Shown here: piece after piece, positions 1-64,000 of the stretch
Numbering within the stretch: the first letter of the stretch is position 1
Layout: the number at the start of each line of letters is the position of its first letter
NCBI GenBank assembly: GCA_028753945.1
Contig: JAPNXP010000002.1
Coordinates: forward strand, 13,702,001-13,766,000
Direction of reading: 5' to 3'
Length of the DNA: 64,000 bases
From: Hexactinellida sp. DTS-2022
Taxonomy: Eukaryota; Porifera; Hexactinellida
Translations under genes and position numbers: made by a program
The notes under the pieces: model-generated
Database searches by the model: none
Told to the model about the DNA's origin: nothing
Seen by the model: only the letters and a program-made list of their open reading frames with translations

Positions 1-693
1 ATTTTGTCATAAATAATTAATTAATTAATTTATCTATCAAATTTCAATTCCGCACACTCGATAACCTCTAATATACAAATTGGAAGCTTCTATATAAGTT
101 AAATACAAACTGAATTATTTATAATTAATTACGTCAGTATATTAACAGTGCAATTATATTCTCGCAGAAGTAAATATAATCACATAATATGTCGTTGTTA
201 TGAAATATATAATCTTAATTTTCAATTGCAAAATAGAAGCCAGCTTGAATTCACAAGTTAAATCAATATAATTATAGCAAGTTGAATCACTAGAGTTGGA
301 TTTAACAAGTTAAATCAATATAATTATTACAAGTTGAAACAATGGAATTAGATTTAACACTTTACTGAAATTGAAGTGTGAGTAAACAAAGAAATTTCAA
401 CCCCCATTTATGGCAGAAATAAAACTCTTTATTGAAAGTTTTCTTCTCCCATCAGACGCGGAATTTTATGGTGAATCCAAATGTGAAATAAAATTTGGGG
501 GTTTACTAAAACATATTTTGTGTTATGGACCAGACAAACTTTGAAAGGTGTTAAAGATGTGTCCAAAATTTGTTAATCAAAAATCGTAACCCCAGGTGCA
601 AATTAGACGGTCCCATCGCACCTACATGCAAAGTTTAAGCCCATCAACTATAAAGCTCTGGCCAGGGCACCGTCTACGGATAAAAAAAAAAAT

Positions 694-804
694 CCAAAAT
701 TGCAGCTGTGCCGACGCATGTTCCTTTGGTGGCACTATATTTTGGTGGTGGTTTATTGATAGTGCCTCCAATGGGACATGCTGTCAGCACAGCTGCAATT
801 TTGG
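694..804 (+). mobile_element. Hairpin MITE copy 1 (IS630/Tc1-type ends)
   Basis: About 111 bp with near-perfect terminal inverted repeats beginning CCAAAATTGCAGC and ending GCTGCAATTTTGG, around a GGTGGTGGTTTATTGA loop. The outer ends match those of the autonomous transposon at 38,805-40,463. It lies in an A-rich linker of repeat unit 1A. Confidence 0.85.
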
Positions 805-2130
805 ATTTTTTTTTCGCCATGTCATCATCACTATGAAGGTGTCAAATTATTTCAAAAAGGTGTTACACATGGTATTGACCCTTAAAGTGGTGGAAGTTTC
901 CATTTAGTTCACTTCATTTTAGAGATACAGTATTCAAGTTTGAGTAGAATATAATAGCTGATGACTCAGCATTTTTTATGTGTGTGTTGGGTCATCACCC
1001 AACATCAACTAACCCATTTAAAATATCGAATTAACAAAATTGTAAAAATACATTTTTTTGACGATGTCATAATCACCTCAAGGTGTCAAGACCCACTTGT
1101 ATAGGTGGTACCTGGCATAAGGACCAATTGATAAATTGAAAGTTTGTTTCTATCTTGTATCATCTCTGAGATTAATGAAATTTATCTAATTAGTATAAAT
1201 ATTTAATTTATTTATTTATTATTTAACACCATTATTATAAACAGCAAAATAAATTAAGTTCAATTATTTGCAATTATTATTAATTTAAATTGAATTTCAC
1301 TATAATATTTGAATTCCACGCACTCGATAACCCCAATAATCTATTTGGAACCGTCTATAAGTTAAATACAAAATGAATGAATTATAATTAATTAAGTCAG
1401 TCATTAATTGTGCAAGAATATTCTCGCCGAAATAAATATAATCACTTAATCTGTCGTTGTTGTGGAATGTAAAATCTTAACGGTTCTATCATAAACCATC
1501 TTTAGTTTAATGCCATTCATTCATCTTGTATTGATAATAAATTATATTATTAGTTATTTATTTTAGCAATGTTATCCATGGTTGGTTGAGTTGAGTCAAC
1601 AAATTCCTTATATTATATTATTTAATTTAATCAATTGTATAGTAATACTAAAATTAAATAGAAGCCAGCTGGAATTTATAAGTTAAATCAATATAATTAT
1701 CGCAAGTTGAATCACTAGAGTAGGATTTAACAAGTTAAATCAATATAATTATTACAAGTTGAAACAATAGAATTAGATTTAACACTTTACTGAAATTGAA
1801 GTGTGAGTAAACAAAGAGATTTCAACCCCCATTTATGGCAGAAATTGACCCCTTTATTGGAAAATTTATTCTCCCATCAGACGCAGAATTTTATGGCGAA
1901 TCCAAATATGAAATAAAATTTGGGGGTTTAGTAAAACATATTTTGAGTTATGGACCAGACAAATTTTGAAAGGTGTTAAAGATGTGTCAAAAATTTGTTA
2001 ATCAAAGATCGTAACCCCAGGTGCAAATTAGACGGTCCCATCGCACCTACATGACAAGTTTCAGCCCATCAACTATAAAGCTCTGGCCAGGGCACAGTCT
2101 ACGGAGAAAAAAAAAATAATAATAAAAAAT

Positions 2131-2243
2131 CCAAAATTGCACCCTGTGCCGACGCATGATCCTTTGGTGGCACTATATTTTGTTGTTGGTTTATTGATAG
2201 TGCCTCCAAAGGAACATGCTGTCGGCACAGGCTGCAATTTTGG
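2131..2243 (+). mobile_element. Hairpin MITE copy 2
   Basis: Same family as 694-804, with both arms present. The left arm reads CACCCTGTGCC where most copies read CAGCCTGTGCC. It sits in unit 1B. Confidence 0.85.
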
Positions 2244-3394
2244 ATTTTTTTTTCGCCATATCATCACTATGAAGGTGTTAAATTATTTCAGAAAGGTGTT
2301 TCAGAAGGCAACGACCCTTTAGAGTGGTGGAAGTTTCCATTCAGCTCACTTCATTAAAGAGATATTCAAGTTTCAGTAGAATATAATCTGTAATGACTCA
2401 GCATTTTTTAAGTGGGTGTTGGGTCATCAACCAACATTAACTAATCCATTTTAAATATCGAATTAACAAAATTGTAAAAACACATTTTTTTAACGATGTC
2501 ATCATCACCTCAAGGTGTCAAGACCCACTTGTATAGGTGGCACGTGTCATAAGGACCAATTGATATATTGAAAGTTTGTTTCTATCTTCTATGATCTCTG
2601 AGATTTATGATATTTAATTAATTAGTATAAATAATTATTAATATTATTTATAATATGACACCAATTTCAATGTCAACATACAATTATTAAGTTCAATTAT
2701 TTTGTCATAAATAATTAATTAATTAATTTATCTATCAAATTTCAATTCCGCACACTCGATAACCTCTAATATACAAATTGGAAGCTTCTATATAAGTTAA
2801 ATACAAACTGAATTATTTATAATTAATTACGTCAGTATATTAACAGTGCAATTATATTCTCGCAGAAGTAAATATAATCACATAATATGTCGTTGTTATG
2901 AAATATATAATCTTAATTTTCAATTGCAAAATAGAAGCCAGCTTGAATTCACAAGTTAAATCAATATAATTATAGCAAGTTGAATCACTAGAGTAGGATT
3001 TAACAAGTTAAATCAATATAATTATTACAAGTTGAAACAATGGAATTAGATTTAACACTTTACTGAAATTGAAGTGTGAGTAAACAAAGAAATTTCAACC
3101 CCAATTAATGGCAGAAATTGACCCCTTTATTGGAAAATTTATTCTCCCATCAGACGCAGAATTTTATGGCGAATCCAAATATGAAATAAAATTTGGGGGT
3201 TTAGTAAAACATATTTTGAGTTATGGACCAGACAAATTTTGAAAGGTGTTAAAGATGTGACCAAAATTTGTTAATCAAAAATCGTAACCCCAGGTGCAAA
3301 TTAGACGGTCCCATCGCACCTACATGCAAAGTTTAAGCCCATCAACTATAAAGCTCTGGCCAGGGCACCGTCTACGGAGAAAAAATAATAATAA

Positions 3395-3511
3395 AGGCAG
3401 TGATTCTAATACTGGGCCACTATACTATAGTATAGTCGGCACAGTAAAAATAATAAAGGCAGTGATTCCAATACTGGGCCACTATACTATAGTATAGTCG
3501 GCACAGTAATA
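3395..3511 (+). repeat. Palindromic minisatellite, 2 copies
   Basis: Two ~60-bp units, each with the perfect palindrome ACTATACTATAGTATAGT flanked by CTGGGCC and CGGCACAG. They are inserted in the A/T-rich linker of unit 2A, just upstream of a hairpin MITE. The otherwise near-identical unit 1A lacks them, so they arrived after the unit duplicated. Confidence 0.85.
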
Positions 3512-3521
3512 ATAAAAAAAT

Positions 3522-3634
3522 CCAAAATTGCAGCCTGTGCCGACGCATGTTCCTTTGGTGCCACTATATTTTGTTGGTTGTTTATTTATAGTGCCTCCAA
3601 AAGAACATTCTGTCGGCGCAGGCTGCAATTTTGG
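3522..3634 (+). mobile_element. Hairpin MITE copy 3
   Basis: Same family as 694-804, with both inverted arms intact, directly downstream of the two palindromic minisatellite units. Confidence 0.85.
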
Positions 3635-4986
3635 ATTTTTTTTTCGCCATGTCATCATCACTATGAAGGTGTTAAATTATTTCAAAAAGGTGTTACAGAA
3701 GGCATCGACCCTTAGAGTGGTGGAAGTTTCCATTTAGTTCATATAATTTTAGAGATATTCAAGTTTGAGTAGAATATAATAGCTGATGACTCAGCATTTT
3801 TTATGTGTGTGTTGGGTCATCACCCAACATCAACTAACCCATTTAAAATATCGAATTAACAAAATTGTAAAAATACATTTTTTTGACGATGTCATAATCA
3901 CCTCAAGGTGTCAAGACCCACTTGTATAGGTGGTACCTGGCATAAGGACCAATTGATAAATTGAAAGTTTGTTTCTATCTTGTATCATCTCTGAGATTAA
4001 TGAAATTTATCTAATTAGTATAAATATTTAATTTATTTATTTATTATTTAACACCATTATTATATACAGCAAAATAAATTAAGTTCAATTATTTGCAATT
4101 ATTATTAATTTAAATTGAATTTCACTATAATATTTGAATTCCACGCACTCGATAACCCCAATAATCTATTTGGAACCGTCTATAAGTTAAATACAAAATG
4201 AATTAATTATAATTAATTAAGTCAGTCATTAATTGTGCAAGAATATTCTCGCCGAAATAAATATAATCACTTAATCTGTCGTTGTTGTGGAATGTAAAAT
4301 CTTAACGGTTCTATCATAAACCATCTTTAGTTTAATGCCATTCATTCATTATATATTGATAATAAATTATATTATTAGTTATTTATTTTAGCAATGTTAT
4401 CCATGGTTGGTTGAGTTGAGTCAACAAATTCCTTATATTATATTATTTAATTTAATCAATTGTATAGTAATACTAAAATTAAATAGAAGCCAGCTGGAAT
4501 TTATAAGTTAAATCAATATAATTATCGCAAGTTGAATCACTAGAGTAGGATTTAACAAGTTAAATCAATATAATTATTACAAGTTGAAACAATACAATTA
4601 GATTTAACACTTTACTGAAATTGAAGTGTCAGTAAACAAAGAAATTTCAACCCCCATTTATGGCAGAAATTGACCCCTTTATTGAAAAATTTCTTCTCTC
4701 ATCAGACGCAGAATTTTATGGCGAATCCAATTGTGAAATAAAATTTTGGGGTTTAGTAAAACATTTTTTGAGTTATGGACCAGACAAATTTTGAAAGGTG
4801 TTAAAGATGTGTCAAAAATTTGTTAATACAAAATCGTAATCCCAGGTGCAAATTAGACGTCGACTCCGAATCTACATGCCAAGTTTCAGCCCTCTATGTA
4901 TACAGGTGTGGCCAGGGCACCTGCTACGGAGAAATAAAAATAATTTAACACCTTCATAGTGATGATGACATGGCGAAAAAAAAAAT

Positions 4987-5099
4987 CCAAAATTGCAGCC
5001 TATGCCGACGCATGATCCTTTGGTGGCACTATATTTTGTTGTTGGTTTATTGATAGTGCCTCCAAAGGAACATGCTGTCGGCACAGGCTGCAATTTTGG
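4987..5099 (+). mobile_element. Hairpin MITE copy 4, inside a longer inverted repeat
   Basis: Same family. Here the flanks are also inverted copies of each other: the segment with TAACACCTTCATAGTGATG on the left (about 4,945-4,980) returns reversed on the right (about 5,107-5,150). The structure may therefore extend well beyond the 113-bp hairpin. Confidence 0.85.
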
Positions 5100-6256
5100 A
5101 TTTTTTTTTTCGCCATGTCATCATCACTATGAAGGTGTTAAATTATTTCAGAAAGGTGTTTCAGAAGGCAACGACCCTTTAGAGTGGTGGAAGTTTCCAT
5201 TCAGCTCACTTCATTAAAGAGATATTCAAGTTTCAGTAGAATATAATCTGTAATGACTCAGCATTTTTTAAGTGGGTGTTGGGTCATCAACCAACATTAA
5301 CTAACCCATTTTAAATATCGAATTAACAAAATTGTAAAAACACATTTTTTTAACGATGTCATCATCACCTCAAGGTGTCAAGACCCACTTGTATAGGTGG
5401 CACGTGTCATAAGGACCAATTGATATATTGAAAGTTTGTTTCTATCTTCTATGATCTCTGAGATTTATGATATTTAATTAATTAGTATAAATAATTATTA
5501 ATATTATTTATAATATGACACCAATTTCAATGTCAACATACAATTATTAAGTTCAATTATTTTGTCATAAATAATTAATTAATTAATTTATCTATCAAAT
5601 TTCAATTCCGCACACTCGATAACCTCTAATATACAAATTGGAAGCTTCTATATAAGTTAAATACAAACTGAATTATTTATAATTAATTACGTCAGTATAT
5701 TAACAGTGCAATTATATTCACGCAGAAGTAAATATAATCACATAATATGTCGTTGTTATGAAATATATAATCTTAATTTTCAATTGCAAAATAGAAGCCA
5801 GCTGGAATTTATAAGTTGAATCAATATAATTATCGCAAGTTGAATCACTAGAGTAGGATTTAACAAGTTAAATCAATATAATTATTACAAGTTGAAATAA
5901 TGGAATTAGATTTAACACTTTACTGAAATTGAAGTGTGAGTAAACAAAGAAATTTCAACCCCCATTTATGGCAGAAATTGACCCCTTTATTGAAAGGTTT
6001 CTTCTCCCATCAGACGCAGAATTTTATGGTGAATCCAAATATAAAATAAAATGTGGGGGTTTAGTAAAACAATTTTTGAGTTATGGACCAGACAAATTTT
6101 GAAAGGTGTTAAAGATGTGTAAAAAATTTGTTAATCAAAAATCGTAACCCCAGGTGCAAATTAGACGGTCCTATCTCACCTACATGCCAAGTTTAAGCCC
6201 ATCAACTCTAAAGCTCTTGCCAGGGCACCGTCTACGGAGAAAAAGAAAAAAAAAAT

Positions 6257-6369
6257 CCAAAATTGCAGCCTGTGCCGACGCATGTTCCTTTGGTGGCACT
6301 ATATTTTGTTGGTGGTTTATTGATAGTGCCTCCAAAGGAACATGCTGTCGGCGCAGGATGCAATTTTGG
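6257..6369 (+). mobile_element. Hairpin MITE copy 5
   Basis: Same family with both arms present. It is the last copy of the forward array; the sequence to its right follows a different, shortened unit. Confidence 0.85.
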
Positions 6370-6480
6370 ATTTTTTTTTCGCCAAGTCATCAACGCCCAA
6401 GGTGTGAAGAACCATTTGTTAATTGGTCCGAGTCACAAGGAACGGTAGATAAATTTGAAGTTTGTTCCTACCATAAACCA

Positions 6481-7307
6481 TCTTGAGTTTAATGCCATTC
6501 ATTCATTATGTTGATAATAAATTATATTATTAGTTATTTATTTTAGCAATGTTATCCACGGTGATTTGAGTTTAGTCAACAAATTCCTTATATATTAATA
6601 TATTTTATTTAATCCATTGTATAGTAATACTACAATTAAATAGAAGCCAGCTGGAATTTATAAGTTGAATCAATTTAATTATCGCAAGTTGAAACAATAG
6701 TGAAAGATTTAACAAGTTAAATCAATATAATTATTACAAGTTGAAACAATGGAATTAGATTTCACAGTTTTATTGAAATTGAAGTGTTGAGTAAACAAAG
6801 TAATTTCAACTCCCATTTATGGCAGAAATTAAACCAATTTTAACAAATTTTCTTCTCCCAATAGACGCAGAATTTTAAGATGAATCTAAATATGAAAAAA
6901 AATTTTGGGGTTTAGTAAAACATTTTTTGAGTTATGGACCAGACAAATTTTGTAAGGTATTAAAGATGTGTCAAAAATTTGTTAATACAAAATCGTAACC
7001 CCAGGTGCAAAATTTGTCTGTATATCTCAATTTTAAAGACAATTCTTTATAATAGGAAATACTCCATATAAGTGTCTTTTATGGAGTATTAGGCAAAAGT
7101 GTCTTTACTCGGCAAAAAGTGTCTTAGGGAAACGCCGGCTTTTGCCTAGGCAAAAATGTCCATTTATCTGATATTAAAAGACAATTTTCTTTCTAGTGCA
7201 AATTAGACGTCGACTCCGAACCTACATGCCAAGTTTCAGCCCTCTATGTATACAGGTGTGGCCAGGGCACCTGCTACGGAGAAATAATAATAATAATATA
7301 AATAATA
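6481..7307 (+). repeat. Diverged repeat unit with a ~180-bp insertion
   Basis: A more diverged forward copy of the ~1.4-kb unit. At about 7,013-7,190 it is interrupted by a segment containing AAAGTGTCTTT and GGCAAAA motifs. GTGCAAA lies on both sides of the insert, which suggests a target-site duplication. No coding potential is seen. Confidence 0.6.
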
Positions 7308-7947
7308 AAGGCAGTGATTCCAATACTGGGCCACTATACTATAGTATAGTCGGCACAGTAAAAATAATAATAAAGGCAGTGATTCCAATACTGGGCCACT
7401 ATACTATAGTATAGTCGGCACAGTAATAATAATATAAATAAAGGCAGTGATTCTAATACTGGGCCACTATACTATAGTATAGTCGGCACAGTAAAAATAA
7501 ATATAAAGGCAGTGATTCTAATACTGGGCCACTATACTATAGTATAGTCGGCACAGTAATAATAATAACCAAAGCACTAAGACCAATACTGGGCCACTAT
7601 ACTATAGTATAGTCGGCACAGTAATAATATACCAAAGCACTAAGATTAGAACTGGGCCACTATACTATAGTATAGTCGGCACAGTAATAACTAACCAAAG
7701 CACTAAGACCAATACTGGGCCACTATACTGTAGTATAGTCGGCACAGTAATAATAATAATATACCAAAGCACTAAGACCAATACTGGGCCACTATACTAT
7801 AGTATAGTCGGCACAGTAATAATAATAAAGGCAGTGATTCCAATACTGGGCCACTATACTATAGTATAGTCGGCACAGTAATAATATTAAAGGCAGTAAG
7901 ATTAGAACTGGGCCACTATACTATAGTATAGTCGGCACAGTAATAAT
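7308..7947 (+). repeat. Palindromic minisatellite array, 10 copies
   Basis: Ten units with a period of about 62-64 bp. Each has a core of CTGGGCC, the 18-nt palindrome ACTATACTATAGTATAGT, and CGGCACAG, separated by AATAAT-rich spacers and one of two lead-ins (AAAGGCAGTGATT or ACCAAAGCACTAAGA). One unit has a single palindrome change (ACTGTAGT). Each unit could extrude a cruciform. It occupies the linker position that carries two units at 3,395. Confidence 0.9.
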
Positions 7948-8682
7948 TTAATTTATTATCAATAAGTAATGAATGAATGGCATTAAACTAAAGATGGTTT
8001 ATGATAGAACCGTTAAGATTTTACATTCGACAACAACGACAGATAAAGTGATTATATTTATTTCGCGAGAATATTCTTGCACAATTAATGTACTGACGTA
8101 ATTTATTATAATTAATTCCTTTTGTATTTAACTTATAGACGGTTCCAATTGGATTATTGGGGTTATCGAGTGCGCTGAATTCAAATATGATAGTGAAATT
8201 CGATTTAAATTAATAATAAGTGCAAATAATTGAACTTTATTTATTTTGCTGTACATAATAATGGTGTTAAATTATTAATTTATTAATTAAATATTTATAC
8301 TAATTAGCTAAATTTCATTAATCTCAGAGATGATACAAGATAGAAACAAACTTTCAATTTATCAATTGGTCCTTATGCCACGTACCACCTATACAAGTGA
8401 GTCTTGACACCTTGAGGTGATGATGACATCGTCAAAAAAATGTATTTTTACAATTTTGTGAATTAAATAATTCGCATGGGTTGGTTGGAGTTGGGTGAAT
8501 ATCCAATACGCACTTTAAAAATGTTGAGTCATCACATATTATATTCTACTGAAACTTGAATATCTCTCAAATGAAGTGAGCTAAATGGAAACTTGCACCA
8601 CTCTAAGGGTCGTTGCCTACTGAAACACCTTTCTGAAATAATTTAACACCTTCATAGTGATGATGACTAGGCGAAAAAAAAT
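7948..8682 (-). repeat. Inverted copy of the ~1.4-kb unit
   Basis: Reverse-complement copy of the type B unit: GGGGTTATCGAGTGCGCTG near 8,159 and AACACCTTGAGGTGATGATG near 8,407. Together with the forward array it makes a large inverted arrangement around the minisatellite. No genes. Confidence 0.8.
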
Positions 8683-8795
8683 CCAAAATTGCAGCTAGTG
8701 CCGACAGCATGTTCCTTTGGAGGCACTATCATTAAACCACCACCAAAATATAGTGCCACCAAAGGAACATGCGTCGGCACAGGCTGCAATTTTGG
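8683..8795 (+). mobile_element. Hairpin MITE copy 6
   Basis: Same hairpin family, with CCAAAATTGCAGC and GCTGCAATTTTGG ends, at the boundary of the inverted unit. Confidence 0.85.
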
Positions 8796-9460
8796 ATTTT
8801 ATTATTATCCTTCCGTATCCTCTCCACAGAACAGAGTATTATTAACTAAGAGCCTAAATTTTCAGGATATGTGTCTCATGGGTTACAGATGTGCACCTGG
8901 GGTCACGATTTTTGATTACATTTTTTTGGACACATTTTTGCACCTGTTTAATATTGAAACAGGAACAATAAATAGTACCCGAAAATTAAATTTATATGCA
9001 TTCGATAGAGAATTAAATTCTACACCTTGTCACAGTGCACGAATTTTCAAATTGCGCTTCATTTGTGCCACAATTGAGTTGCAAATTCCCTTTGTTTACT
9101 AACACTTCAGTTCAATTGAAAGTGTTAAATCTAATTCAATTGTTTCAACTTGTGATAATTATGTTGATTCCACTTGTGAGATCGAGTAGGCTTCTATTTT
9201 CTAATTGAAAACTAAGATAATATATTTCATAACAACGACAAATTATGTGATTATACTAAGAACTGAAATTTTCAGGATAGGTATCTCATGGGTTACAGAT
9301 GTGCACCTGGGGTCACGATTTATTAATTTCGACTTGGGAAAATTTTTAACGGGACTTTTAGCTTTTTTTGTCCCACAAGAAAATAAATGCAATAACAAGA
9401 AAATTTTTAGAATCATTAGTATCAGAAAAGTATTTTGAAACTGATAGCTCTTCACGATTT
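8796..9460. repeat. Repeat module with CCGTATCCTCTCCACAG terminus
   Basis: The module (about 8,810-9,240) recurs at 23,794-24,316 at high identity, and in diverged form near 22,240, 25,450 and 40,480-40,620. A second partial copy of TCAGGATAGGTATCTCATGG follows at about 9,270. It is part of the repeat-unit family. The 137-aa reading frame across it is shared with the other copy and resembles no known protein. Confidence 0.65.
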
Positions 9461-9826
9461 TATTAATCCGTCCTCATTTTCCTGATAATTAGGCTCAAAG
9501 TTGCCACAATTCACCCTTAACTTTCTAAAATCGTAAATTAATTAATATTCAATTATGCAATTATTTCGTTGTTTCGATGAAGATCTACTATTTATGAATA
9601 ATTCAATTGATTCAGTGTTATTTCGATTCAAGTTATTGTTGATATTATAATCACAATGAAGAATTCTAGTATATATGAATAATTAATTTACATTAAATAG
9701 CTATTACTATACAAATCAATTTCTGATATCATAGTTACAATAAAGATATTGTAAATGAATAATTCAATTTGATTCAATAGCTGCTACTATATAAATCGAT
9801 TTCTAATACATAGTTGTATTAATAAG
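9461..9826. other. AT-rich non-coding stretch with short degenerate repeats
   Basis: Contains degenerate tandem segments of about 85 bp built on TGAATAATTCAATT and ATAGCTATTACTATA words (about 9,640-9,810). No coding region or RNA gene is visible. Confidence 0.5.
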
Positions 9827-11218
9827 GGTATTCCCCGGACGATTTATGCCTTTTATATGGGTAGAATCCAGAGCTTATGCTTAAGTTTATCTAAACCCCA
9901 AAATAGGAAGAATAAATTGAGCAAATAGAACTATGAAATTGATTGAAGCCTTTGTTTTGATTGAAGTATTGAGATATTTTTAGAATCACGTTTTTGAGCT
10001 TCATAGGGGGTAACATAGTTTCAATCAGTATGGATTCATAATCAATTTATCTTACTAACTTCAGTAAAGCCTATACAACTAGTTTAGAGTCTAATGAAAT
10101 TACTTAGATAGATCACTAATTAATTCAGATAACTGGCTAGGGTTTTTTCATTGATTTTACCAAATTTGCCAGAAATACCATGGATTTATCCTCTAATCCA
10201 ACTTTAATCAAGCACAGCCGGGTGTAAAATTTGAAATTTAGGATTCGTAGTGGCTGATCAGTTCAAAAACACTATAATAATATGTGCAAAATTTTCAGAA
10301 CTCTAAGTACACTTTTCTGGTCCCAGTGATGTCCCCCGTCTACGTCACTATGGTCAACAATAATATTCTGAGAAAGAAGCTTACAAAGTTTATTATTGTT
10401 ATTATTTCCGAAACTTTGGGGAATATATCCCTAATAGTTTTCGGGTATTGGTTAAAATGGATCATTGATATGACTGGAAAGTTAGAGCTAAGCTCTAGCT
10501 ACTTTTTTGATTTCAATCTTATGGTCACATCTCAGAAATGACACCACCATATATGGGCATGGGAATTTATAGAATTGTAGCCTTTTGGATAATGGTCTCA
10601 TTTGTTCTTCCAATGAGTTTGAAATGGGATATTGATGTGATTAGATATTTAGACCTAAGCTCTAGCGTCTACACTTTAGGAGAGAGGAAATTTGCTGCGT
10701 CATCAAAAATGGGCACATTAGATGCCCATATATGGATCATTTTGAAAACGGTGCGTGTTAGGGTCACGAAAAGTATTATCGACGGATAGGAAGTCGGGTA
10801 TTGCGAGCATTTTGAGACGTATATTTGATTCTAGCTGCTCGGGTGTCTGAGAAAAAAAATGGACAAGAAAACGTACCCTCGAATGAGATTATAGACCATA
10901 AATGTTTAGATTTTCACTTTTTTCGAATTTTTTTTGATCAATTGTTGATTATTTTTGTCTGACAAACCATGGAAAAAGTTATGTTGACTCCAGTCTTTCC
11001 AATATTGGATAATGAACCACGGACAATCAATAGAAACGGTGAAATCCTATCGACTGATTGACCAATAGGTCATATCTCTGAAAATAACTATGGAAAAGTG
11101 TAAAAACTTTGTGCAAACTATATATATTGTCCGTCACTACTGTTTGGCAAAAGAAAAAATATTTCGGGATAAATTTATTTTTCTTACATAATCGACAAAT
11201 TTTCGTCCGGGGAATACC
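9827..11218. mobile_element. Candidate DNA element with 16-bp inverted termini
   Basis: GGTATTCCCCGGACGA at 9,827-9,842 returns as its exact reverse complement at 11,203-11,218, bounding 1,392 bp. The interior has no convincing protein. It contains repeated GAGCTAAGCTCTAGC-like segments (near 10,488 and 10,660). No clear target duplication is seen, so the superfamily is open. Confidence 0.55.
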
Positions 11219-11262
11219 GAAGTTTTCTCCTATTTGAAAATTCAATTTCACTCAAAGTTAGT

Positions 11263-11601
11263 ATTCAATTTCAGAACGATTTCTGATATTCAAACAATGG
11301 ATTAATGAGATGGGATATCTATTTGTATAGATATTTGTCTATATGTGTGCTTGGTGCCCGAAATGTATTCGAGTGTAAGGGGGGGTATATAACGCATTAA
11401 TAATGGAAATATAAATTTAATCCCATATGTCATTCTAAGAAAACAAGTATGCTGATTTCAATTTCAAAACGATAATTGATATATAAACAATGGATAATTG
11501 AGATGGAATTTCTAGTTTATGACTATTCGTTTGTGTGCTTGTTTGGTGCCCGAATTGTATTAGAGTGATAGGGGGGCTAAAACGCATTTATAATGGAAAT
11601 A
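11263..11601 (+). repeat. Two-copy tandem repeat, ~190-bp period
   Basis: Two diverged copies, each starting TTTCAATTTCA and ending CGCATTAATAATGGAAATA or a close variant, with a shared GGTGCCCGAA segment inside. No coding potential. Confidence 0.65.
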
Positions 11602-11918
11602 CAGTGGAACTCGCTTAGTACGTACTCGGCTTAAGACGTACTCTCGGATATTACGTACTGCTCTAATAACCGATTTTCCTCCTATCTGATCCATTATAAA
11701 TGATTCGGTTAATACGTACTCGGATAAGACGTACCTCGGATAAGACGTACCAATTTATATTCCCAATTAAATAAAATGTATGTATTTTAATTCGGTTAGT
11801 ACGTACTCTAGAAGTAATTAATTCAACTTATGGATTATGCATACGTATAAGACGTACCTCGGTTAGTACGTACTTATTCTTGTCTCCCAAAGTGGTACGT
11901 CTTAACCGAGTTCTACTG
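11602..11918. mobile_element. Pogo/Tigger-like MITE, 317 bp, TA-flanked
   Basis: Begins CAGTGGAACTCG, ends CGAGTTCTACTG, and has TA on both sides. The interior is dense in GTACGTACT and AAGACGTAC words in both orientations. A related element lies at 16,287-16,802. TA flanks and CAGT ends suit the Tc1/mariner-pogo group; no transposase is encoded. Confidence 0.7.
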
Positions 11919-12040
11919 TATAAACTTAAACTCAAGATGGTTTGAAATAAACTTCAAATTCAACAATCATCCCTTTGTCCCATACAAATTGTTAAATGAG
12001 TCTAAACACCATGTAATGTTCATAACATAGCGAAAAAAAT

Positions 12041-12153
12041 CCAAAATTGCAGCCTGTGTCGACAGCATGTTCCATTTGAGGCACTATCAATAGACCAAGA
12101 CCAAAATATAGTGCCACCAGAGGAACATGCGTCGGCACAGGCTGCAATTTTGG
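12041..12153 (+). mobile_element. Hairpin MITE copy 7
   Basis: Same family, with arms CCAAAATTGCAGCCTGTG and its reverse complement. Confidence 0.85.
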
Positions 12154-12740
12154 ATTTTTATAATTAATTCCGTCAGTATATGACTTATATAGATGCTTCC
12201 AATTTGTTTATTAGGGGTTATCGAGCGTGCGGAATTTAAATTTGATAGCCAAATTAATTAATTGATTAATTATTTATGATTAAATATTTTAACTTAATGA
12301 ATGTAAGTTGACATTTAAATTGGTGTTAAATTATAAATAATATTAATAATTTTTTATACTAATTAATTAAATATCATTAATCTCTGAGATTATACAAGAT
12401 AGAGACAAACTTTCAATTTATCAATTGATCCTTATGCCACGTAGCACCACTACAAATGTGTCTTGACACCGTGAGGTGTTGATGACATCGTAAAAAAATG
12501 TGTTTTCACAATTTTGTGAATTATATAATTCAAATGGGTCGGTTGGTTTTGGGTGATCACCCAACACGCACATAAAAAATGCTAACTCATCACCTATTAC
12601 ATTGACTGAAAACTTGAATAACTCTGAAATGAAGTGAGCTAAAACGAAACTTCCACAACTCTAAGGGTCGTTGCCTTCTGAAACACCTTTCTGAAATAAT
12701 TTAACACCTTCATAGTGATGATGACATGGCGGAAAAAACT
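12154..12740 (-). repeat. Inverted copy of the type A unit
   Basis: Reverse-complement unit (GGGGTTATCGAGCGTGCGG near 12,215, TTAACACCTTCATAGTGATG near 12,700) between hairpin copies 7 and 8. No genes. Confidence 0.75.
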
Positions 12741-12851
12741 CGAAAATTGCAGCTGTGCCGACAGCACGTTCCTTTGGAGGCACTATCAATAAACCACCAT
12801 CAAAATATAGTGCCACCAAAGGAGCATGTGTCTGCACAGCTGCAATTTTGG
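12741..12851 (+). mobile_element. Hairpin MITE copy 8
   Basis: Same family, with a slightly diverged left end (CGAAAATTGCAGCTGTGCC). It lies 130 bp upstream of the TPR-like coding region, the closest hairpin to a gene in this window. Confidence 0.8.
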
Positions 12852-12981
12852 ATTTTTTTAAATTCTATTTTAAATATGATCCACTATTTATTATCCTGCA
12901 CACCTGATTATGTCTAACTCCATATTATCTACACTACTTGGTAGTAAGCTATTAATTAACTTACCCAAACAACTTTTGCGA

Positions 12982-14408
12982 ATGTCGGAAGAGACAGCCC
13001 CTGTGGACCCGCTCCAGGGCCCTGAGGACGATTGGTGCTGGAACAGACCTCTCTGGAATCAGCTGTTCCTGAGCCCGTGTGGCGACAGGTGATTCTGCCG
13101 GACCAGCTGCCAGACGGGGCCTGACGGGGATGCTGGGCGTGTGCGGACTAGAGCCCAGCTGCGGGCTGGCGGACGTCAAGCTGAAGACAGCAGGCGGCGC
13201 TGCTTCGGCCCTGCAGCTCGCAGGCGCTGGGGCTGCTGGGGGACGCGCAGCTGGCCAAGTCAGACTCGGAGCCGGCCCGACAGCAGGCGCTCCTGGCGCA
13301 GGCGGAGCTCAGCTTCCGGGCGGCGCTGGAGTGCCTCGGCAAGCCGGCGGACGGGAGAGACCCGCCCGTCGCTCTGCAGAAGCAGGACTGGTGGGAGCAT
13401 CGGAAGCGGGAGGCAGAAGCCGCGAAACAGGCCGCAGTAGCAAAGCCGGCGCAGGCACCCAAGGGCGCAGCCGGACAGGCCAAGCCGGCTGTCGGGAGGG
13501 GACAGGCAGCAGCTGGGAAGACAGGCCCGCCGGCCGGAGTCACTCGCGCCGCACCGAAAGCTGCTCCCAAAACTCCTGCCAAGCCTGCCGGCGCCGCCAA
13601 GCCAGCTGCCGCGCCCACTAGAACAGGAGCCGCTAACAAACAACAACAAGCTGTAAAGCCCGCGAGTAAGACAGTTGCTACTCTGGGTCAGCTCAAGTCC
13701 GCGGAGAGCACAGCAGCGCCGGTTAAGACTCCAGCTAGCTCTGTAGCCACTCAGCCTGCTGAGACAGGCAAGGAGAAGGGAGAAGCTAATAACTCTCCTG
13801 CGACAACCTACTCGTCACCTGTAAACGCGAAAACAAACTTGTCACCTGTAAACGCGAAAACAAACTTGTCACCTGTAAACGCGAAAACAAACTTGTCACC
13901 TGTAAACGCGAAAACAAACTTGTCACCTGTAAACGCGAAAACCTACCATCCCTTCCTGGGGCTGGCCAGAGTGCTGAGCAGACAGAACAACCCGAACACT
14001 CTCCAGGAGGCGAAGAGCCTGTACAGCCAGGCCATAGAGACGTGTCCGGGCCTACACGATGCGTACATAGAGCTGGCGGATATACTCATCGAGAACAGCC
14101 CGCTTGAGGCAGTGGATGTGTACCTTAAGTACCCATTCCCTGAAACGCCCACATTCGATGACGCGTATCTGTACGGGGAGATAGCGCGCATCCTGCTGAG
14201 GGAGGGGCAGTACGATGACGTCAGACTGGTGCCTAACATGGTGCATCTGGGCAAGATAATGGGGATTGGCATGCTGGAGAAATATGTTAAAATCCTAGAG
14301 GATAAGTTCAAGACTAAGGCCGTTATGTAGGTGTACGCGGGAGTGCATGGTAAAGAAGTGGACGATCCCGGCTTGGTGCAGTTCTTCAGATTCAAGTGTT
14401 GGATCTGA
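12982..14408 (+). pseudogene. TPR-like protein gene with frame breaks (pseudogene or draft errors)
   Basis: GC-rich coding sequence starting at ATG 12,982 (MSEETAPVDPLQGPEDDW) and running in three successive frames. The 12,982 frame hits TGA at about 13,090; similar-looking coding sequence resumes in other frames; from about 13,185 one frame stays open to 14,330. The annotated TTG start at 13,839 is therefore not the real start. Order: N-terminal segment, long Ala/Pro/Lys-rich low-complexity linker (about 13,400-13,800), five SPVNAKTNL repeats, then a conserved helical region (starts HPFLGLARVLSRQNNP, contains EAKSLYSQAIETCPGLHDAY and ELADILIE) resembling tetratricopeptide repeats. A TAG at 14,328 is followed in frame by 26 further codons of plausible conserved tail ending at TGA 14,406. 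No intron sites explain the breaks. The family is not named. It is convergent with the glutathione synthetase gene. Confidence 0.6.
13813..13940 (+). repeat. 27-bp coding minisatellite, about 5 copies
   Basis: Period exactly 27 bp, encoding SPVNAKTNL five times, the last merging into SPVNAKTYHPF. Copies are identical at the DNA level, so the expansion is recent and kept the reading frame. It sits at the junction of the low-complexity linker and the TPR-like part. Confidence 0.9.
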
Positions 14409-14715
14409 GAACAGAGAATGGTAAGACTCTAATTTATCATATTTATATATTCTTACAAGCGACGTATGTCACTCCCTTTATATTCTAATAATGCCATTTC
14501 TTTGATTCAAATATATACGCACTACTATTGAGATCCAATTTAACATCACGAATTCACGGTAACGCAGTCTGGCATATACTTTTTATTCAGAATTCTAATT
14601 AACTGACAGTAATGATAGATTTATTTATATATACAGTAGTATATATATTTACAACAATGATAAAAAGTAGAAAACAACAACAGAAACATGACTCACTACA
14701 ATAGCCCTGTTACTG
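14409..14715. other. Intergenic region between two convergent genes
   Basis: About 300 bp of AT-rich sequence that must hold the 3' untranslated ends of both flanking genes. No long poly-A tract or target duplication is seen, so there is no direct sign that either gene is a retrocopy. Confidence 0.5.
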
Positions 14716-16241
14716 TTACACTAGCAGAGGACTATCCACATACCCTATCCCAGAACTGACCACACACTCGTTGTCCTTCTTGTCCTTGCTCCTCAACACG
14801 TGTCCTCCCTCCACATTCATCTCCACCTGTCCATCCGCCTCCACATAGTACCCGAGCACGCCCAGTTCGCTATTCCCACTAGTTAGGTGCGCCTCTTTGC
14901 TGGGATGTATCAGACAGATTGGTAGATCGGGGGAGTTGAGTCGCTGCATGAGAATATAGTTATTCATTTCCTCTGTGTTCTCCATCCTCTTTATCACGGG
15001 AAGAATGTCGTTATCGAAGAAGTTGTTCCCTCCCCCCTCCTTGTTCGGTTTCAATACATACAATTTCGGGTTTTTTCGCACCAAAGCGATGGCCTCCTGC
15101 GCTCTATCTGACCCATCAAGCGGAATGTGCTCTGCGAAAGTAGCTCTTATGCGCTTCGCAATCGCCGCGTCTTTAATATACTTCTCCACGACTCCCGGCT
15201 CGCACAGCTTCTGCTGTATAGTTTTAAAGTAGCCAAGTGGACGGCCAGGCTTGGGACGCTAACGGAGATTGACTGCTCAATGATGGCTCTCACTTTCCAC
15301 TCGTCTTCTCTCGGATAAGAGCTCTCGTTATAACCCGACCTGAAGTAGGCTACTGCTATCTCTTCACCGTCCACTATCAATTCTTGTTTAGCTCCCAAGG
15401 CCACCCTGTCCACTAGATATTCAATCGTAACTCTCCTAACTCTTATTCTATGTTCTTCGAATAGCCGTATCTCTATGGGTCTCTGGTCAAACACGTTGTA
15501 CTCCTTATCATCCGAAATGACTACGAACAGAATTATTGTGTTGGATTTCGAGCTTTTATACACTTCGCAGTACTTGTTGTAAGCTGTAGCCATAGCCAGC
15601 GCTGACAACTCGCTAGCCCTATTATCTGGCAGCAAGCTGTGTGTATCTCGCTGGTCGGTCTTTGTTAGTTCTTGGTAGTAGCTCAGTGTGAATCTGTGCA
15701 GGGCACTGGCCCGCGGCCCTATGTTCAAGAAGCCGGCTGCAATCGTGTTGATCTCCACCTGCTTGAGATCGTATTTCTTCTCCTCATTAGCGCTTGAGGG
15801 ATGCAGCATATAGTCAGAACGGATTATGTTCAGGAATACGCGCTTCTTAACCGGATAGAACTTGGACTCTTTTAGAAGTTGCGTTAGTTTCGCTATGAAT
15901 AAGTCGCTCTGCCCAGGCAGCTCCAGCGCCGATAGTATAAAGTCGTAATCCTGCGCACACTCGTGTATGAGAGTGTTGAAGTGCGACTGCAGTTCCACTG
16001 CTTCTTGGAACTGTGCCTTTGGGAAGGGAGAAGGCAACAGGGTAAAGGGGAGAGGCTGCGCTGAGAACATTGATTTTGTATCCTCAGTCAAGTACATCAT
16101 GAGGCCAACTGGACTGCATGCGTAGTAGCGAGATAGCTTCACAAACTCGTTTAGCCTCCAATGCTCTATCTGCTGCAACTTGAATATATCTAAACCGTCC
16201 ATCTGTTGCTCTTGATTAATCAAATTTAATGCTAATGTCAA
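14716..16241 (-). pseudogene. gss: Glutathione synthetase, intronless, one frameshift
   Basis: Eukaryotic-type glutathione synthetase: ATP-dependent joining of gamma-glutamylcysteine and glycine, in the cytosol. The first frame (16,241 to about 15,225) has the family's substrate-binding part: LNIIRSDYMLHPS, LKQVEINTIAAGF, FDQRPIEIRLFEEH, VDGEEIAVAYFRSGYNESS. The second frame (about 15,225 to 14,716) has the ATP-grasp end: LKPNKEGGGNNFFDND (glycine-rich lid), YILMQRLNSP, SELGVLGYYVE and the terminal SSGIGYVDSPLLV. The join is a single-base slip at a short T/A run near 15,222-15,228. Combined length is about 508 codons, close to the family's usual ~475. No intron is present. Because nearby genes are intact, the slip may be real, but an assembly indel is equally possible. 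Confidence 0.85.
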
Positions 16242-16286
16242 TTAAGTTTACATAGTATTTATACTGTATACACTTGATACTGTTGA

Positions 16287-16802
16287 CAGTAGAACTCGGT
16301 AGTACGTTTACCGACATACTACTTTGTACTTAATTCGTCTCAGTACGTACTATACTATTTTTTAAGAGCATCCTTATATGTAGACGGTCTATTTTAGACG
16401 GTCTATTAAAGCCCATACAAATAAGCCAAACATTTGTAGACCGTCTATAAATTATGTAGACTATTCGCCCTGCTTTTATGGGTAATACTAATGTATATGT
16501 AAAAAAACCTGGTCTATTTCTAGACGGTCTACATATAAGATATCTCTTTTTTTAACCATGTTCATAAAGCAGTATGTAATTTTCTATGTAGGGTAAACTC
16601 GGTCAGTACGTACACTCGCACTCAAATTTACGTACAGTACGTACACCCCTGGGAGTGAAAAATTAATACGTATTAACCGAGTGTACGTTATAAGTTATAA
16701 CCGAGTTGACACTAGATAGAAATACATATAGATTGATAGAAGTTAGTACGTACTAAGCCGAAGTACGTACTAAACCAGGTACTTACTAACCGAGTTCTAC
16801 TG
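16287..16802. mobile_element. Pogo/Tigger-like MITE, related to 11,602
   Basis: Ends CAGTAGAACTCGGT and ACCGAGTTCTACTG match the element at 11,602-11,918. TA follows the right end; the left flank reads GA. The interior mixes GTACGTAC words with three TAGACGGTCTA palindromes (about 16,383-16,532), so it may be composite. It lies just upstream of the glutathione synthetase start. Confidence 0.65.
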
Positions 16803-17003
16803 TATCTAAATGTAGTAATTATACAACATAACCATTGAGATAACTAAGTTAAAGAGATAGAATGTGTAACTTGGTTCTAAATAAAATTTAATAAATTTTC
16901 CTAACACAAAGAAATTTTATCCCATAAATTTAATAATTCTTTATTGGTAACTTTTTCTCAAGGTAAATTTGCAGACCTACGTATAATAATATGAATGGAA
17001 CAA
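16803..17003. other. Short AT-rich spacer
   Basis: About 200 bp between two elements. Nothing recognisable. Confidence 0.4.
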
Positions 17004-17544
17004 TCTTCTATATATATAAAGTAGTAGGTTTGTGTGTGTGTGTGTGTGTGTATGTCTGTCATCACATCTCCTCCGAGAGTTCACAACAGATCTGAACCAA
17101 ATTTTGTATGTCACTTAGGAGTTACCCCACCACCCTGAATAAGGAGTTTTTAAGAGATATTTACATTCTTCGCGAAGTTAACTCAAAATATGTGATTTTT
17201 TTGGCACCTTCCCATACATTTCAATTAGAATTATCAAAAGTTCACAGTGCTGCTAGAAAAACATTTCAAACGTGCAATCTAGGTTTTCGTGTATGAGGAA
17301 TCCAAATTTGATATTTTAAATTCAATATAATGCATAATTTGCAATTTACCACATGCATATTTTCACACTTTGCGAGGGTACCGACCTTGACCTATCAGAT
17401 TGCAGAGTTTTCACATTATTCTGACTCGAGTTTTATTGGTCTATAATTCAATGGGTCAATTGTGTATGAAAGAAACAACAATTGAATGTCCTGGAGAGGA
17501 AAACTGAATTTGAATACCGCTGCGAAGCGCGGGAACCCGGCTAG
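17004..17544 (+). mobile_element. Helitron-like non-autonomous element
   Basis: Starts TCTTCTATATATATAAAG after an A, runs through a TG microsatellite, and ends with a short hairpin (CCGCTGCGAAGCGCGGG) followed by CCCGGCTAG and a T. Helitrons insert between A and T, begin TC and end in a hairpin plus CTRR; all four marks are present. No Rep/helicase is encoded. The 62-aa frame inside is not gene-like. Confidence 0.65.
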
Positions 17545-17774
17545 TATTTAATACCGTTTTTACTCGAATAGTTGCCTCTGCGGTATTATTTTTTTTTCGC
17601 CATATTGGGACCAAAATTTTATATTAATTTTAGAGAATATTACATATTATTAATTTATTACAATTATTTATTACGATTTATTAATTATAATCGGTTGATA
17701 ATCATATTGAGACGTATATTAGTTTAAGATGTTTACTTGGGGAACGGTCTACTATTCAAGTAATAATTAATCAG

Positions 17775-18043
17775 AGGCGTCGGAAGCAAAATAAAAGTGG
17801 GCGGCCATAATTTATTTTAACAGAATTAGTGAGCGACCAAAACGGGCTGGCAATGAGTGACCGCTAGGCCGCTCCACTTTTCGTCATAAGTATATTATTT
17901 GTTCCTAAGAAAGTGGTTCGACGAAGAGTAGAAATTGATCTGAGGTGGCCGAGGACATCCTCAGCCAATATGCTGTATTTTTTTAATTTCAACAAAAAAG
18001 TGGGGCGGCCATGGCCGCCCCAGCCGCTGCAGCTCCGACGCCT
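17775..18043. mobile_element. MITE with AGGCGTCGGA / TCCGACGCCT ends
   Basis: About 269 bp with 10-bp perfect inverted termini and a second inverted pair nearer the inside (GTGGGCGGCCA against GGCGGCCATGGCCGCC). No clear target duplication, so the class (possibly hAT) is uncertain. Confidence 0.55.
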
Positions 18044-18367
18044 ATAACTATATACAGTGTATAATAATACGAACGATATTTAATTTAATTTATCAATATA
18101 CGTACGTAGGATTTAAAATTGTCTACATATCAGTATTTTATATTCGATACCATTATAATACATAAAATTATCTATTTTGATACAATATCGTATGATTCGT
18201 ATCTAATAATAGAGCGTTAATTAATATTAAGGAATAACTAGAAGAATCTAGATAAAAGAGAAGAAGTTTAATAAGTGAAATAATTTATACGCGTACAGGA
18301 AAAAGAAAAAAGGAAAAATTGCTCGACAAGTGAATATTTACAGTAAAGATTAAATATGTATCTACAT

Positions 18368-19269
18368 CTAATAAAATTGCTTGCTATAGGGTATAGTGTT
18401 TATATCGCTATTTTCATTATCCCTGCTGCCTGGTGTACCTCTATAGCCCCGAACAGCCATTAGCGTGGTGCGAAGGATTGAGAAGCGGAGTTTTCTTCTA
18501 ATGTAGGCCATTATATCACTATAAGAGTTTCCTCTTTTGCTAACAAGGAGTGATGCAAGCCTTTTGTGAAATTTATCCGCTTCTTTGCCCATGCCACCGC
18601 TGGTTGAAAAAGCTAGGGGGGTAAAAGAAGATTTTTCTACCTCTAAGATTCTGTGGTTATACAAATCCTTTTTTTCTGTCTCGATTTTCTCATATACTTT
18701 AACTAAGCTCCCACAATCATTTGACTTACAACCGTGGTGGAAAACACGGACATCAAAAAATGTCCCATCCAAACTACTCCAGAACCCTTTGGCAAGGATA
18801 TCAAGTCTGGCCTCGGGTACTGTGCTGGTGCGTTTGTGCTCAAATGTTTCTCCAGTCAAAGGAATCAACTTTGGCTCTGTTTCGACTCCTTTACATACTT
18901 CTGAAATCCAATGTGCTTCTAAATCTCTGATCTTGTTGTGTTGGAGCGAGACGAAACCACCCTTTTACATATCAGAGCATGATCAATACTGTTCGGAGAG
19001 GAACACGCACATATCTTTGGTATATTCTTTAATGGATGGTTATATCTCAGCGAGATAGGATCTATAAATTCTTGTTTATTTAGTAGGAAACCATATTCTT
19101 CTAGGGGTAGTGCGGTCAGCCAAGATGACGAACCTTTTTCACATAGGATATCAAGGTTTTTAGCGGTTGGCTCAGAGCATTTGATTTTAATTTCTCTCAA
19201 TTTATCCTTATAGTAGGATACTTTGTTTTGAGTAATTTCTATTTTCTGATGTTTTATGATGGAGTTCAA
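18368..19269 (-). pseudogene. C-terminal fragment of an RLE-type retroelement polyprotein
   Basis: Two overlapping minus-strand frames form one broken protein. The upstream frame has SSWLTALPLEEYGFLLNK and a zinc-binding CxC-x7-H-x3-C motif (CACSSPNSIDHALIC). After a one-base slip near 18,957 the other frame continues with ARLDILAKGFW, FFDVRVFHH, FSTSGGMGKEADKFHKRLAS and FSILRTTLMAVRGYRG. This matches the finger-plus-endonuclease tail of retroelements found in many invertebrate genomes, where the Asp and DVRV positions resemble a PD-(D/E)XK nuclease. The reverse-transcriptase part is absent; the fragment is truncated near 19,270. Family assignment is from memory of conserved motifs. Confidence 0.6.
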
Positions 19270-19929
19270 CTGAAAGGTACTGCTTTGATGATTGTTCTAT
19301 ATGTTGTTGTTTGAGTCTAGATTCTTTTGTCATCGTAATCTAATTTTTATCTAGAACATTTGTATCTCATATAGTACTTCATAGATAATATGATGCATGA
19401 TGTTAATCTCTGCACGTAATTCAATATTGTAAAAACATTAAACTATTCTTCAGGTGTCCTTACACAGTGAAAACTAAGTGACATAAAGATGGGGTTGCAT
19501 ATATTTTGTGTACAGAATACAAATAGTGGTTTATAATAATTCAGAGCATTAAGCGATCCTCATTTTTTGAAGCGCGCTCCCGCTCCGTGCTCCTTCATTT
19601 CTTGTGCACCAAAAATGTGTTTATCTGGTTAAGTAATTCTGATTCGCGCTTAAAAACTGCGGAAACCTCATGGAAACTTAGTTAGGTTCATATTATACAT
19701 TATCTATAAATAATTACGTACCAAATTACAGGTGCTCTAGTTTATATAATGTAGTTGTACGTTCTGCCTGCTGTAATAATCCAATATATCGATGTTTCGT
19801 GATTACTCTATTATTAGATAATTTTGTATTGGATTAATGATATTTAATAAGGAGTGCGCTCCTTCATTGCTCTGGGTATATTTTTTAATACATTGATTAT
19901 GCTAAATTTGGCCTCATTAGGGTAGTACT
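19270..19929. other. Intergenic, upstream of the methyltransferase gene
   Basis: AT-rich, no coding region. AAGGAGTGCGCTCCTT at 19,849-19,864 is a perfect 16-nt palindrome about 65 bases before the gene and could be a regulatory site or chance. CGCGCTCCCGCTCCGTGC at about 19,573 is a small GC patch. Confidence 0.4.
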
Positions 19930-20679
19930 ATGTTGGAGCTCTTTTTGGTAGCAGTTGTAGGAATACTGTCTCTATGGCTGCTGTTCGTAGTGAGTAAGTA
20001 CTGGAGAGATAAATGGTTTGCTTTGGCGTGGAGGGGTTTTTTCTCCTGGTTTGTAGACTGGGGGACTCGGGGAATTAAGCAGAATTGGATGAGAAACGCT
20101 CGAATCAGAGGAAAAGTGTTAGATATCGGGTCAGGGGATGGGATTAATCTGAAGTACTTCAGTATGTATAAAAGCAAGATAGACTCAATAACCTGTGTGG
20201 AACCGAATGTTTCGTTGCACTCCGGAATCCTAAAGAGATCCAGAGAGCTCGATCTACCGGTAGAACTGTTCAGTGGAACGTTTGAAACGTTTGCTGCTCA
20301 GAATCCTTTGACAGAGTTCGACAGCATAACGATAATATATGTACTCTGTACCGTAGACAATGCTGAGCAGGTTATTAGTGGGATTTATTCAAAACTCAAG
20401 CCAGGGGGCACCCTAGCTCTCCTCGAGCATATAAAGGAAACTCATAACACTTTTCTGCACATAATACAAATACTGTTACAGCCTGTGCAATACTACTTTG
20501 GGGGAGGCTGCAATCTGAGAAGAGTGCATGACTCTACTCTCAAAAAGTTCAAATTTGAAGACATAACAGAGGAGTACGCTTCCTCGTACAAGCTGGGAAT
20601 GATATGGCTCACCAAATTCTATACATTCATTGGGAGTAAGCATGGTAATGCACCTGGAGAACCTGCTAACTTATTTTAA
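19930..20679 (+). CDS. METTL7-like membrane-anchored SAM methyltransferase
   Basis: Intact single-exon gene, 249 codons, starting at ATG 19,930. Residues 4-22 (LFLVAVVGILSLWLLFVVS) form one membrane segment, as in METTL7A/B proteins of the ER and lipid droplets, which methylate small thiols. The class I methyltransferase fold follows: motif I VLDIGSGDGINLKYF near 64-78, the acidic SAM-binding strand ITCVEPN near 89-95, YVLCTVDNAEQV near 137-148, and PGGTLALLEHI near 159-169. The C-terminal GGGCNLRRVHDSTLKKF corresponds to the family's conserved D/G-GC motif. Length matches the usual ~245 residues. TTAATTAAATAA follows the stop, a possible weak polyadenylation context. Substrate cannot be read from sequence. 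Confidence 0.88.
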   Translation: MLELFLVAVVGILSLWLLFVVSKYWRDKWFALAWRGFFSWFVDWGTRGIKQNWMRNARIRGKVLDIGSGDGINLKYFSMYKSKIDSITCVEPNVSLHSGILKRSRELDLPVELFSGTFETFAAQNPLTEFDSITIIYVLCTVDNAEQVISGIYSKLKPGGTLALLEHIKETHNTFLHIIQILLQPVQYYFGGGCNLRRVHDSTLKKFKFEDITEEYASSYKLGMIWLTKFYTFIGSKHGNAPGEPANLF

Positions 20680-20766
20680 TTAAATAATTCCAGAGCTCTG
20701 ACGAGAAATACAAGCTTAGTCATCATGAGTCTCAGTACTTGGTAAGTATTACTGTGTTAGACGTTT

Positions 20767-20838
20767 AGTTATATTACTGTGCCGACTATACTATAGTATA
20801 GTGGCCCAGTTCTGATCTTACTGCCTTGGTTTGTTTGT
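20767..20838 (-). repeat. Single palindromic minisatellite unit
   Basis: One reverse-orientation copy of the unit arrayed at 7,308: ACTGTGCCGACTATAC, then the palindrome, then GTGGCCCAG. It lies about 90 bases downstream of the methyltransferase stop. Confidence 0.8.
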
Positions 20839-21479
20839 TTTTTAGTGTGCTTCTTCTAGTAAAAAACGTTATAGTAGGGTCCTACTATAGTTTTATACTA
20901 TAAGTGCACACTATTGAATTTACCTCTGTCGGACTTCCGGCCGGTCGGCCGGCCGTACGCGATGGCCTGACTAAACCATTGGAGATAGAGATTTAAAATT
21001 TTGACAAGAGATATAGAATTTCCTGGAGATGTTCACCTCGAAGCCCGATTTCTCAATTTCTCTTTTGTTCGTCAGTTATATCGAAATTTGTATTCTGGTC
21101 CAGTGACTCTTTAATAAATCGAATTGGTTATTGAAAATATAGAGGTTGTATTCTCCTAAGGATGTTCTTTATGTATATGTATCAATTAACATTATTATGT
21201 CGCTAATCACTTATACGTTTTATTAACGGTTTTTTATGTAAATCAGCCATCTCTCCATATTGTAATTACTCTATAGTATACTGAATACTATAGAACATAT
21301 TACATAAGCCGTGACCTTCGTTATATAAGGCCTTATACTACTCCGAACCATGGACTACTTAAAGGCCATTGATTATTAGTTAACATATCTTTATCTCAAT
21401 AGTTAGTAATGACAGACCTGAGAAATGCATTATAATTGTATAGGAAGTTAGGAACATGATATCAAGGCATACATAATAT
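20839..21479. repeat. Dispersed repeat shared with 36.5-36.8 kb
   Basis: TTTTAGTGTGCTTCTTCTAG (about 20,842) and CAGCCATCTCTCCATATTG (about 21,245) recur in the same order at 36,536 and 36,682. A GC palindrome-like patch (CCGGCCGGTCGGCCGGCCG) lies near 20,938. No genes. Confidence 0.6.
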
Positions 21480-21800
21480 TGTAAGATAGGCGCCAGCCTC
21501 CGAGCCCTACGCTCTTGAGCTAGCACCCATCCTACAGGGTATAACATATTGTATGTGTGGTTTCGTCCTATCACAAGGACTCATCAGGAGGGTAACCCTC
21601 GACCACTCGGAACACCCTAGGCCGTAGCCCGCAGGTTCCCAGTTACCACCGTACTGCCGCCCCGCAGTGCCCTCTGACACCAGGCCGTACTGCCGCTATC
21701 TACATACCCCAGTAGACACTCCTGTAGAGTATATAGTATCAGACCGATCCTACCCGGACTGACTGATACTATAACAATAACACCCTTTAGAATTGTGATA
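21480..21800 (-). other. GC-richer segment hosting a ribozyme
   Basis: About 320 bp with a base composition unlike its AT-rich flanks. On the minus strand it runs from a GTCTGATACTATATACTC-type region through repeated GGCAGTACGG segments (two copies, near 21,650 and 21,690) to the hammerhead ribozyme and a TAGCTCAAGAG segment (near 21,513) that fits an RNA polymerase III A-box. No B-box was confirmed. It could be the end of a Penelope-like element, a retrozyme or a SINE; no protein is attached. Confidence 0.5.
21557..21606 (-). ncRNA. Hammerhead ribozyme (type III arrangement)
   Basis: All conserved elements are present in order on the minus strand. Stem III 5' strand GTGGT (21,606-21,602) leads to the cleavage triplet GTC, cut predicted between 21,601 and 21,600. 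Stem I is GAGGG-TTA-CCCTC (21,600-21,588). The core CTGATGA (21,587-21,581) is followed by stem II GTCC/GGAC (21,580-21,577 and 21,568-21,565) with an 8-nt loop. GAA (21,564-21,562) and the stem III 3' strand ACCAC (21,561-21,557) pair perfectly with GTGGT. Hammerheads self-cleave by 2'-OH attack. Such motifs occur in Penelope-like elements, retrozymes and satellite RNAs. Stem III is only 5 bp. Confidence 0.88.
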
Positions 21801-22239
21801 TATCACCATTTGATTACGTAATCGCTATTTTTCGTGGGAATTATCGTGTTTTTATAGCCTACTTTTAACATAGTTAAACGCGTTATAAATGTTCAAAATT
21901 GCAACATGAGGATGTCCATAACTAGTTGAATGAAATATATCGAAATTATAAATGGAATGTTGACACATTCCTCGGTTGCCAGGGAAATGCATATTTCTTA
22001 GAATGAGCCATAACTCAAAAACTGTCTATTTTATCTAAACTATGCTAGTACTGATCTATCCGCAATTGGTAACTTCCTATTCATTGATAATACATTTTTT
22101 AGGCCTAACTTCAATAATCTTTGAGATAATGAATGTATTACCATATAAAGAATTAAGTGCTAATAATTTCATTATCTCAAAGAAGGAGCACACTCCCATC
22201 CCGTCTGTGAGGGGCTTTTTTTTGTTTTTTTAGTCCGTA
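21801..22239. other. AT-rich spacer with a 15-bp inverted repeat
   Basis: CTTTGAGATAATGAA at 22,119-22,133 returns reversed at 22,168-22,182. It is followed by GGAGCACACTCCCATCCCG, which also occurs at about 37,233, so both belong to a dispersed repeat. No genes. Confidence 0.5.
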
Positions 22240-22953
22240 TCCGCTCTACAGGCCAGAGTTAGATTGTCCCGCTCAAATTTTTAGCATCGGTGTCCCATAT
22301 GTTACAGATGTGCATCTCGAGCCAAATTTTTGATGAACCATTTTTTAATACCACTTTGACACCTTTGAAAATTTGTCATGTCCATAACTCAAAAAATGTT
22401 ATACTAAACCCGCAATTTTTATTTCACCATTGGATTCACCATAAAATTTTGCTTCTGATGGGAGAATAGGAAATTTAATAAAGCGTTTAATTCATGCCAT
22501 AAATGGGTGTTGAAATTTCTTTGTTTACTCAGTTCAGTTAAAAGTGTTAAATCTAATTCTATTGTTTCAACTTGTAATAATTATATTGATTCAACTTGTG
22601 AGATCGAGTAGGCTTCTATATTCTAATTAAAAATTAAGATTATATATTCCTTTTGACAACGACAAATTATGTGATTATATTTCCTTCTGCAAGAATACTT
22701 GCACTGTTAATATACTGACGTAATTAATTATAATTAATTCAGTCAGTATACGATATAGATGCTTCCAATTTGTTTATTAGGGGTTATCGAGTGTGCGGAA
22801 TTACTATTTATGACAAATAATTAATCTTAATAAATTTAAGTTGACATTGAAATAGGTGTTAATTATTAATCATTTTAATAATTAATACTAATTTGGAAAA
22901 TAACATTAATCTCAGAGATGATACAAGGTGATCTCCCAACACGCACATAAAAT
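22240..22953 (-). repeat. Inverted repeat-unit copy
   Basis: Reverse-complement type A unit, starting at TCCGTATCCGCTCTACAGG and containing GGGGTTATCGAGTGTGCGG near 22,780. Its segment 22,716-22,750 is an uninterrupted version of the site into which a hAT MITE inserted at 24,325. Confidence 0.75.
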
Positions 22954-23066
22954 CCAAAATTGCAGCCTGTGCCGAAGCATGTTACTTTGGTGGCACTATA
23001 TTTTGTTGGTTGTTTATTGATAGTGCCTCCAAAGGAACATGCTGTCGGCACAGGCTGCAATTTTGG
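22954..23066 (+). mobile_element. Hairpin MITE copy 9
   Basis: Same family with both arms complete. Confidence 0.85.
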
Positions 23067-23681
23067 ATTTTTTTGCCAAGTCATCAACGCCTCAAGCTGT
23101 CAAGAACCATTTGTTAATTGGTCCGAGTCACAAGGAACGGTAGATAAATTTGAAGTTTGTTTCCATCATAAACCATCTAGAGTTTAATTCTGCAAGAGTA
23201 TTCTTGCAGAAGGAAATATAATCACATAATCTGTCGTTGTTATGAAATATATAATCTTAGTTTTCAATTGAAAATTAGAAGCCTACTCGATCTCACAAGT
23301 TGAATTAATATAATAAAAACGAGTTAAAACAATAGAATTTGATTTACACTTTCAATTGAACTGAAGTGTTAGTAAACAAAGGGAATTTAAACCTCCATTT
23401 ATGGCATGAATTAAACCCATTATTAAATTCTGTCTCCTCCCATCCGACGAAGAATTTTATGGTGAATCCAATGGTAAAATAAAAATTTAGGGTTTAGTAT
23501 AACATTTTTTGAGTTATGGACCAAATAATCTTAAAAATGTGTTAAAAATGTGTCCAAAAAATGTTAATCAAAAATCGTAACCCCAGGTGCAAATTAGACG
23601 GTCCCATCGCACCTATACGCCAAGTTTCAGCCCATCAACTATAAAACTCTGGGCAGGGCACCGTCTACGGAAAAAAAAAAT
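23067..23681 (+). repeat. Forward repeat-unit copy
   Basis: Forward unit ending GGGCAGGGCACCGTCTACGG and followed by the next hairpin. It is shortened and lacks the middle part of the full unit. No genes. Confidence 0.7.
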
Positions 23682-23793
23682 CCAAAATTGCAGCCTGTGC
23701 CGACGCATGTTCCTTTGGTGGCACTATATTTGGTGGTGGTTTATTGATAGTGCCTCCAAAGGAACTTGCTGTCGGCACAGGCTGCAATTTTGG
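23682..23793 (+). mobile_element. Hairpin MITE copy 10
   Basis: Same family with both arms complete. Confidence 0.85.
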
Positions 23794-24316
23794 ATTTTTT
23801 ATTATTATTATTATCCTTCCGTATCCTCTCCACAGTACAGAGTATTATTAACTAAGAGGCCAAATTTTCAGGATATGTGTCTCATGGGTTACAGATGTGC
23901 ACCTGGGGTCACGATTTTTGATTACATTTTTTTGGACACATTTTTGCACCTGTTTAATATTGAAACAGGAACAATAAATAGTACCCGAAAATTAAATTTA
24001 TATGCATTCGATAGAGAATTAAATTCTACACCTTTTCACAGTGCACGAATTTTCAAATTGTACTTAGTTTGTGCCACAATTGAGTTGCAAGTTTCCTTTG
24101 TTTACTAACACTTCAGTTCAATTGAAAGTGTTAAATCTAATTCTATTGTTTCAACTCGTTATTATTATATTGATTCAACTTGTGAGATCGAGTAGGCTTC
24201 TATTTTCTAATTGAAAAAAAAGATTATATATTTCACAACAACGACAGATTATGTGATTATATTTACTTCTGCGAGAATATTATTGCACTGTTAATATACT
24301 GACGTAATTAATTATA
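23794..24316. repeat. Second copy of the 8.8-kb repeat module
   Basis: Near-identical to 8,796-9,240, including its position directly after a hairpin copy. Hairpin plus module therefore duplicated as one piece. The 173-aa frame crossing it is shared repeat sequence, not a gene. Confidence 0.75.
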
Positions 24317-24324
24317 ATTAATTC

Positions 24325-24736
24325 TAGGGCTGAAACGAATATACCGAATATTCGAATATTCGTTCGAAATGATTGAACGAATATTCGTTCGTTTGCAAAC
24401 GAATATTCGTTACGAAACGAATATTCGTTTGGACGATTATTAGATTGAAACGGATATTCGTTGACTAATTTCGGACAACAACAAGACTGTTGTATAGCTT
24501 AGAGATATCGCAAATATAAATTCACAATTATACTATCTGATTATTAGTTAACTTGGTATAATACACCTTGTAACTATTATTATACCATTGTAACATTATC
24601 AAAATCCGATTTTCCAATGTATTTTGTCTCTAGAAATTGATTTAATGCTTAGTCATCCAAACGAACGAATATTCGAATATTCGTTCGTTTAGAAAAAGGT
24701 TCGTTCGTTACATTTCGAATATTCGTTTCAGCCCTA
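24325..24736. mobile_element. hAT-type MITE, 412 bp, with 8-bp target duplication
   Basis: Begins TAGGGCTGAAACGAATAT, ends ATTCGTTTCAGCCCTA, and is flanked by ATTAATTC on both sides (24,317-24,324 and 24,737-24,744). The subterminal regions are full of CGAATATTCG palindromes. The same flank without the insert is present at 22,716-22,750. No transposase encoded. Confidence 0.88.
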
Positions 24737-24744
24737 ATTAATTC

Positions 24745-25310
24745 AGTCAGTATATTACTTATATAGATGCTTATAATTTGTTTATTAGGGGTTATCGAAG
24801 TGCGGAATTGAAATTTGATAACCAAATAATTAATTAATTATTGATGACAAAATAATTTAACTTAATAATTGTAAGTTGACATTGAAATTGGTGTTAAATT
24901 ATAAATAATATTAATTATTATTTATACTAATTAATTAAATATCTTAAATCTCAGAAATCAAATAAGATAGAAACAAACTTCCAATTTACCAATTGTTCCT
25001 TATGCCACGTAACACCTCTACAAATGGGTCTTGACACCTTGAGGTGATGATGACATCATCAAAAAAATGTGTTTTTACAATTTTGTTAATTCGATATTTA
25101 AAATGGGTTAGTTGAAGTTGGGTGATGACCCAACACTTACATAAAAAATGCTGAGTCATCAGCTATTATATTCTACTCAAACTTGAATATCTCTAAAATG
25201 AAGTGAACTAAATAGAAACTTCCACCACTCTAAGGGTCGATGCCTTCTGTAACACCTTTTTGAAATAATTTAACACCTTCATAGTGATGATGACATGGCG
25301 AAAAAAAAAT
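24745..25310 (-). repeat. Inverted repeat-unit copy
   Basis: Reverse-complement unit continuing the one interrupted by the hAT MITE, ending at TGATGACATGGCGAAAAA before the next hairpin. Confidence 0.75.
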
Positions 25311-25420
25311 CCAAAATTGCAGCAGTGCCGACAGCATGATCCATTGGAGGCACTATCAATAAGCCACCACCAAAATATAGTGCCACCAAAGGAACATGCG
25401 TCGGCACAGCTGCAATTTGG
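25311..25420 (+). mobile_element. Hairpin MITE copy 11
   Basis: Same family; the right arm has lost one T (GCTGCAATTTGG). Confidence 0.85.
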
Positions 25421-26733
25421 ATTTTTTTATTATTGTTATTTTTTCTATTTTTCTCCGTAGACGGTGCCCTGGCCAGAGCTTTATAGTTGATGGGCTGAAA
25501 CTTGGCATGTAGGTGCGATGGGACCGTCTAATTTGCACCCGGGGTTACGATTTTTGATTAACAAATTTTGGACACATCTTTAACACCTTTCAAAATATGT
25601 TTTACTAAACCCCCAAATTTTATTTCATATTTGGATTCATCTTAAAATTCTGCGTCTGTTGGGAGAAGAAAACTTTTTTAAATGGGTTTAATTTTTGCCA
25701 TAAATGGGGGTTGAAATTTCTTTGTTTACTCACACTTCAATTTCTGTAAAATTTGTTAAATCTAATTCCATTGTTTACCTTGTAATATTTATATTGATTT
25801 AACTTGTTAAATCCTACTCTATTGAATATTGATTCAACTTGCGATAATTAAATTGATTCAACTTATAAATTCCAGCTGGCTTCTATTTAATTGTAGCATT
25901 ACTATACAATGGATTAAATTAAATTAATTTATATAAGGAATTTGTTGACTTTACTCAACTCACCGTGGATAACATTGCTAAAATAAATAACTAATAATTT
26001 AATTTATTATCAATATGTAATGAATGAATGGCATTAAACTAAAGATGGTTTATGATAGAACGGTTCAGATTTTACATTCCACAACAACGACAGATTAAGT
26101 GATTATATTTATTTCGGCGAGAATATTCTTGCACAATTAATGTACTGACGTAATTTATTATAATTAATTCCTTTTGTATTTAACTTATAGAAGTTTCCAA
26201 TTGGATTATTGGGGTTATCGAGTGCGCTGAATTCAAATATGATAGTGAAATTCGATTTAAATTAATAATAAGTGTAAATAATTGAACTTTATTTATTTTG
26301 CTGTACATCATAATGGTGTTAAATTATTAATTTATTAATTAAATATTTATACTAATTACTAGATTTCATTAATCTCAGAGATGATAGAAGATAGAAACAA
26401 ACTTTCAATTTATCAATTGGTCCTTTTGCCACGTACCACCTATACAAGTGGGTCTTGACACCTTGAGGTGATGATGACATCGTCAAAAAAATGTATTTTT
26501 ACAATTTTGTGAATTAAATAATTCGCATGGGTTGGTTGGAGTTGGTTGAATACCCAACACACACTTAAAAAATGTTGAGTCATCAGAGATTATATTCTAC
26601 TGAAACTAGAATATCTCTCAAATAAAATGAGCTAAATGGAAAATTCCAACTCACTAAGGGTCGTTGCCTACTGAAACACCTTTCTGAAATAATTTAACAC
26701 CTTCATAGTGATGATGACTAGGCGAAAAAAAAT
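25421..26733 (-). repeat. Full-length inverted repeat unit
   Basis: Most complete reverse copy, about 1.3 kb, from CTCCGTAGACGGTGCCCTGG to the ACTAGGCGAAAAA before the next hairpin. It closely matches 7,948-8,682 in its right half. No genes. Confidence 0.8.
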
Positions 26734-26845
26734 CCAAAATTGCAGCTTGTGCCGACAGCATGTTCCTTTGGAGGCACTATCAATAAACCACCACCAAAAT
26801 ATAGTGCCACCAAAGGAACATGCGTCGGCACAGCAGCAATTTTGG
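26734..26845 (+). mobile_element. Hairpin MITE copy 12
   Basis: Same family; the right arm reads CAGCAGCAATTTTGG. It ends about 60 bp before the gypsy element begins. Confidence 0.85.
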
Positions 26846-26906
26846 ATTTTTATTTATTTCTAGTAGAATATTCTTGCACAATGGAACGTAATTAATCTTA
26901 TATATT

Positions 26907-27083
26907 TGTAATGTAATCAAAGGAAATTGTATAATCAACTAGTTAATCTTAATCGAGATTGTTACTAATAGTAATATAGATTAGAAGTGGAGCGGGATAT
27001 TTTGGATGTATAAATAGATTGCTAATTATGTATTTAGACTTGGTTGAATAATTACACAATTTAACAAAGATAGTTATCTTACA
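26907..27083 (+). repeat. Left LTR of the gypsy element
   Basis: Begins TG, ends CA, 177 bp. GGATGTATAAATAGATTG near 27,004 contains a TATA-box-like word that probably serves the element's promoter. The segment from about 27,004 to the end is repeated at 36,428-36,516. Confidence 0.85.
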
Positions 27084-27085
27084 AT

Positions 27086-27096
27086 TGGTAGCAGAG
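27086..27096 (+). promoter_or_regulatory. Primer binding site, initiator tRNA-Met
   Basis: TGGTAGCAGAG, two bases after the LTR, is complementary to the 3' end of animal initiator tRNA-Met (ending CTCTGCTACCA). The position is exactly that expected for minus-strand priming. Confidence 0.8.
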
Positions 27097-27105
27097 AGTC
27101 CAAAT

Positions 27106-27925
27106 ATGGCAGAAAGGTTTGTTAGTATTCCAAGGGCATTTGAAAGTGGGATATCGAGGAATGGTTTCAGCGTTACGAAATTTGTTCGTTAGCAAATGGT
27201 TGGAAATAGGAAGAGAAAGCATTCAGAATTCCGACTCTTCTTGAGAAAGAGGCTTTCGCTGTATATCTTGAACTTAGTCCAGAAGAACGAAAAGATTATA
27301 GACAAGTAAAAGACACCTTGCTAAATGGTTTTCAGCCTCCCGAAGCACGATTCATAGCCTTCATGATTTAGAAAATCGCACAATGTTACCTGGAGAATCA
27401 CCTCAGGAGTTTCTACACGCTATTAAGCAGTGTTAGGCAAGGCAATACCTGAAATGGATGACAGGTCTCGTGAGCAGTTGTTGCTACACAGATTCTTAAG
27501 TGGAATCCCTGAAAACTATAGTAAATTGATTCGAACCTCTCCGGAAATTCAAAGTACTACAGCAGCTTTGAAGAAGGCAAACTATAATCACTCTGTCAAC
27601 CAGAAGCAGAAAATAGAATAGCGTCTATCAAAAGCTCATCAGATATAATTATCGATACAAGGCTCAAGAATTTGGAAGAAAAGTTTGAGAAAGTATTGGA
27701 TAAGTTAGGAAAGAATGATGAATCATCAATGGTAATTGGCCAAAGAAGTAACAGTTCTCGAAATTCAAATTTCAGATGTTTTAAATGCAATAAAATCGGT
27801 AATATTGCTAGAATGCCGAAGTTCGAGAATATTCTGTTTTAACTGCCAGGAGCAAGGTCACATCGAAAGAAATTGCCCTTTAAACTACCAAGGGCCGACT
27901 GGAAGGAACACCAGTCGGCCGTAAA
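27106..27925 (+). pseudogene. Gypsy gag (broken)
   Basis: Starts at ATG 27,106. Gag-like helical sequence follows in more than one frame: EEWFQRYEICSLANGW, VYLELSPEERKDYRQVK, then REQLLLHRFLSGIPENY. A CCHC zinc knuckle, CFNCQEQGHIERNCP, lies near 27,836-27,880. Frameshifts fall near 27,150, 27,340, 27,430 and 27,600-27,830. In a working element this would be the particle-forming, RNA-binding protein. Confidence 0.75.
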
Positions 27926-30151
27926 GAACATTCGTTCCAAAGATGAACTAAATGATGCCTATTCAATGGTATCAACTTCTATCTCAGCTTCTTTTGATTT
28001 TGGACATTCATTGTTGGTGGATGTTACTATCGGAAATTCAATAGTTAAATCATTGCTCGATACAGGTTCATCAGTTTCTTTGATTAGAAATGAGATTGTG
28101 AAACGGTGTGGACAAAAAGTTGATTCTAACTATTTCAAGAGACTTATATCGGCTTCAGGGAATGAGTTACAAACTACGGGAAGGGTAGTTCTACCAATTC
28201 GATTTGGTATGTTGCACGTTACTCAGGAGTTTATCGTTGTCTCAGAATTAATAGCACAAGTGATTTTAGGAGTAGATTTTTTGTCAGCCAACAAAATATG
28301 TCTAGATATGGGCAAGGGGATTATTGAGTCGCCTAAAGTAGGAAAAATTTTCCCAGGAAACGAACCGAGTATTTTCGATGTTCGAGATGTTGATATAAAT
28401 AAAAATAGCAAGGTCGAATCTGACTATTACTGCTAATTGCACAGTTCATCAACAAGTTCTGGTAAAAATTCCAATATTATTGCATTTACCGAAGAAAATT
28501 CGGTTGATTGCGATGAATGTCATATTCCAATGTTTGGCAATGATATCCGTTATGAGCTGCCAAAATATCCGGAGAAATTGAAAGATTTAATTTTGGAATT
28601 TAAAGACCGTTTTCGAATACTCCTGGGCTGACGGATATTACTTGTCATCGAATTTGTACTGAAGAAAGCAAGCCTATTAGAGTACCTCCCAGGAGGATCC
28701 CTGCACAATATCAACAGGAAGTTGAGGATCAATTGCAAAACATGCTTAATCAGGGAATAATTAGAAAGAGTCATAGCCCATGGAAAGCACCAGCTGTTTA
28801 CGTAGCAAAGAAAGATGGTGGAATTCGAATTTGTGTAGATTATCGCGAATTGAACAAGAGAAATGTAAAAGACGCATATCCTCTACCTTTAACTGATGAT
28901 ATCCAGTCGTATCTTACAGGTGCACAAGTGTTCTCAAAATTGGACCTTCATTCTGGATATTGGCAACTTCCAGTTCATAAAGATGATATTGAGAAAACAG
29001 CATTCAGCCCAGGACCTGGAATGGGATTGTACGAATTTGTCCGTATGCCATTCGGAGTTTGTAATGGTCCGAGTTCATTCCAAAGAATGATGGAATCTGT
29101 ATTACAAGGTTCGAAGAACTCCAAGGTTTTCATTGATGATATTTTAGTGTTTTCAAGTTGTATGAAGGAACATGTTAAAGATTTGAGATAAGTGTTTACG
29201 AGAATAAGGAAAGCAAATCTCCCTTAGAGGAAAAAAATTCTATCTAGCAAAATCTAAAGTGTGTTATCTTGGCAGCATTTTCTCCTCCGAAGGGATGTCG
29301 CCAGATCCAGCAAAAGTAGAAGCAATCAAACAGTGGGCAATACCAAAGAATGTTTCAACATTAAGACAATTTCTAGAATTAGCTTCCTTTTATAGGAAAT
29401 TTGTTAATAATTTTGCTAACATAGCGTCACCGTTAAACAAACTGCTAGAAAAGGATGTTCATTATATAAGAGACAATGACTGTCAACAAGCATTTGAGAA
29501 GCTAAAAGAGTGTTTATCGACAAGTCCAGTCCTTAGTTATCCTAGTTTGACGGAAGGGTTTATTCTTTATACAGATGCTAGTGGCTTTGGTCTTGGTGCG
29601 GTCCTTGAGCAAGAGAATAGTGTAATATCGTATGCAAGTCGTATGTTGACGAAGGCTGAAAAGAACTAGAGTACTATCGAGAAAGAATGTCTTGTGATAG
29701 ATTTCGGTACAAAAAAGTTCCGAAATTACCTTTTGGGACGTCTTTTTCGAATAGTGACTGATCATAATCCTTTAAAATGGCTTAACGCTCAGAAAATGGA
29801 ATGACGGTTGTGCAGATGGGCTTTACAGCTTCAAGAATTTGACTATGTCATTGAATACCGTAAGGGATGCCAAAATATAAATGCTGACGCACTTTCTCGA
29901 GCCCCTCACATAAAATCGATCGCCAACGTAACTTCCAAATTTTCCAATGACCTGGATCTTGACCTAATTAGGAATGCACAAGATCAGGATGAGATTTTGA
30001 ATCGTATAAAGAATCTACTAAGGGAGGGTTCTGAAAAATGCAACGTTCACGACATTCCAAAACGTGTTTGTCAGATATGGAATCAACTTAAATTGAAGAA
30101 TGGTTTGCTTCACAGGAATTATAAAGTAAATGGTTTTGATATGAGGTGTGT

Positions 30152-30507
30152 GTGTGCCCGATTAACCATGAGGCACCTGAGGCACAGGCCTCAGGCCCCC
30201 AGCCTCTAGGGCAGTGGTTCTCAACCGGGGGTGCATGCACCCCCTGGGGGTGCGAGGTACGATTCTGGGGGGTGCGGGAAAAGAGTACAAGTTCTGTTTA
30301 TAGTAAAAAATCAACGATATTACGTGTACCAGGGGGTGCGAGAGTTGATTTTGAAAGCTAAAGGGGTGCGGAAGTTGAATTTGAAAGCTGAAGGGGTGCG
30401 GAAGTTTAAAAAGGTTAAGAAACACTGCTCTAGGGGCTCTATCGGGGTCTAAGGGGCCCCCAAATTGAGCTGTGCCTCAGGCCCCCATCTAGCTTAATCG
30501 GGCCCTG
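30152..30507. mobile_element. Outer hAT-like element in gypsy integrase
   Basis: Inverted ends with CCCGATTAA on the left (about 30,157) and TTAATCGGGCCCTG on the right. Next to them are inverted GCCTCAGGCCCCCA-type segments. GGTGTGT lies on both sides (30,145-30,151 and 30,508-30,514), a 7-8 bp target duplication. A second hAT element sits inside it. Confidence 0.7.
30212..30427. mobile_element. Inner hAT MITE, 216 bp, 8-bp target duplication
   Basis: Begins CAGTGGTTCTCAACCGGGGG, ends GTTAAGAAACACTG, and is flanked by perfect CTCTAGGG copies (30,204-30,211 and 30,428-30,435). These termini are characteristic of hAT elements. The interior is GGGGGTGCG-rich. Confidence 0.92.
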
Positions 30508-31337
30508 GGTGTGTATACCAAACCAGTAGAAGGAAATGTTTCTGCACATGAACCATGATTTACCAAGCGCGGCCCATTTTGGATGGCGAAAAACATTAGA
30601 GAGGCTGAAAAATAATGGGTATTGGATTGGTATGGCCAAAGATGTTCAACAATACTGTAGATCATGTTCTCGGTGTATGGAATCAAAACAGTATAAACCC
30701 GCTAAAATTCCGTTAGTTAGTTCTCCAATTGGTAACCCTTGGAAAAGGATTGCAGTTGATGTTCTAGACTAGAGGTTCCTATGAATTCAGGAGGAAATAG
30801 GTATATTTTGGTTATTCAGGATTATTTTACGAAATGGATGGAAGCTTTTCCCATGCCAGACCAAAAGTCAGACAGAATTGTAAGGCTCCTAAACAATTTG
30901 TTTTGTCGTCTAGGGATACCTGAGGAACTGCATAGTGACCAAGGGAGAAATTTCGAAAGCGCCTTACTATCTGCCTTGTGTAGTGCATTTGGTATAAAAA
31001 AAGACCCATACAACGCCATATCATCCACAAGGAGATGGGTTAGTAGTGAGAGCGAATCGTACACTTTTAAATATGCTGCGTACATATGTTGACAGGGAAG
31101 ACAAATGGGAACAATACCTAACCTTGATGTTATATGCATAAAATACTTCTTTTCAGTCATCTATTGAAACAACACCTTTCAATTTAATGTATGGTAGAGA
31201 ACCAGAGTTGCCTCTTGTAAAACAATTGAGTTTTGACACCACTACATACAAATTTCAATTAAAGAGAAAATGAGAAAGTGTCGTCAATTAGTAGAAGAAA
31301 GGTTAATTAATGCTGCACATGATCAAAAGAGATGGTA

Positions 31338-31500
31338 CAGTCGAAATCGGGTTTTTTTGCTTATTGGGTTTTTTTTCCTCCTTTTGTCGTGCAAAAATGT
31401 GATATCTTAATGTGTTTTCCATCGGGTTTTTTTGCTTATTGGGTTTTTTTGCCTCCTTTTGTCGTGCATTTTGGGGGGCAAAAAAACCCGATTTCGACTG
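31338..31500. mobile_element. TA-flanked MITE in gypsy (163 bp)
   Basis: Ends CAGTCGAAATCGGG and CCCGATTTCGACTG with TA on both sides. It holds an internal direct repeat of the GGGTTTTTTTGCTTATTGGG segment. Tc1/mariner-pogo type. Confidence 0.85.
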
Positions 31501-31650
31501 TACGATAAGTTTGCGAATAGATGCGATAAATTCAAGACAGGAGATACTGTTTGGTTGAGCATTCCTTATAAAAGTAAACTTCAACCAAGATGGGAAGGTG
31601 GATGGTCAGTAGTGAAGGTGGTATTAAGTAATGTTAACTTACAGATTGTA

Positions 31651-31736
31651 CAGTCGAAATCGGGTTTTTTTACCCCCAAAATGCACGACAAAAGGAGGCA
31701 AAAAACCCAATAAGCAAAAAAACTCGATTTCGACTG
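31651..31736. mobile_element. TA-flanked MITE in gypsy (86 bp)
   Basis: Same termini as 31,338-31,500 and TA flanks, but without the internal duplication. It is the shorter member of the same family, only 150 bp away. Confidence 0.85.
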
Positions 31737-32004
31737 TACATGAAGACGGAAGAGTGCGTGTTGTCCATTTGAACAGAATCCAGCGACGATACATTAGAGA
31801 GGTAGTAAATGGAAACGATTTCGAAAATTATGCGTTTTATGGGCAAAGTAGTCAAGATGAAAATTTGGACAACATAGATCTAGACTCAACGCTGGAATTA
31901 GAGAGTGAAGAGGAAGTAATTACAACTCCCACACTATTACCTAGGAGATCAACTAGGATTAGAAAACAGCCTACTTACCTCCAGGATTATGAACTATGTT
32001 AAAG

Positions 32005-32035
32005 CATAGCCTACTCTATATATGGCCTGACAGTA
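32005..32035 (+). repeat. P-like left terminal inverted repeat
   Basis: 31 bp, first bases CATAGCCTAC, last bases GCCTGACAGTA. Exact reverse complement at 36,394-36,424. Confidence 0.9.
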
Positions 32036-33386
32036 ACCTATAAAATATGGACCAAGGATGAAGGAGAAGATGGTAATATTTATCCAACCACAATATTTAT
32101 TTTCAAAAATAATAATAATAATCAACCACATTAATTAGAAATATTCTTGAAATATATACAACTATTGATCAGATTTTATTCCAAACTCTTCTATTGACGT
32201 ACAATCTCATCCTTTTAATTTCGCTCTGGTATTTTATTCATATTAGCTTCTATTCATGCCTAACTCGTGTTCTGTTCCCGGTTGCAAGAGCAATTACAAC
32301 CCAGATTACCATGTTCCTGTGTTCAAGATGCCTCAAAATCCACCAACCCTGAATCATGCCTGGACATGCGCTCTTCGTCGCGAGGATATCGGTGACCTGA
32401 AGGTGGTCTATGTATGTATCGACCATTTCAGAAAAAAGACATAGACTACACTTTCCAAGTCCCAAGAGGAGATGGTACTTTTACTGAAGTACCGCGGGAA
32501 AATCCAAAGCTGAAGGAAGGCGCTGTACCAAGTTTACTAACTCGCTGCCCAGCATATTACTCATCCAAACCTAACAAACGGAATCGCTTCTCATACGATG
32601 CAAAAGAGGAAGAATTGATGAACCAAACACTACAACTCAGCTTGAGATCCGAGAGTCAAGAGAAAGAGAAGCACAGTGGCTTATGGCAGGGAATAGACCA
32701 ATTATTGAGGTCTGTATTATTGTGTTTTCCAGCTTGTTTATTGTTATTTGATTGCCATAGTGTTCTAAATTTCAAATTTCCAGCTTATCTAAAGCCTACA
32801 AGTATATAAAAATTGCCTTCGAACGTTGGAGTAATTTAGTTCCATTTGCGGTTTTGTTGGAATTTGAAATAAGGTATTCTACTTAGAGTCAATATAATTA
32901 TGTTACTATGGCAATTTTTTGTGTGTACTAAATTTAGATTAGTAATATAAGTATTCTGAAACTGTATTTTTTAATCATAGTAGTGTAGCTTAAATATTTT
33001 TCCAAGAAATATTATTTTTAATATCACCTGTAAAATTAAACAAATTGTAACAAATCTAGATATTTGAAGTGTGCGGAAACACCATTATGCAAAGAAATGC
33101 AAATTGAATATACTTTCAGAAAATCAATTAATGTATGTAGAGTTAGTATACAAAGTCACAACCTCCGGTTCGCTCCGGAAATAAAAATATATACTACATT
33201 CCAATGTGAGCATTCGGTTACTATGCAAGATTCCAAGTCTCAATTTGGTAACTGCAATTCAATATCCATTGTAACCACCAAGTTATTTGATTCTGCTGTT
33301 TCATATGTGATATATATTTTGTTTTAAGATAGTAGTGACCATAATTCGCGTCAATTTTCATTCATTTTTTTGTGTATTTATCTCAA

Positions 33387-34007
33387 ATGGCAGCTAGTGA
33401 TCAGAATATCCCCAAGACCAGACTTGATTTGGCAAAGATTTTGAAGTCGCATGAATTCAATATTCAAGCAGCATTGACTGAAATTGAAGAGTCTGTTGGA
33501 ATAAATAATAGTGCCTTGCAATCATTGCTATGGAGGGTTCGTAATAATGTGAGGAAAGGAAGGAAGTCAGTTGACGAATTGGATGGAGAATGGTGGAATT
33601 CTCAAATCGATTTTAATTATGGACTTTAAAAAGAGTCGTCTATCAACTCCAGCTGACTTTACTACGTCCTCTGTGCCTGATGAAAGTAGACCTATCCATA
33701 GAAAGAGTCTCGATAGTGTTTATTTGAAACATCAGAGATCACGCCTCTCTAAATTACTGGAGTGCATTAAAGAAATTTCAGAAATTGAAGACATGTCAGA
33801 AATTTCAATCGCAGCTATTTCTTTACAATTGGTATCCAATCAAGACGATAACCGTCAGTTAGCTCAGATTTCCAAAAAGATTGCCTATGCTGGAGATTTT
33901 AGTGATGCGATAACACGAAAAAAGTTCCGATTGATAAGTAGTTGTTTCTTCTTGATTATTTGGAAATTGGTAAAAGAAAATATACGAGCTTACGTCAGCT
34001 GTAAATA
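33387..34007 (+). pseudogene. Unidentified protein fragments within the P-like element
   Basis: Two overlapping frames. The first reads MAASDQNIPKTRLDLAKILK and then ALQSLLWRVRNNVRKGRKS. The second reads ESRPIHRKSLDSVYLKHQRS, then SKLLECIKEISEIEDMSEIS. They look like one broken helical protein. The family is not recognised: it could be the middle part of the transposase or a separate nested element. Confidence 0.35.
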
Positions 34008-34149
34008 GTGTATTATATAATTAATAAACCTATTTTGAATGAATTAAGGCAATAAGTAAATTAATTTTCTAAGCAATTCCTAGGTACAGTCGACACATAA
34101 TTGCAAAATATTAATTTAAGGGGTTAAATTAATTAATACCAGAAAAAAA

Positions 34150-34430
34150 AAAAAAACACGGTTGTATGACGTCATAACTAATACATCTGGAGCCATAAAT
34201 AATTTTTTTATATGTCAAAAGATGCATAGGCATCGATAACCCATATGTAATTAATTCATAGTACAACGCAAACTCGAAAGATATAGCGGATTTCAGAATT
34301 TCAAAAAAATAAGTAACATCATCATGACGTCATAACAGACAAAGTATGAGGTGTAAATAAATTTTGATATGACCAAACATTTTCTAAACATCGATAACCC
34401 ATATGTAATTAATACATTATAATAGGCTAA
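34150..34430 (+). repeat. Internal two-copy repeat in the P-like element
   Basis: TATGACGTCATAAC (34,165) recurs as ATGACGTCATAAC (34,323), and ATCGATAACCCATATGTAAT (34,233) recurs at 34,389. That is a ~157-bp duplication of non-coding sequence with a CRE-like TGACGTCA palindrome in each copy. Confidence 0.65.
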
Positions 34431-36393
34431 AGTGCACACAGATATCTATTCCCTACCAACTGCGATTTTAAGCCACTGTGAGAAGTTTGTGGTAACCCTC
34501 TACAGGACTTGAAAGATAAGGTACTCTTGATTTATTTACCTTATAGTTGGTTGGTAACTTGTGTAGTTCCGTAATGAGAGTAACATAACGTTTGTTCTCG
34601 CTAAAATGGCTGAAAAAAAATTATCAGTAGATTTGTACCTTGAAATCAATGTTTATCTATCCACCTCAGCCGAATTTAATGGACAGAGTATATCCGTTCC
34701 CATTGCTGCAATTAGTGACATCCGAGAAATGAATCTGTTTTGCAGGAACTTGCTTTAAAATACAACTCTATAGTTATTGTGATTATCCCCTTAAGTTCAG
34801 TTGTGCATCCTTTGAAGATGTACGTCAATTATATAAATCAGAAAGAACAAGTTTAGCCAAGTTAGCTCCTCATTTGACTATGGAGTCATGTTTTCCGTCT
34901 AGCATAGAGCGTCAAAATGTCAAACTGGTTTTGAAATGCGGTAACGACATAACAATATCTGCGCTAACTATCCAGAACGAATTGCGTTATCCATAATATA
35001 GAAAGAATACTCCGGAGTTTGTTGATACCCTTCTTACTGTTTGGAAATTATTCAACATTAACACACCATTTAAAGGAATACGTTTGAACGATAATTTCTC
35101 GATACGTTTGACTTTTAATGACGAGCGATTTCTACTTTTGACTTGTGTAGTTTTGTAAGATGCTTGGCAAACTTTACTAGAAAAAATTGGCAAACTGAGT
35201 AAACAAACATCACCAGTTTTAGACATGCTTGTATTGCCTTACCACAAATTACCAACCATTTGACTCAATCTTTTGGCTTTACATATGTGTTATCCTCCTT
35301 TCTACAGACGGATCCCTTGGAACACCATTTCGGTATATACCGTATGATGTCGGGTTCTAATTATCACATCTATCTTTAAATCCTTGAACCGTGCATCCAC
35401 TTGAACTTTCTAGCATATTAAACATATTTACTGACCAACAGGACACTTCCTTTCAATATATTCAGTCATTTGTCAAGTCATTTTCTTGTCCGTATTCCAC
35501 TACTGATGGTGAATTCAATTTGGAGCCATTTCTTGATGAGATTCATGACCTATCAACAATTGATTTTGATTCATAGTTGCTTCAATCATTTCCTTTATTG
35601 CAGGCTATACTGTCCATCAGTACCTGAAACAAATAAAACCGTGTCATGTCTGTCTACATATGCTAACACTTGATAAAGAATTTCTCCTTTATTTAGACCT
35701 GGACTCTCAGTATAAACTTCTGCAGCTAACGGACCGTGGCGGACTTAAATATCCATCTGAGCCAGTTTTGAAATCCATTCTTGTTTTATGGAAGACCTTT
35801 AGTGCCATCGAAAACAATAAAGAGCTGTTGGCGAAACTTGTAAGTGGACCTTCTAGAAAAATACTAGTTGAACTTTCGTTGATGTATTTGGAAGTCTACT
35901 TGTAGCTGTGTGTTTAGTTGGAACATCTTATCGAAGCTAGTCGACCGCAGCGAATTGCTTTCTTGCAAACAAAGTTAATAATAATAACTCGCTGGTTCCT
36001 TTCAAAAGCGTAAATTAAAGAAATTCTCTTAATTATGTATCTACTTATTTGTATTTACCATGATTTGTATTACTCTGTTTATTCTTATTTCTATTATGTA
36101 GATAAGTGTGTCGTATGTCACTGCTAGAGCCAGAGAGAGAAAGAGGAGAGGAAAGAAAGCAAATAATTGTGTAGTATTCACTGTATATTAAATTAGAAAT
36201 TGTACTGTTTGTGTTTATTATTACTATTAAATTATGAAAATCCAATCACCGTTCTCATTATAGCTAATATTCATTACGGGCTAGCACGGCTGAGTTATGT
36301 ACGACCTAGAGAAGTATAAAGAACTTAGTAGTTCAATATAGAAAACATTAAAAAATTAAAATTTCCCATCTTCTTGTGCATCCCTGGTATATC

Positions 36394-36424
36394 TACTGTC
36401 AGGCCATATATAGAGTAGGCTATG
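36394..36424 (-). repeat. P-like right terminal inverted repeat
   Basis: 31 bp, the exact reverse complement of 32,005-32,035. Confidence 0.9.
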
Positions 36425-36516
36425 GATGGATGTATAAATAGATTGCTAATTATGTATTTAGACTTGGTTATGTATTTCTAATAATTACACAATTTAACAA
36501 AGATAGTTATCTTACA
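36425..36516 (+). repeat. Truncated right LTR of the gypsy element
   Basis: Matches the left LTR from GGATGTATAAATAG onward, with a small TATGTATTTCT insertion. The first ~97 bases of the LTR are missing next to the P-like element. Confidence 0.85.
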
Positions 36517-36531
36517 TATTAAATCACAATG

Positions 36532-36893
36532 ATTTTTTAGTGTGCTTCTTCTAGTAAAAAACGTTATAGTAGGGTCCTACTATAGTTTTATACGTTGACG
36601 GAAAGATGGTCGCGGGGAAAATTGGTCGCGGAAAATTGGTCGCGAGGAAATTTGGTCGCGTGGAATTATTATTTACATAAATCAGCCATCTTCTCCATAT
36701 TGTAATTACTCATAGTATACTGAATTATAGAACATATTACATAAGCCTGCTAAGATAATGACTGTTATTGTTTGGTTTGTAAGTGAATATGTGTTTCATA
36801 GCAATGAAAACACTTGGAAGTTGGAATATTTTACAAGTTGATGATGATGTCAATTCTATTATTCAAAATTAGTAACGTAAATACTAGCACGTA
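36532..36893. repeat. Dispersed repeat shared with 20.8-21.3 kb, plus GGTCGCG minisatellite
   Basis: 36,532-36,593 and 36,665-36,750 match 20,841-21,310. Between them are four GGAAA...TTGGTCGCG units (about 36,601-36,662). No genes. Confidence 0.6.
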
Positions 36894-37077
36894 CAGGTAA
36901 ACCTCCCAAAGCGGCGCCCATCGGGAGAATAATTTTGTGCCGCTTCTCGGAGGTTGCCGCTTTGGGAGGTTGCTCGTAAGGTAAAACTCCCAAAGCGGGA
37001 CCCATCGGGAGAATGATTTTGTGCCGCTTCTCGGAGGTTGCCGCTACTCGGAGGTGCCGCTTTGGGAGGTTTACCTG
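36894..37077. mobile_element. Pogo-like MITE, 184 bp, TA-flanked
   Basis: Begins CAGGTAAACCTCCCAAAGCG, ends CTTTGGGAGGTTTACCTG, with TA on each side. The interior contains two tandem copies of the CCCATCGGGAGAAT-CCGCTTCTCGGAGG module. Confidence 0.85.
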
Positions 37078-38326
37078 TATTCCTAATTTCTATTTGTAAT
37101 AATTAATCTTTAATGAATTTAAACATTTGAAGTCACAATTTAAACATTAATTAAATTATATTACACTAAGTTGAAATGTAATTTTAATATTGAAATTCTA
37201 GTTAAATTAAACATTGAGGAAGTGCAATCAGAAGGAGCACACTCCCATCCCGTCTGTGAGGGGTTTTCTTTTTGTTAATTTGTTTGTTTGTTTGTTTGTT
37301 TGTTCAGAATTGATTGAGGAACTGGTAAGAGCTACAGGCTTGAAATTTGGCAGGAGGGTGGGAAATAGTGTATCTAGAAACAAGTTCTAATATCTAAGAA
37401 AAATATTCACATCTTCCCTTCCCTAAAGGTGACAAAACTTTAGCCTATTAAATTCGAGGGGTTTCCAGTATGGATTAGCAGCTAGCATTCAATTCGTATA
37501 AAAGGATTTTATGTGTCTCTATCAATTGTTAAGTGTGCATTATAGAATGCCTATCTGAGACTGTGATTTAATTGGTCGAGAGGAAATTCATTCATCCAAT
37601 CAGTCATTTGTGTTCCGTGTGTCTACCCATACATTTCTAACATTCCATTGTGTCTATTTGATTATTACCAATCAATTCAATAACTTTTCCACAGCCCAAA
37701 GTCAGGGGTCCACAGAGTTGTACAGTTCCTTAGTGATATTTAATTAATTTCTATTTGGAGGCGGTTCATTATTATACACGGACATGGGTTAATATCTAGA
37801 AAATTGTCAGTTCTAATTAGCATAAATATTCAACAATACAGGCGCTGATTAGTATTTCCCAATTTATTTTTTCTGTTCTTATACGTAGTATATACCTATG
37901 GCTAAGGCCCACGGATATAAATATAGACAGTTTAGGGGGGCACAACCCTACTATGAAACAATAGCATTACTGTTATGTGTGTTACTATCGGTCACCTATA
38001 TATGATATCACCCATATGATTCCCGTAATCTAATCAACCTGTGTATAGGGCCTTTGAAATTTAAGTAATGCCAAGGGGTAAGTATTACAGCTCGTCCTTT
38101 TTTATTACAAAATGACAAAAAGCGTAATGTAGGGAGGGTATATAATTTTGTTAATTTTTCGTTACATAACCGACATTTGCAACTATATTCTACTCAAACT
38201 TGAATATCTCTAACATGAAGTGAACTAAATGGAAAATTCCACCACTCTAAGGGTCGATGCCTTCTGAAACACCTTTTTGAAATAATTTAACACCTTCATA
38301 GTGATGATGAGATGGCGAAAAAAAAT
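37078..38326. other. Non-coding region with dispersed repeat fragments
   Basis: Contains a second GGAGCACACTCCCATCCCG segment (about 37,233) next to a GTTT microsatellite (about 37,278-37,305), then unique AT-rich DNA. From about 38,180 it reads into the repeat-unit family (CACCACTCTAAGGGTCGATG). No coding region found. Confidence 0.5.
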
Positions 38327-38444
38327 CCAAAATTGCAGCTGTGGCGACAGGATTTTCCTTCGAGGCACTATCCATTAACCAGCCAGTAGCCACCAAATTA
38401 TAGTGCCTACAAAGGGAAATCGTCGGCACAGGCTGCAATTTTGG
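38327..38444 (+). mobile_element. Hairpin MITE copy 13 (diverged)
   Basis: Same ends, but the arms carry several changes and an enlarged loop (118 bp). It lies 360 bp upstream of the autonomous relative. Confidence 0.8.
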
Positions 38445-38804
38445 ATTTTTCAACTTGTAATAATTATATTGATTTAACTTGTTATATGTAACTCTATTGA
38501 TTCAACTTGCGATAATTCCAGCTGGCTTCTATTTAATTGTAGTATTTCTATGCAATGGATTAAATTAAATAATATTATATAAGGAATTTGTTGACTTTAC
38601 TCAACTCACCGTGGATCACATTGCTTAAATATTTAACTATTTTATAATTTATTATCTATAGATTCTATATATAATTAATGAATGGCATTAAATTCAATGA
38701 TGGCGTAAGATAAAAACAAACTTGCAATTAATCTATCGTTCCTTTGGGCGTGACCACTTGATATGGGTGTAAACACCTTGAGGCGTTAATGACATGTCAA
38801 AAAT

Positions 38805-40463
38805 CCAAAATTGAAGCCTCTGCCGAAATAATTTCACTTGGGAGGCACTACTACTGTATTTCTCGGTCAATTATCCGATTGGGTCAACCAATTATCCGAT
38901 TCGGGCAACCAATTATCCGATTGGGTCAACCAATTATCCGATTGGGTCAACCAATTATCCGATCGGAATTACTTTTGATTTTCATTGGTTTATCTATTTA
39001 GGATACTGGGTTGATTAGTATAAAACAAAGTAATACGAAATAAATATATTCCTAAATATTCAAATATTCATCATAAATTATGGCTTCCAGTTCATACGAT
39101 GCAGGACAACACTCTGCCACATCATCTACAGTTGCTATTTCACGAGGTGGGAGAGCAATTTCAAATGAATTACGGCAAAGACTTATCGATGCCCATGTGT
39201 CGGGAGTAACCTATAAACAGATGACCAGATTGTTTGGCGTTAAGAAGGATACCGCTTACAGAATTTGTAGCACCAGACAATATTCTACCAAACTTCGCGG
39301 TGGTCCAAGAGGAAAAAAGTTGGACGAGGATTCGAAAAGTCTTCTCTTAATTTCCATTGAAGCCCGTCCCGATATCACTCTTGGCGAGATGAGAAATAAA
39401 CTACTTCTCGAACGAGGGATAACTGTTTCGATATCTACGATCGCTCGGTGTCTTGAAGGATGCTTAATTACAGTACAAAAACTTGAATTACTTCCGAGTG
39501 TACGTAATTCACCCGCAAACAAAGATTGTAGAAGAACTCATGCTCTATGGTTGCAAGAACAGCATGAAATAGGAGCAAGATTCTGTTACGTTGACGAGTG
39601 TGGATTTGGCTTATATACCGCTCGGAATCGTGGTCGATCAATTCAAGGATTGCCAGCTCGAAGGGTTGCTGACAATCAACGAACTCCCCATGTCACTCTG
39701 ATATGTGCTATCTGTCCAGGTGTTGGACTCGTCCATTCAAAGATCCTTTTCGGAGGTGCTAAACAAACACATTTTGATCAATTTATAAGTGAATTATTCC
39801 ATCTCTCGTTTGGTTTGGCATTGGAACCAAGTAGCTCAGTTGACACGGCATTTATCGTACTTGACAACGCTCCTTGTCACCGTGGGATTGAAAATAGACT
39901 TGAAGCTTCTATCCCTTCACACATCGAATTGAAACGCCTCCCTCCATACAGTTGCGAGTTGAATCCGATTGAGTTGTGCTTCCAAAGTCTAAAATCCTAT
40001 ATAAAACGAACTCTCAGCGCTCAAGGACCAATTATACCAATTGAGGGCCAAACTATGGTAAGTGCAAGGAGAGATAAACTATTGCAATTATGCCCAAATG
40101 CTTTGGCTCAAATTACTCCAGCAACTTGCCTGAATTCGTTCTACCATGTATTGACAGCAACAGTTCCGAGAGCAATACGCCTTGAAAATCTCTAGCAGCT
40201 ACATTATTCCAATATATATATCCAATAAATCACTTTATCCTATATTAATTAACTGTATTCATTATCACTATAATATCAAATATATCACTATAATTGTTGA
40301 TTGCTCGAATAGGATAATTGGTTGCCCGAATCGGATAATTGGTTGACCCAATCGGATAATTGGTTGCCCGAATCGGATAATTGACCGAGAAATACAGTAG
40401 TTACCCAACCACCAAAGATAGTGCCTCCTAAGTGAAATGCGTAGGCACAGGCTGCAATTTTGG
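38805..40463 (+). mobile_element. Autonomous IS630/Tc1-type transposon, parent of the hairpin MITEs
   Basis: About 1,659 bp. The right end reversed reads CCAAAATTGCAGCCTGTGCC, identical to the hairpin ends; the left end has two differences. Inside the ~80-bp terminal repeat, each side has a ladder of a 21-bp direct repeat with an AATTATCCGAT core: five copies on the left (38,867-38,962) and four reversed copies on the right (about 40,310-40,382). Iterated subterminal repeats of this kind are usually transposase-binding sites. The enclosed transposase is intact. The flanks do not show the TA duplication typical of Tc1, so the true outer boundary may lie slightly further out. Confidence 0.85.
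39080..40195 (+). CDS. IS630/Tc1-family DDE transposase
   Basis: Intact, 371 codons, ATG at 39,080. Paired-type DNA-binding region first: a helix-turn-helix around residues 27-70 (ELRQRLIDAHVSGVTYKQMT, LFGVKKDTAYRIC) and a second around 90-130 (EARPDITLGEMRNKLL, VSISTIARCLEG). The catalytic DDE domain follows: first Asp in FCYVDECGFGLY, second in FIVLDNAPCHRG, and the final Glu in YSCELNPIE, about 35 residues after the second Asp. Cut-and-paste transposition of its own ends is the expected activity. An open frame in a window full of dead elements suggests recent arrival or activity. Confidence 0.9.
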   Translation: MASSSYDAGQHSATSSTVAISRGGRAISNELRQRLIDAHVSGVTYKQMTRLFGVKKDTAYRICSTRQYSTKLRGGPRGKKLDEDSKSLLLISIEARPDITLGEMRNKLLLERGITVSISTIARCLEGCLITVQKLELLPSVRNSPANKDCRRTHALWLQEQHEIGARFCYVDECGFGLYTARNRGRSIQGLPARRVADNQRTPHVTLICAICPGVGLVHSKILFGGAKQTHFDQFISELFHLSFGLALEPSSSVDTAFIVLDNAPCHRGIENRLEASIPSHIELKRLPPYSCELNPIELCFQSLKSYIKRTLSAQGPIIPIEGQTMVSARRDKLLQLCPNALAQITPATCLNSFYHVLTATVPRAIRLENL

Positions 40464-40640
40464 TTCCTGTTCATTTTTGGTTCCAGTTTTTGGTCCCAAA
40501 CATGTCTAAAATGTGTCCAGAAAAATCGTGACCCCAGGTGGGCAACAGTAACCCATGAGACACCTAACCTGAAATTTTTGCTCATAGTTAATAAAACTCT
40601 GTTCTGTGGAGAGGATACGGTCCATTATAAATTTATAATA
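40464..40640. repeat. Repeat-unit terminus
   Basis: ACCCCAGGTGGGCAACAG and GGAGAGGATACGG segments match the reversed end of the 8.8/23.8-kb module. No genes. Confidence 0.55.
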
Positions 40641-40775
40641 TACCAAAGTGGTAAGAATAGAACTGGGCCACTATACTATAGTATAGTCGGCACAGTAACA
40701 ATATTATAACTAACCAAGGTACTGAGATCAGAACTGGGCCACTATACTATACTAGTCGGTACGGTAAAAACAGCT
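40641..40775 (+). repeat. Palindromic minisatellite, 2 copies
   Basis: Two further units: one complete (near 40,665-40,698), one with a shortened, diverged palindrome (TATACTATACTAGTCGGTAC). They lie about 120 bases beyond the 3' end of the ABCA coding region. Confidence 0.8.
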
Positions 40776-40892
40776 AACTCAATTACGTTTTAGTATACGG
40801 TAAGCTAAGATGACATTTACAAACAGACCTAGATAAACAAACCAAAGGATAAATACAACAATATTAACAAAGTTTTGTAATTCAAGCTAACT

Positions 40893-43800
40893 CTACTTCT
40901 CAGCAATAACCTGGTGCTTAGCAAAGTCCAGGAAGATCTGTTCCAAAGTAGTTTGGCTGACTCCATAGTCTGTGATATTCAATCTCTCTTTGTTCTCCTC
41001 AATTATCTCAAATATCTCAGAGTACAATAGCACATCACCCAACAGATGGTAATCAAGTGCTAAAGAGTGTTCACTCAATAATTTTGAACCTAAAAACGTG
41101 TTTGATACGTATTCCTTAACGTTAGATACGTATTTAGCTTGCTCTTCAATATCTCTTGCCTCTTTCACTCTAAAATTTAAAGTAAAACCCTCACCAAATT
41201 TGCTTTTAAGAGATTGAATATTCCCTAAACACTTGAACTCGCCATTCACCATGATAGCAAGTCGTGTGCACAGGGCTTCGCATTCTTCCATTGAGTGAGT
41301 TGTGAGTATAATGCAGCGCCCCCCTCTGGTGATTTCATTAATCACATTCCAAAATAATCTACTTGCACCTGGGTCCAGGCCAGTCGTGGGTTCATCCAAT
41401 AGTATTACAGGTGCGTTACCGATCAGAGCAGCAGCAGTGCTTAGTTTTCGCTTATTTCCACCGCTATAGGTGCCACATTGGAATCTCGCATGCAAATCCA
41501 AATTCATCCGACTTATTTCAAATCGGACAACTTCCGCTATTTTTGACTCGTGTACACCACGAATGCGAGCATAGAGAGTCAACAGTTGATATGAGTTTAG
41601 ATAGCCTTGAAGAGCGTCGAATTGTGGACAATAACCGACTCGTTGCCTCACCTGATTGAGTTGAGTTTTAACGTCAAAGCCATGAATTTTAGCCGCACCG
41701 GAGGTGGACATGATATTACCGGTCAACATCTCAAACGTGGTCGTTTTCCCCGCACCGTTAACACCTATCAAACCGAAACATTCTCCGTAGTTCATCCCGA
41801 TTGAGAGGTGTTTTACTGCATGTTTAGTCTTTCGACCAAACAGAGAGTTCCCGTGAAACACCTTTGATAAATTTTGCATAACAATGGCATCATTAGTACC
41901 TTCATTAGACTCAATACGCCGTCTCTCTTCACTGACGTCATGATCTTCATTTTCGAAGTTCCCAACTCGGTTCATGGAGGGAGATAACATATTTATGAAC
42001 TTAGCCACCCTGTAAAGGTTTTCAAGAAGAGGAATGGTAAATAATATCACTAATCCGATGAGAAATGGAAAAATGATGTTAAGCAGGATTCCGGGATAAG
42101 AAAATATGTACAAACTTTCCACTACAGTCAAGCCACTAGTTCGACAAATATCCAGGGATAGTGGACTTTGTGTACATGCAGTTAGTCTCTGTTGGTTTAT
42201 ATAGAGGTTTGTAATCCCATTACCGTATGCGAAGCTAGGAATAATGGTAAATATGTATTGAAGGGTGATTGACAAGGTGGCATCTGTTAAAGCGAGGCCC
42301 AATAGATTAATAATCAAACTCGTGATTAAATAAGTTATGAAATGGAATACAAACACGTATGCAAAAGCATTTAAAGGGGAGTTGAATAATAAACTTGCAA
42401 GGTAACCGATAGGGGCTGATGAGAAAATGAAGCTAGCATGTAGCAGGAAAATTATTATTAGATTTGCTCCATGAAAGGGAAAATCTGGGAAAAATGTGAA
42501 CGGTAGAAATAATAATAAAAGAGCACCGACAGACATCGAAAAGTCTACGATGTAATTTCCGATCCAATAGCTTGTCGAGTGGAGACCAGAAATATATTGG
42601 AGGAATTTAGATCGATTGTTTTTCTCCTCAACCAGGAAAACTACGAAACTCGATGCGAAGAAAGAAATTCCAAATACAAAAATTAAGGGGAAAATTACGA
42701 ATTCTGCTAGATCTACTACAAGGGTTCCAATAGAGGGCAACGGATGGTTGTTGACACGAATAGGAGGGACAGGACCAGATAGATTATAGGCATTCCACAG
42801 AGAAAATAGCTGGTATTCGTGTAGAATTCTTAACCCAACAGCAACGAGTGGCTGTATCTGGTTGTTATACCACAAAGTAACACGTGAAGTTGTTGTGGTG
42901 ATAGGCGATATACAACCAACACCAGGGAGAATACATATATCTCCAGATTCAGAGTAGGCGCTAGAACAAATACCAGATGTCTCATTTGTTAGCGTTACAG
43001 TAGAGAATTCGGAACAGCACAGACATTCATTTGCTAAGCTCTCTGGGTCTTGTAGATTGGTTGTCACAGCCATGAGATAATTTTCGAAGAAGTTGATGGG
43101 GTCATTCGTACTAACTCGTATTATATACTCATTAATATAAGTTGTTTTAACTTCAAGCGGACCTTGACTGGTAACAGAAAATATCTCTGGACTCAAAGGG
43201 TTGTATAAACCTTTGGGCGGCACTGGGCAGTTGATGTCTGTTGGTGCTGATTGGCAACTCAAACAATCTGTGCAATGAGTGTAGCCAAAATCTGGATTAA
43301 TACTTGAACAATTATTGATTCTTGTAAAATCCTCAACAATATGGTTGGCACAGTACCGGTCCAATATTTGGTAGTTGTAATCACAACACTGGGAAGCATT
43401 GGTGAAATTCCCAACTGAATCTATGATGGATAAGTAACTGTCTAACACATTTGTTGATGTCTGAAGTCCATTTGAGAGAGAGAAATTTCCTACTAAGTCT
43501 AGACTAAACTGGTTCGGTAGAGTATTAAGGGTCTCAGGTGTTTCCATGTAGTATAATGAAGCTAGGCTAGGACTGACCATAGTACCTTCAATATTTAGTT
43601 CCAATTTATTGTTAATGATGAGTAAGTCTGTGAAAACTGCAAACAAACCAGCCAATATGTATAAGCCTGGCATCACAATTTGGAGAATAAGCAAGCTATA
43701 TCGTTTATAGGTGTAGATTATACGTTTTAGCATAACTGCCATTATTTGTTGAAATCTTAATGTAATACCGGTATTGAGTGGTATTTCTTGTAGCTCTTCG

Positions 43801-46800
43801 TGGTGATTTATATTAAGTTCTGGGTAACTTTTTGTATTTGAGTAAATAATATCAAAAACTGATTCCAATCTGGGATGATTTGATTTACGTTCCTTCTGGA
43901 TTGTATCAGAGTCATATATAGACTTTGGATATTTTCTGGGTGGTTTTGAAATTGTGACATCGCATGTTTCTTTTTCAAAAGAACTGTATTGTTTAAGATT
44001 ATTCCCGGGGGGAAGAACGCATTGCTCATCTGTCTGTCGTAATGAAATACGTCCTTCACAAAGAGAATGAAATACAGAACATCTATGCTGTCTTCGCTTC
44101 TCTTTTTCTACGAAATTTTGATCACTAACTCTACGAAAAACTTCATCCAAAGTTGTTAGAGTACACCCAAAACTCTCTATTCCTACTTCCGCACTGGATT
44201 CCTCCAAAAACTGAAAAAGCTTAACGAAAGTTGAAGGATGTTTTGAAGGAAGTATGAAAGAGAGCTCAGAACCAATTAAATCATTGATCGAAGCTTTAGG
44301 TACGTAGTGCTTTACAATATCAAATATATTACTCGGATTGCACTTATCGTTTTTAGTCATTATTAGATGGTATCCGACACCAAATCTGCTCTTAAGGAAG
44401 AGAGACGAACCACAAGCATTCAAACTACCATTGGAGATAATGGCAATACGATCACCGAGAATATCAGCTTCATCCATAAAATGTGTGGTTAGTACTATTG
44501 TACGACCTTCTTTGTATTTTTCTAACAAATCCCAAATAGTTCTTCTTGCTTGAGGGTCCAGTCCTGAAAAGAAAAAATTATAGCATATTTATCAATCATC
44601 GTGGAAATCTTGCAATACTCAGGGATCTTAATATAATAGTGCCTTAGAATAACTGAAAACAATTATATCCACAGAGTATCTTAAACAGGGGTTTATCTTC
44701 TGGTTCGAAAGATTTTATGGAGGTAAAATTTATACGGATTATAATATAATCTAGTCTAGAACAGGTTTTTTTTTAAGGTTGGGACCTTGGTGTAACTCAA
44801 CACTGCAGAGCCCGCTGCCGACCCGAATCGTGGTGTAACTCCAAAAAAATTTGGTGCAAATTTATACCAAAATCGGCCTTAAAAATATCCTGTTATAGAA
44901 TGTCGCGGTCGTTAACAATATCTTGTTCTGTTCAACAGTTTCATGAAATTTTCTTGGGTCAATCAAGGGATTTACCCTGGATTACTGACGTATTTGGCCT
45001 TTGGTTTGTCTATTGACCTTCTGATCAATTTTTCTAGAGACAATAAAATTTGGAAAGTTGTAAAATCCAGGGAAATCCATGTACTTAGCAAAAATATTCA
45101 GATAATTTTCTGCAGGGTTGGTGAATATACTACAATAGAGAAGTGAGAAGAGTAATTGAGATCCAATTAGGAATTATGTTGCATAGATTTTGACCCCCCT
45201 TAGAATTATAACCGCCTCAATAGAGAGACCTTTAGTAATACGTGTATGATAATACGAGCCCTTCGGTCTCGGTCGCTTTGCGACGGATCAGTGCTACGCA
45301 CCTCAAGTTAACGGCCGCTATGCGGCCTACTCCTCACCTTTTCCACAATGGAGGATGTTATATACTACATCCCTTTCCACCATTTTCCATAGTTTTAAGT
45401 TGTTTACCAATAATACCCGTTGAAAGCTAACTTCTGGGTCGATTTTATGGGTTGAACAACAAATATTAATATTATAAATATATATACGTATATGCAGGGG
45501 CGGATTGGGCTACTTAGGCGGCCCTGGCAAATTCGCGAAACTGGCCCACTGCCCGAATCCACCGGCCCACCGATCCACCGGCCCACCGATCTACCGCCCA
45601 TCGATCCACAGCCCATCAATCCACAGCCCATCGATCCACAGCCCATCGATCCACCGGCCCACCGGGCATTATCCCGGTGTCCCGGCGGCCCAATCCGCCC
45701 CTGCGTATATGAAATTCGTAGTCAGCATACTTGTTTACCTATTATAAGTTAGATATATCGCAATTATAAATTCGGTTTTTATTCCCCCATCACTTTAATA
45801 CAATCCGGACAAACAAACACACAAACAACAATCGTTTAATTTTAGATTATACACCAGTTATGAATGCATTCGCACCGGGTACGAGTGTATACTGCTTCTA
45901 CGCCATTAATTAGTTCTTATATCTTGGTGCTTGTATTAAATTCATACAGATACAATACGTGATTAAGGAGGAAAAGAAGATTATATATTAAAATTTTAAG
46001 CTAGTATACGTACACATGTATATACTACACTAAACTGAACTGCAAACCCGTAATATTATCACAATAATAAATGAAGAAGGTAAAATCTAAACAAGACTAA
46101 CCTGAGGATGGTTCATCCAGAATAACTGTCTTAGAACCTCCTATCAATGCCAATGCAACACACAGTCTACGCTTCATTCCTCCTGACAGCTGGTGCGACA
46201 GATTATTAGCTTTATCCTCCAATTTTACATCTTTCATCATTTTTAAAACTTCTTCACTCGCTTTCTTGCAATTCCAAATACCTTTCAGTCGAATGAAGAA
46301 ATGCATGTGTTCCTTGACAGTTAATTGGTCTATCAACACATTATGCTGAGGACAAATACCTAAATTTCTTCGAATCTGATTGAAATCCTTGGATATATCA
46401 AGATCGTTAATATAAGCTTTCCCTCTAGTGGGCGGATAAAGTCCAGTTAGCATCGATATCGTAGTACTCTTTCCAGCTCCATTATGACCGAGCAAACTTG
46501 TAATTTGACCAGAAAAGAAATTTATATTTAGATTTTGAACGGCTCTCTTTTTCCCAAAGTTTTTACAAAGTCCTTTAATACAAATCCCTATACGTAAGTC
46601 AGCTGACTCATGCTCAAAAGCATCTTCAATTACATAATCTTCTTCCTCGTCGGCCTTTAATTGCATATCACAATTCAACAACTCTTTGCCACACCAATAT
46701 TCACTTGTGAATGGAAAGTAAAACGGTCTACGAAAACCATATTCCTTTGGCCATACTTCATCAAAATACCAGGTCAACAACAAATAGATGATGATATCTA

Positions 46801-48631
46801 AAATCAACATGCCATAAACATACACGATAGGAAAGTCCTCATAATTCTCCTTTGTTGTACCGGCATTGTACCAATGCAGTCCTACTTGTTCCTGCTCGCG
46901 ACGACTTATAATACTCTCGCCGATAGCTACACAAGAGTTCCCGAATAAACACAGAACGAATTTCAAATAGATTGGAATATCCTCGTACCTTGTTACCAAA
47001 ATCATGTACGGCAAGAAACTTGACAAGAAAGCAAGTAACGAAACCACCAAACTCAAACTTGCTGAGTCAAAAAAGGTACTAATTAGAAATGAAAATGAAA
47101 TCATGGAGTTAACATAGAGAAACAGCAAAAGCAGAATTATGGAGAAGTCACTATACTCATAAATCGTACCTACTTTCAGCATAATGGCAATGATAATGAT
47201 AATGACAAACAAGAAAATTAATTGTTTCACGTACCAACTAGCCCAATTGACAAATTTGGATAAGCCCATTATCAACATTGATTCACGGAGACGTGTTTCC
47301 TTCTCATTAACGATTTCCTTCGTAATAATTCCTGCGATATAAGTGAATACAAATATTAATAATACCCGTGGTATCAAAAATGCTAAGTTTAGGAAGGAAT
47401 TTTCAAGGTGAGCAGGGTAGGGCATCTGTCTTATATCGATTGGGAGATTTGAATGTGTATATTCAGAATTTAAGATTGAAACTCTCTCTCCAATTATAGA
47501 CTGTGTAATCGCATCTTGTAGTGTTATGAACCCTTGGTCACGATAGTCATTTTCAAGAATAGCATTCGGGGTAAAATCGGGGACTGGTATTTCACTGCCA
47601 AGCTTTGTAGGGTCCAAACGAAGGGTGACCTCAATGTCAGGCTCAAGTTGGTCAAAAATTACTCCGGCTATTATTGGGCGGAAAATTCTATAAGATAGAG
47701 AGTAGTATAATATAATTTGTCTAAATAGCAAGATTTTATGTTGGTATTTCAGGCCAGTTGCAAGCAAATTATTATTCGCGCGGCGAAGTGACGACATGTT
47801 AGATCTGCCGCACCTGTTCCTACGGCCCATTATTCTCCCAAGAGAAATGCCTATTAACCAAGTATGATACTGCTTCAACCAAATACAGTAGTACTTGCAT
47901 AATCCCAACCTCTATAATCCTGAATTCAGCAGAACCGACATTTTCCTTAAGCTAATGAGCATCGGACTATGTATTAGAGCCTGAAACAAAATATATTTGG
48001 TCAGTCGAATTTGAATCTTTGTTGAACCTTGTATTAAGAAAGTTCCTCTAATAACAAATTTTCTTACGTATTGTCTAAGCGTGTTTTCGAAATGAGACTT
48101 AAAAAATTACTAATAACCCAATATACTAGGATGTATGATGAATAAATTAGTATTGTGAACTCACCCAACTGCCAACAGGGTAGCTGCACATGTGGCAGGA
48201 CTGTCTTCATTAGGTAGATCATTATACAATGCTATTTGCTCATTTGCTAGCAATTCAAGCTCGGCTTCACTTGATGCAGCGACGAACTCCACGAAAGTGA
48301 ATTGTGTGTTTAGTATGCTGGTAGCATTGGCAATAATCCGAGCTGTTTGAGGAGTGTCCGGGGTATAATAGTAGGTGAAGTTGCAGATAATCGATTGCCC
48401 AGAAAGTAAAGTTTCGAGGCCGGAGCTTAACTGCAGACCTTGCGAGGGGAAACTGGTCAGACAAGATTCTTCTTTACCGTACACAGTTAGCTTGAAGAAT
48501 ATAATAATAATAAATCCGACTATCGGAATGCAAAACTGTACGATAGTAGAAATGGGTTGACGTATTTGTAAGAGAAAGTTCTTCCATAATAGAAGAAAGA
48601 ATTGCAAAAACAATTCAAATATCCTCAGCAT
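40893..48631 (-). CDS. ABCA-family full transporter, three exons
   Basis: Exons on the minus strand: 48,631-48,165, 47,687-46,102 and 44,563-40,893. All splice sites are GT-AG and phases agree, giving 1,907 codons. Layout: first membrane helix and a large outer loop (exon 1: LLWKNFLLQIRQP at the N-terminus); membrane domain 1; ATPase 1 with GHNGAGKST near residue 555, PQHNVLIDQ, signature LSGGMKRR and VILDEPSSGLDP across the exon 2/3 junction; a Cys-rich second outer loop; membrane domain 2; ATPase 2 with GVNGAGKTT near 1,621, PQFDALQG, signature YSGGNKRK and ILLDEPTTGLDP. This is the lipid-exporting ABCA architecture; both ATP sites keep their key residues. Which ABCA subgroup (A1- or A3-like) is unclear. 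A hAT MITE sits in intron 2. Confidence 0.93.
45255..45370 (+). repeat. GCGAAGC-hairpin element copy in ABCA intron
   Basis: CGAGCCCTTCGGTCTCGGTC followed by short palindromes (GGTCGCTTTGCGAC, GGCCGCTATGCGGCC). It is a diverged copy of the element at 51,371 and 51,945. Confidence 0.7.
45495..45703. mobile_element. hAT MITE in ABCA intron 2, 8-bp target duplication
   Basis: Begins CAGGGGCGGATTGGG, ends CCCAATCCGCCCCTG, flanked by perfect CGTATATG copies (45,487-45,494 and 45,704-45,711). The interior is a minisatellite of CCATCGATCCACAGCC-like units. Confidence 0.92.
47688..48164 (-). other. ABCA intron 1
   Basis: 477 bp, donor GG|GTGAGT at 48,164, acceptor CTTATAG at 47,688, phase 2. Nothing else recognisable inside. 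Confidence 0.8.
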
Positions 48632-49127
48632 TGAAATGAATAAAATTGGAACTTAGTTTATTCATATAGTAACTAACAGTTATACTAACTAATTAAGGAA
48701 TGTTAATTATGACTTTAGATAGATATAAATACTTTCTATGAAGAGTTCGTTTTCAGACTAGTGTTAGTTAATAAATAATTAATTAAATTCAAATTGAGCT
48801 AAAAGTCCATTCTTCTGCTTAGCTGGTATGTGTGTTCTGATATCGAAGAGTTTTAATTGTGCTGAGACAATTAACTCAATTAATCTACGTACATGTAATT
48901 ATAATGTCAAGTCTTATAGACTAGTCATCGAATCAAATTTGGCTAGATTTCTGTAAAGTATTCTAGGAAGATATAAATATTCCTTCAAATATATTTAAAT
49001 TTGCTTTTAGACAGTAGTCAACATTCCTAATACGTATTGAATTATCTTATTCAGAAAATATGAATACTCCAAAAATATAAATCAAAACAACTTGTGACAT
49101 AGATTGGCGGCGGAACCATGGGGGTAT
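48632..49127. other. Upstream region of the ABCA gene
   Basis: About 500 bp of AT-rich sequence between the ABCA start codon and a large inverted duplication. It must hold the promoter; no clear TATA box or other motif is called. Confidence 0.4.
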
Positions 49128-49783
49128 AGTGGGGTCAAAAATTAAGGTTCCGTGACCAACCTCTGGCTAGTTAAGTTTTATGCCTGATTCTGATACTTTA
49201 GGATATAACTCGCGATTTAAGCTCCCATGCCGCTCTGGAAAGTTTGGGCAAACTTTTTTATAGCGACAAATTCAAAGGGCCTCCGGCAATAATTTTGAAA
49301 AATTAAGGGCCCTCTCTGAGCATTTCATAAATTGAGATTAGAGTATTTTTGAACAGTATGCAATAAGTAGTAGCTGCACTGAAAATTTCAACTCAATCGG
49401 GACTATCTCTATATTAAAAGCGGAATTGTTGTGTGTTTGGATGTTTGTCCGTAATTAATTGGAAAGACTACGAGTCCCAGAAAGCTAAAAATTTGTATAC
49501 AGGGGTTATTTTGTACTGCGACAACGATCTATTGGTTTTTGAAACAAAATAACGGGATTATGACGTCACAGTTTCGAAAAACAGATATTTTGTACTAGCT
49601 TCCCAATTTTGCTCCGATTTGTAGAAAATTCAAAGCATTAGACGTACACTAAATTACTACACCTGATAGCAGTTCACGAATTCCCATCTTTTCTTCTGAT
49701 TGTGACACAGTTAATTAATTAGTCCCTACACCAATCAACCATAAATAGTGTATCGTACCAACACAGGTATAGCAAAGTGCAAA
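49128..49783 (+). repeat. Left arm of a ~3.9-kb inverted duplication
   Basis: From TAGTGGGGTCAAAAATTAAG to about AGCAAAGTGCAA; returns reversed at 52,343-53,020 at high identity. It contains a Helitron-like start region (TCTCTATATTAAAAGCGG) and the GAAAGACTACGAGTCCCAG segment. Confidence 0.85.
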
Positions 49784-50113
49784 ATCGATTTTCGATTGTG
49801 TTCTATTGCATACAATTCAAGTAAGAGTGATTAACGAAAGTTATTAGTTAAAATGTATCATATTATTCTTAGCACTATGTGGGTGATCTGATTTGTTTGG
49901 TTAACAAGAATGCACTCGAGTAGTTAACTTCTCTGATGCATTGTTTATTTATTACACACTATTGGATTCCTATTAATAAGACAATTAATGGAATTACGTA
50001 ATTTCTAACCTATACTGAAATTATGAAATTAAGTAGTTGATTCATCAAGGATTTAGGATCTATCTAATTATGAGATTGATATGTTTATTATTAGTATCAA
50101 TTAAATCAAATAT

Positions 50114-50233
50114 TTTACAACCCTGGATTTAACCTCTGCATAATAATGGTTTAATGGTGAGAATAAGACGCGAAGCGGTCTTATTCTCATCTTTAAACCA
50201 TTATTATGCAGAGATTAAATCCAGGGTTGTAAA
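50114..50233. mobile_element. Foldback hairpin element, 120 bp
   Basis: Arms of about 57 bp from TTTACAACCCTGGATTTAA to its reverse complement, almost without a loop. The centre reads AGACGCGAAGCGGTCT. Confidence 0.85.
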
Positions 50234-50251
50234 TTACTTTGCAATATAATA

Positions 50252-50425
50252 CAGTAGATGTCGGATATAAGCACACCGGTTATAAGAACATATCGGATAT
50301 AAGCACACTATGTTGGAAAACGTTTGCCATCTACACTGTATAATTTATGTCGGTTATAAGCACATGCCGGTTATAAGCACCATAAGTGCAGTTCCCGACG
50401 ATGTGCTTATAACCGGCATCCACTG
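50252..50425. mobile_element. Pogo-like MITE, 174 bp, TA-flanked
   Basis: Begins CAGTAGATGTCGGATATAAG, ends CTTATAACCGGCATCCACTG, with TA on both sides. GGTTATAAGCACA words occur in both orientations inside. Confidence 0.85.
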
Positions 50426-50735
50426 TATACTGAAATAAATAATTGGGTATAATTTATCAGCCACGGGTTTCAATTTATTTGAGCTAACAAGCTAACCTTT
50501 TAATGGAGCTGAAATGAGCTACCTTAATTAAGAATTATTGAGCCAATATCATATATTATTAACTAATAATTAATAACTAATAAGTAATGAGAATAACATG
50601 CATAACACATCATTTCCCAAACAGATTACATTAACGAATCGCAACCCAGAATGAATTTAAGCGCGCGTTAAGTTGTGTGTGTAATATACTAGCCACATGT
50701 TAACTTATTTATTATTAATATTACTGTCTTTTAGA

Positions 50736-51493
50736 GGAGGGAAAGGCCGCGAAGCGGCCGTTAATTGCATCGCGTAGTGCCTAACACGAACGAAAAAAGG
50801 TCGCGAAGCGACCTTTGTGAGAGAGTGATCCGTCGCGAAGCGACCGAGACCGAAGGGCTCGTACTTTGAATGTAATAACCTTTTGAAGATTCCTACGTCA
50901 TTTGTCACCTTGGGAGGTCCCTTCTTTAAACTATTTTTTTAAGGGATTTGAAGCATATCTCATCCTATATAGCATGCAATATCCTTTTAACTCGCTATGT
51001 AGTATGTCTCCATGTAAATCTCGGTAATAGACCTAAATTTACCACTTTGACTATTCTGGAGATCTCACATGGGGGTGACGAAGCAAAAAGAAAATTGACC
51101 CATAATCGTTTTATTCGGCCACTTTATATATATAATTATCACAATTTTGACGTCAATTGACTGGATTTTTTAATTTTTGTATATTCAAAGTGGTAAATTT
51201 AGGTCTATTACCGAGATTTACATGGAGACATACTACATAGCGAGTTAAAAGGTTATTGCATGTATATGGATGAGATATTCTTCAAATCCCTTAAAAAATA
51301 GTTTAAAGAAGGGACCTCCCATGGTGACAAATGACGTAAGAATCTTCAAAAGGTTATTACATTCAAAGTACGAGCCCTTCGGTCTCGGTCGCTTAGCGAC
51401 GGATCACTCTCTCACAAAAGTCGCTTCGCGACTTTTCGTTCGTGTTAGGCACTACGCGATACAATTAACGGCCGCTTCGCGGCCTTTCCCTCC
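50736..51493. repeat. Foldback element at the centre of the inverted duplication
   Basis: The left arm starts GGAGGGAAAGGCCGCG and the right arm ends CGCGGCCTTTCCCTCC; arms are about 325 bp, spacer about 110 bp. Both arms carry the CGAGACCGAAGGGCTCG element with its GCGAAGC mini-palindromes. Its centre (about 51,115) nearly coincides with that of the outer inverted duplication (about 51,075). Confidence 0.88.
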
Positions 51494-52342
51494 CCAAAAG
51501 CAATCACATTGATAATGAGTTTTAATAGCTCAATAAATTTTAGTTGCACGATAAGAAAGCTCGAATCAAAATAATACTAAAAGAAAAACAGGCAATAGAA
51601 TAGACAAATGATTGATTGGTTAAATTAATTTATTTTCAATCAATCAAATTGGAGCCTCAGAAAATATTTCTATTATGCACAATCTATTTATACTAATTGA
51701 TGAAATCTGCTAATCCATACTAACAAACCCTCGAATTTAATTGGCTAACAAATTTTGTCACCTTCAAATGTGAATATTTCTCTTCAAAAACCAATAGATC
51801 GTTGTCGCAGTACAAAATTACCCCTGTATACAAATTTTCAGCTTTCTGGGACTCGTAGTCTTTCCAATTAATTCTGGACAAACACACAAACAAACAAACA
51901 AACACACAAACACACAAACAAACAACAATTCCTCTTTTTATATACGAGCCCTTCTGTCTCGGTCGCTTCGCGACAGATCACTCTCTCACAAAAGTCGCTT
52001 CGCGACTTTTGTTCGTTCGTATTAGGCACTACGCGATACAATTAACGGCCGCTTCGCGGCCTTTCCCTCCCAAAAAAGCAATCACATTAATAATGAGTTT
52101 TAATAGCTCAATGAATTTCAGTGTGCACGATAAGAAAGCTCGAATCAAAATAATACTAAAAGAAAAACAGGCAATAAAATAGACAAATGATTAATTGGTT
52201 AAATGAATTTATTTTCAATCAATCAAATTTGAGCCTCAGAAAATATTTCTATTATGCACAATCTATTTATACTAATTGATGAAATCTGATTATCCATACT
52301 AACAAACCCTCGAATTTAATTGGCTAAAACTGGATTATTACA
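51371..52342 (+). repeat. Tandem duplication, 574-bp period
   Basis: CGAGCCCTTC starts at 51,371 and again at 51,945. The 51,493-51,760 and 52,068-52,333 stretches are nearly identical (AGCAATCACATT, CAATCAATCAAATT). Each copy starts with the GCGAAGC-palindrome element. Confidence 0.85.
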
Positions 52343-53020
52343 CTTGCACTTTGCTATACCTGTGTTGGTACGATACACTATTTATGGTTGATTAGTGTAG
52401 GGACTAATTAATTAACTGTGTCACAATCAGAAGAAAAATGGGAATTCGTGAACTGCTATCAGGTGTAGTAATTTAGTGTACGTCTAATGCTTTGAATTTT
52501 CTACAGATCGGAGCAAAATTGGGAAGCTAGTACAAAATATCTGTTTTTCGAAACTGTGACGTCATAATCCCATTATTTTGTTTCAAAAACCAATAGATCG
52601 TTGTCGCAGTACAAAATTACCCCTGTATACAAATTTTCAGCTTTCTGGGACTCGTAGTCTTTCCAATCAATTCTGGACAAACACACACACACACACACAC
52701 AAACAACAATTCCGCTTTTAATATACAGATAGATAGATAGATAGTCCCGATTGAGTTGAAATTTTCAGTGCAGCTACTACTTATTGCATACTGTTCAAAA
52801 ATACTCTAATCTCAATTTATGAAATGTTCAGAGAGGGGCCTTAATTTTTCAAAATGATTGCCGGAGGCCCTTTGAATTTGTCGCTATAAAAAAGTTTGCC
52901 CAAACTTTCCAGAGCGGCATGGGAGCTTAAATCGCGAGTTAAATCCTAAAGTATCAGAATCAGGCATAAAACTTAACTAGCCAGAGGTTGGTCACGGAAC
53001 CTTAATTTTTGACCCCACTA
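52343..53020 (-). repeat. Right arm of the ~3.9-kb inverted duplication
   Basis: Reverse complement of 49,128-49,783, ending CTTAATTTTTGACCCCACTA. It has an expanded CA microsatellite (52,680) and a GATA microsatellite (52,727). Confidence 0.85.
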
Positions 53021-53379
53021 GTATGGAGGCACTAACTCACGTAAAATTACTTTAGGTGGATTAACCTAAATCCGTAAAGTTATCACTGTAGAAAATTTAA
53101 AGCTCCACTAAGCTATTTATAGCGAAATAAGTGGTCGTTTTATTTGTGTGACCGATTTTACGTGTGAGCTCTGTAAAAAATATAAACAAATTAAGGGGTT
53201 AGTCCAATAAACAAAAGCAGTATAAATTTCTTCGTGCAGATCGCTGAATATATTATAGAGCCGTAGTTCGACACACCACAAATTCTAGGGTAATGTACTA
53301 TTTAGTAGACCCGGTATCATTGGAACTCCGGTTAGGTCGTCTGGGCTACAAATCCTATGGGAAGCAGGTAATTTACTAT

Positions 53380-53734
53380 GGGAATTACTTATTTGTAGGC
53401 CGCCTACAATGTCGGCTAGCCGACATATAAACAAATGTCGCCGACAAATAAGGATTTGGCCGAGTTGATTCAGGACCTTTCCTCTAATACTCCATAATAC
53501 TCATTTTAAAAGTTCAGGTTTTTGGTTCGCTCCCAATTCATTGTCGCTTCTTATAAGCTTGGTTCTTTTTTCTCCATAATAGATTGTTTATTTTCAATCT
53601 TTCAGGGACTATTCCTCTAATTCGTTCAATTTTAGATGAATTCCTTATATGTCGGCTAAATCCATATTTGTCGGCGAGATTTGCTTATATGTCGGCTAGC
53701 CGACATTGTAGTCGGCCGCCATATAAGTAAACGG
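53380..53734. mobile_element. MITE with GTCGGCTAGCCGAC palindromes, 355 bp
   Basis: About 70-bp inverted ends, each with the palindrome TGTCGGCTAGCCGACA. Flanked by TTTACTAT on both sides (53,372-53,379 and 53,735-53,742), an 8-bp duplication fitting hAT or a similar class. Confidence 0.8.
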
Positions 53735-53742
53735 TTTACTAT

Positions 53743-55410
53743 ATAGATCGTTTCCTCATATGTTACTAATTTTTCAGCACCTGCACACTAACTAATTATA
53801 AGATATGTTATTCCATATGCTATGGTTATTCTTATTCTTTCCTGAACATTCTACTCCAATATAGTATATATGTATTTATTTGTAAGTATAGTTGGTGAAT
53901 CTTTTTCATAGATTTTAGTGTGTTCCTTCTTGCTTCATCACTTGTTGTTTGTTTGTTTGTTTATTTGTTTGTCGAAATTAAAGTGAATATATTTGAGATA
54001 GAGACCAGCTTAAAGATGTAATAATAAATAGGTAAACAAGTATGTTGAACACGAATTTCGCATGTATAAATTTATTTATTTACGTATTTATTATTGATGT
54101 TTACAATTGGCAATAGCAAGACCGTGAGCAGTTGAGTGACTGTCGCGAAGCCACCGAGACCGAAAGGTTCGTATATAATTATGTTTCGTTATGTAAAAAC
54201 CCCGGCCAGTTTTCAGTATCATTCATACTAGTTTAAAATATATCTCGTCTCATCCTGTCAATCTAAACAATTACTTGGCTCATGACCTACTAATTGTAAA
54301 TACAATTTGTTTGCAACATAATAGTATAAAGACTCAACGAAGACAGCGTGTCACAATAGATGCAGGCAGGTTTTAATTAATCCACGAAGCAATCTCAGTG
54401 AACATAAAAGAGTGGCTGTACCAGGTTCACTTAATTTTGTGTTCTTCGCTCAGAGTCTTCTCAGTTTAGTTCCACCATCAATGCCTGTTTGTGGTCATAC
54501 AGTTATTATAAGGGAAAAAATCGTGGATTTGAACTCATCCTTATTTAGGACCGAAGTTTTCATAAAGATTGTCCTCTTTCTATGCGCAAAAGTAGTGATG
54601 ATTGATAAAATCTTCTATGCTCAGGACCTTGATGCACTTGACGCAGCCATCATACCATCAGAGTTGCAGAATCAATTTTTTAAATACTAGTCTTTTTTAA
54701 TATATGCAATTTCAGGACTGGAAAACAAGTACCACAACATTATTCCTCTTTTGCAGATCACAATGCCCAGCACTCTTTGACTCTCAGGCTTTCCTGGACA
54801 ACCAAATAAACAGTGGACTACTTGCTAAGAATTTTATAGCATACCTGCCAACCGTCCAGGATTTCACACTTGTTCATGCTTCCCGGGATATACTCCATTT
54901 GTTCAGGTATATTAGTTGGAACATAAACTCTGAGACCTCTGAGAGTATTATGTACTGCTAAGTTATTTTGCTAATTAGTTTTTTATATACGTAAGTTGCA
55001 ATCCATGAAATGGGTGAGAAATTGACCCAAAGTAACTTTCACACAATGATCCATCACATTACTTCCAGTTTTAACTCCCAACCAAACCAAACAGCTCCTC
55101 CGCCAACTATGGTTACCTCCCTGATATCGAGTAACTCATTCACCTCCACCAGTTAAAGGGGACCAGTGTTCTCTCTAATTTTCTGGGGACAGGAGCCAAA
55201 CATTTCAATACGAATTTTTCGGGATGTTTAAAGTGTCTCTTCGAATTTCTTGTGGTAGCCCAAACAAGGGTCTGAGGACCACTCAATCGCTACGCGGTCT
55301 CGATTTTCCAATTGTAACCACACCAATTAATATTCATAATATAAACTTATGAGTGCCAAAATTGATTTACCTATTTATCCGTTGGAAGCTAGCCTCTAAG
55401 TTAGTCTAAA
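53743..55410. other. Mostly non-coding region with two weak reading frames
   Basis: Frames at 54,412-54,690 and 54,704-54,961 resemble nothing known. A possible splice acceptor (TGCAATTTCAG at 54,716) precedes the second. GGGTTCTCACTAG-type hallmarks are absent. A fragment of the CGAGACCGAAAGG element is at about 54,146. CAGTGTTCTCTCTAATTTTC at 55,161 looks like one end of a hAT element whose other end was not found. Confidence 0.4.
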
Positions 55411-55636
55411 ATTGATGTAGGAATAAGACCTAAAAATGAAGTAGGAATAAGACCTAAACTATTTGAAGTAGGAATAAGCCCTAAAACTAGCTATGTAGGA
55501 ATAAGACCTAAATATTCCTGAAGTAGGAATAAGACCTAAACTATTTGAAGTAGGAATAAGACCTAACTGTTAGAAGTAGGAACATTTGTTTGTATTGGTA
55601 TGAATAGGAAGTCGGAGGAAGTAAGTGATATTTTAG

Positions 55637-57475
55637 GGGATACGGACAGTTCGTTACACGGACATTTCGTTACAGACATTTCATTATGGACATTTCGTTA
55701 CACGGACATTTCGTTACAGGACACTTCGTTACACGGACATTTCGTTACAGGCACTTCGTTACACGGACACTTCGTTACAGGACACTTCGTTACACGGACA
55801 TTTCGTTACATTTTATAATTTACAACGAATCCATTTGTGTTTTGTGACACCTAGTGAGAACTCGTACATATCAATGGTGATTATTTAGTTTATATTTCTC
55901 ACTCCCAAGTATAATTGGTGTATATGCACTTAATTATTGTGGTAAGAGTACCCAGACCAAGCTGTTGAAAACATGATGTACTACTAGTATTTATAATCTT
56001 AAACATTACTTTTATGAAAATAATAATTTATGGATACAGAACCTCAATTTACTTTGATTCGGTCTTCCAAATGTAAGAAAGAGTGCTATAAGCTTGTGGA
56101 AGGAGGATTTGTATATGGGAAACAGCGAGTAATTGGTGATATTACACATTGGCAATGCGAAAATAGAGAATCTTGCAAGGCAAGACTACACACCAAAGGC
56201 ACACAAATTATCAAACGCACTAATTAATATCTTCATGATTCTGATATAAGGCATGTTCGTAGCATGAAAGTGAAAATTGGGATGAAAAGGAGGGCAAGAG
56301 AGAGTAACGACCATGTTCACCACATAGTTGGTGAAGAGCTTGAAAGTGCAACAGTAGAAACTACAATCAAACTTCCTAAGGTAGATAGTCTTAAGCGGAC
56401 GATACGCCGAGTGAGGCAAAGTAATAATAATGTCCCAGCTCAACCTGAAAGTCTCGAAGAATTAATTATTCCATTGGAATATAGATTAACTGCAAAAGGT
56501 GAAACTATCTGTTATACGATCCTGGTCCAGGTCCACAGCGAATCCTAATATTTGGAACCCAAATGAACCTAGAAATGCTAAATACTTCTCAGATATGGCT
56601 CTCCGATGGTACTTTCAAAACTGCCCCAACTCTATTCGCGCAGGTATACTGCATCCATGGACTACGAGGCGGGCCAAATCTCTTGGAGGATGGACATCTT
56701 CTCCCGAGCCTATTTGTTCTATTACCAAACAAGATGGAGGCCACATACAAAAGGATGTGGGAACAAATCAAGATTCTTTGCCCGAATGCCTTACCAACAA
56801 ACATGATAATGGATTTCGAAAAGGCTGCCATTAATAGCTTTCAAGCTATTTGGCCACTTACAGAAGTAAAGGATCTTTTTTCACCTCACCCAAAACATTT
56901 GGCGTAAGGTGCAGGAGTTTGGTCTGCAGGCCGACCGCACAACTTACAATACCCCAAGCACAAGATTTTGCTCTCTACTTTGAGCATACTTATGTTGGAC
57001 GTAGGCTTCCAGGTGGAACTTTGTGGAACTACTTTACCCGATAAAAATGTGGAAGCATCACCATCAAGTTCCACAGGGTGTTCCTCGGACTACTAATGCT
57101 GTAGAAGCTTGGCATCGCTCCTACAACTCAACCATAGGCTGCCATCATCCAATTATTTGGAAATTCATTGTAGCACTCAGAACAAGGCTTAGTTGAAGTA
57201 AAGCAATCCAAGTTTTTAAGTGGAGAAAAACCTACAAAAAGAGTTAAAAACAAGGCTAATGAAGAAGCATTGAAGACTCTAATCCTTAGCTATTTCCATC
57301 GAACCCCATTAGAATTTTTGAAGGGAGTAGCTCACCGATTTTACATGGAATCAAAGTGTCCGTGTAACGAAGTGTCCTGTAACGAAGTGTCCGTGTAACG
57401 AAATGTCCGTAACGAAATGTCCGTGTAACGAAATGTCCGTAACGAAATGTCCGTGTAACGAACTGTCCGTATCCC
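55637..57475 (+). mobile_element. MULE-1: complete nested MULE, 9-bp target duplication
   Basis: Ends GGGATACGGACAG and CTGTCCGTATCCC, flanked by perfect ATATTTTAG copies (55,628-55,636 and 57,476-57,484). The terminal repeats (about 180 and 125 bp) are ladders of CGTTACACGGACATTT units. Nine-base duplications are typical of MULEs. Confidence 0.92.
56030..57280 (+). pseudogene. MULE-1 FLYWCH transposase (broken)
   Basis: FLYWCH-type zinc finger at 56,090-56,250 (GGFVYGKQRVIGDITHWQCE, CKARL, then LHD after an in-frame TAA). The MULE DDE domain follows: QIWLSDGTFKTAPTLFAQVY (first Asp, about 56,590), ALPTNMIMDFEKAAINSF (second Asp, about 56,790) and TNAVEAWHRSYN (Glu, about 57,090). Frame slips lie near 56,500, 56,905 and 57,000-57,060. 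It would have been a cut-and-paste transposase. Confidence 0.8.
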
Positions 57476-57605
57476 ATATTTTAGATTTAACATGGATATT
57501 TTATTAAATAACAGGTTATGTGTTTAGTCATAACAGTTTAATGCATAGTATAAATGTAGCAATTCTATGTGGAAATAAATATACTACACGAACAAATTAC
57601 TTTTT

Positions 57606-59218
57606 TTGGATGGAATTTCAATCGTGGAGGAGAAAAGATTAAATTCATTAAATTATATATCTGATGGTTATCGCTATGCTAAATATCGTGAGTTAAATGA
57701 AACGATTTATCTCCGTTGCACACTTTCAAAGAAATGTGCCTGTCATGAACTGGCCAAAATCTCTTCAATAATGAATCTGTTAGAAGTTACCAACTCTCAT
57801 AATCACTCAAGAGCTGATAATCAATCAGATAGTATTGTCCTCGCAAATAGGATTAAACGCGCAGCAGAATCATCTACGGATAGTTTAAGAGAGATTTTCA
57901 ATAATGAATGTCGGGACTCACCTGTAGGATGTACTTTGACTTTCAAACAACTTGAAAGTACAATGTGCAAAAGACGTAGATTAAATCTTCCCAAGCTTCC
58001 ATCAACTCCTGTAGAATTCGCCGATCTGTTGCTAAACTCTTCTTTCTCAAGTAACCACAGATTAACGGTTAGAGAGGGTAATGAAATTGCACTAGTATAT
58101 GCTACAGATCTTTTGATTTCGAAACTATTAGTTGTAGAAACGATTCACTTTGATGCAACCTTCAAAGTAGTCCCCGCATCTTTTTTATCAGCTATTAACA
58201 ATATTCATTCAGTACAAAGGATATGCTATACCAGCATTAGATATATTAATGACCAACAAAACCGAACAGCTGTATGTAGCTGTATTGTCAGCAATTCGGG
58301 GATACATTCCTAGTTTTAACCCATTGTTTGCAATTTGTGACTTCGAAAGAGCATCGCGCAACGCATTTATCTCAAATTACCCTGAGATAATTATCACTTA
58401 TAGGGTGTTGGTTTAATTATACCAAAGCTATTTATGACAGAGTGAAAAAGATAGGGCTTGGAAAACTTTACAAGACTAACAAGGTCTTCAAAAAATGGAT
58501 ACGTCAGTTGATGTCATTGCCATTTTTATTGGAAGAAGATATCAAACCTACTTTCCTAGCAATCCAGGTTCAGCTGATAGGATTACCAAACCTGGAGTTA
58601 GAACTTGTTAATACATTCAAAAGATACTTTGCAAAAACATGGATTGATGGAAACCAAAGCTTATCTGTATTTTACACTGATGTTATGACAAACAACGGCG
58701 CAGAATCTTACCATAACACGCTTAGATCCTATTTAGAAACAAACCATCCTAATATATGGAGATTTATGTCATCAATGTATAAAGTATTCTCAGATTATGA
58801 TTTAGAAGTAAGAAAATTGGATGATGGCCTACAAATTACTAGAATTGCCAAAGTTAAGACGCGCATGAATGCTGATATAAGAACTCGACACAAAACAAAA
58901 TATTTAAACAAGGAATATTCAGCCATAGAATACATTAACTACATGTCCTCAACGATCGGAAACGATAGCAGAATATTAGAAGAAGAATCACCTGATGGGC
59001 AAAATTTGGACCCAAGAAGTTCAGAATCAAGTGATGATGAGTCTATACTCAGATGTCACGTGTGCCTACATAAACTTGGGGGGAATTTTGCTCTTTTACA
59101 CGAGGACCATGCACATGCAGGATTTTGCCAGAGCTGTGCTGATACTTTGCGCCAAGACAATCATGAATGCCCAATTTGCCGATGTGTAATCGTTGGTGTA
59201 ATGAGAGTCTTCCAATAA
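57606..59218 (+). pseudogene. MULE-2 transposase with FLYWCH and C-terminal RING (two frameshifts)
   Basis: N-terminal FLYWCH-like finger (YISDGYRYAKYREL, YLRC, CACHELAK, SHNH) at 57,650-57,810. DDE domain: IHFDATFKVVPASF (first Asp, about 58,145), FAICDFERASRNAF (second Asp, about 58,335) and NNGAESYHNTLRSYL (Glu, about 58,690). Single-base slips fall near 58,213 and 58,402. The C-terminus (59,052-59,215) is a RING: CHVCLHKL, FCQSCADTL, CPICRCVI, then VGVMRVFQ, as in XIAP/MDM2 RINGs. The third ligand, usually Cys before His, is Asp here (EDHAH). A RING on a MULE transposase is unusual. From 58,442 to 59,218 the frame is open. Confidence 0.8.
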
Positions 59219-59219
59219 G

Positions 59220-59400
59220 AAAACTCTCCCCATTATATTACTTACATGCATTTAATTAACATCATATTTATTCTCAACACACACTTCCTTCCAACAAGAA
59301 AACTCTCCCCATTATATTACTTACATATGCATTTAATTAACATCATATTAAACATATTTATTCTCAACACACACTTCCTTAGTTCCTTCAATAGTTTTGA
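59220..59400 (+). repeat. Two-copy tandem repeat, ~84 bp
   Basis: AGAAAACTCTCCCCATTATA occurs at about 59,218 and 59,298, each followed by CTCAACACACACTTCCTT. It lies directly after the MULE-2 stop codon. Confidence 0.75.
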
Positions 59401-59951
59401 TAATTATATGCACTATTTATTAAACGCGAAAGGATATCTAAGGAGAGGAATAATTTAAGATGTTTCAAGTAAACAACTTTGTATGACAATAATTAAATAA
59501 TTGCCAGTTATATAATTATTCGACACCCATGAAGTACATCCGTACTGGGAATTTAGATTACATCGCATTATTCCTATATAGCTAGTTTTAGGTCTTATTC
59601 CTACTTCAAAGAATCAGATATTATTCCTACTTGGCAAATGTTTTAGGTCTTATTCCTACAAAGCTAGTTTTAGGTCTTATTCCAACTTCAGAAATTTTTA
59701 GGTCTTATTCCTACATAGCTAGTTTTAGGTCTTATTCCTACTTCAAATAGTTTAGGTCTTATTCCTACTTCAGAAGTATTTTAGGTCTTATTCCTACATA
59801 GCTAGTTTTAGGGCTTATTCCTACTTCAAATAGTTTAGGTCTTATTCCTACTTCAGAAATATTTTAGGTCTTATTCCTACATAGCTAGTTTAGGGCTTAT
59901 TCCTACATTAATTTTAGGTCTTATTCCGCTCCCCCCTCGTGACGTAGTAGG

Positions 59952-60238
59952 CAGTGGCGCAAACATGGGGGGGGGCGGAGGAGCGTGCGCCCCCCTGTAA
60001 AAGTTGAAGGGGGGCAACATTAATGGTGCGGGTGTTACCGTGTCCTCTGGATAAAAAATAAAATGTTCAATATAATTTAGGATAGTAAAATATAAGTATA
60101 ATTCATTCAAAAAATGTCATTTGTTGCAATCAATTTTTTGGGGGGCAAGCCCCCAGACCCCCAAAATCACTCCCTACACTCGCTCCGCGCCCCCCCCCCC
60201 CAACTCTACCCTCAGACTTGTAAAACTTTGCGCCTATG
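59952..60238. mobile_element. hAT MITE, 287 bp, 8-bp target duplication
   Basis: Begins CAGTGGCGCAAA, ends TTTGCGCCTATG, flanked by perfect GTAGTAGG copies (59,944-59,951 and 60,239-60,246). Strand-asymmetric G and C runs lie inside. Confidence 0.88.
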
Positions 60239-60246
60239 GTAGTAGG

Positions 60247-60693
60247 ACCGAGCAGCGGTAATCAATTGAGACTCTAAGGGCCGAATCGAACCGTCGCAAA
60301 AGGGCCGAGACCGAAGGACCATGAAATAAATACCTCGATAAAATCAAATTCAAAAATGTCCTTGAAATTATTAGTACAATTGCATTAATTTTATATACTA
60401 ATTAAATTTGTCGAGAACTCAATTAGTGTGGCACTAGCAGTAAACAAGTTAATTTGAAATTATTTGAATTTGTGAGTATACGCGTATTTTCCCAAAATCT
60501 GGATTTATTGGAAACAAGTAATTCAGTTTAAATGTCCATTTGAGAAAGTCAATTTGAGTAATTTGAGATAAATTAATAGTATCATATTCCAAACCAGTGT
60601 TCCCTCCCATGTATGTAACAACCCACTTGTTTCGATAGTATAAATGATTTTGGAAAAATAGATGTATGTCTAGCAATACTAGTTACTAGAATA
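60247..60693. other. Upstream region of the LRR-EGF receptor gene
   Basis: AT-rich. GATAGTATAAATGATTTTGG, with a TATA-like word, lies about 55 bases before the start codon. A remnant of the CCGAGACCGAAGGACC element is at about 60,312. Confidence 0.45.
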
Positions 60694-62742
60694 GTGAATA
60701 TGTTAGCAAGGTTGTCTTTACTACTTATTGTGTGCTTCTTAACTATCTCTAAAGTTTCGGGACAATGTAGAGTGTCTTCAGGTAGTAGTAACTATTGCAG
60801 CAACTACAATTGTTATTTCTATTCAAATACAGAAGGTGAAGTAGGTGAAACATTGAAGTATTGCGCAACTAGTTATTACTACTACTCCAATTGGTATGTT
60901 TTTATTTACTTTACTGGTGAATTAGACATTGAACTAAACCTACCTAGCAACGTAAGGTGGCTATATTTTGAGAATGAGCAAGAATCCAATGTACATATTA
61001 ATTTCACTAAAGTGCATTACTCGCTAACTAGCTTAACATTCTATTACAAATCATATCATATCGATCAGGCTTTCTTCTTCAGTTATTTTCCAAATTTAGA
61101 ATACCTGTATGCATATGCATTCCTTGATTTCAAATATCCACAGACATTCACTAGACTGAGTCAATTGAGTTATTTGTATGTAAATCCACCATCTAGTTCC
61201 TTGACATGGAAATTTGAATTAACAAATGACGCATTTCGTGGTTTGACCAATTTGAGGACAATTGACCTTATAAGAGCAGATATGACTGATATTCTTTATG
61301 CATTCCACGGATTAACACGATTGACTCATTTGGGACTAGAAGGAAATAAGATTGATAAACTAGAACCAAATATCTTTAAGGATCTTAAAAGTTTAACAAA
61401 TTTAGACCTTGATGGAAATGGCATCAATGAAGTAAGTGATAATGCATTTAACGGGCTGACTGCTTTATTATCGTTGTCGTTAAGTGGAAATCCGTTATTC
61501 CCAATAAATACATTGTATAAACTCAATGCCCTCACTTCATTACAAATAAATTACAATTCATATCGTACACTTTCTCCAGTTCCATTTGAGCAGTTAGCTA
61601 GCCTGAGATACCTCTATGCTGACAATCCATTCTTCTGTGACTGTAGTTTACGCTGGACATCTCTAGTTTCTCAATACAGTCTATATATTCAATCTGCTTA
61701 TTGCCTCGAACCTGGGAAAGTGTATAGAACCGCAATTACCTCACAATCTCTATACACAAACTGTACGGCAGATAAATCTTACCATTGCTTCAGTAAATCC
61801 ATTTCATGTCCCACTGAATTAATATGTCGTGACACAGCGAATAGTTATGCATGCACTTGTGCTGATGGATTCAGTTTATCACACACTGGACAATGTTACG
61901 ATGAGGATGAATGTCAGTTGGGACTAGCTAATTGCGCACATAAGTGTAATAATACTGTTGGATCTTATAAATGTAATTGTAACACCGGATATCAGTTGTC
62001 AGCTGATGATAGATCGTGTGAGGATGCAAATGAATGCGCTCTGGGAACAGTAAAATGCCTCAGTGGCGAGACATGTGTTAATCTAATGGGATCCTATACG
62101 TGTAGGGAAACTGGTTGTATCATGTCTTGTGAATATTCAAAGGATCATTCTTGCATTTGTTGCGATGGATATCGTGTTTATAACCACAATCAATGTGTTG
62201 ACATTGATGAGTGTGCGGAATCAACAGATAGATGCGATATGCAGTGTCGTAATACGAAAGGAAGCTACCAATGCTCTTGCAATGAAGGGTATCAGTTAGT
62301 GGACGTGAACAAGTGCTTGGATATTGACGAGTGTTTGATCAATAATGGAGGTTGTCAAGGCGTCTGCATGAATTCCAATGGTAGCTTTTCCTGTCATAGT
62401 TATAATGTAACTGGAGATCGAGCGTCGATAAGGAACACATCAAATGATGTTAACAGCTATTTATTGGTTATTTTAGTAATTTTAGTGCTTTTAATAATTG
62501 CTTTGGTGGTTGTATTCTCTATTATTTTTATGTTTATGCGAGGTCTCATTAAGAAGAACAGCTATCAAGCAGTATTCCAGCCGCATCCAATTGAGCGAGA
62601 TGGAGTATATGAACTGGCTTCACAAGACGTGATAGAAACCGCAGCTCTCCTAGAGAAGGTGAATACTGCCAAGGACGCAATCAGTGAAAACTCTGTTGAA
62701 CTATACCCAGCTCCTATCGCTGAAATGCAGCCTGCTAATTAA
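60694..62742 (+). CDS. LRR and EGF repeat single-pass receptor
   Basis: Intact single exon, 682 codons. Signal peptide 1-23 (LARLSLLLIVCFLTISKVSG). Divergent leucine-rich repeats at about 80-300, clearest at LTHLGLEGNKIDKLEPNIF and LTNLDLDGNGINEVSDNAF. An LRR C-terminal cap at 310-356 (NPFFCDCSLRW). At least four EGF-like modules at 365-570, several with the calcium-binding start (DEDEC, DIDEC) and the GSYxC core. One transmembrane helix at about 588-615 (LLVILVILVLLIIALVVVF). The tail of about 65 residues has possible tyrosine sites (SYQAVF, GVYELA, ELYPAP). Likely a surface adhesion or recognition receptor; the ligand is unknown. Many N-glycosylation sites. No introns, though multi-domain receptors usually have them. 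Confidence 0.9.
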   Translation: MNMLARLSLLLIVCFLTISKVSGQCRVSSGSSNYCSNYNCYFYSNTEGEVGETLKYCATSYYYYSNWYVFIYFTGELDIELNLPSNVRWLYFENEQESNVHINFTKVHYSLTSLTFYYKSYHIDQAFFFSYFPNLEYLYAYAFLDFKYPQTFTRLSQLSYLYVNPPSSSLTWKFELTNDAFRGLTNLRTIDLIRADMTDILYAFHGLTRLTHLGLEGNKIDKLEPNIFKDLKSLTNLDLDGNGINEVSDNAFNGLTALLSLSLSGNPLFPINTLYKLNALTSLQINYNSYRTLSPVPFEQLASLRYLYADNPFFCDCSLRWTSLVSQYSLYIQSAYCLEPGKVYRTAITSQSLYTNCTADKSYHCFSKSISCPTELICRDTANSYACTCADGFSLSHTGQCYDEDECQLGLANCAHKCNNTVGSYKCNCNTGYQLSADDRSCEDANECALGTVKCLSGETCVNLMGSYTCRETGCIMSCEYSKDHSCICCDGYRVYNHNQCVDIDECAESTDRCDMQCRNTKGSYQCSCNEGYQLVDVNKCLDIDECLINNGGCQGVCMNSNGSFSCHSYNVTGDRASIRNTSNDVNSYLLVILVILVLLIIALVVVFSIIFMFMRGLIKKNSYQAVFQPHPIERDGVYELASQDVIETAALLEKVNTAKDAISENSVELYPAPIAEMQPAN

Positions 62743-63050
62743 TTTTTAATTTATTTATATATTTAATCTATTTTTCCTTCTTCGAACCTCCTCCCCTAAA
62801 TAGATATCCAATACTCAGTATATACTAGATATTATACTGTATCATGGAACTTTTTCCCAAATTTATATATTGCCTTTCACTACCTGTTAGTTACTATTTT
62901 TTGTTTATTTGGATCACTATTTCCTGTTTGTATTTAGACTAAGATCTTGCTAGTATTTATGGTATTTTCTTTATTAATTAAGTTTTTCAACCATAGACTC
63001 CTTTAGATAAGGACTGGAACGTCGCGATCTCGGGGTTTTTAACTTGAGTC
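62743..63050. other. 3' flank of the receptor gene
   Basis: AT-rich, with ATTTATTTATATATTTAATC just after the stop. Nothing else recognised before the palindrome. Confidence 0.4.
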
Positions 63051-64000
63051 TGAGAGGCTCCAATTATAAAAATTGAAAAAGCATTAGGTTTCCGGTTTCC
63101 AAATGTGATTTTTGGCATATAGGGGTAACTTTTGGCACCCGTCAACAATTTGAGGTTTTAACTCAAAATTTCTAACACCTCGACAAGCTATGACGTCATT
63201 GTCACATTTCGAGAACCCTGAAAAGTCACTTAATCGCACATAATTCCCGCACTCTAAGAGATAAATATCTGAAGATTTAATAGAACATGCACATTAATGA
63301 TGCGGACACTTTGGTCACACCAGATTGCCAATATGCTAACTCATTATCACATGATGACGTAATCACTAAAATTTTACATTTTTTAATTTGACTATTTAGG
63401 CCTATTTACGCTTTATAATCAATGTTAGAAGTGTATAAACCATACACCAACCGCGAAGCGGTTGGTGTGTGGTTGGGTTCTGCCGCGAAGCACGCTAGTA
63501 TCTATATAGATTGATGCTACAGTATATCTATATAGACTAGGGCGCCTCGCTTGCTAGGTCGCTTTGCGGCAGAACCCAACCACACACCAACCGCTTCGCG
63601 GTTGGTGTGTGGTTTATACACTTCTAACATTGATTATAAAGCGTTAATAGGCCAAATAGTCAAATTAAAAAATGTGAAATTTTAGTGATTACGTCATCAT
63701 GTGATAATGAGTTAGCATATTGGCAATCTGGTGTGACCAAAGTGTCCGCATCATTAATGTGCATGTTCTATTACATTTTCAGATTTTTATCTCTTAGAAT
63801 GCGCGAATTATGTGCGATTAAGTGACTTTTCAGGGTTCTCGAAATGTGACAATGACGTAATAACTTGTTGAGGTGTGAGAAATTTTGAGTGAAAACCTCA
63901 AATTGTTGACGGGTGCCAAAAGTTACCCCTATATGCCAAAAATCACATTTGGAAACCGGAAACCTAATGCTTTTTCAATTTTTATAATTGCTGCCTCTCA
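63051..64000. repeat. Large palindromic foldback element running off the window
   Basis: TGAGAGGCTCC at 63,051 onward returns reversed up to the last base (GCCTCTCA). Arms are about 440 bp with a ~70-bp centre near 63,525. Each arm contains ACCAACCGCGAAGCGGTTGG, a perfect inverted repeat. The left inner edge has GCCGCGAAGCACGCTAG followed by T, like a Helitron 3' end. The right boundary lies outside the window. Confidence 0.88.

Follow-up and report, generated by a model that had tools for sequence, protein, structure and literature searches.

The window, as we call the whole 64-kb stretch of DNA analysed here, is part of a 112.4-Mb genome assembly of 18 contigs and encodes calcium-binding EGF domains with leucine-rich repeats, an ABCA-type transporter and a eukaryotic glutathione synthase. 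Profile searches of the genome matched 7 Ets and 16 homeodomain sequences, and Ets domains are, to our knowledge, specific to animals; these matches and the domains in the window point to an animal. Innexin and Wnt models had no genome match, but their controls were silent too, so absence is not implied; with that reservation, the lack of such matches and the small number of homeodomain sequences would suit a sponge, perhaps a glass sponge. The segment at 13001-14000 has a GC content of 63%, against about 35% window-wide, with a 27-bp tandem repeat at 13810-13942 and three open frames that match no Pfam family. A 371-residue open frame at 39080-40195 encodes a Tc1/mariner-like transposase (DDE_3), in which a Sleeping Beauty-type helix-turn-helix match fell below cut-off. 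Between 27873 and 31092 lies a broken Ty3/gypsy copy whose protease, reverse transcriptase, RNase H and integrase pieces are in separate frames. An inverted repeat at 31428-31722, inside the gypsy remains, has two 61-nt arms that are 84% complementary and is perhaps a small inserted foldback element.

The feature that concerns us here lies on the minus strand, where the initial annotation had described a complete hammerhead ribozyme in a GC-richer segment of about 320 bp, taken to be non-coding and with its host left open. That segment proved to be the element itself, 300 bp long and indeed non-coding, with the following parts:

21477 to 21776, minus strand: whole element, 300 bp, a single (solo) LTR-like unit, TGTTATAG...CTTACAATA, delimited by its target duplication and by three uninterrupted copies of the host repeat
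21777 to 21780, no strand: target site duplication 5' of the element, TTAT on the minus strand, from the empty sites L035, L044 and L056
21609 to 21776, minus strand: putative U3-like part upstream of the hammerhead, placed by comparison with related copies
21732 to 21773, minus strand: terminal hairpin of U3, TATAGTATCAG...CTGATACTATA, read from the letters
21555 to 21608, minus strand: type III hammerhead ribozyme, from Rfam RF00008 (59.1 bits) and covariation
21547 to 21553, minus strand: TACAATA, first of two copies of a direct repeat of 7 nt, immediately 3' of the hammerhead, from repeat comparison
21477 to 21483, minus strand: TACAATA, second copy of the repeat and 3' end of the element, from repeat comparison
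21473 to 21476, no strand: target site duplication 3' of the element, TTAT on the minus strand, from the same three empty sites

The three loci in which the host repeat is uninterrupted differ slightly from one another. At the terminal hairpin of U3, the relative L025 has a different sequence that, read from its letters, retains the pairing. The window copy ends in ...TACAATA instead of ...CA. In 18 of the 38 copies compared, an exact repeat of the 7-nt LTR end follows the hammerhead at a distance of 5-6 nt on its 3' side; shuffling gave a mean of 4.7 such copies and a maximum of 12, a control that overstates independence because the copies are related. The repeated 7-mers differ between copies, TACAATA being that of the window copy.

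The ribozyme itself is genuine. Rfam model RF00008 (Hammerhead_3) matches 21608-21555 on the minus strand end to end, above its gathering score of 48.5 bits, and this covariance-model check, which the initial annotation had proposed, yielded no other gathering-level match in the 64 kb. The match to the type III model also bears out the type III order that had been read from the letters. The motif has a 5-bp stem I with a UUA loop, a stem II of 4-5 bp, a 5-bp stem III that includes the U-A pair adjoining the core, and both core strands, CUGAUGA and GAA; the predicted cut falls after GGUC on the minus strand, at the base of stem I. A type III descriptor found one place in the window, the hammerhead, and none in 400 shuffled strands built from 2-base blocks. 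The minimum-energy structure of the motif is the hammerhead fold (-17.1 kcal/mol); since its z-score is only -1.84 and 7 of 200 shuffles equalled it, folding energy alone is little proof. Covariation is more telling: in an alignment of 57 of 59 copies (46 of them distinct; two with length changes were excluded), 7 of 17 pairs show two-sided changes, a number reached in none of 500 shuffles (mean 3.5), and slid versions of the structure score worse than the true one. Stem I is nearly invariant across copies and contributes nothing to this count. The suggestion that the motif might be a weak monomer seems doubtful, given its 5-bp stem III and a whole fold that is the predicted minimum-energy structure.

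The hammerhead core recurs throughout the genome. A 27-nt pattern with up to 3 mismatches has 342 genomic matches, the 100 listed all being exact, and the reversed pattern has none. When 68 candidate places were scored with RF00008, 64 exceeded the type III cut-off; the list of 68 is a lower bound, because the window's own copy is absent from it. The type I model, RF00163, had no genome match, and its control was likewise silent, so absence is not implied. The window copy could be aligned to all of the first 30 loci, in most cases over 46-63 nt with 87-98% identity, and much longer alignments occur only in L025 (130 nt, 83%) and at a second place in L028 (105 nt, 78%), as if the ribozyme were kept while the rest of the element drifts. 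For closer comparison we used 59 copies distinct by 270 nt of context, identical ones elsewhere being dropped (for example L029, which has its own TTAT duplication). Forty-six of the 59 are intact in the sense that both CUGAUGA and GAAAC are present and stem III has 4 bp or more in addition to the core pair, a proportion biased upward because the copies were mostly chosen for a good hammerhead match. Stems I and II and the cleavage triplet did not enter this count, so that the plus-strand copy of L055, whose triplet is changed, is among the 46. Equal-scoring hammerhead copies cluster at 13.00-13.91 Mb of G000:C1 (L039, L040); at the two loci the candidate ends are identical and the open frames similar, so that a local segmental duplication is likely.

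The relatives reveal what kind of element carries the ribozyme. Four near-identical copies, L027 to L030, define its boundaries as TGTGACGAG...CTCATAACA, 325 bp, and are flanked on both sides by AGTA, GCAT, TTAT and TTAG, respectively. Relatives have TGT...ACA ends, with the hammerhead between U3 and U5. An automatic search for TG..CA ends with any 4-bp flank match was rejected, as 1,359 of 2,000 random places also gave candidates, and we used fixed end motifs with a shuffled-pairing control in its place. Both motifs are present in 35 of the 59 copies, the other 24 having no recognised end on one or both sides; by these motifs, L008 and both hammerheads of L041 (3978-5013) have no recognised LTR 3' end. 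Sixteen of the two-ended copies are units of composites or of the partial L052, and 19 are single. Among the single copies, 10 have identical 4-bp flanks, 2 match at 3 of 4 positions and 7 lack a duplication, compared with a mean of 0.8 and a maximum of 5 perfect matches in 10,000 shuffled pairings of flanks. The ten units with perfect duplications measure 231-330 bp. The host that had been left open is an LTR-type element with a 4-bp target duplication.

In seven of nine composites that we tested, the duplication lies outside the whole array; L050 and L053 have none, and the incomplete sequences L052 and L055 were left out. L032, within an array that also holds inverted copies, is an LTR of 325 bp, an internal segment of 161 bp and a second LTR of 325 bp, with LTRs that are 99.7% identical, a type III hammerhead in each, and a polypurine tract, AAAGGGAAGGTGA, directly followed by TG. 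A permissive Rfam search of the L032 unit returned the hammerheads and a microRNA-family match on a palindromic stretch, which we took as chance since it was far under the cut-off. L033 and L037 are two insertions of one 684-bp dimer (period 385, 98.1% identity), each with its own duplication, CTAC and ATAG, and in both the upstream unit lacks a normal U5. L031 consists of two 237-bp units, 238 bp apart and 98.3% identical, with GA as their junction. The tract before the downstream LTR ends in GTGA/TG in L032, L033, L052 and L054 and in GTTGA/TG in L037 (slashes mark LTR boundaries). L050 (4400-5500) is a tail-to-tail composite with arms from different subfamilies.

Ends of this kind could also be marks of a transposase. 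The inverted-repeat-like termini, TGTnA...TnACA, together with 4-bp duplications and the many copies that are single units, would suit a cut-and-paste DNA element, that is, a MITE with a chance hammerhead moved by an integrase-like transposase such as Ginger. This reading nevertheless appears improbable to us, because three features indicate an RNA stage: the LTR-internal-LTR copies, the polypurine tract of a type common to gypsy elements directly before the 3' unit, and the hammerhead kept through compensatory changes.

The initial annotation had pointed to the spacing of other copies as a check, and their hammerheads are 238 (L031), 385 (L033/L037) and 486 nt (L032) apart, outside the range of about 600-800 nt in LTR retrozymes. 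These values come close to the 170-400 nt given for animal retrozymes (PMC7229834; this and the other papers cited are represented by parts of their texts), as would be expected of a non-LTR retrozyme or Penelope-linked repeat like those already published. We consider that origin very unlikely: the hammerhead is type III rather than type I, LTR features and a polypurine tract are present, and the duplications are of 4 bp, compared with larger ones in animal retrozymes (PMC7229834). The annotation's suggestion of a Penelope-like host, which would be expected to carry a minimal type I hammerhead in tandem terminal repeats, is likewise not supported, given the LTR-type ends, the 4-bp duplications and the type III class of 64 of the 68 scored places. 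Nor is a dimer-dependent motif supported for these type III copies, as both Penelope-like and dimer-dependent hammerheads are type I in the available parts of PMC7229834 and PMC7761336.

The polypurine tract leads to the gypsy elements of the genome. One of these, located on C10 and called C10 here for short, was chosen for its long open frame (1,440 residues) before its ends were known, and is the only gypsy element that we sampled at both ends. It has two identical 166-bp LTRs, flanks of CTAG and CTAA, and a tract and LTR start, GGAGGGAGGTGA/TGTCATGG, resembling the retrozyme box. After the 5' LTR, C10 reads ...GTCACA/TAAGTAC and the retrozyme copy L052 reads ...GTAACA/TAAGTAC, with TAAGTAC equal. 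A 17-nt pattern for the tract and LTR start, RRRRRRGTGATGTBAYR, which was built after both the retrozyme junctions and C10 had been seen, has 70 genomic matches, and its reverse has 12. For 26 of these 70, a gypsy integrase core (150 listed cores of 706 candidates) lies 781-880 bp upstream on the same strand; between 300 and 2500 bp, the distances tested, no match precedes a core on its own strand and none is on the opposite strand. Shifted positions gave a mean of 0.15 and a maximum of 2. Many gypsy elements of the genome thus carry the GTGA/TGT box. Four of the 70 matches fall at hammerhead copies among the 100 listed, and the remaining 40 are unplaced. In the window the tract/LTR-start motif has no match, and the broken gypsy copy at 27.9-31.1 kb therefore lacks a boundary that could be compared. 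Two loci bring the two kinds of sequence together. In L054 (1-1300), as read from its letters, gypsy pol-like sequence runs into the internal segment of a retrozyme, together with the latter's tract and LTR start, possibly as a template-switch chimera, and one L041 hammerhead copy lies directly after a gypsy RNase H piece.

We think it very probable that the family is an animal LTR retrozyme mobilised by Ty3/gypsy, possibly primed by a hairpin. A retrozyme had been among the hosts proposed for the window copy, and the proposal holds in its plant LTR form, not in the animal type I kind. From sequence features we infer cleavage, RNA circles and transposition, in a cycle where an LTR-internal-LTR copy would be transcribed, the two hammerheads of the transcript would cut out an RNA of 240-490 nt, and this RNA would be circularised, reverse-transcribed and integrated by gypsy enzymes. 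That the copies are instead genomic relics of an infectious viroid-like or delta-like RNA is the least likely reading of all: the type III class does occur in viroid-like and some delta-like RNAs (PMC7936874), but the core is dispersed in hundreds of copies, many of those examined have LTR-type ends and target duplications, gypsy boxes are present, and an exact search of viral contigs with the 26-nt core gave no match. Prokaryote genomes, searched for exact copies of the hammerhead core, had none either.

How an animal LTR retrozyme of this kind might be primed is suggested by what follows its 5' LTR. By eye, no copy has a tRNA-Met or other obvious tRNA primer site there; a hairpin stands at the expected position, starting from the final 7 nt of the LTR and returning to their complement. 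All 14 of its pairs are formed in 8 of 8 sequences, and 7 show two-sided changes, which none of 500 shuffles equalled. The outer 7 pairs were selected, because hairpins were sought by requiring that the 7-nt LTR end recur as its reverse complement no more than 120 nt away (that of L052 was read directly from its letters); the inner pairs have two-sided changes in 4 of 7. In L038, L051 and L053 the outer pairs are trivial, the LTR itself returning inverted. For 32 U5 segments, RNAalifold predicted a hairpin in which a few pairs change on both sides, to which we give no weight.

Seven composites are tail-to-tail palindromes. Five of them (L032, L038, L051, L053 and L055) turn exactly at the primer-site hairpin, and in those of L035 and L050 an arm is separated from the hairpin by other sequence. 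Within 700 bp of one another, the first 100 listed hammerheads form 8 same-strand, 3 tail-to-tail and no head-to-head neighbour pairs; a few of these pairs represent independent insertions, for example the pair in L036 and the plus and minus elements of L037. The palindromes may be snapback cDNA primed at the hairpin. In C10, the primer site has a 12-nt exact complement in the element's own LTR (at most 10 nt in 2,000 shuffled primer sites), which matches the layout of self-priming Tf1/sushi elements. In four retrozyme copies the best complement, of 8-12 nt, is in the hairpin arm just downstream, against at most 7 nt in the LTR. We therefore put forward, as a tentative proposal that may well prove wrong, that reverse transcription is primed by the element's own hairpin: the arm downstream of the LTR end would fold back onto the nucleotides that directly follow the LTR and prime copying of U5 in cis, and the tail-to-tail palindromic dimers would be integrated snapback products. 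Such priming would, if true, amount to Tf1-like self-priming, as suggested for the genome's own gypsy, in a cis form adapted to a template without a free 5' end. The integrated palindromes and asymmetric dimers may record cDNA synthesis, and because the genome holds them, the priming of a ribozyme-bearing retroelement becomes testable.

Known retrozymes fall on two sides of this family. In the open-licence literature, as far as the available portions of these papers go, plants are the described source of LTR retrozymes with type III hammerheads, and the retrozymes of animals are given as type I and without LTRs. The plant elements carry the hammerhead within LTRs of about 330 bp, have 4-bp duplications and many solo LTRs, are non-coding, and combine a Ty3/gypsy-like polypurine tract and LTR start with a tRNA-Met primer site (Cervera, Urbina and de la Pena 2016, PMC4918200); their hammerheads are type III (PMC7229834). 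The present family is like them in its hammerhead-bearing LTRs, 4-bp duplications, solo LTRs, lack of coding capacity, gypsy-like tract and LTR start and type III class. It differs in that its host is an animal, the unit between hammerheads is 238-486 nt rather than about 700, no tRNA-Met primer site was seen by eye and a hairpin occupies its position, and palindromic dimers and a co-varying 7-nt repeat are present. Metazoan non-LTR retrozymes are likewise small, non-coding, animal, hammerhead-bearing and sometimes tandem, but they are described as type I (PMC7229834, PMC7761336), without LTR, PBS or PPT and with larger target duplications (Cervera and de la Pena 2020, PMC7229834), unlike the type III hammerhead and LTR features found here.

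Type III hammerheads are not altogether foreign to animals. Hammerheads in eukaryotic repeats are overwhelmingly type I (PMC3088659), and type III ones with longer helices are reported from some dipteran and termite genomes and from delta-like RNAs (PMC7936874). Our family shares with these, and with insect elements carrying type III hammerheads that PMC7761336 mentions as in preparation, the occurrence of type III in animals. The hammerheads of PMC7936874 differ in their longer helices I and II and a loop pseudoknot, and the available part of that text describes no LTR element. The insect elements may bear on the novelty of an animal LTR retrozyme; among the open-licence literature matches listed, we found no LTR retrozyme in an animal, which is not proof of its absence from print.

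Animal TRIMs offer a further parallel as tiny non-autonomous LTR elements (bivalves, PMC6934838; Echinococcus, PMC4558846). Those of bivalves have no clear primer site and an internal part that can form a hairpin, and a term search of the available PMC6934838 text returned no mention of a ribozyme or hammerhead, in contrast to the family described here. Tf1/sushi LTR retrotransposons self-prime (PMC6317226), and they resemble C10 in its 12-nt complement between primer site and LTR more than the retrozyme copies, in which the best complement lies in the downstream hairpin arm. A plant-type family in an animal, with gypsy boxes in the same genome, means either that such a design has evolved repeatedly or that it is ancient or was acquired by transfer.
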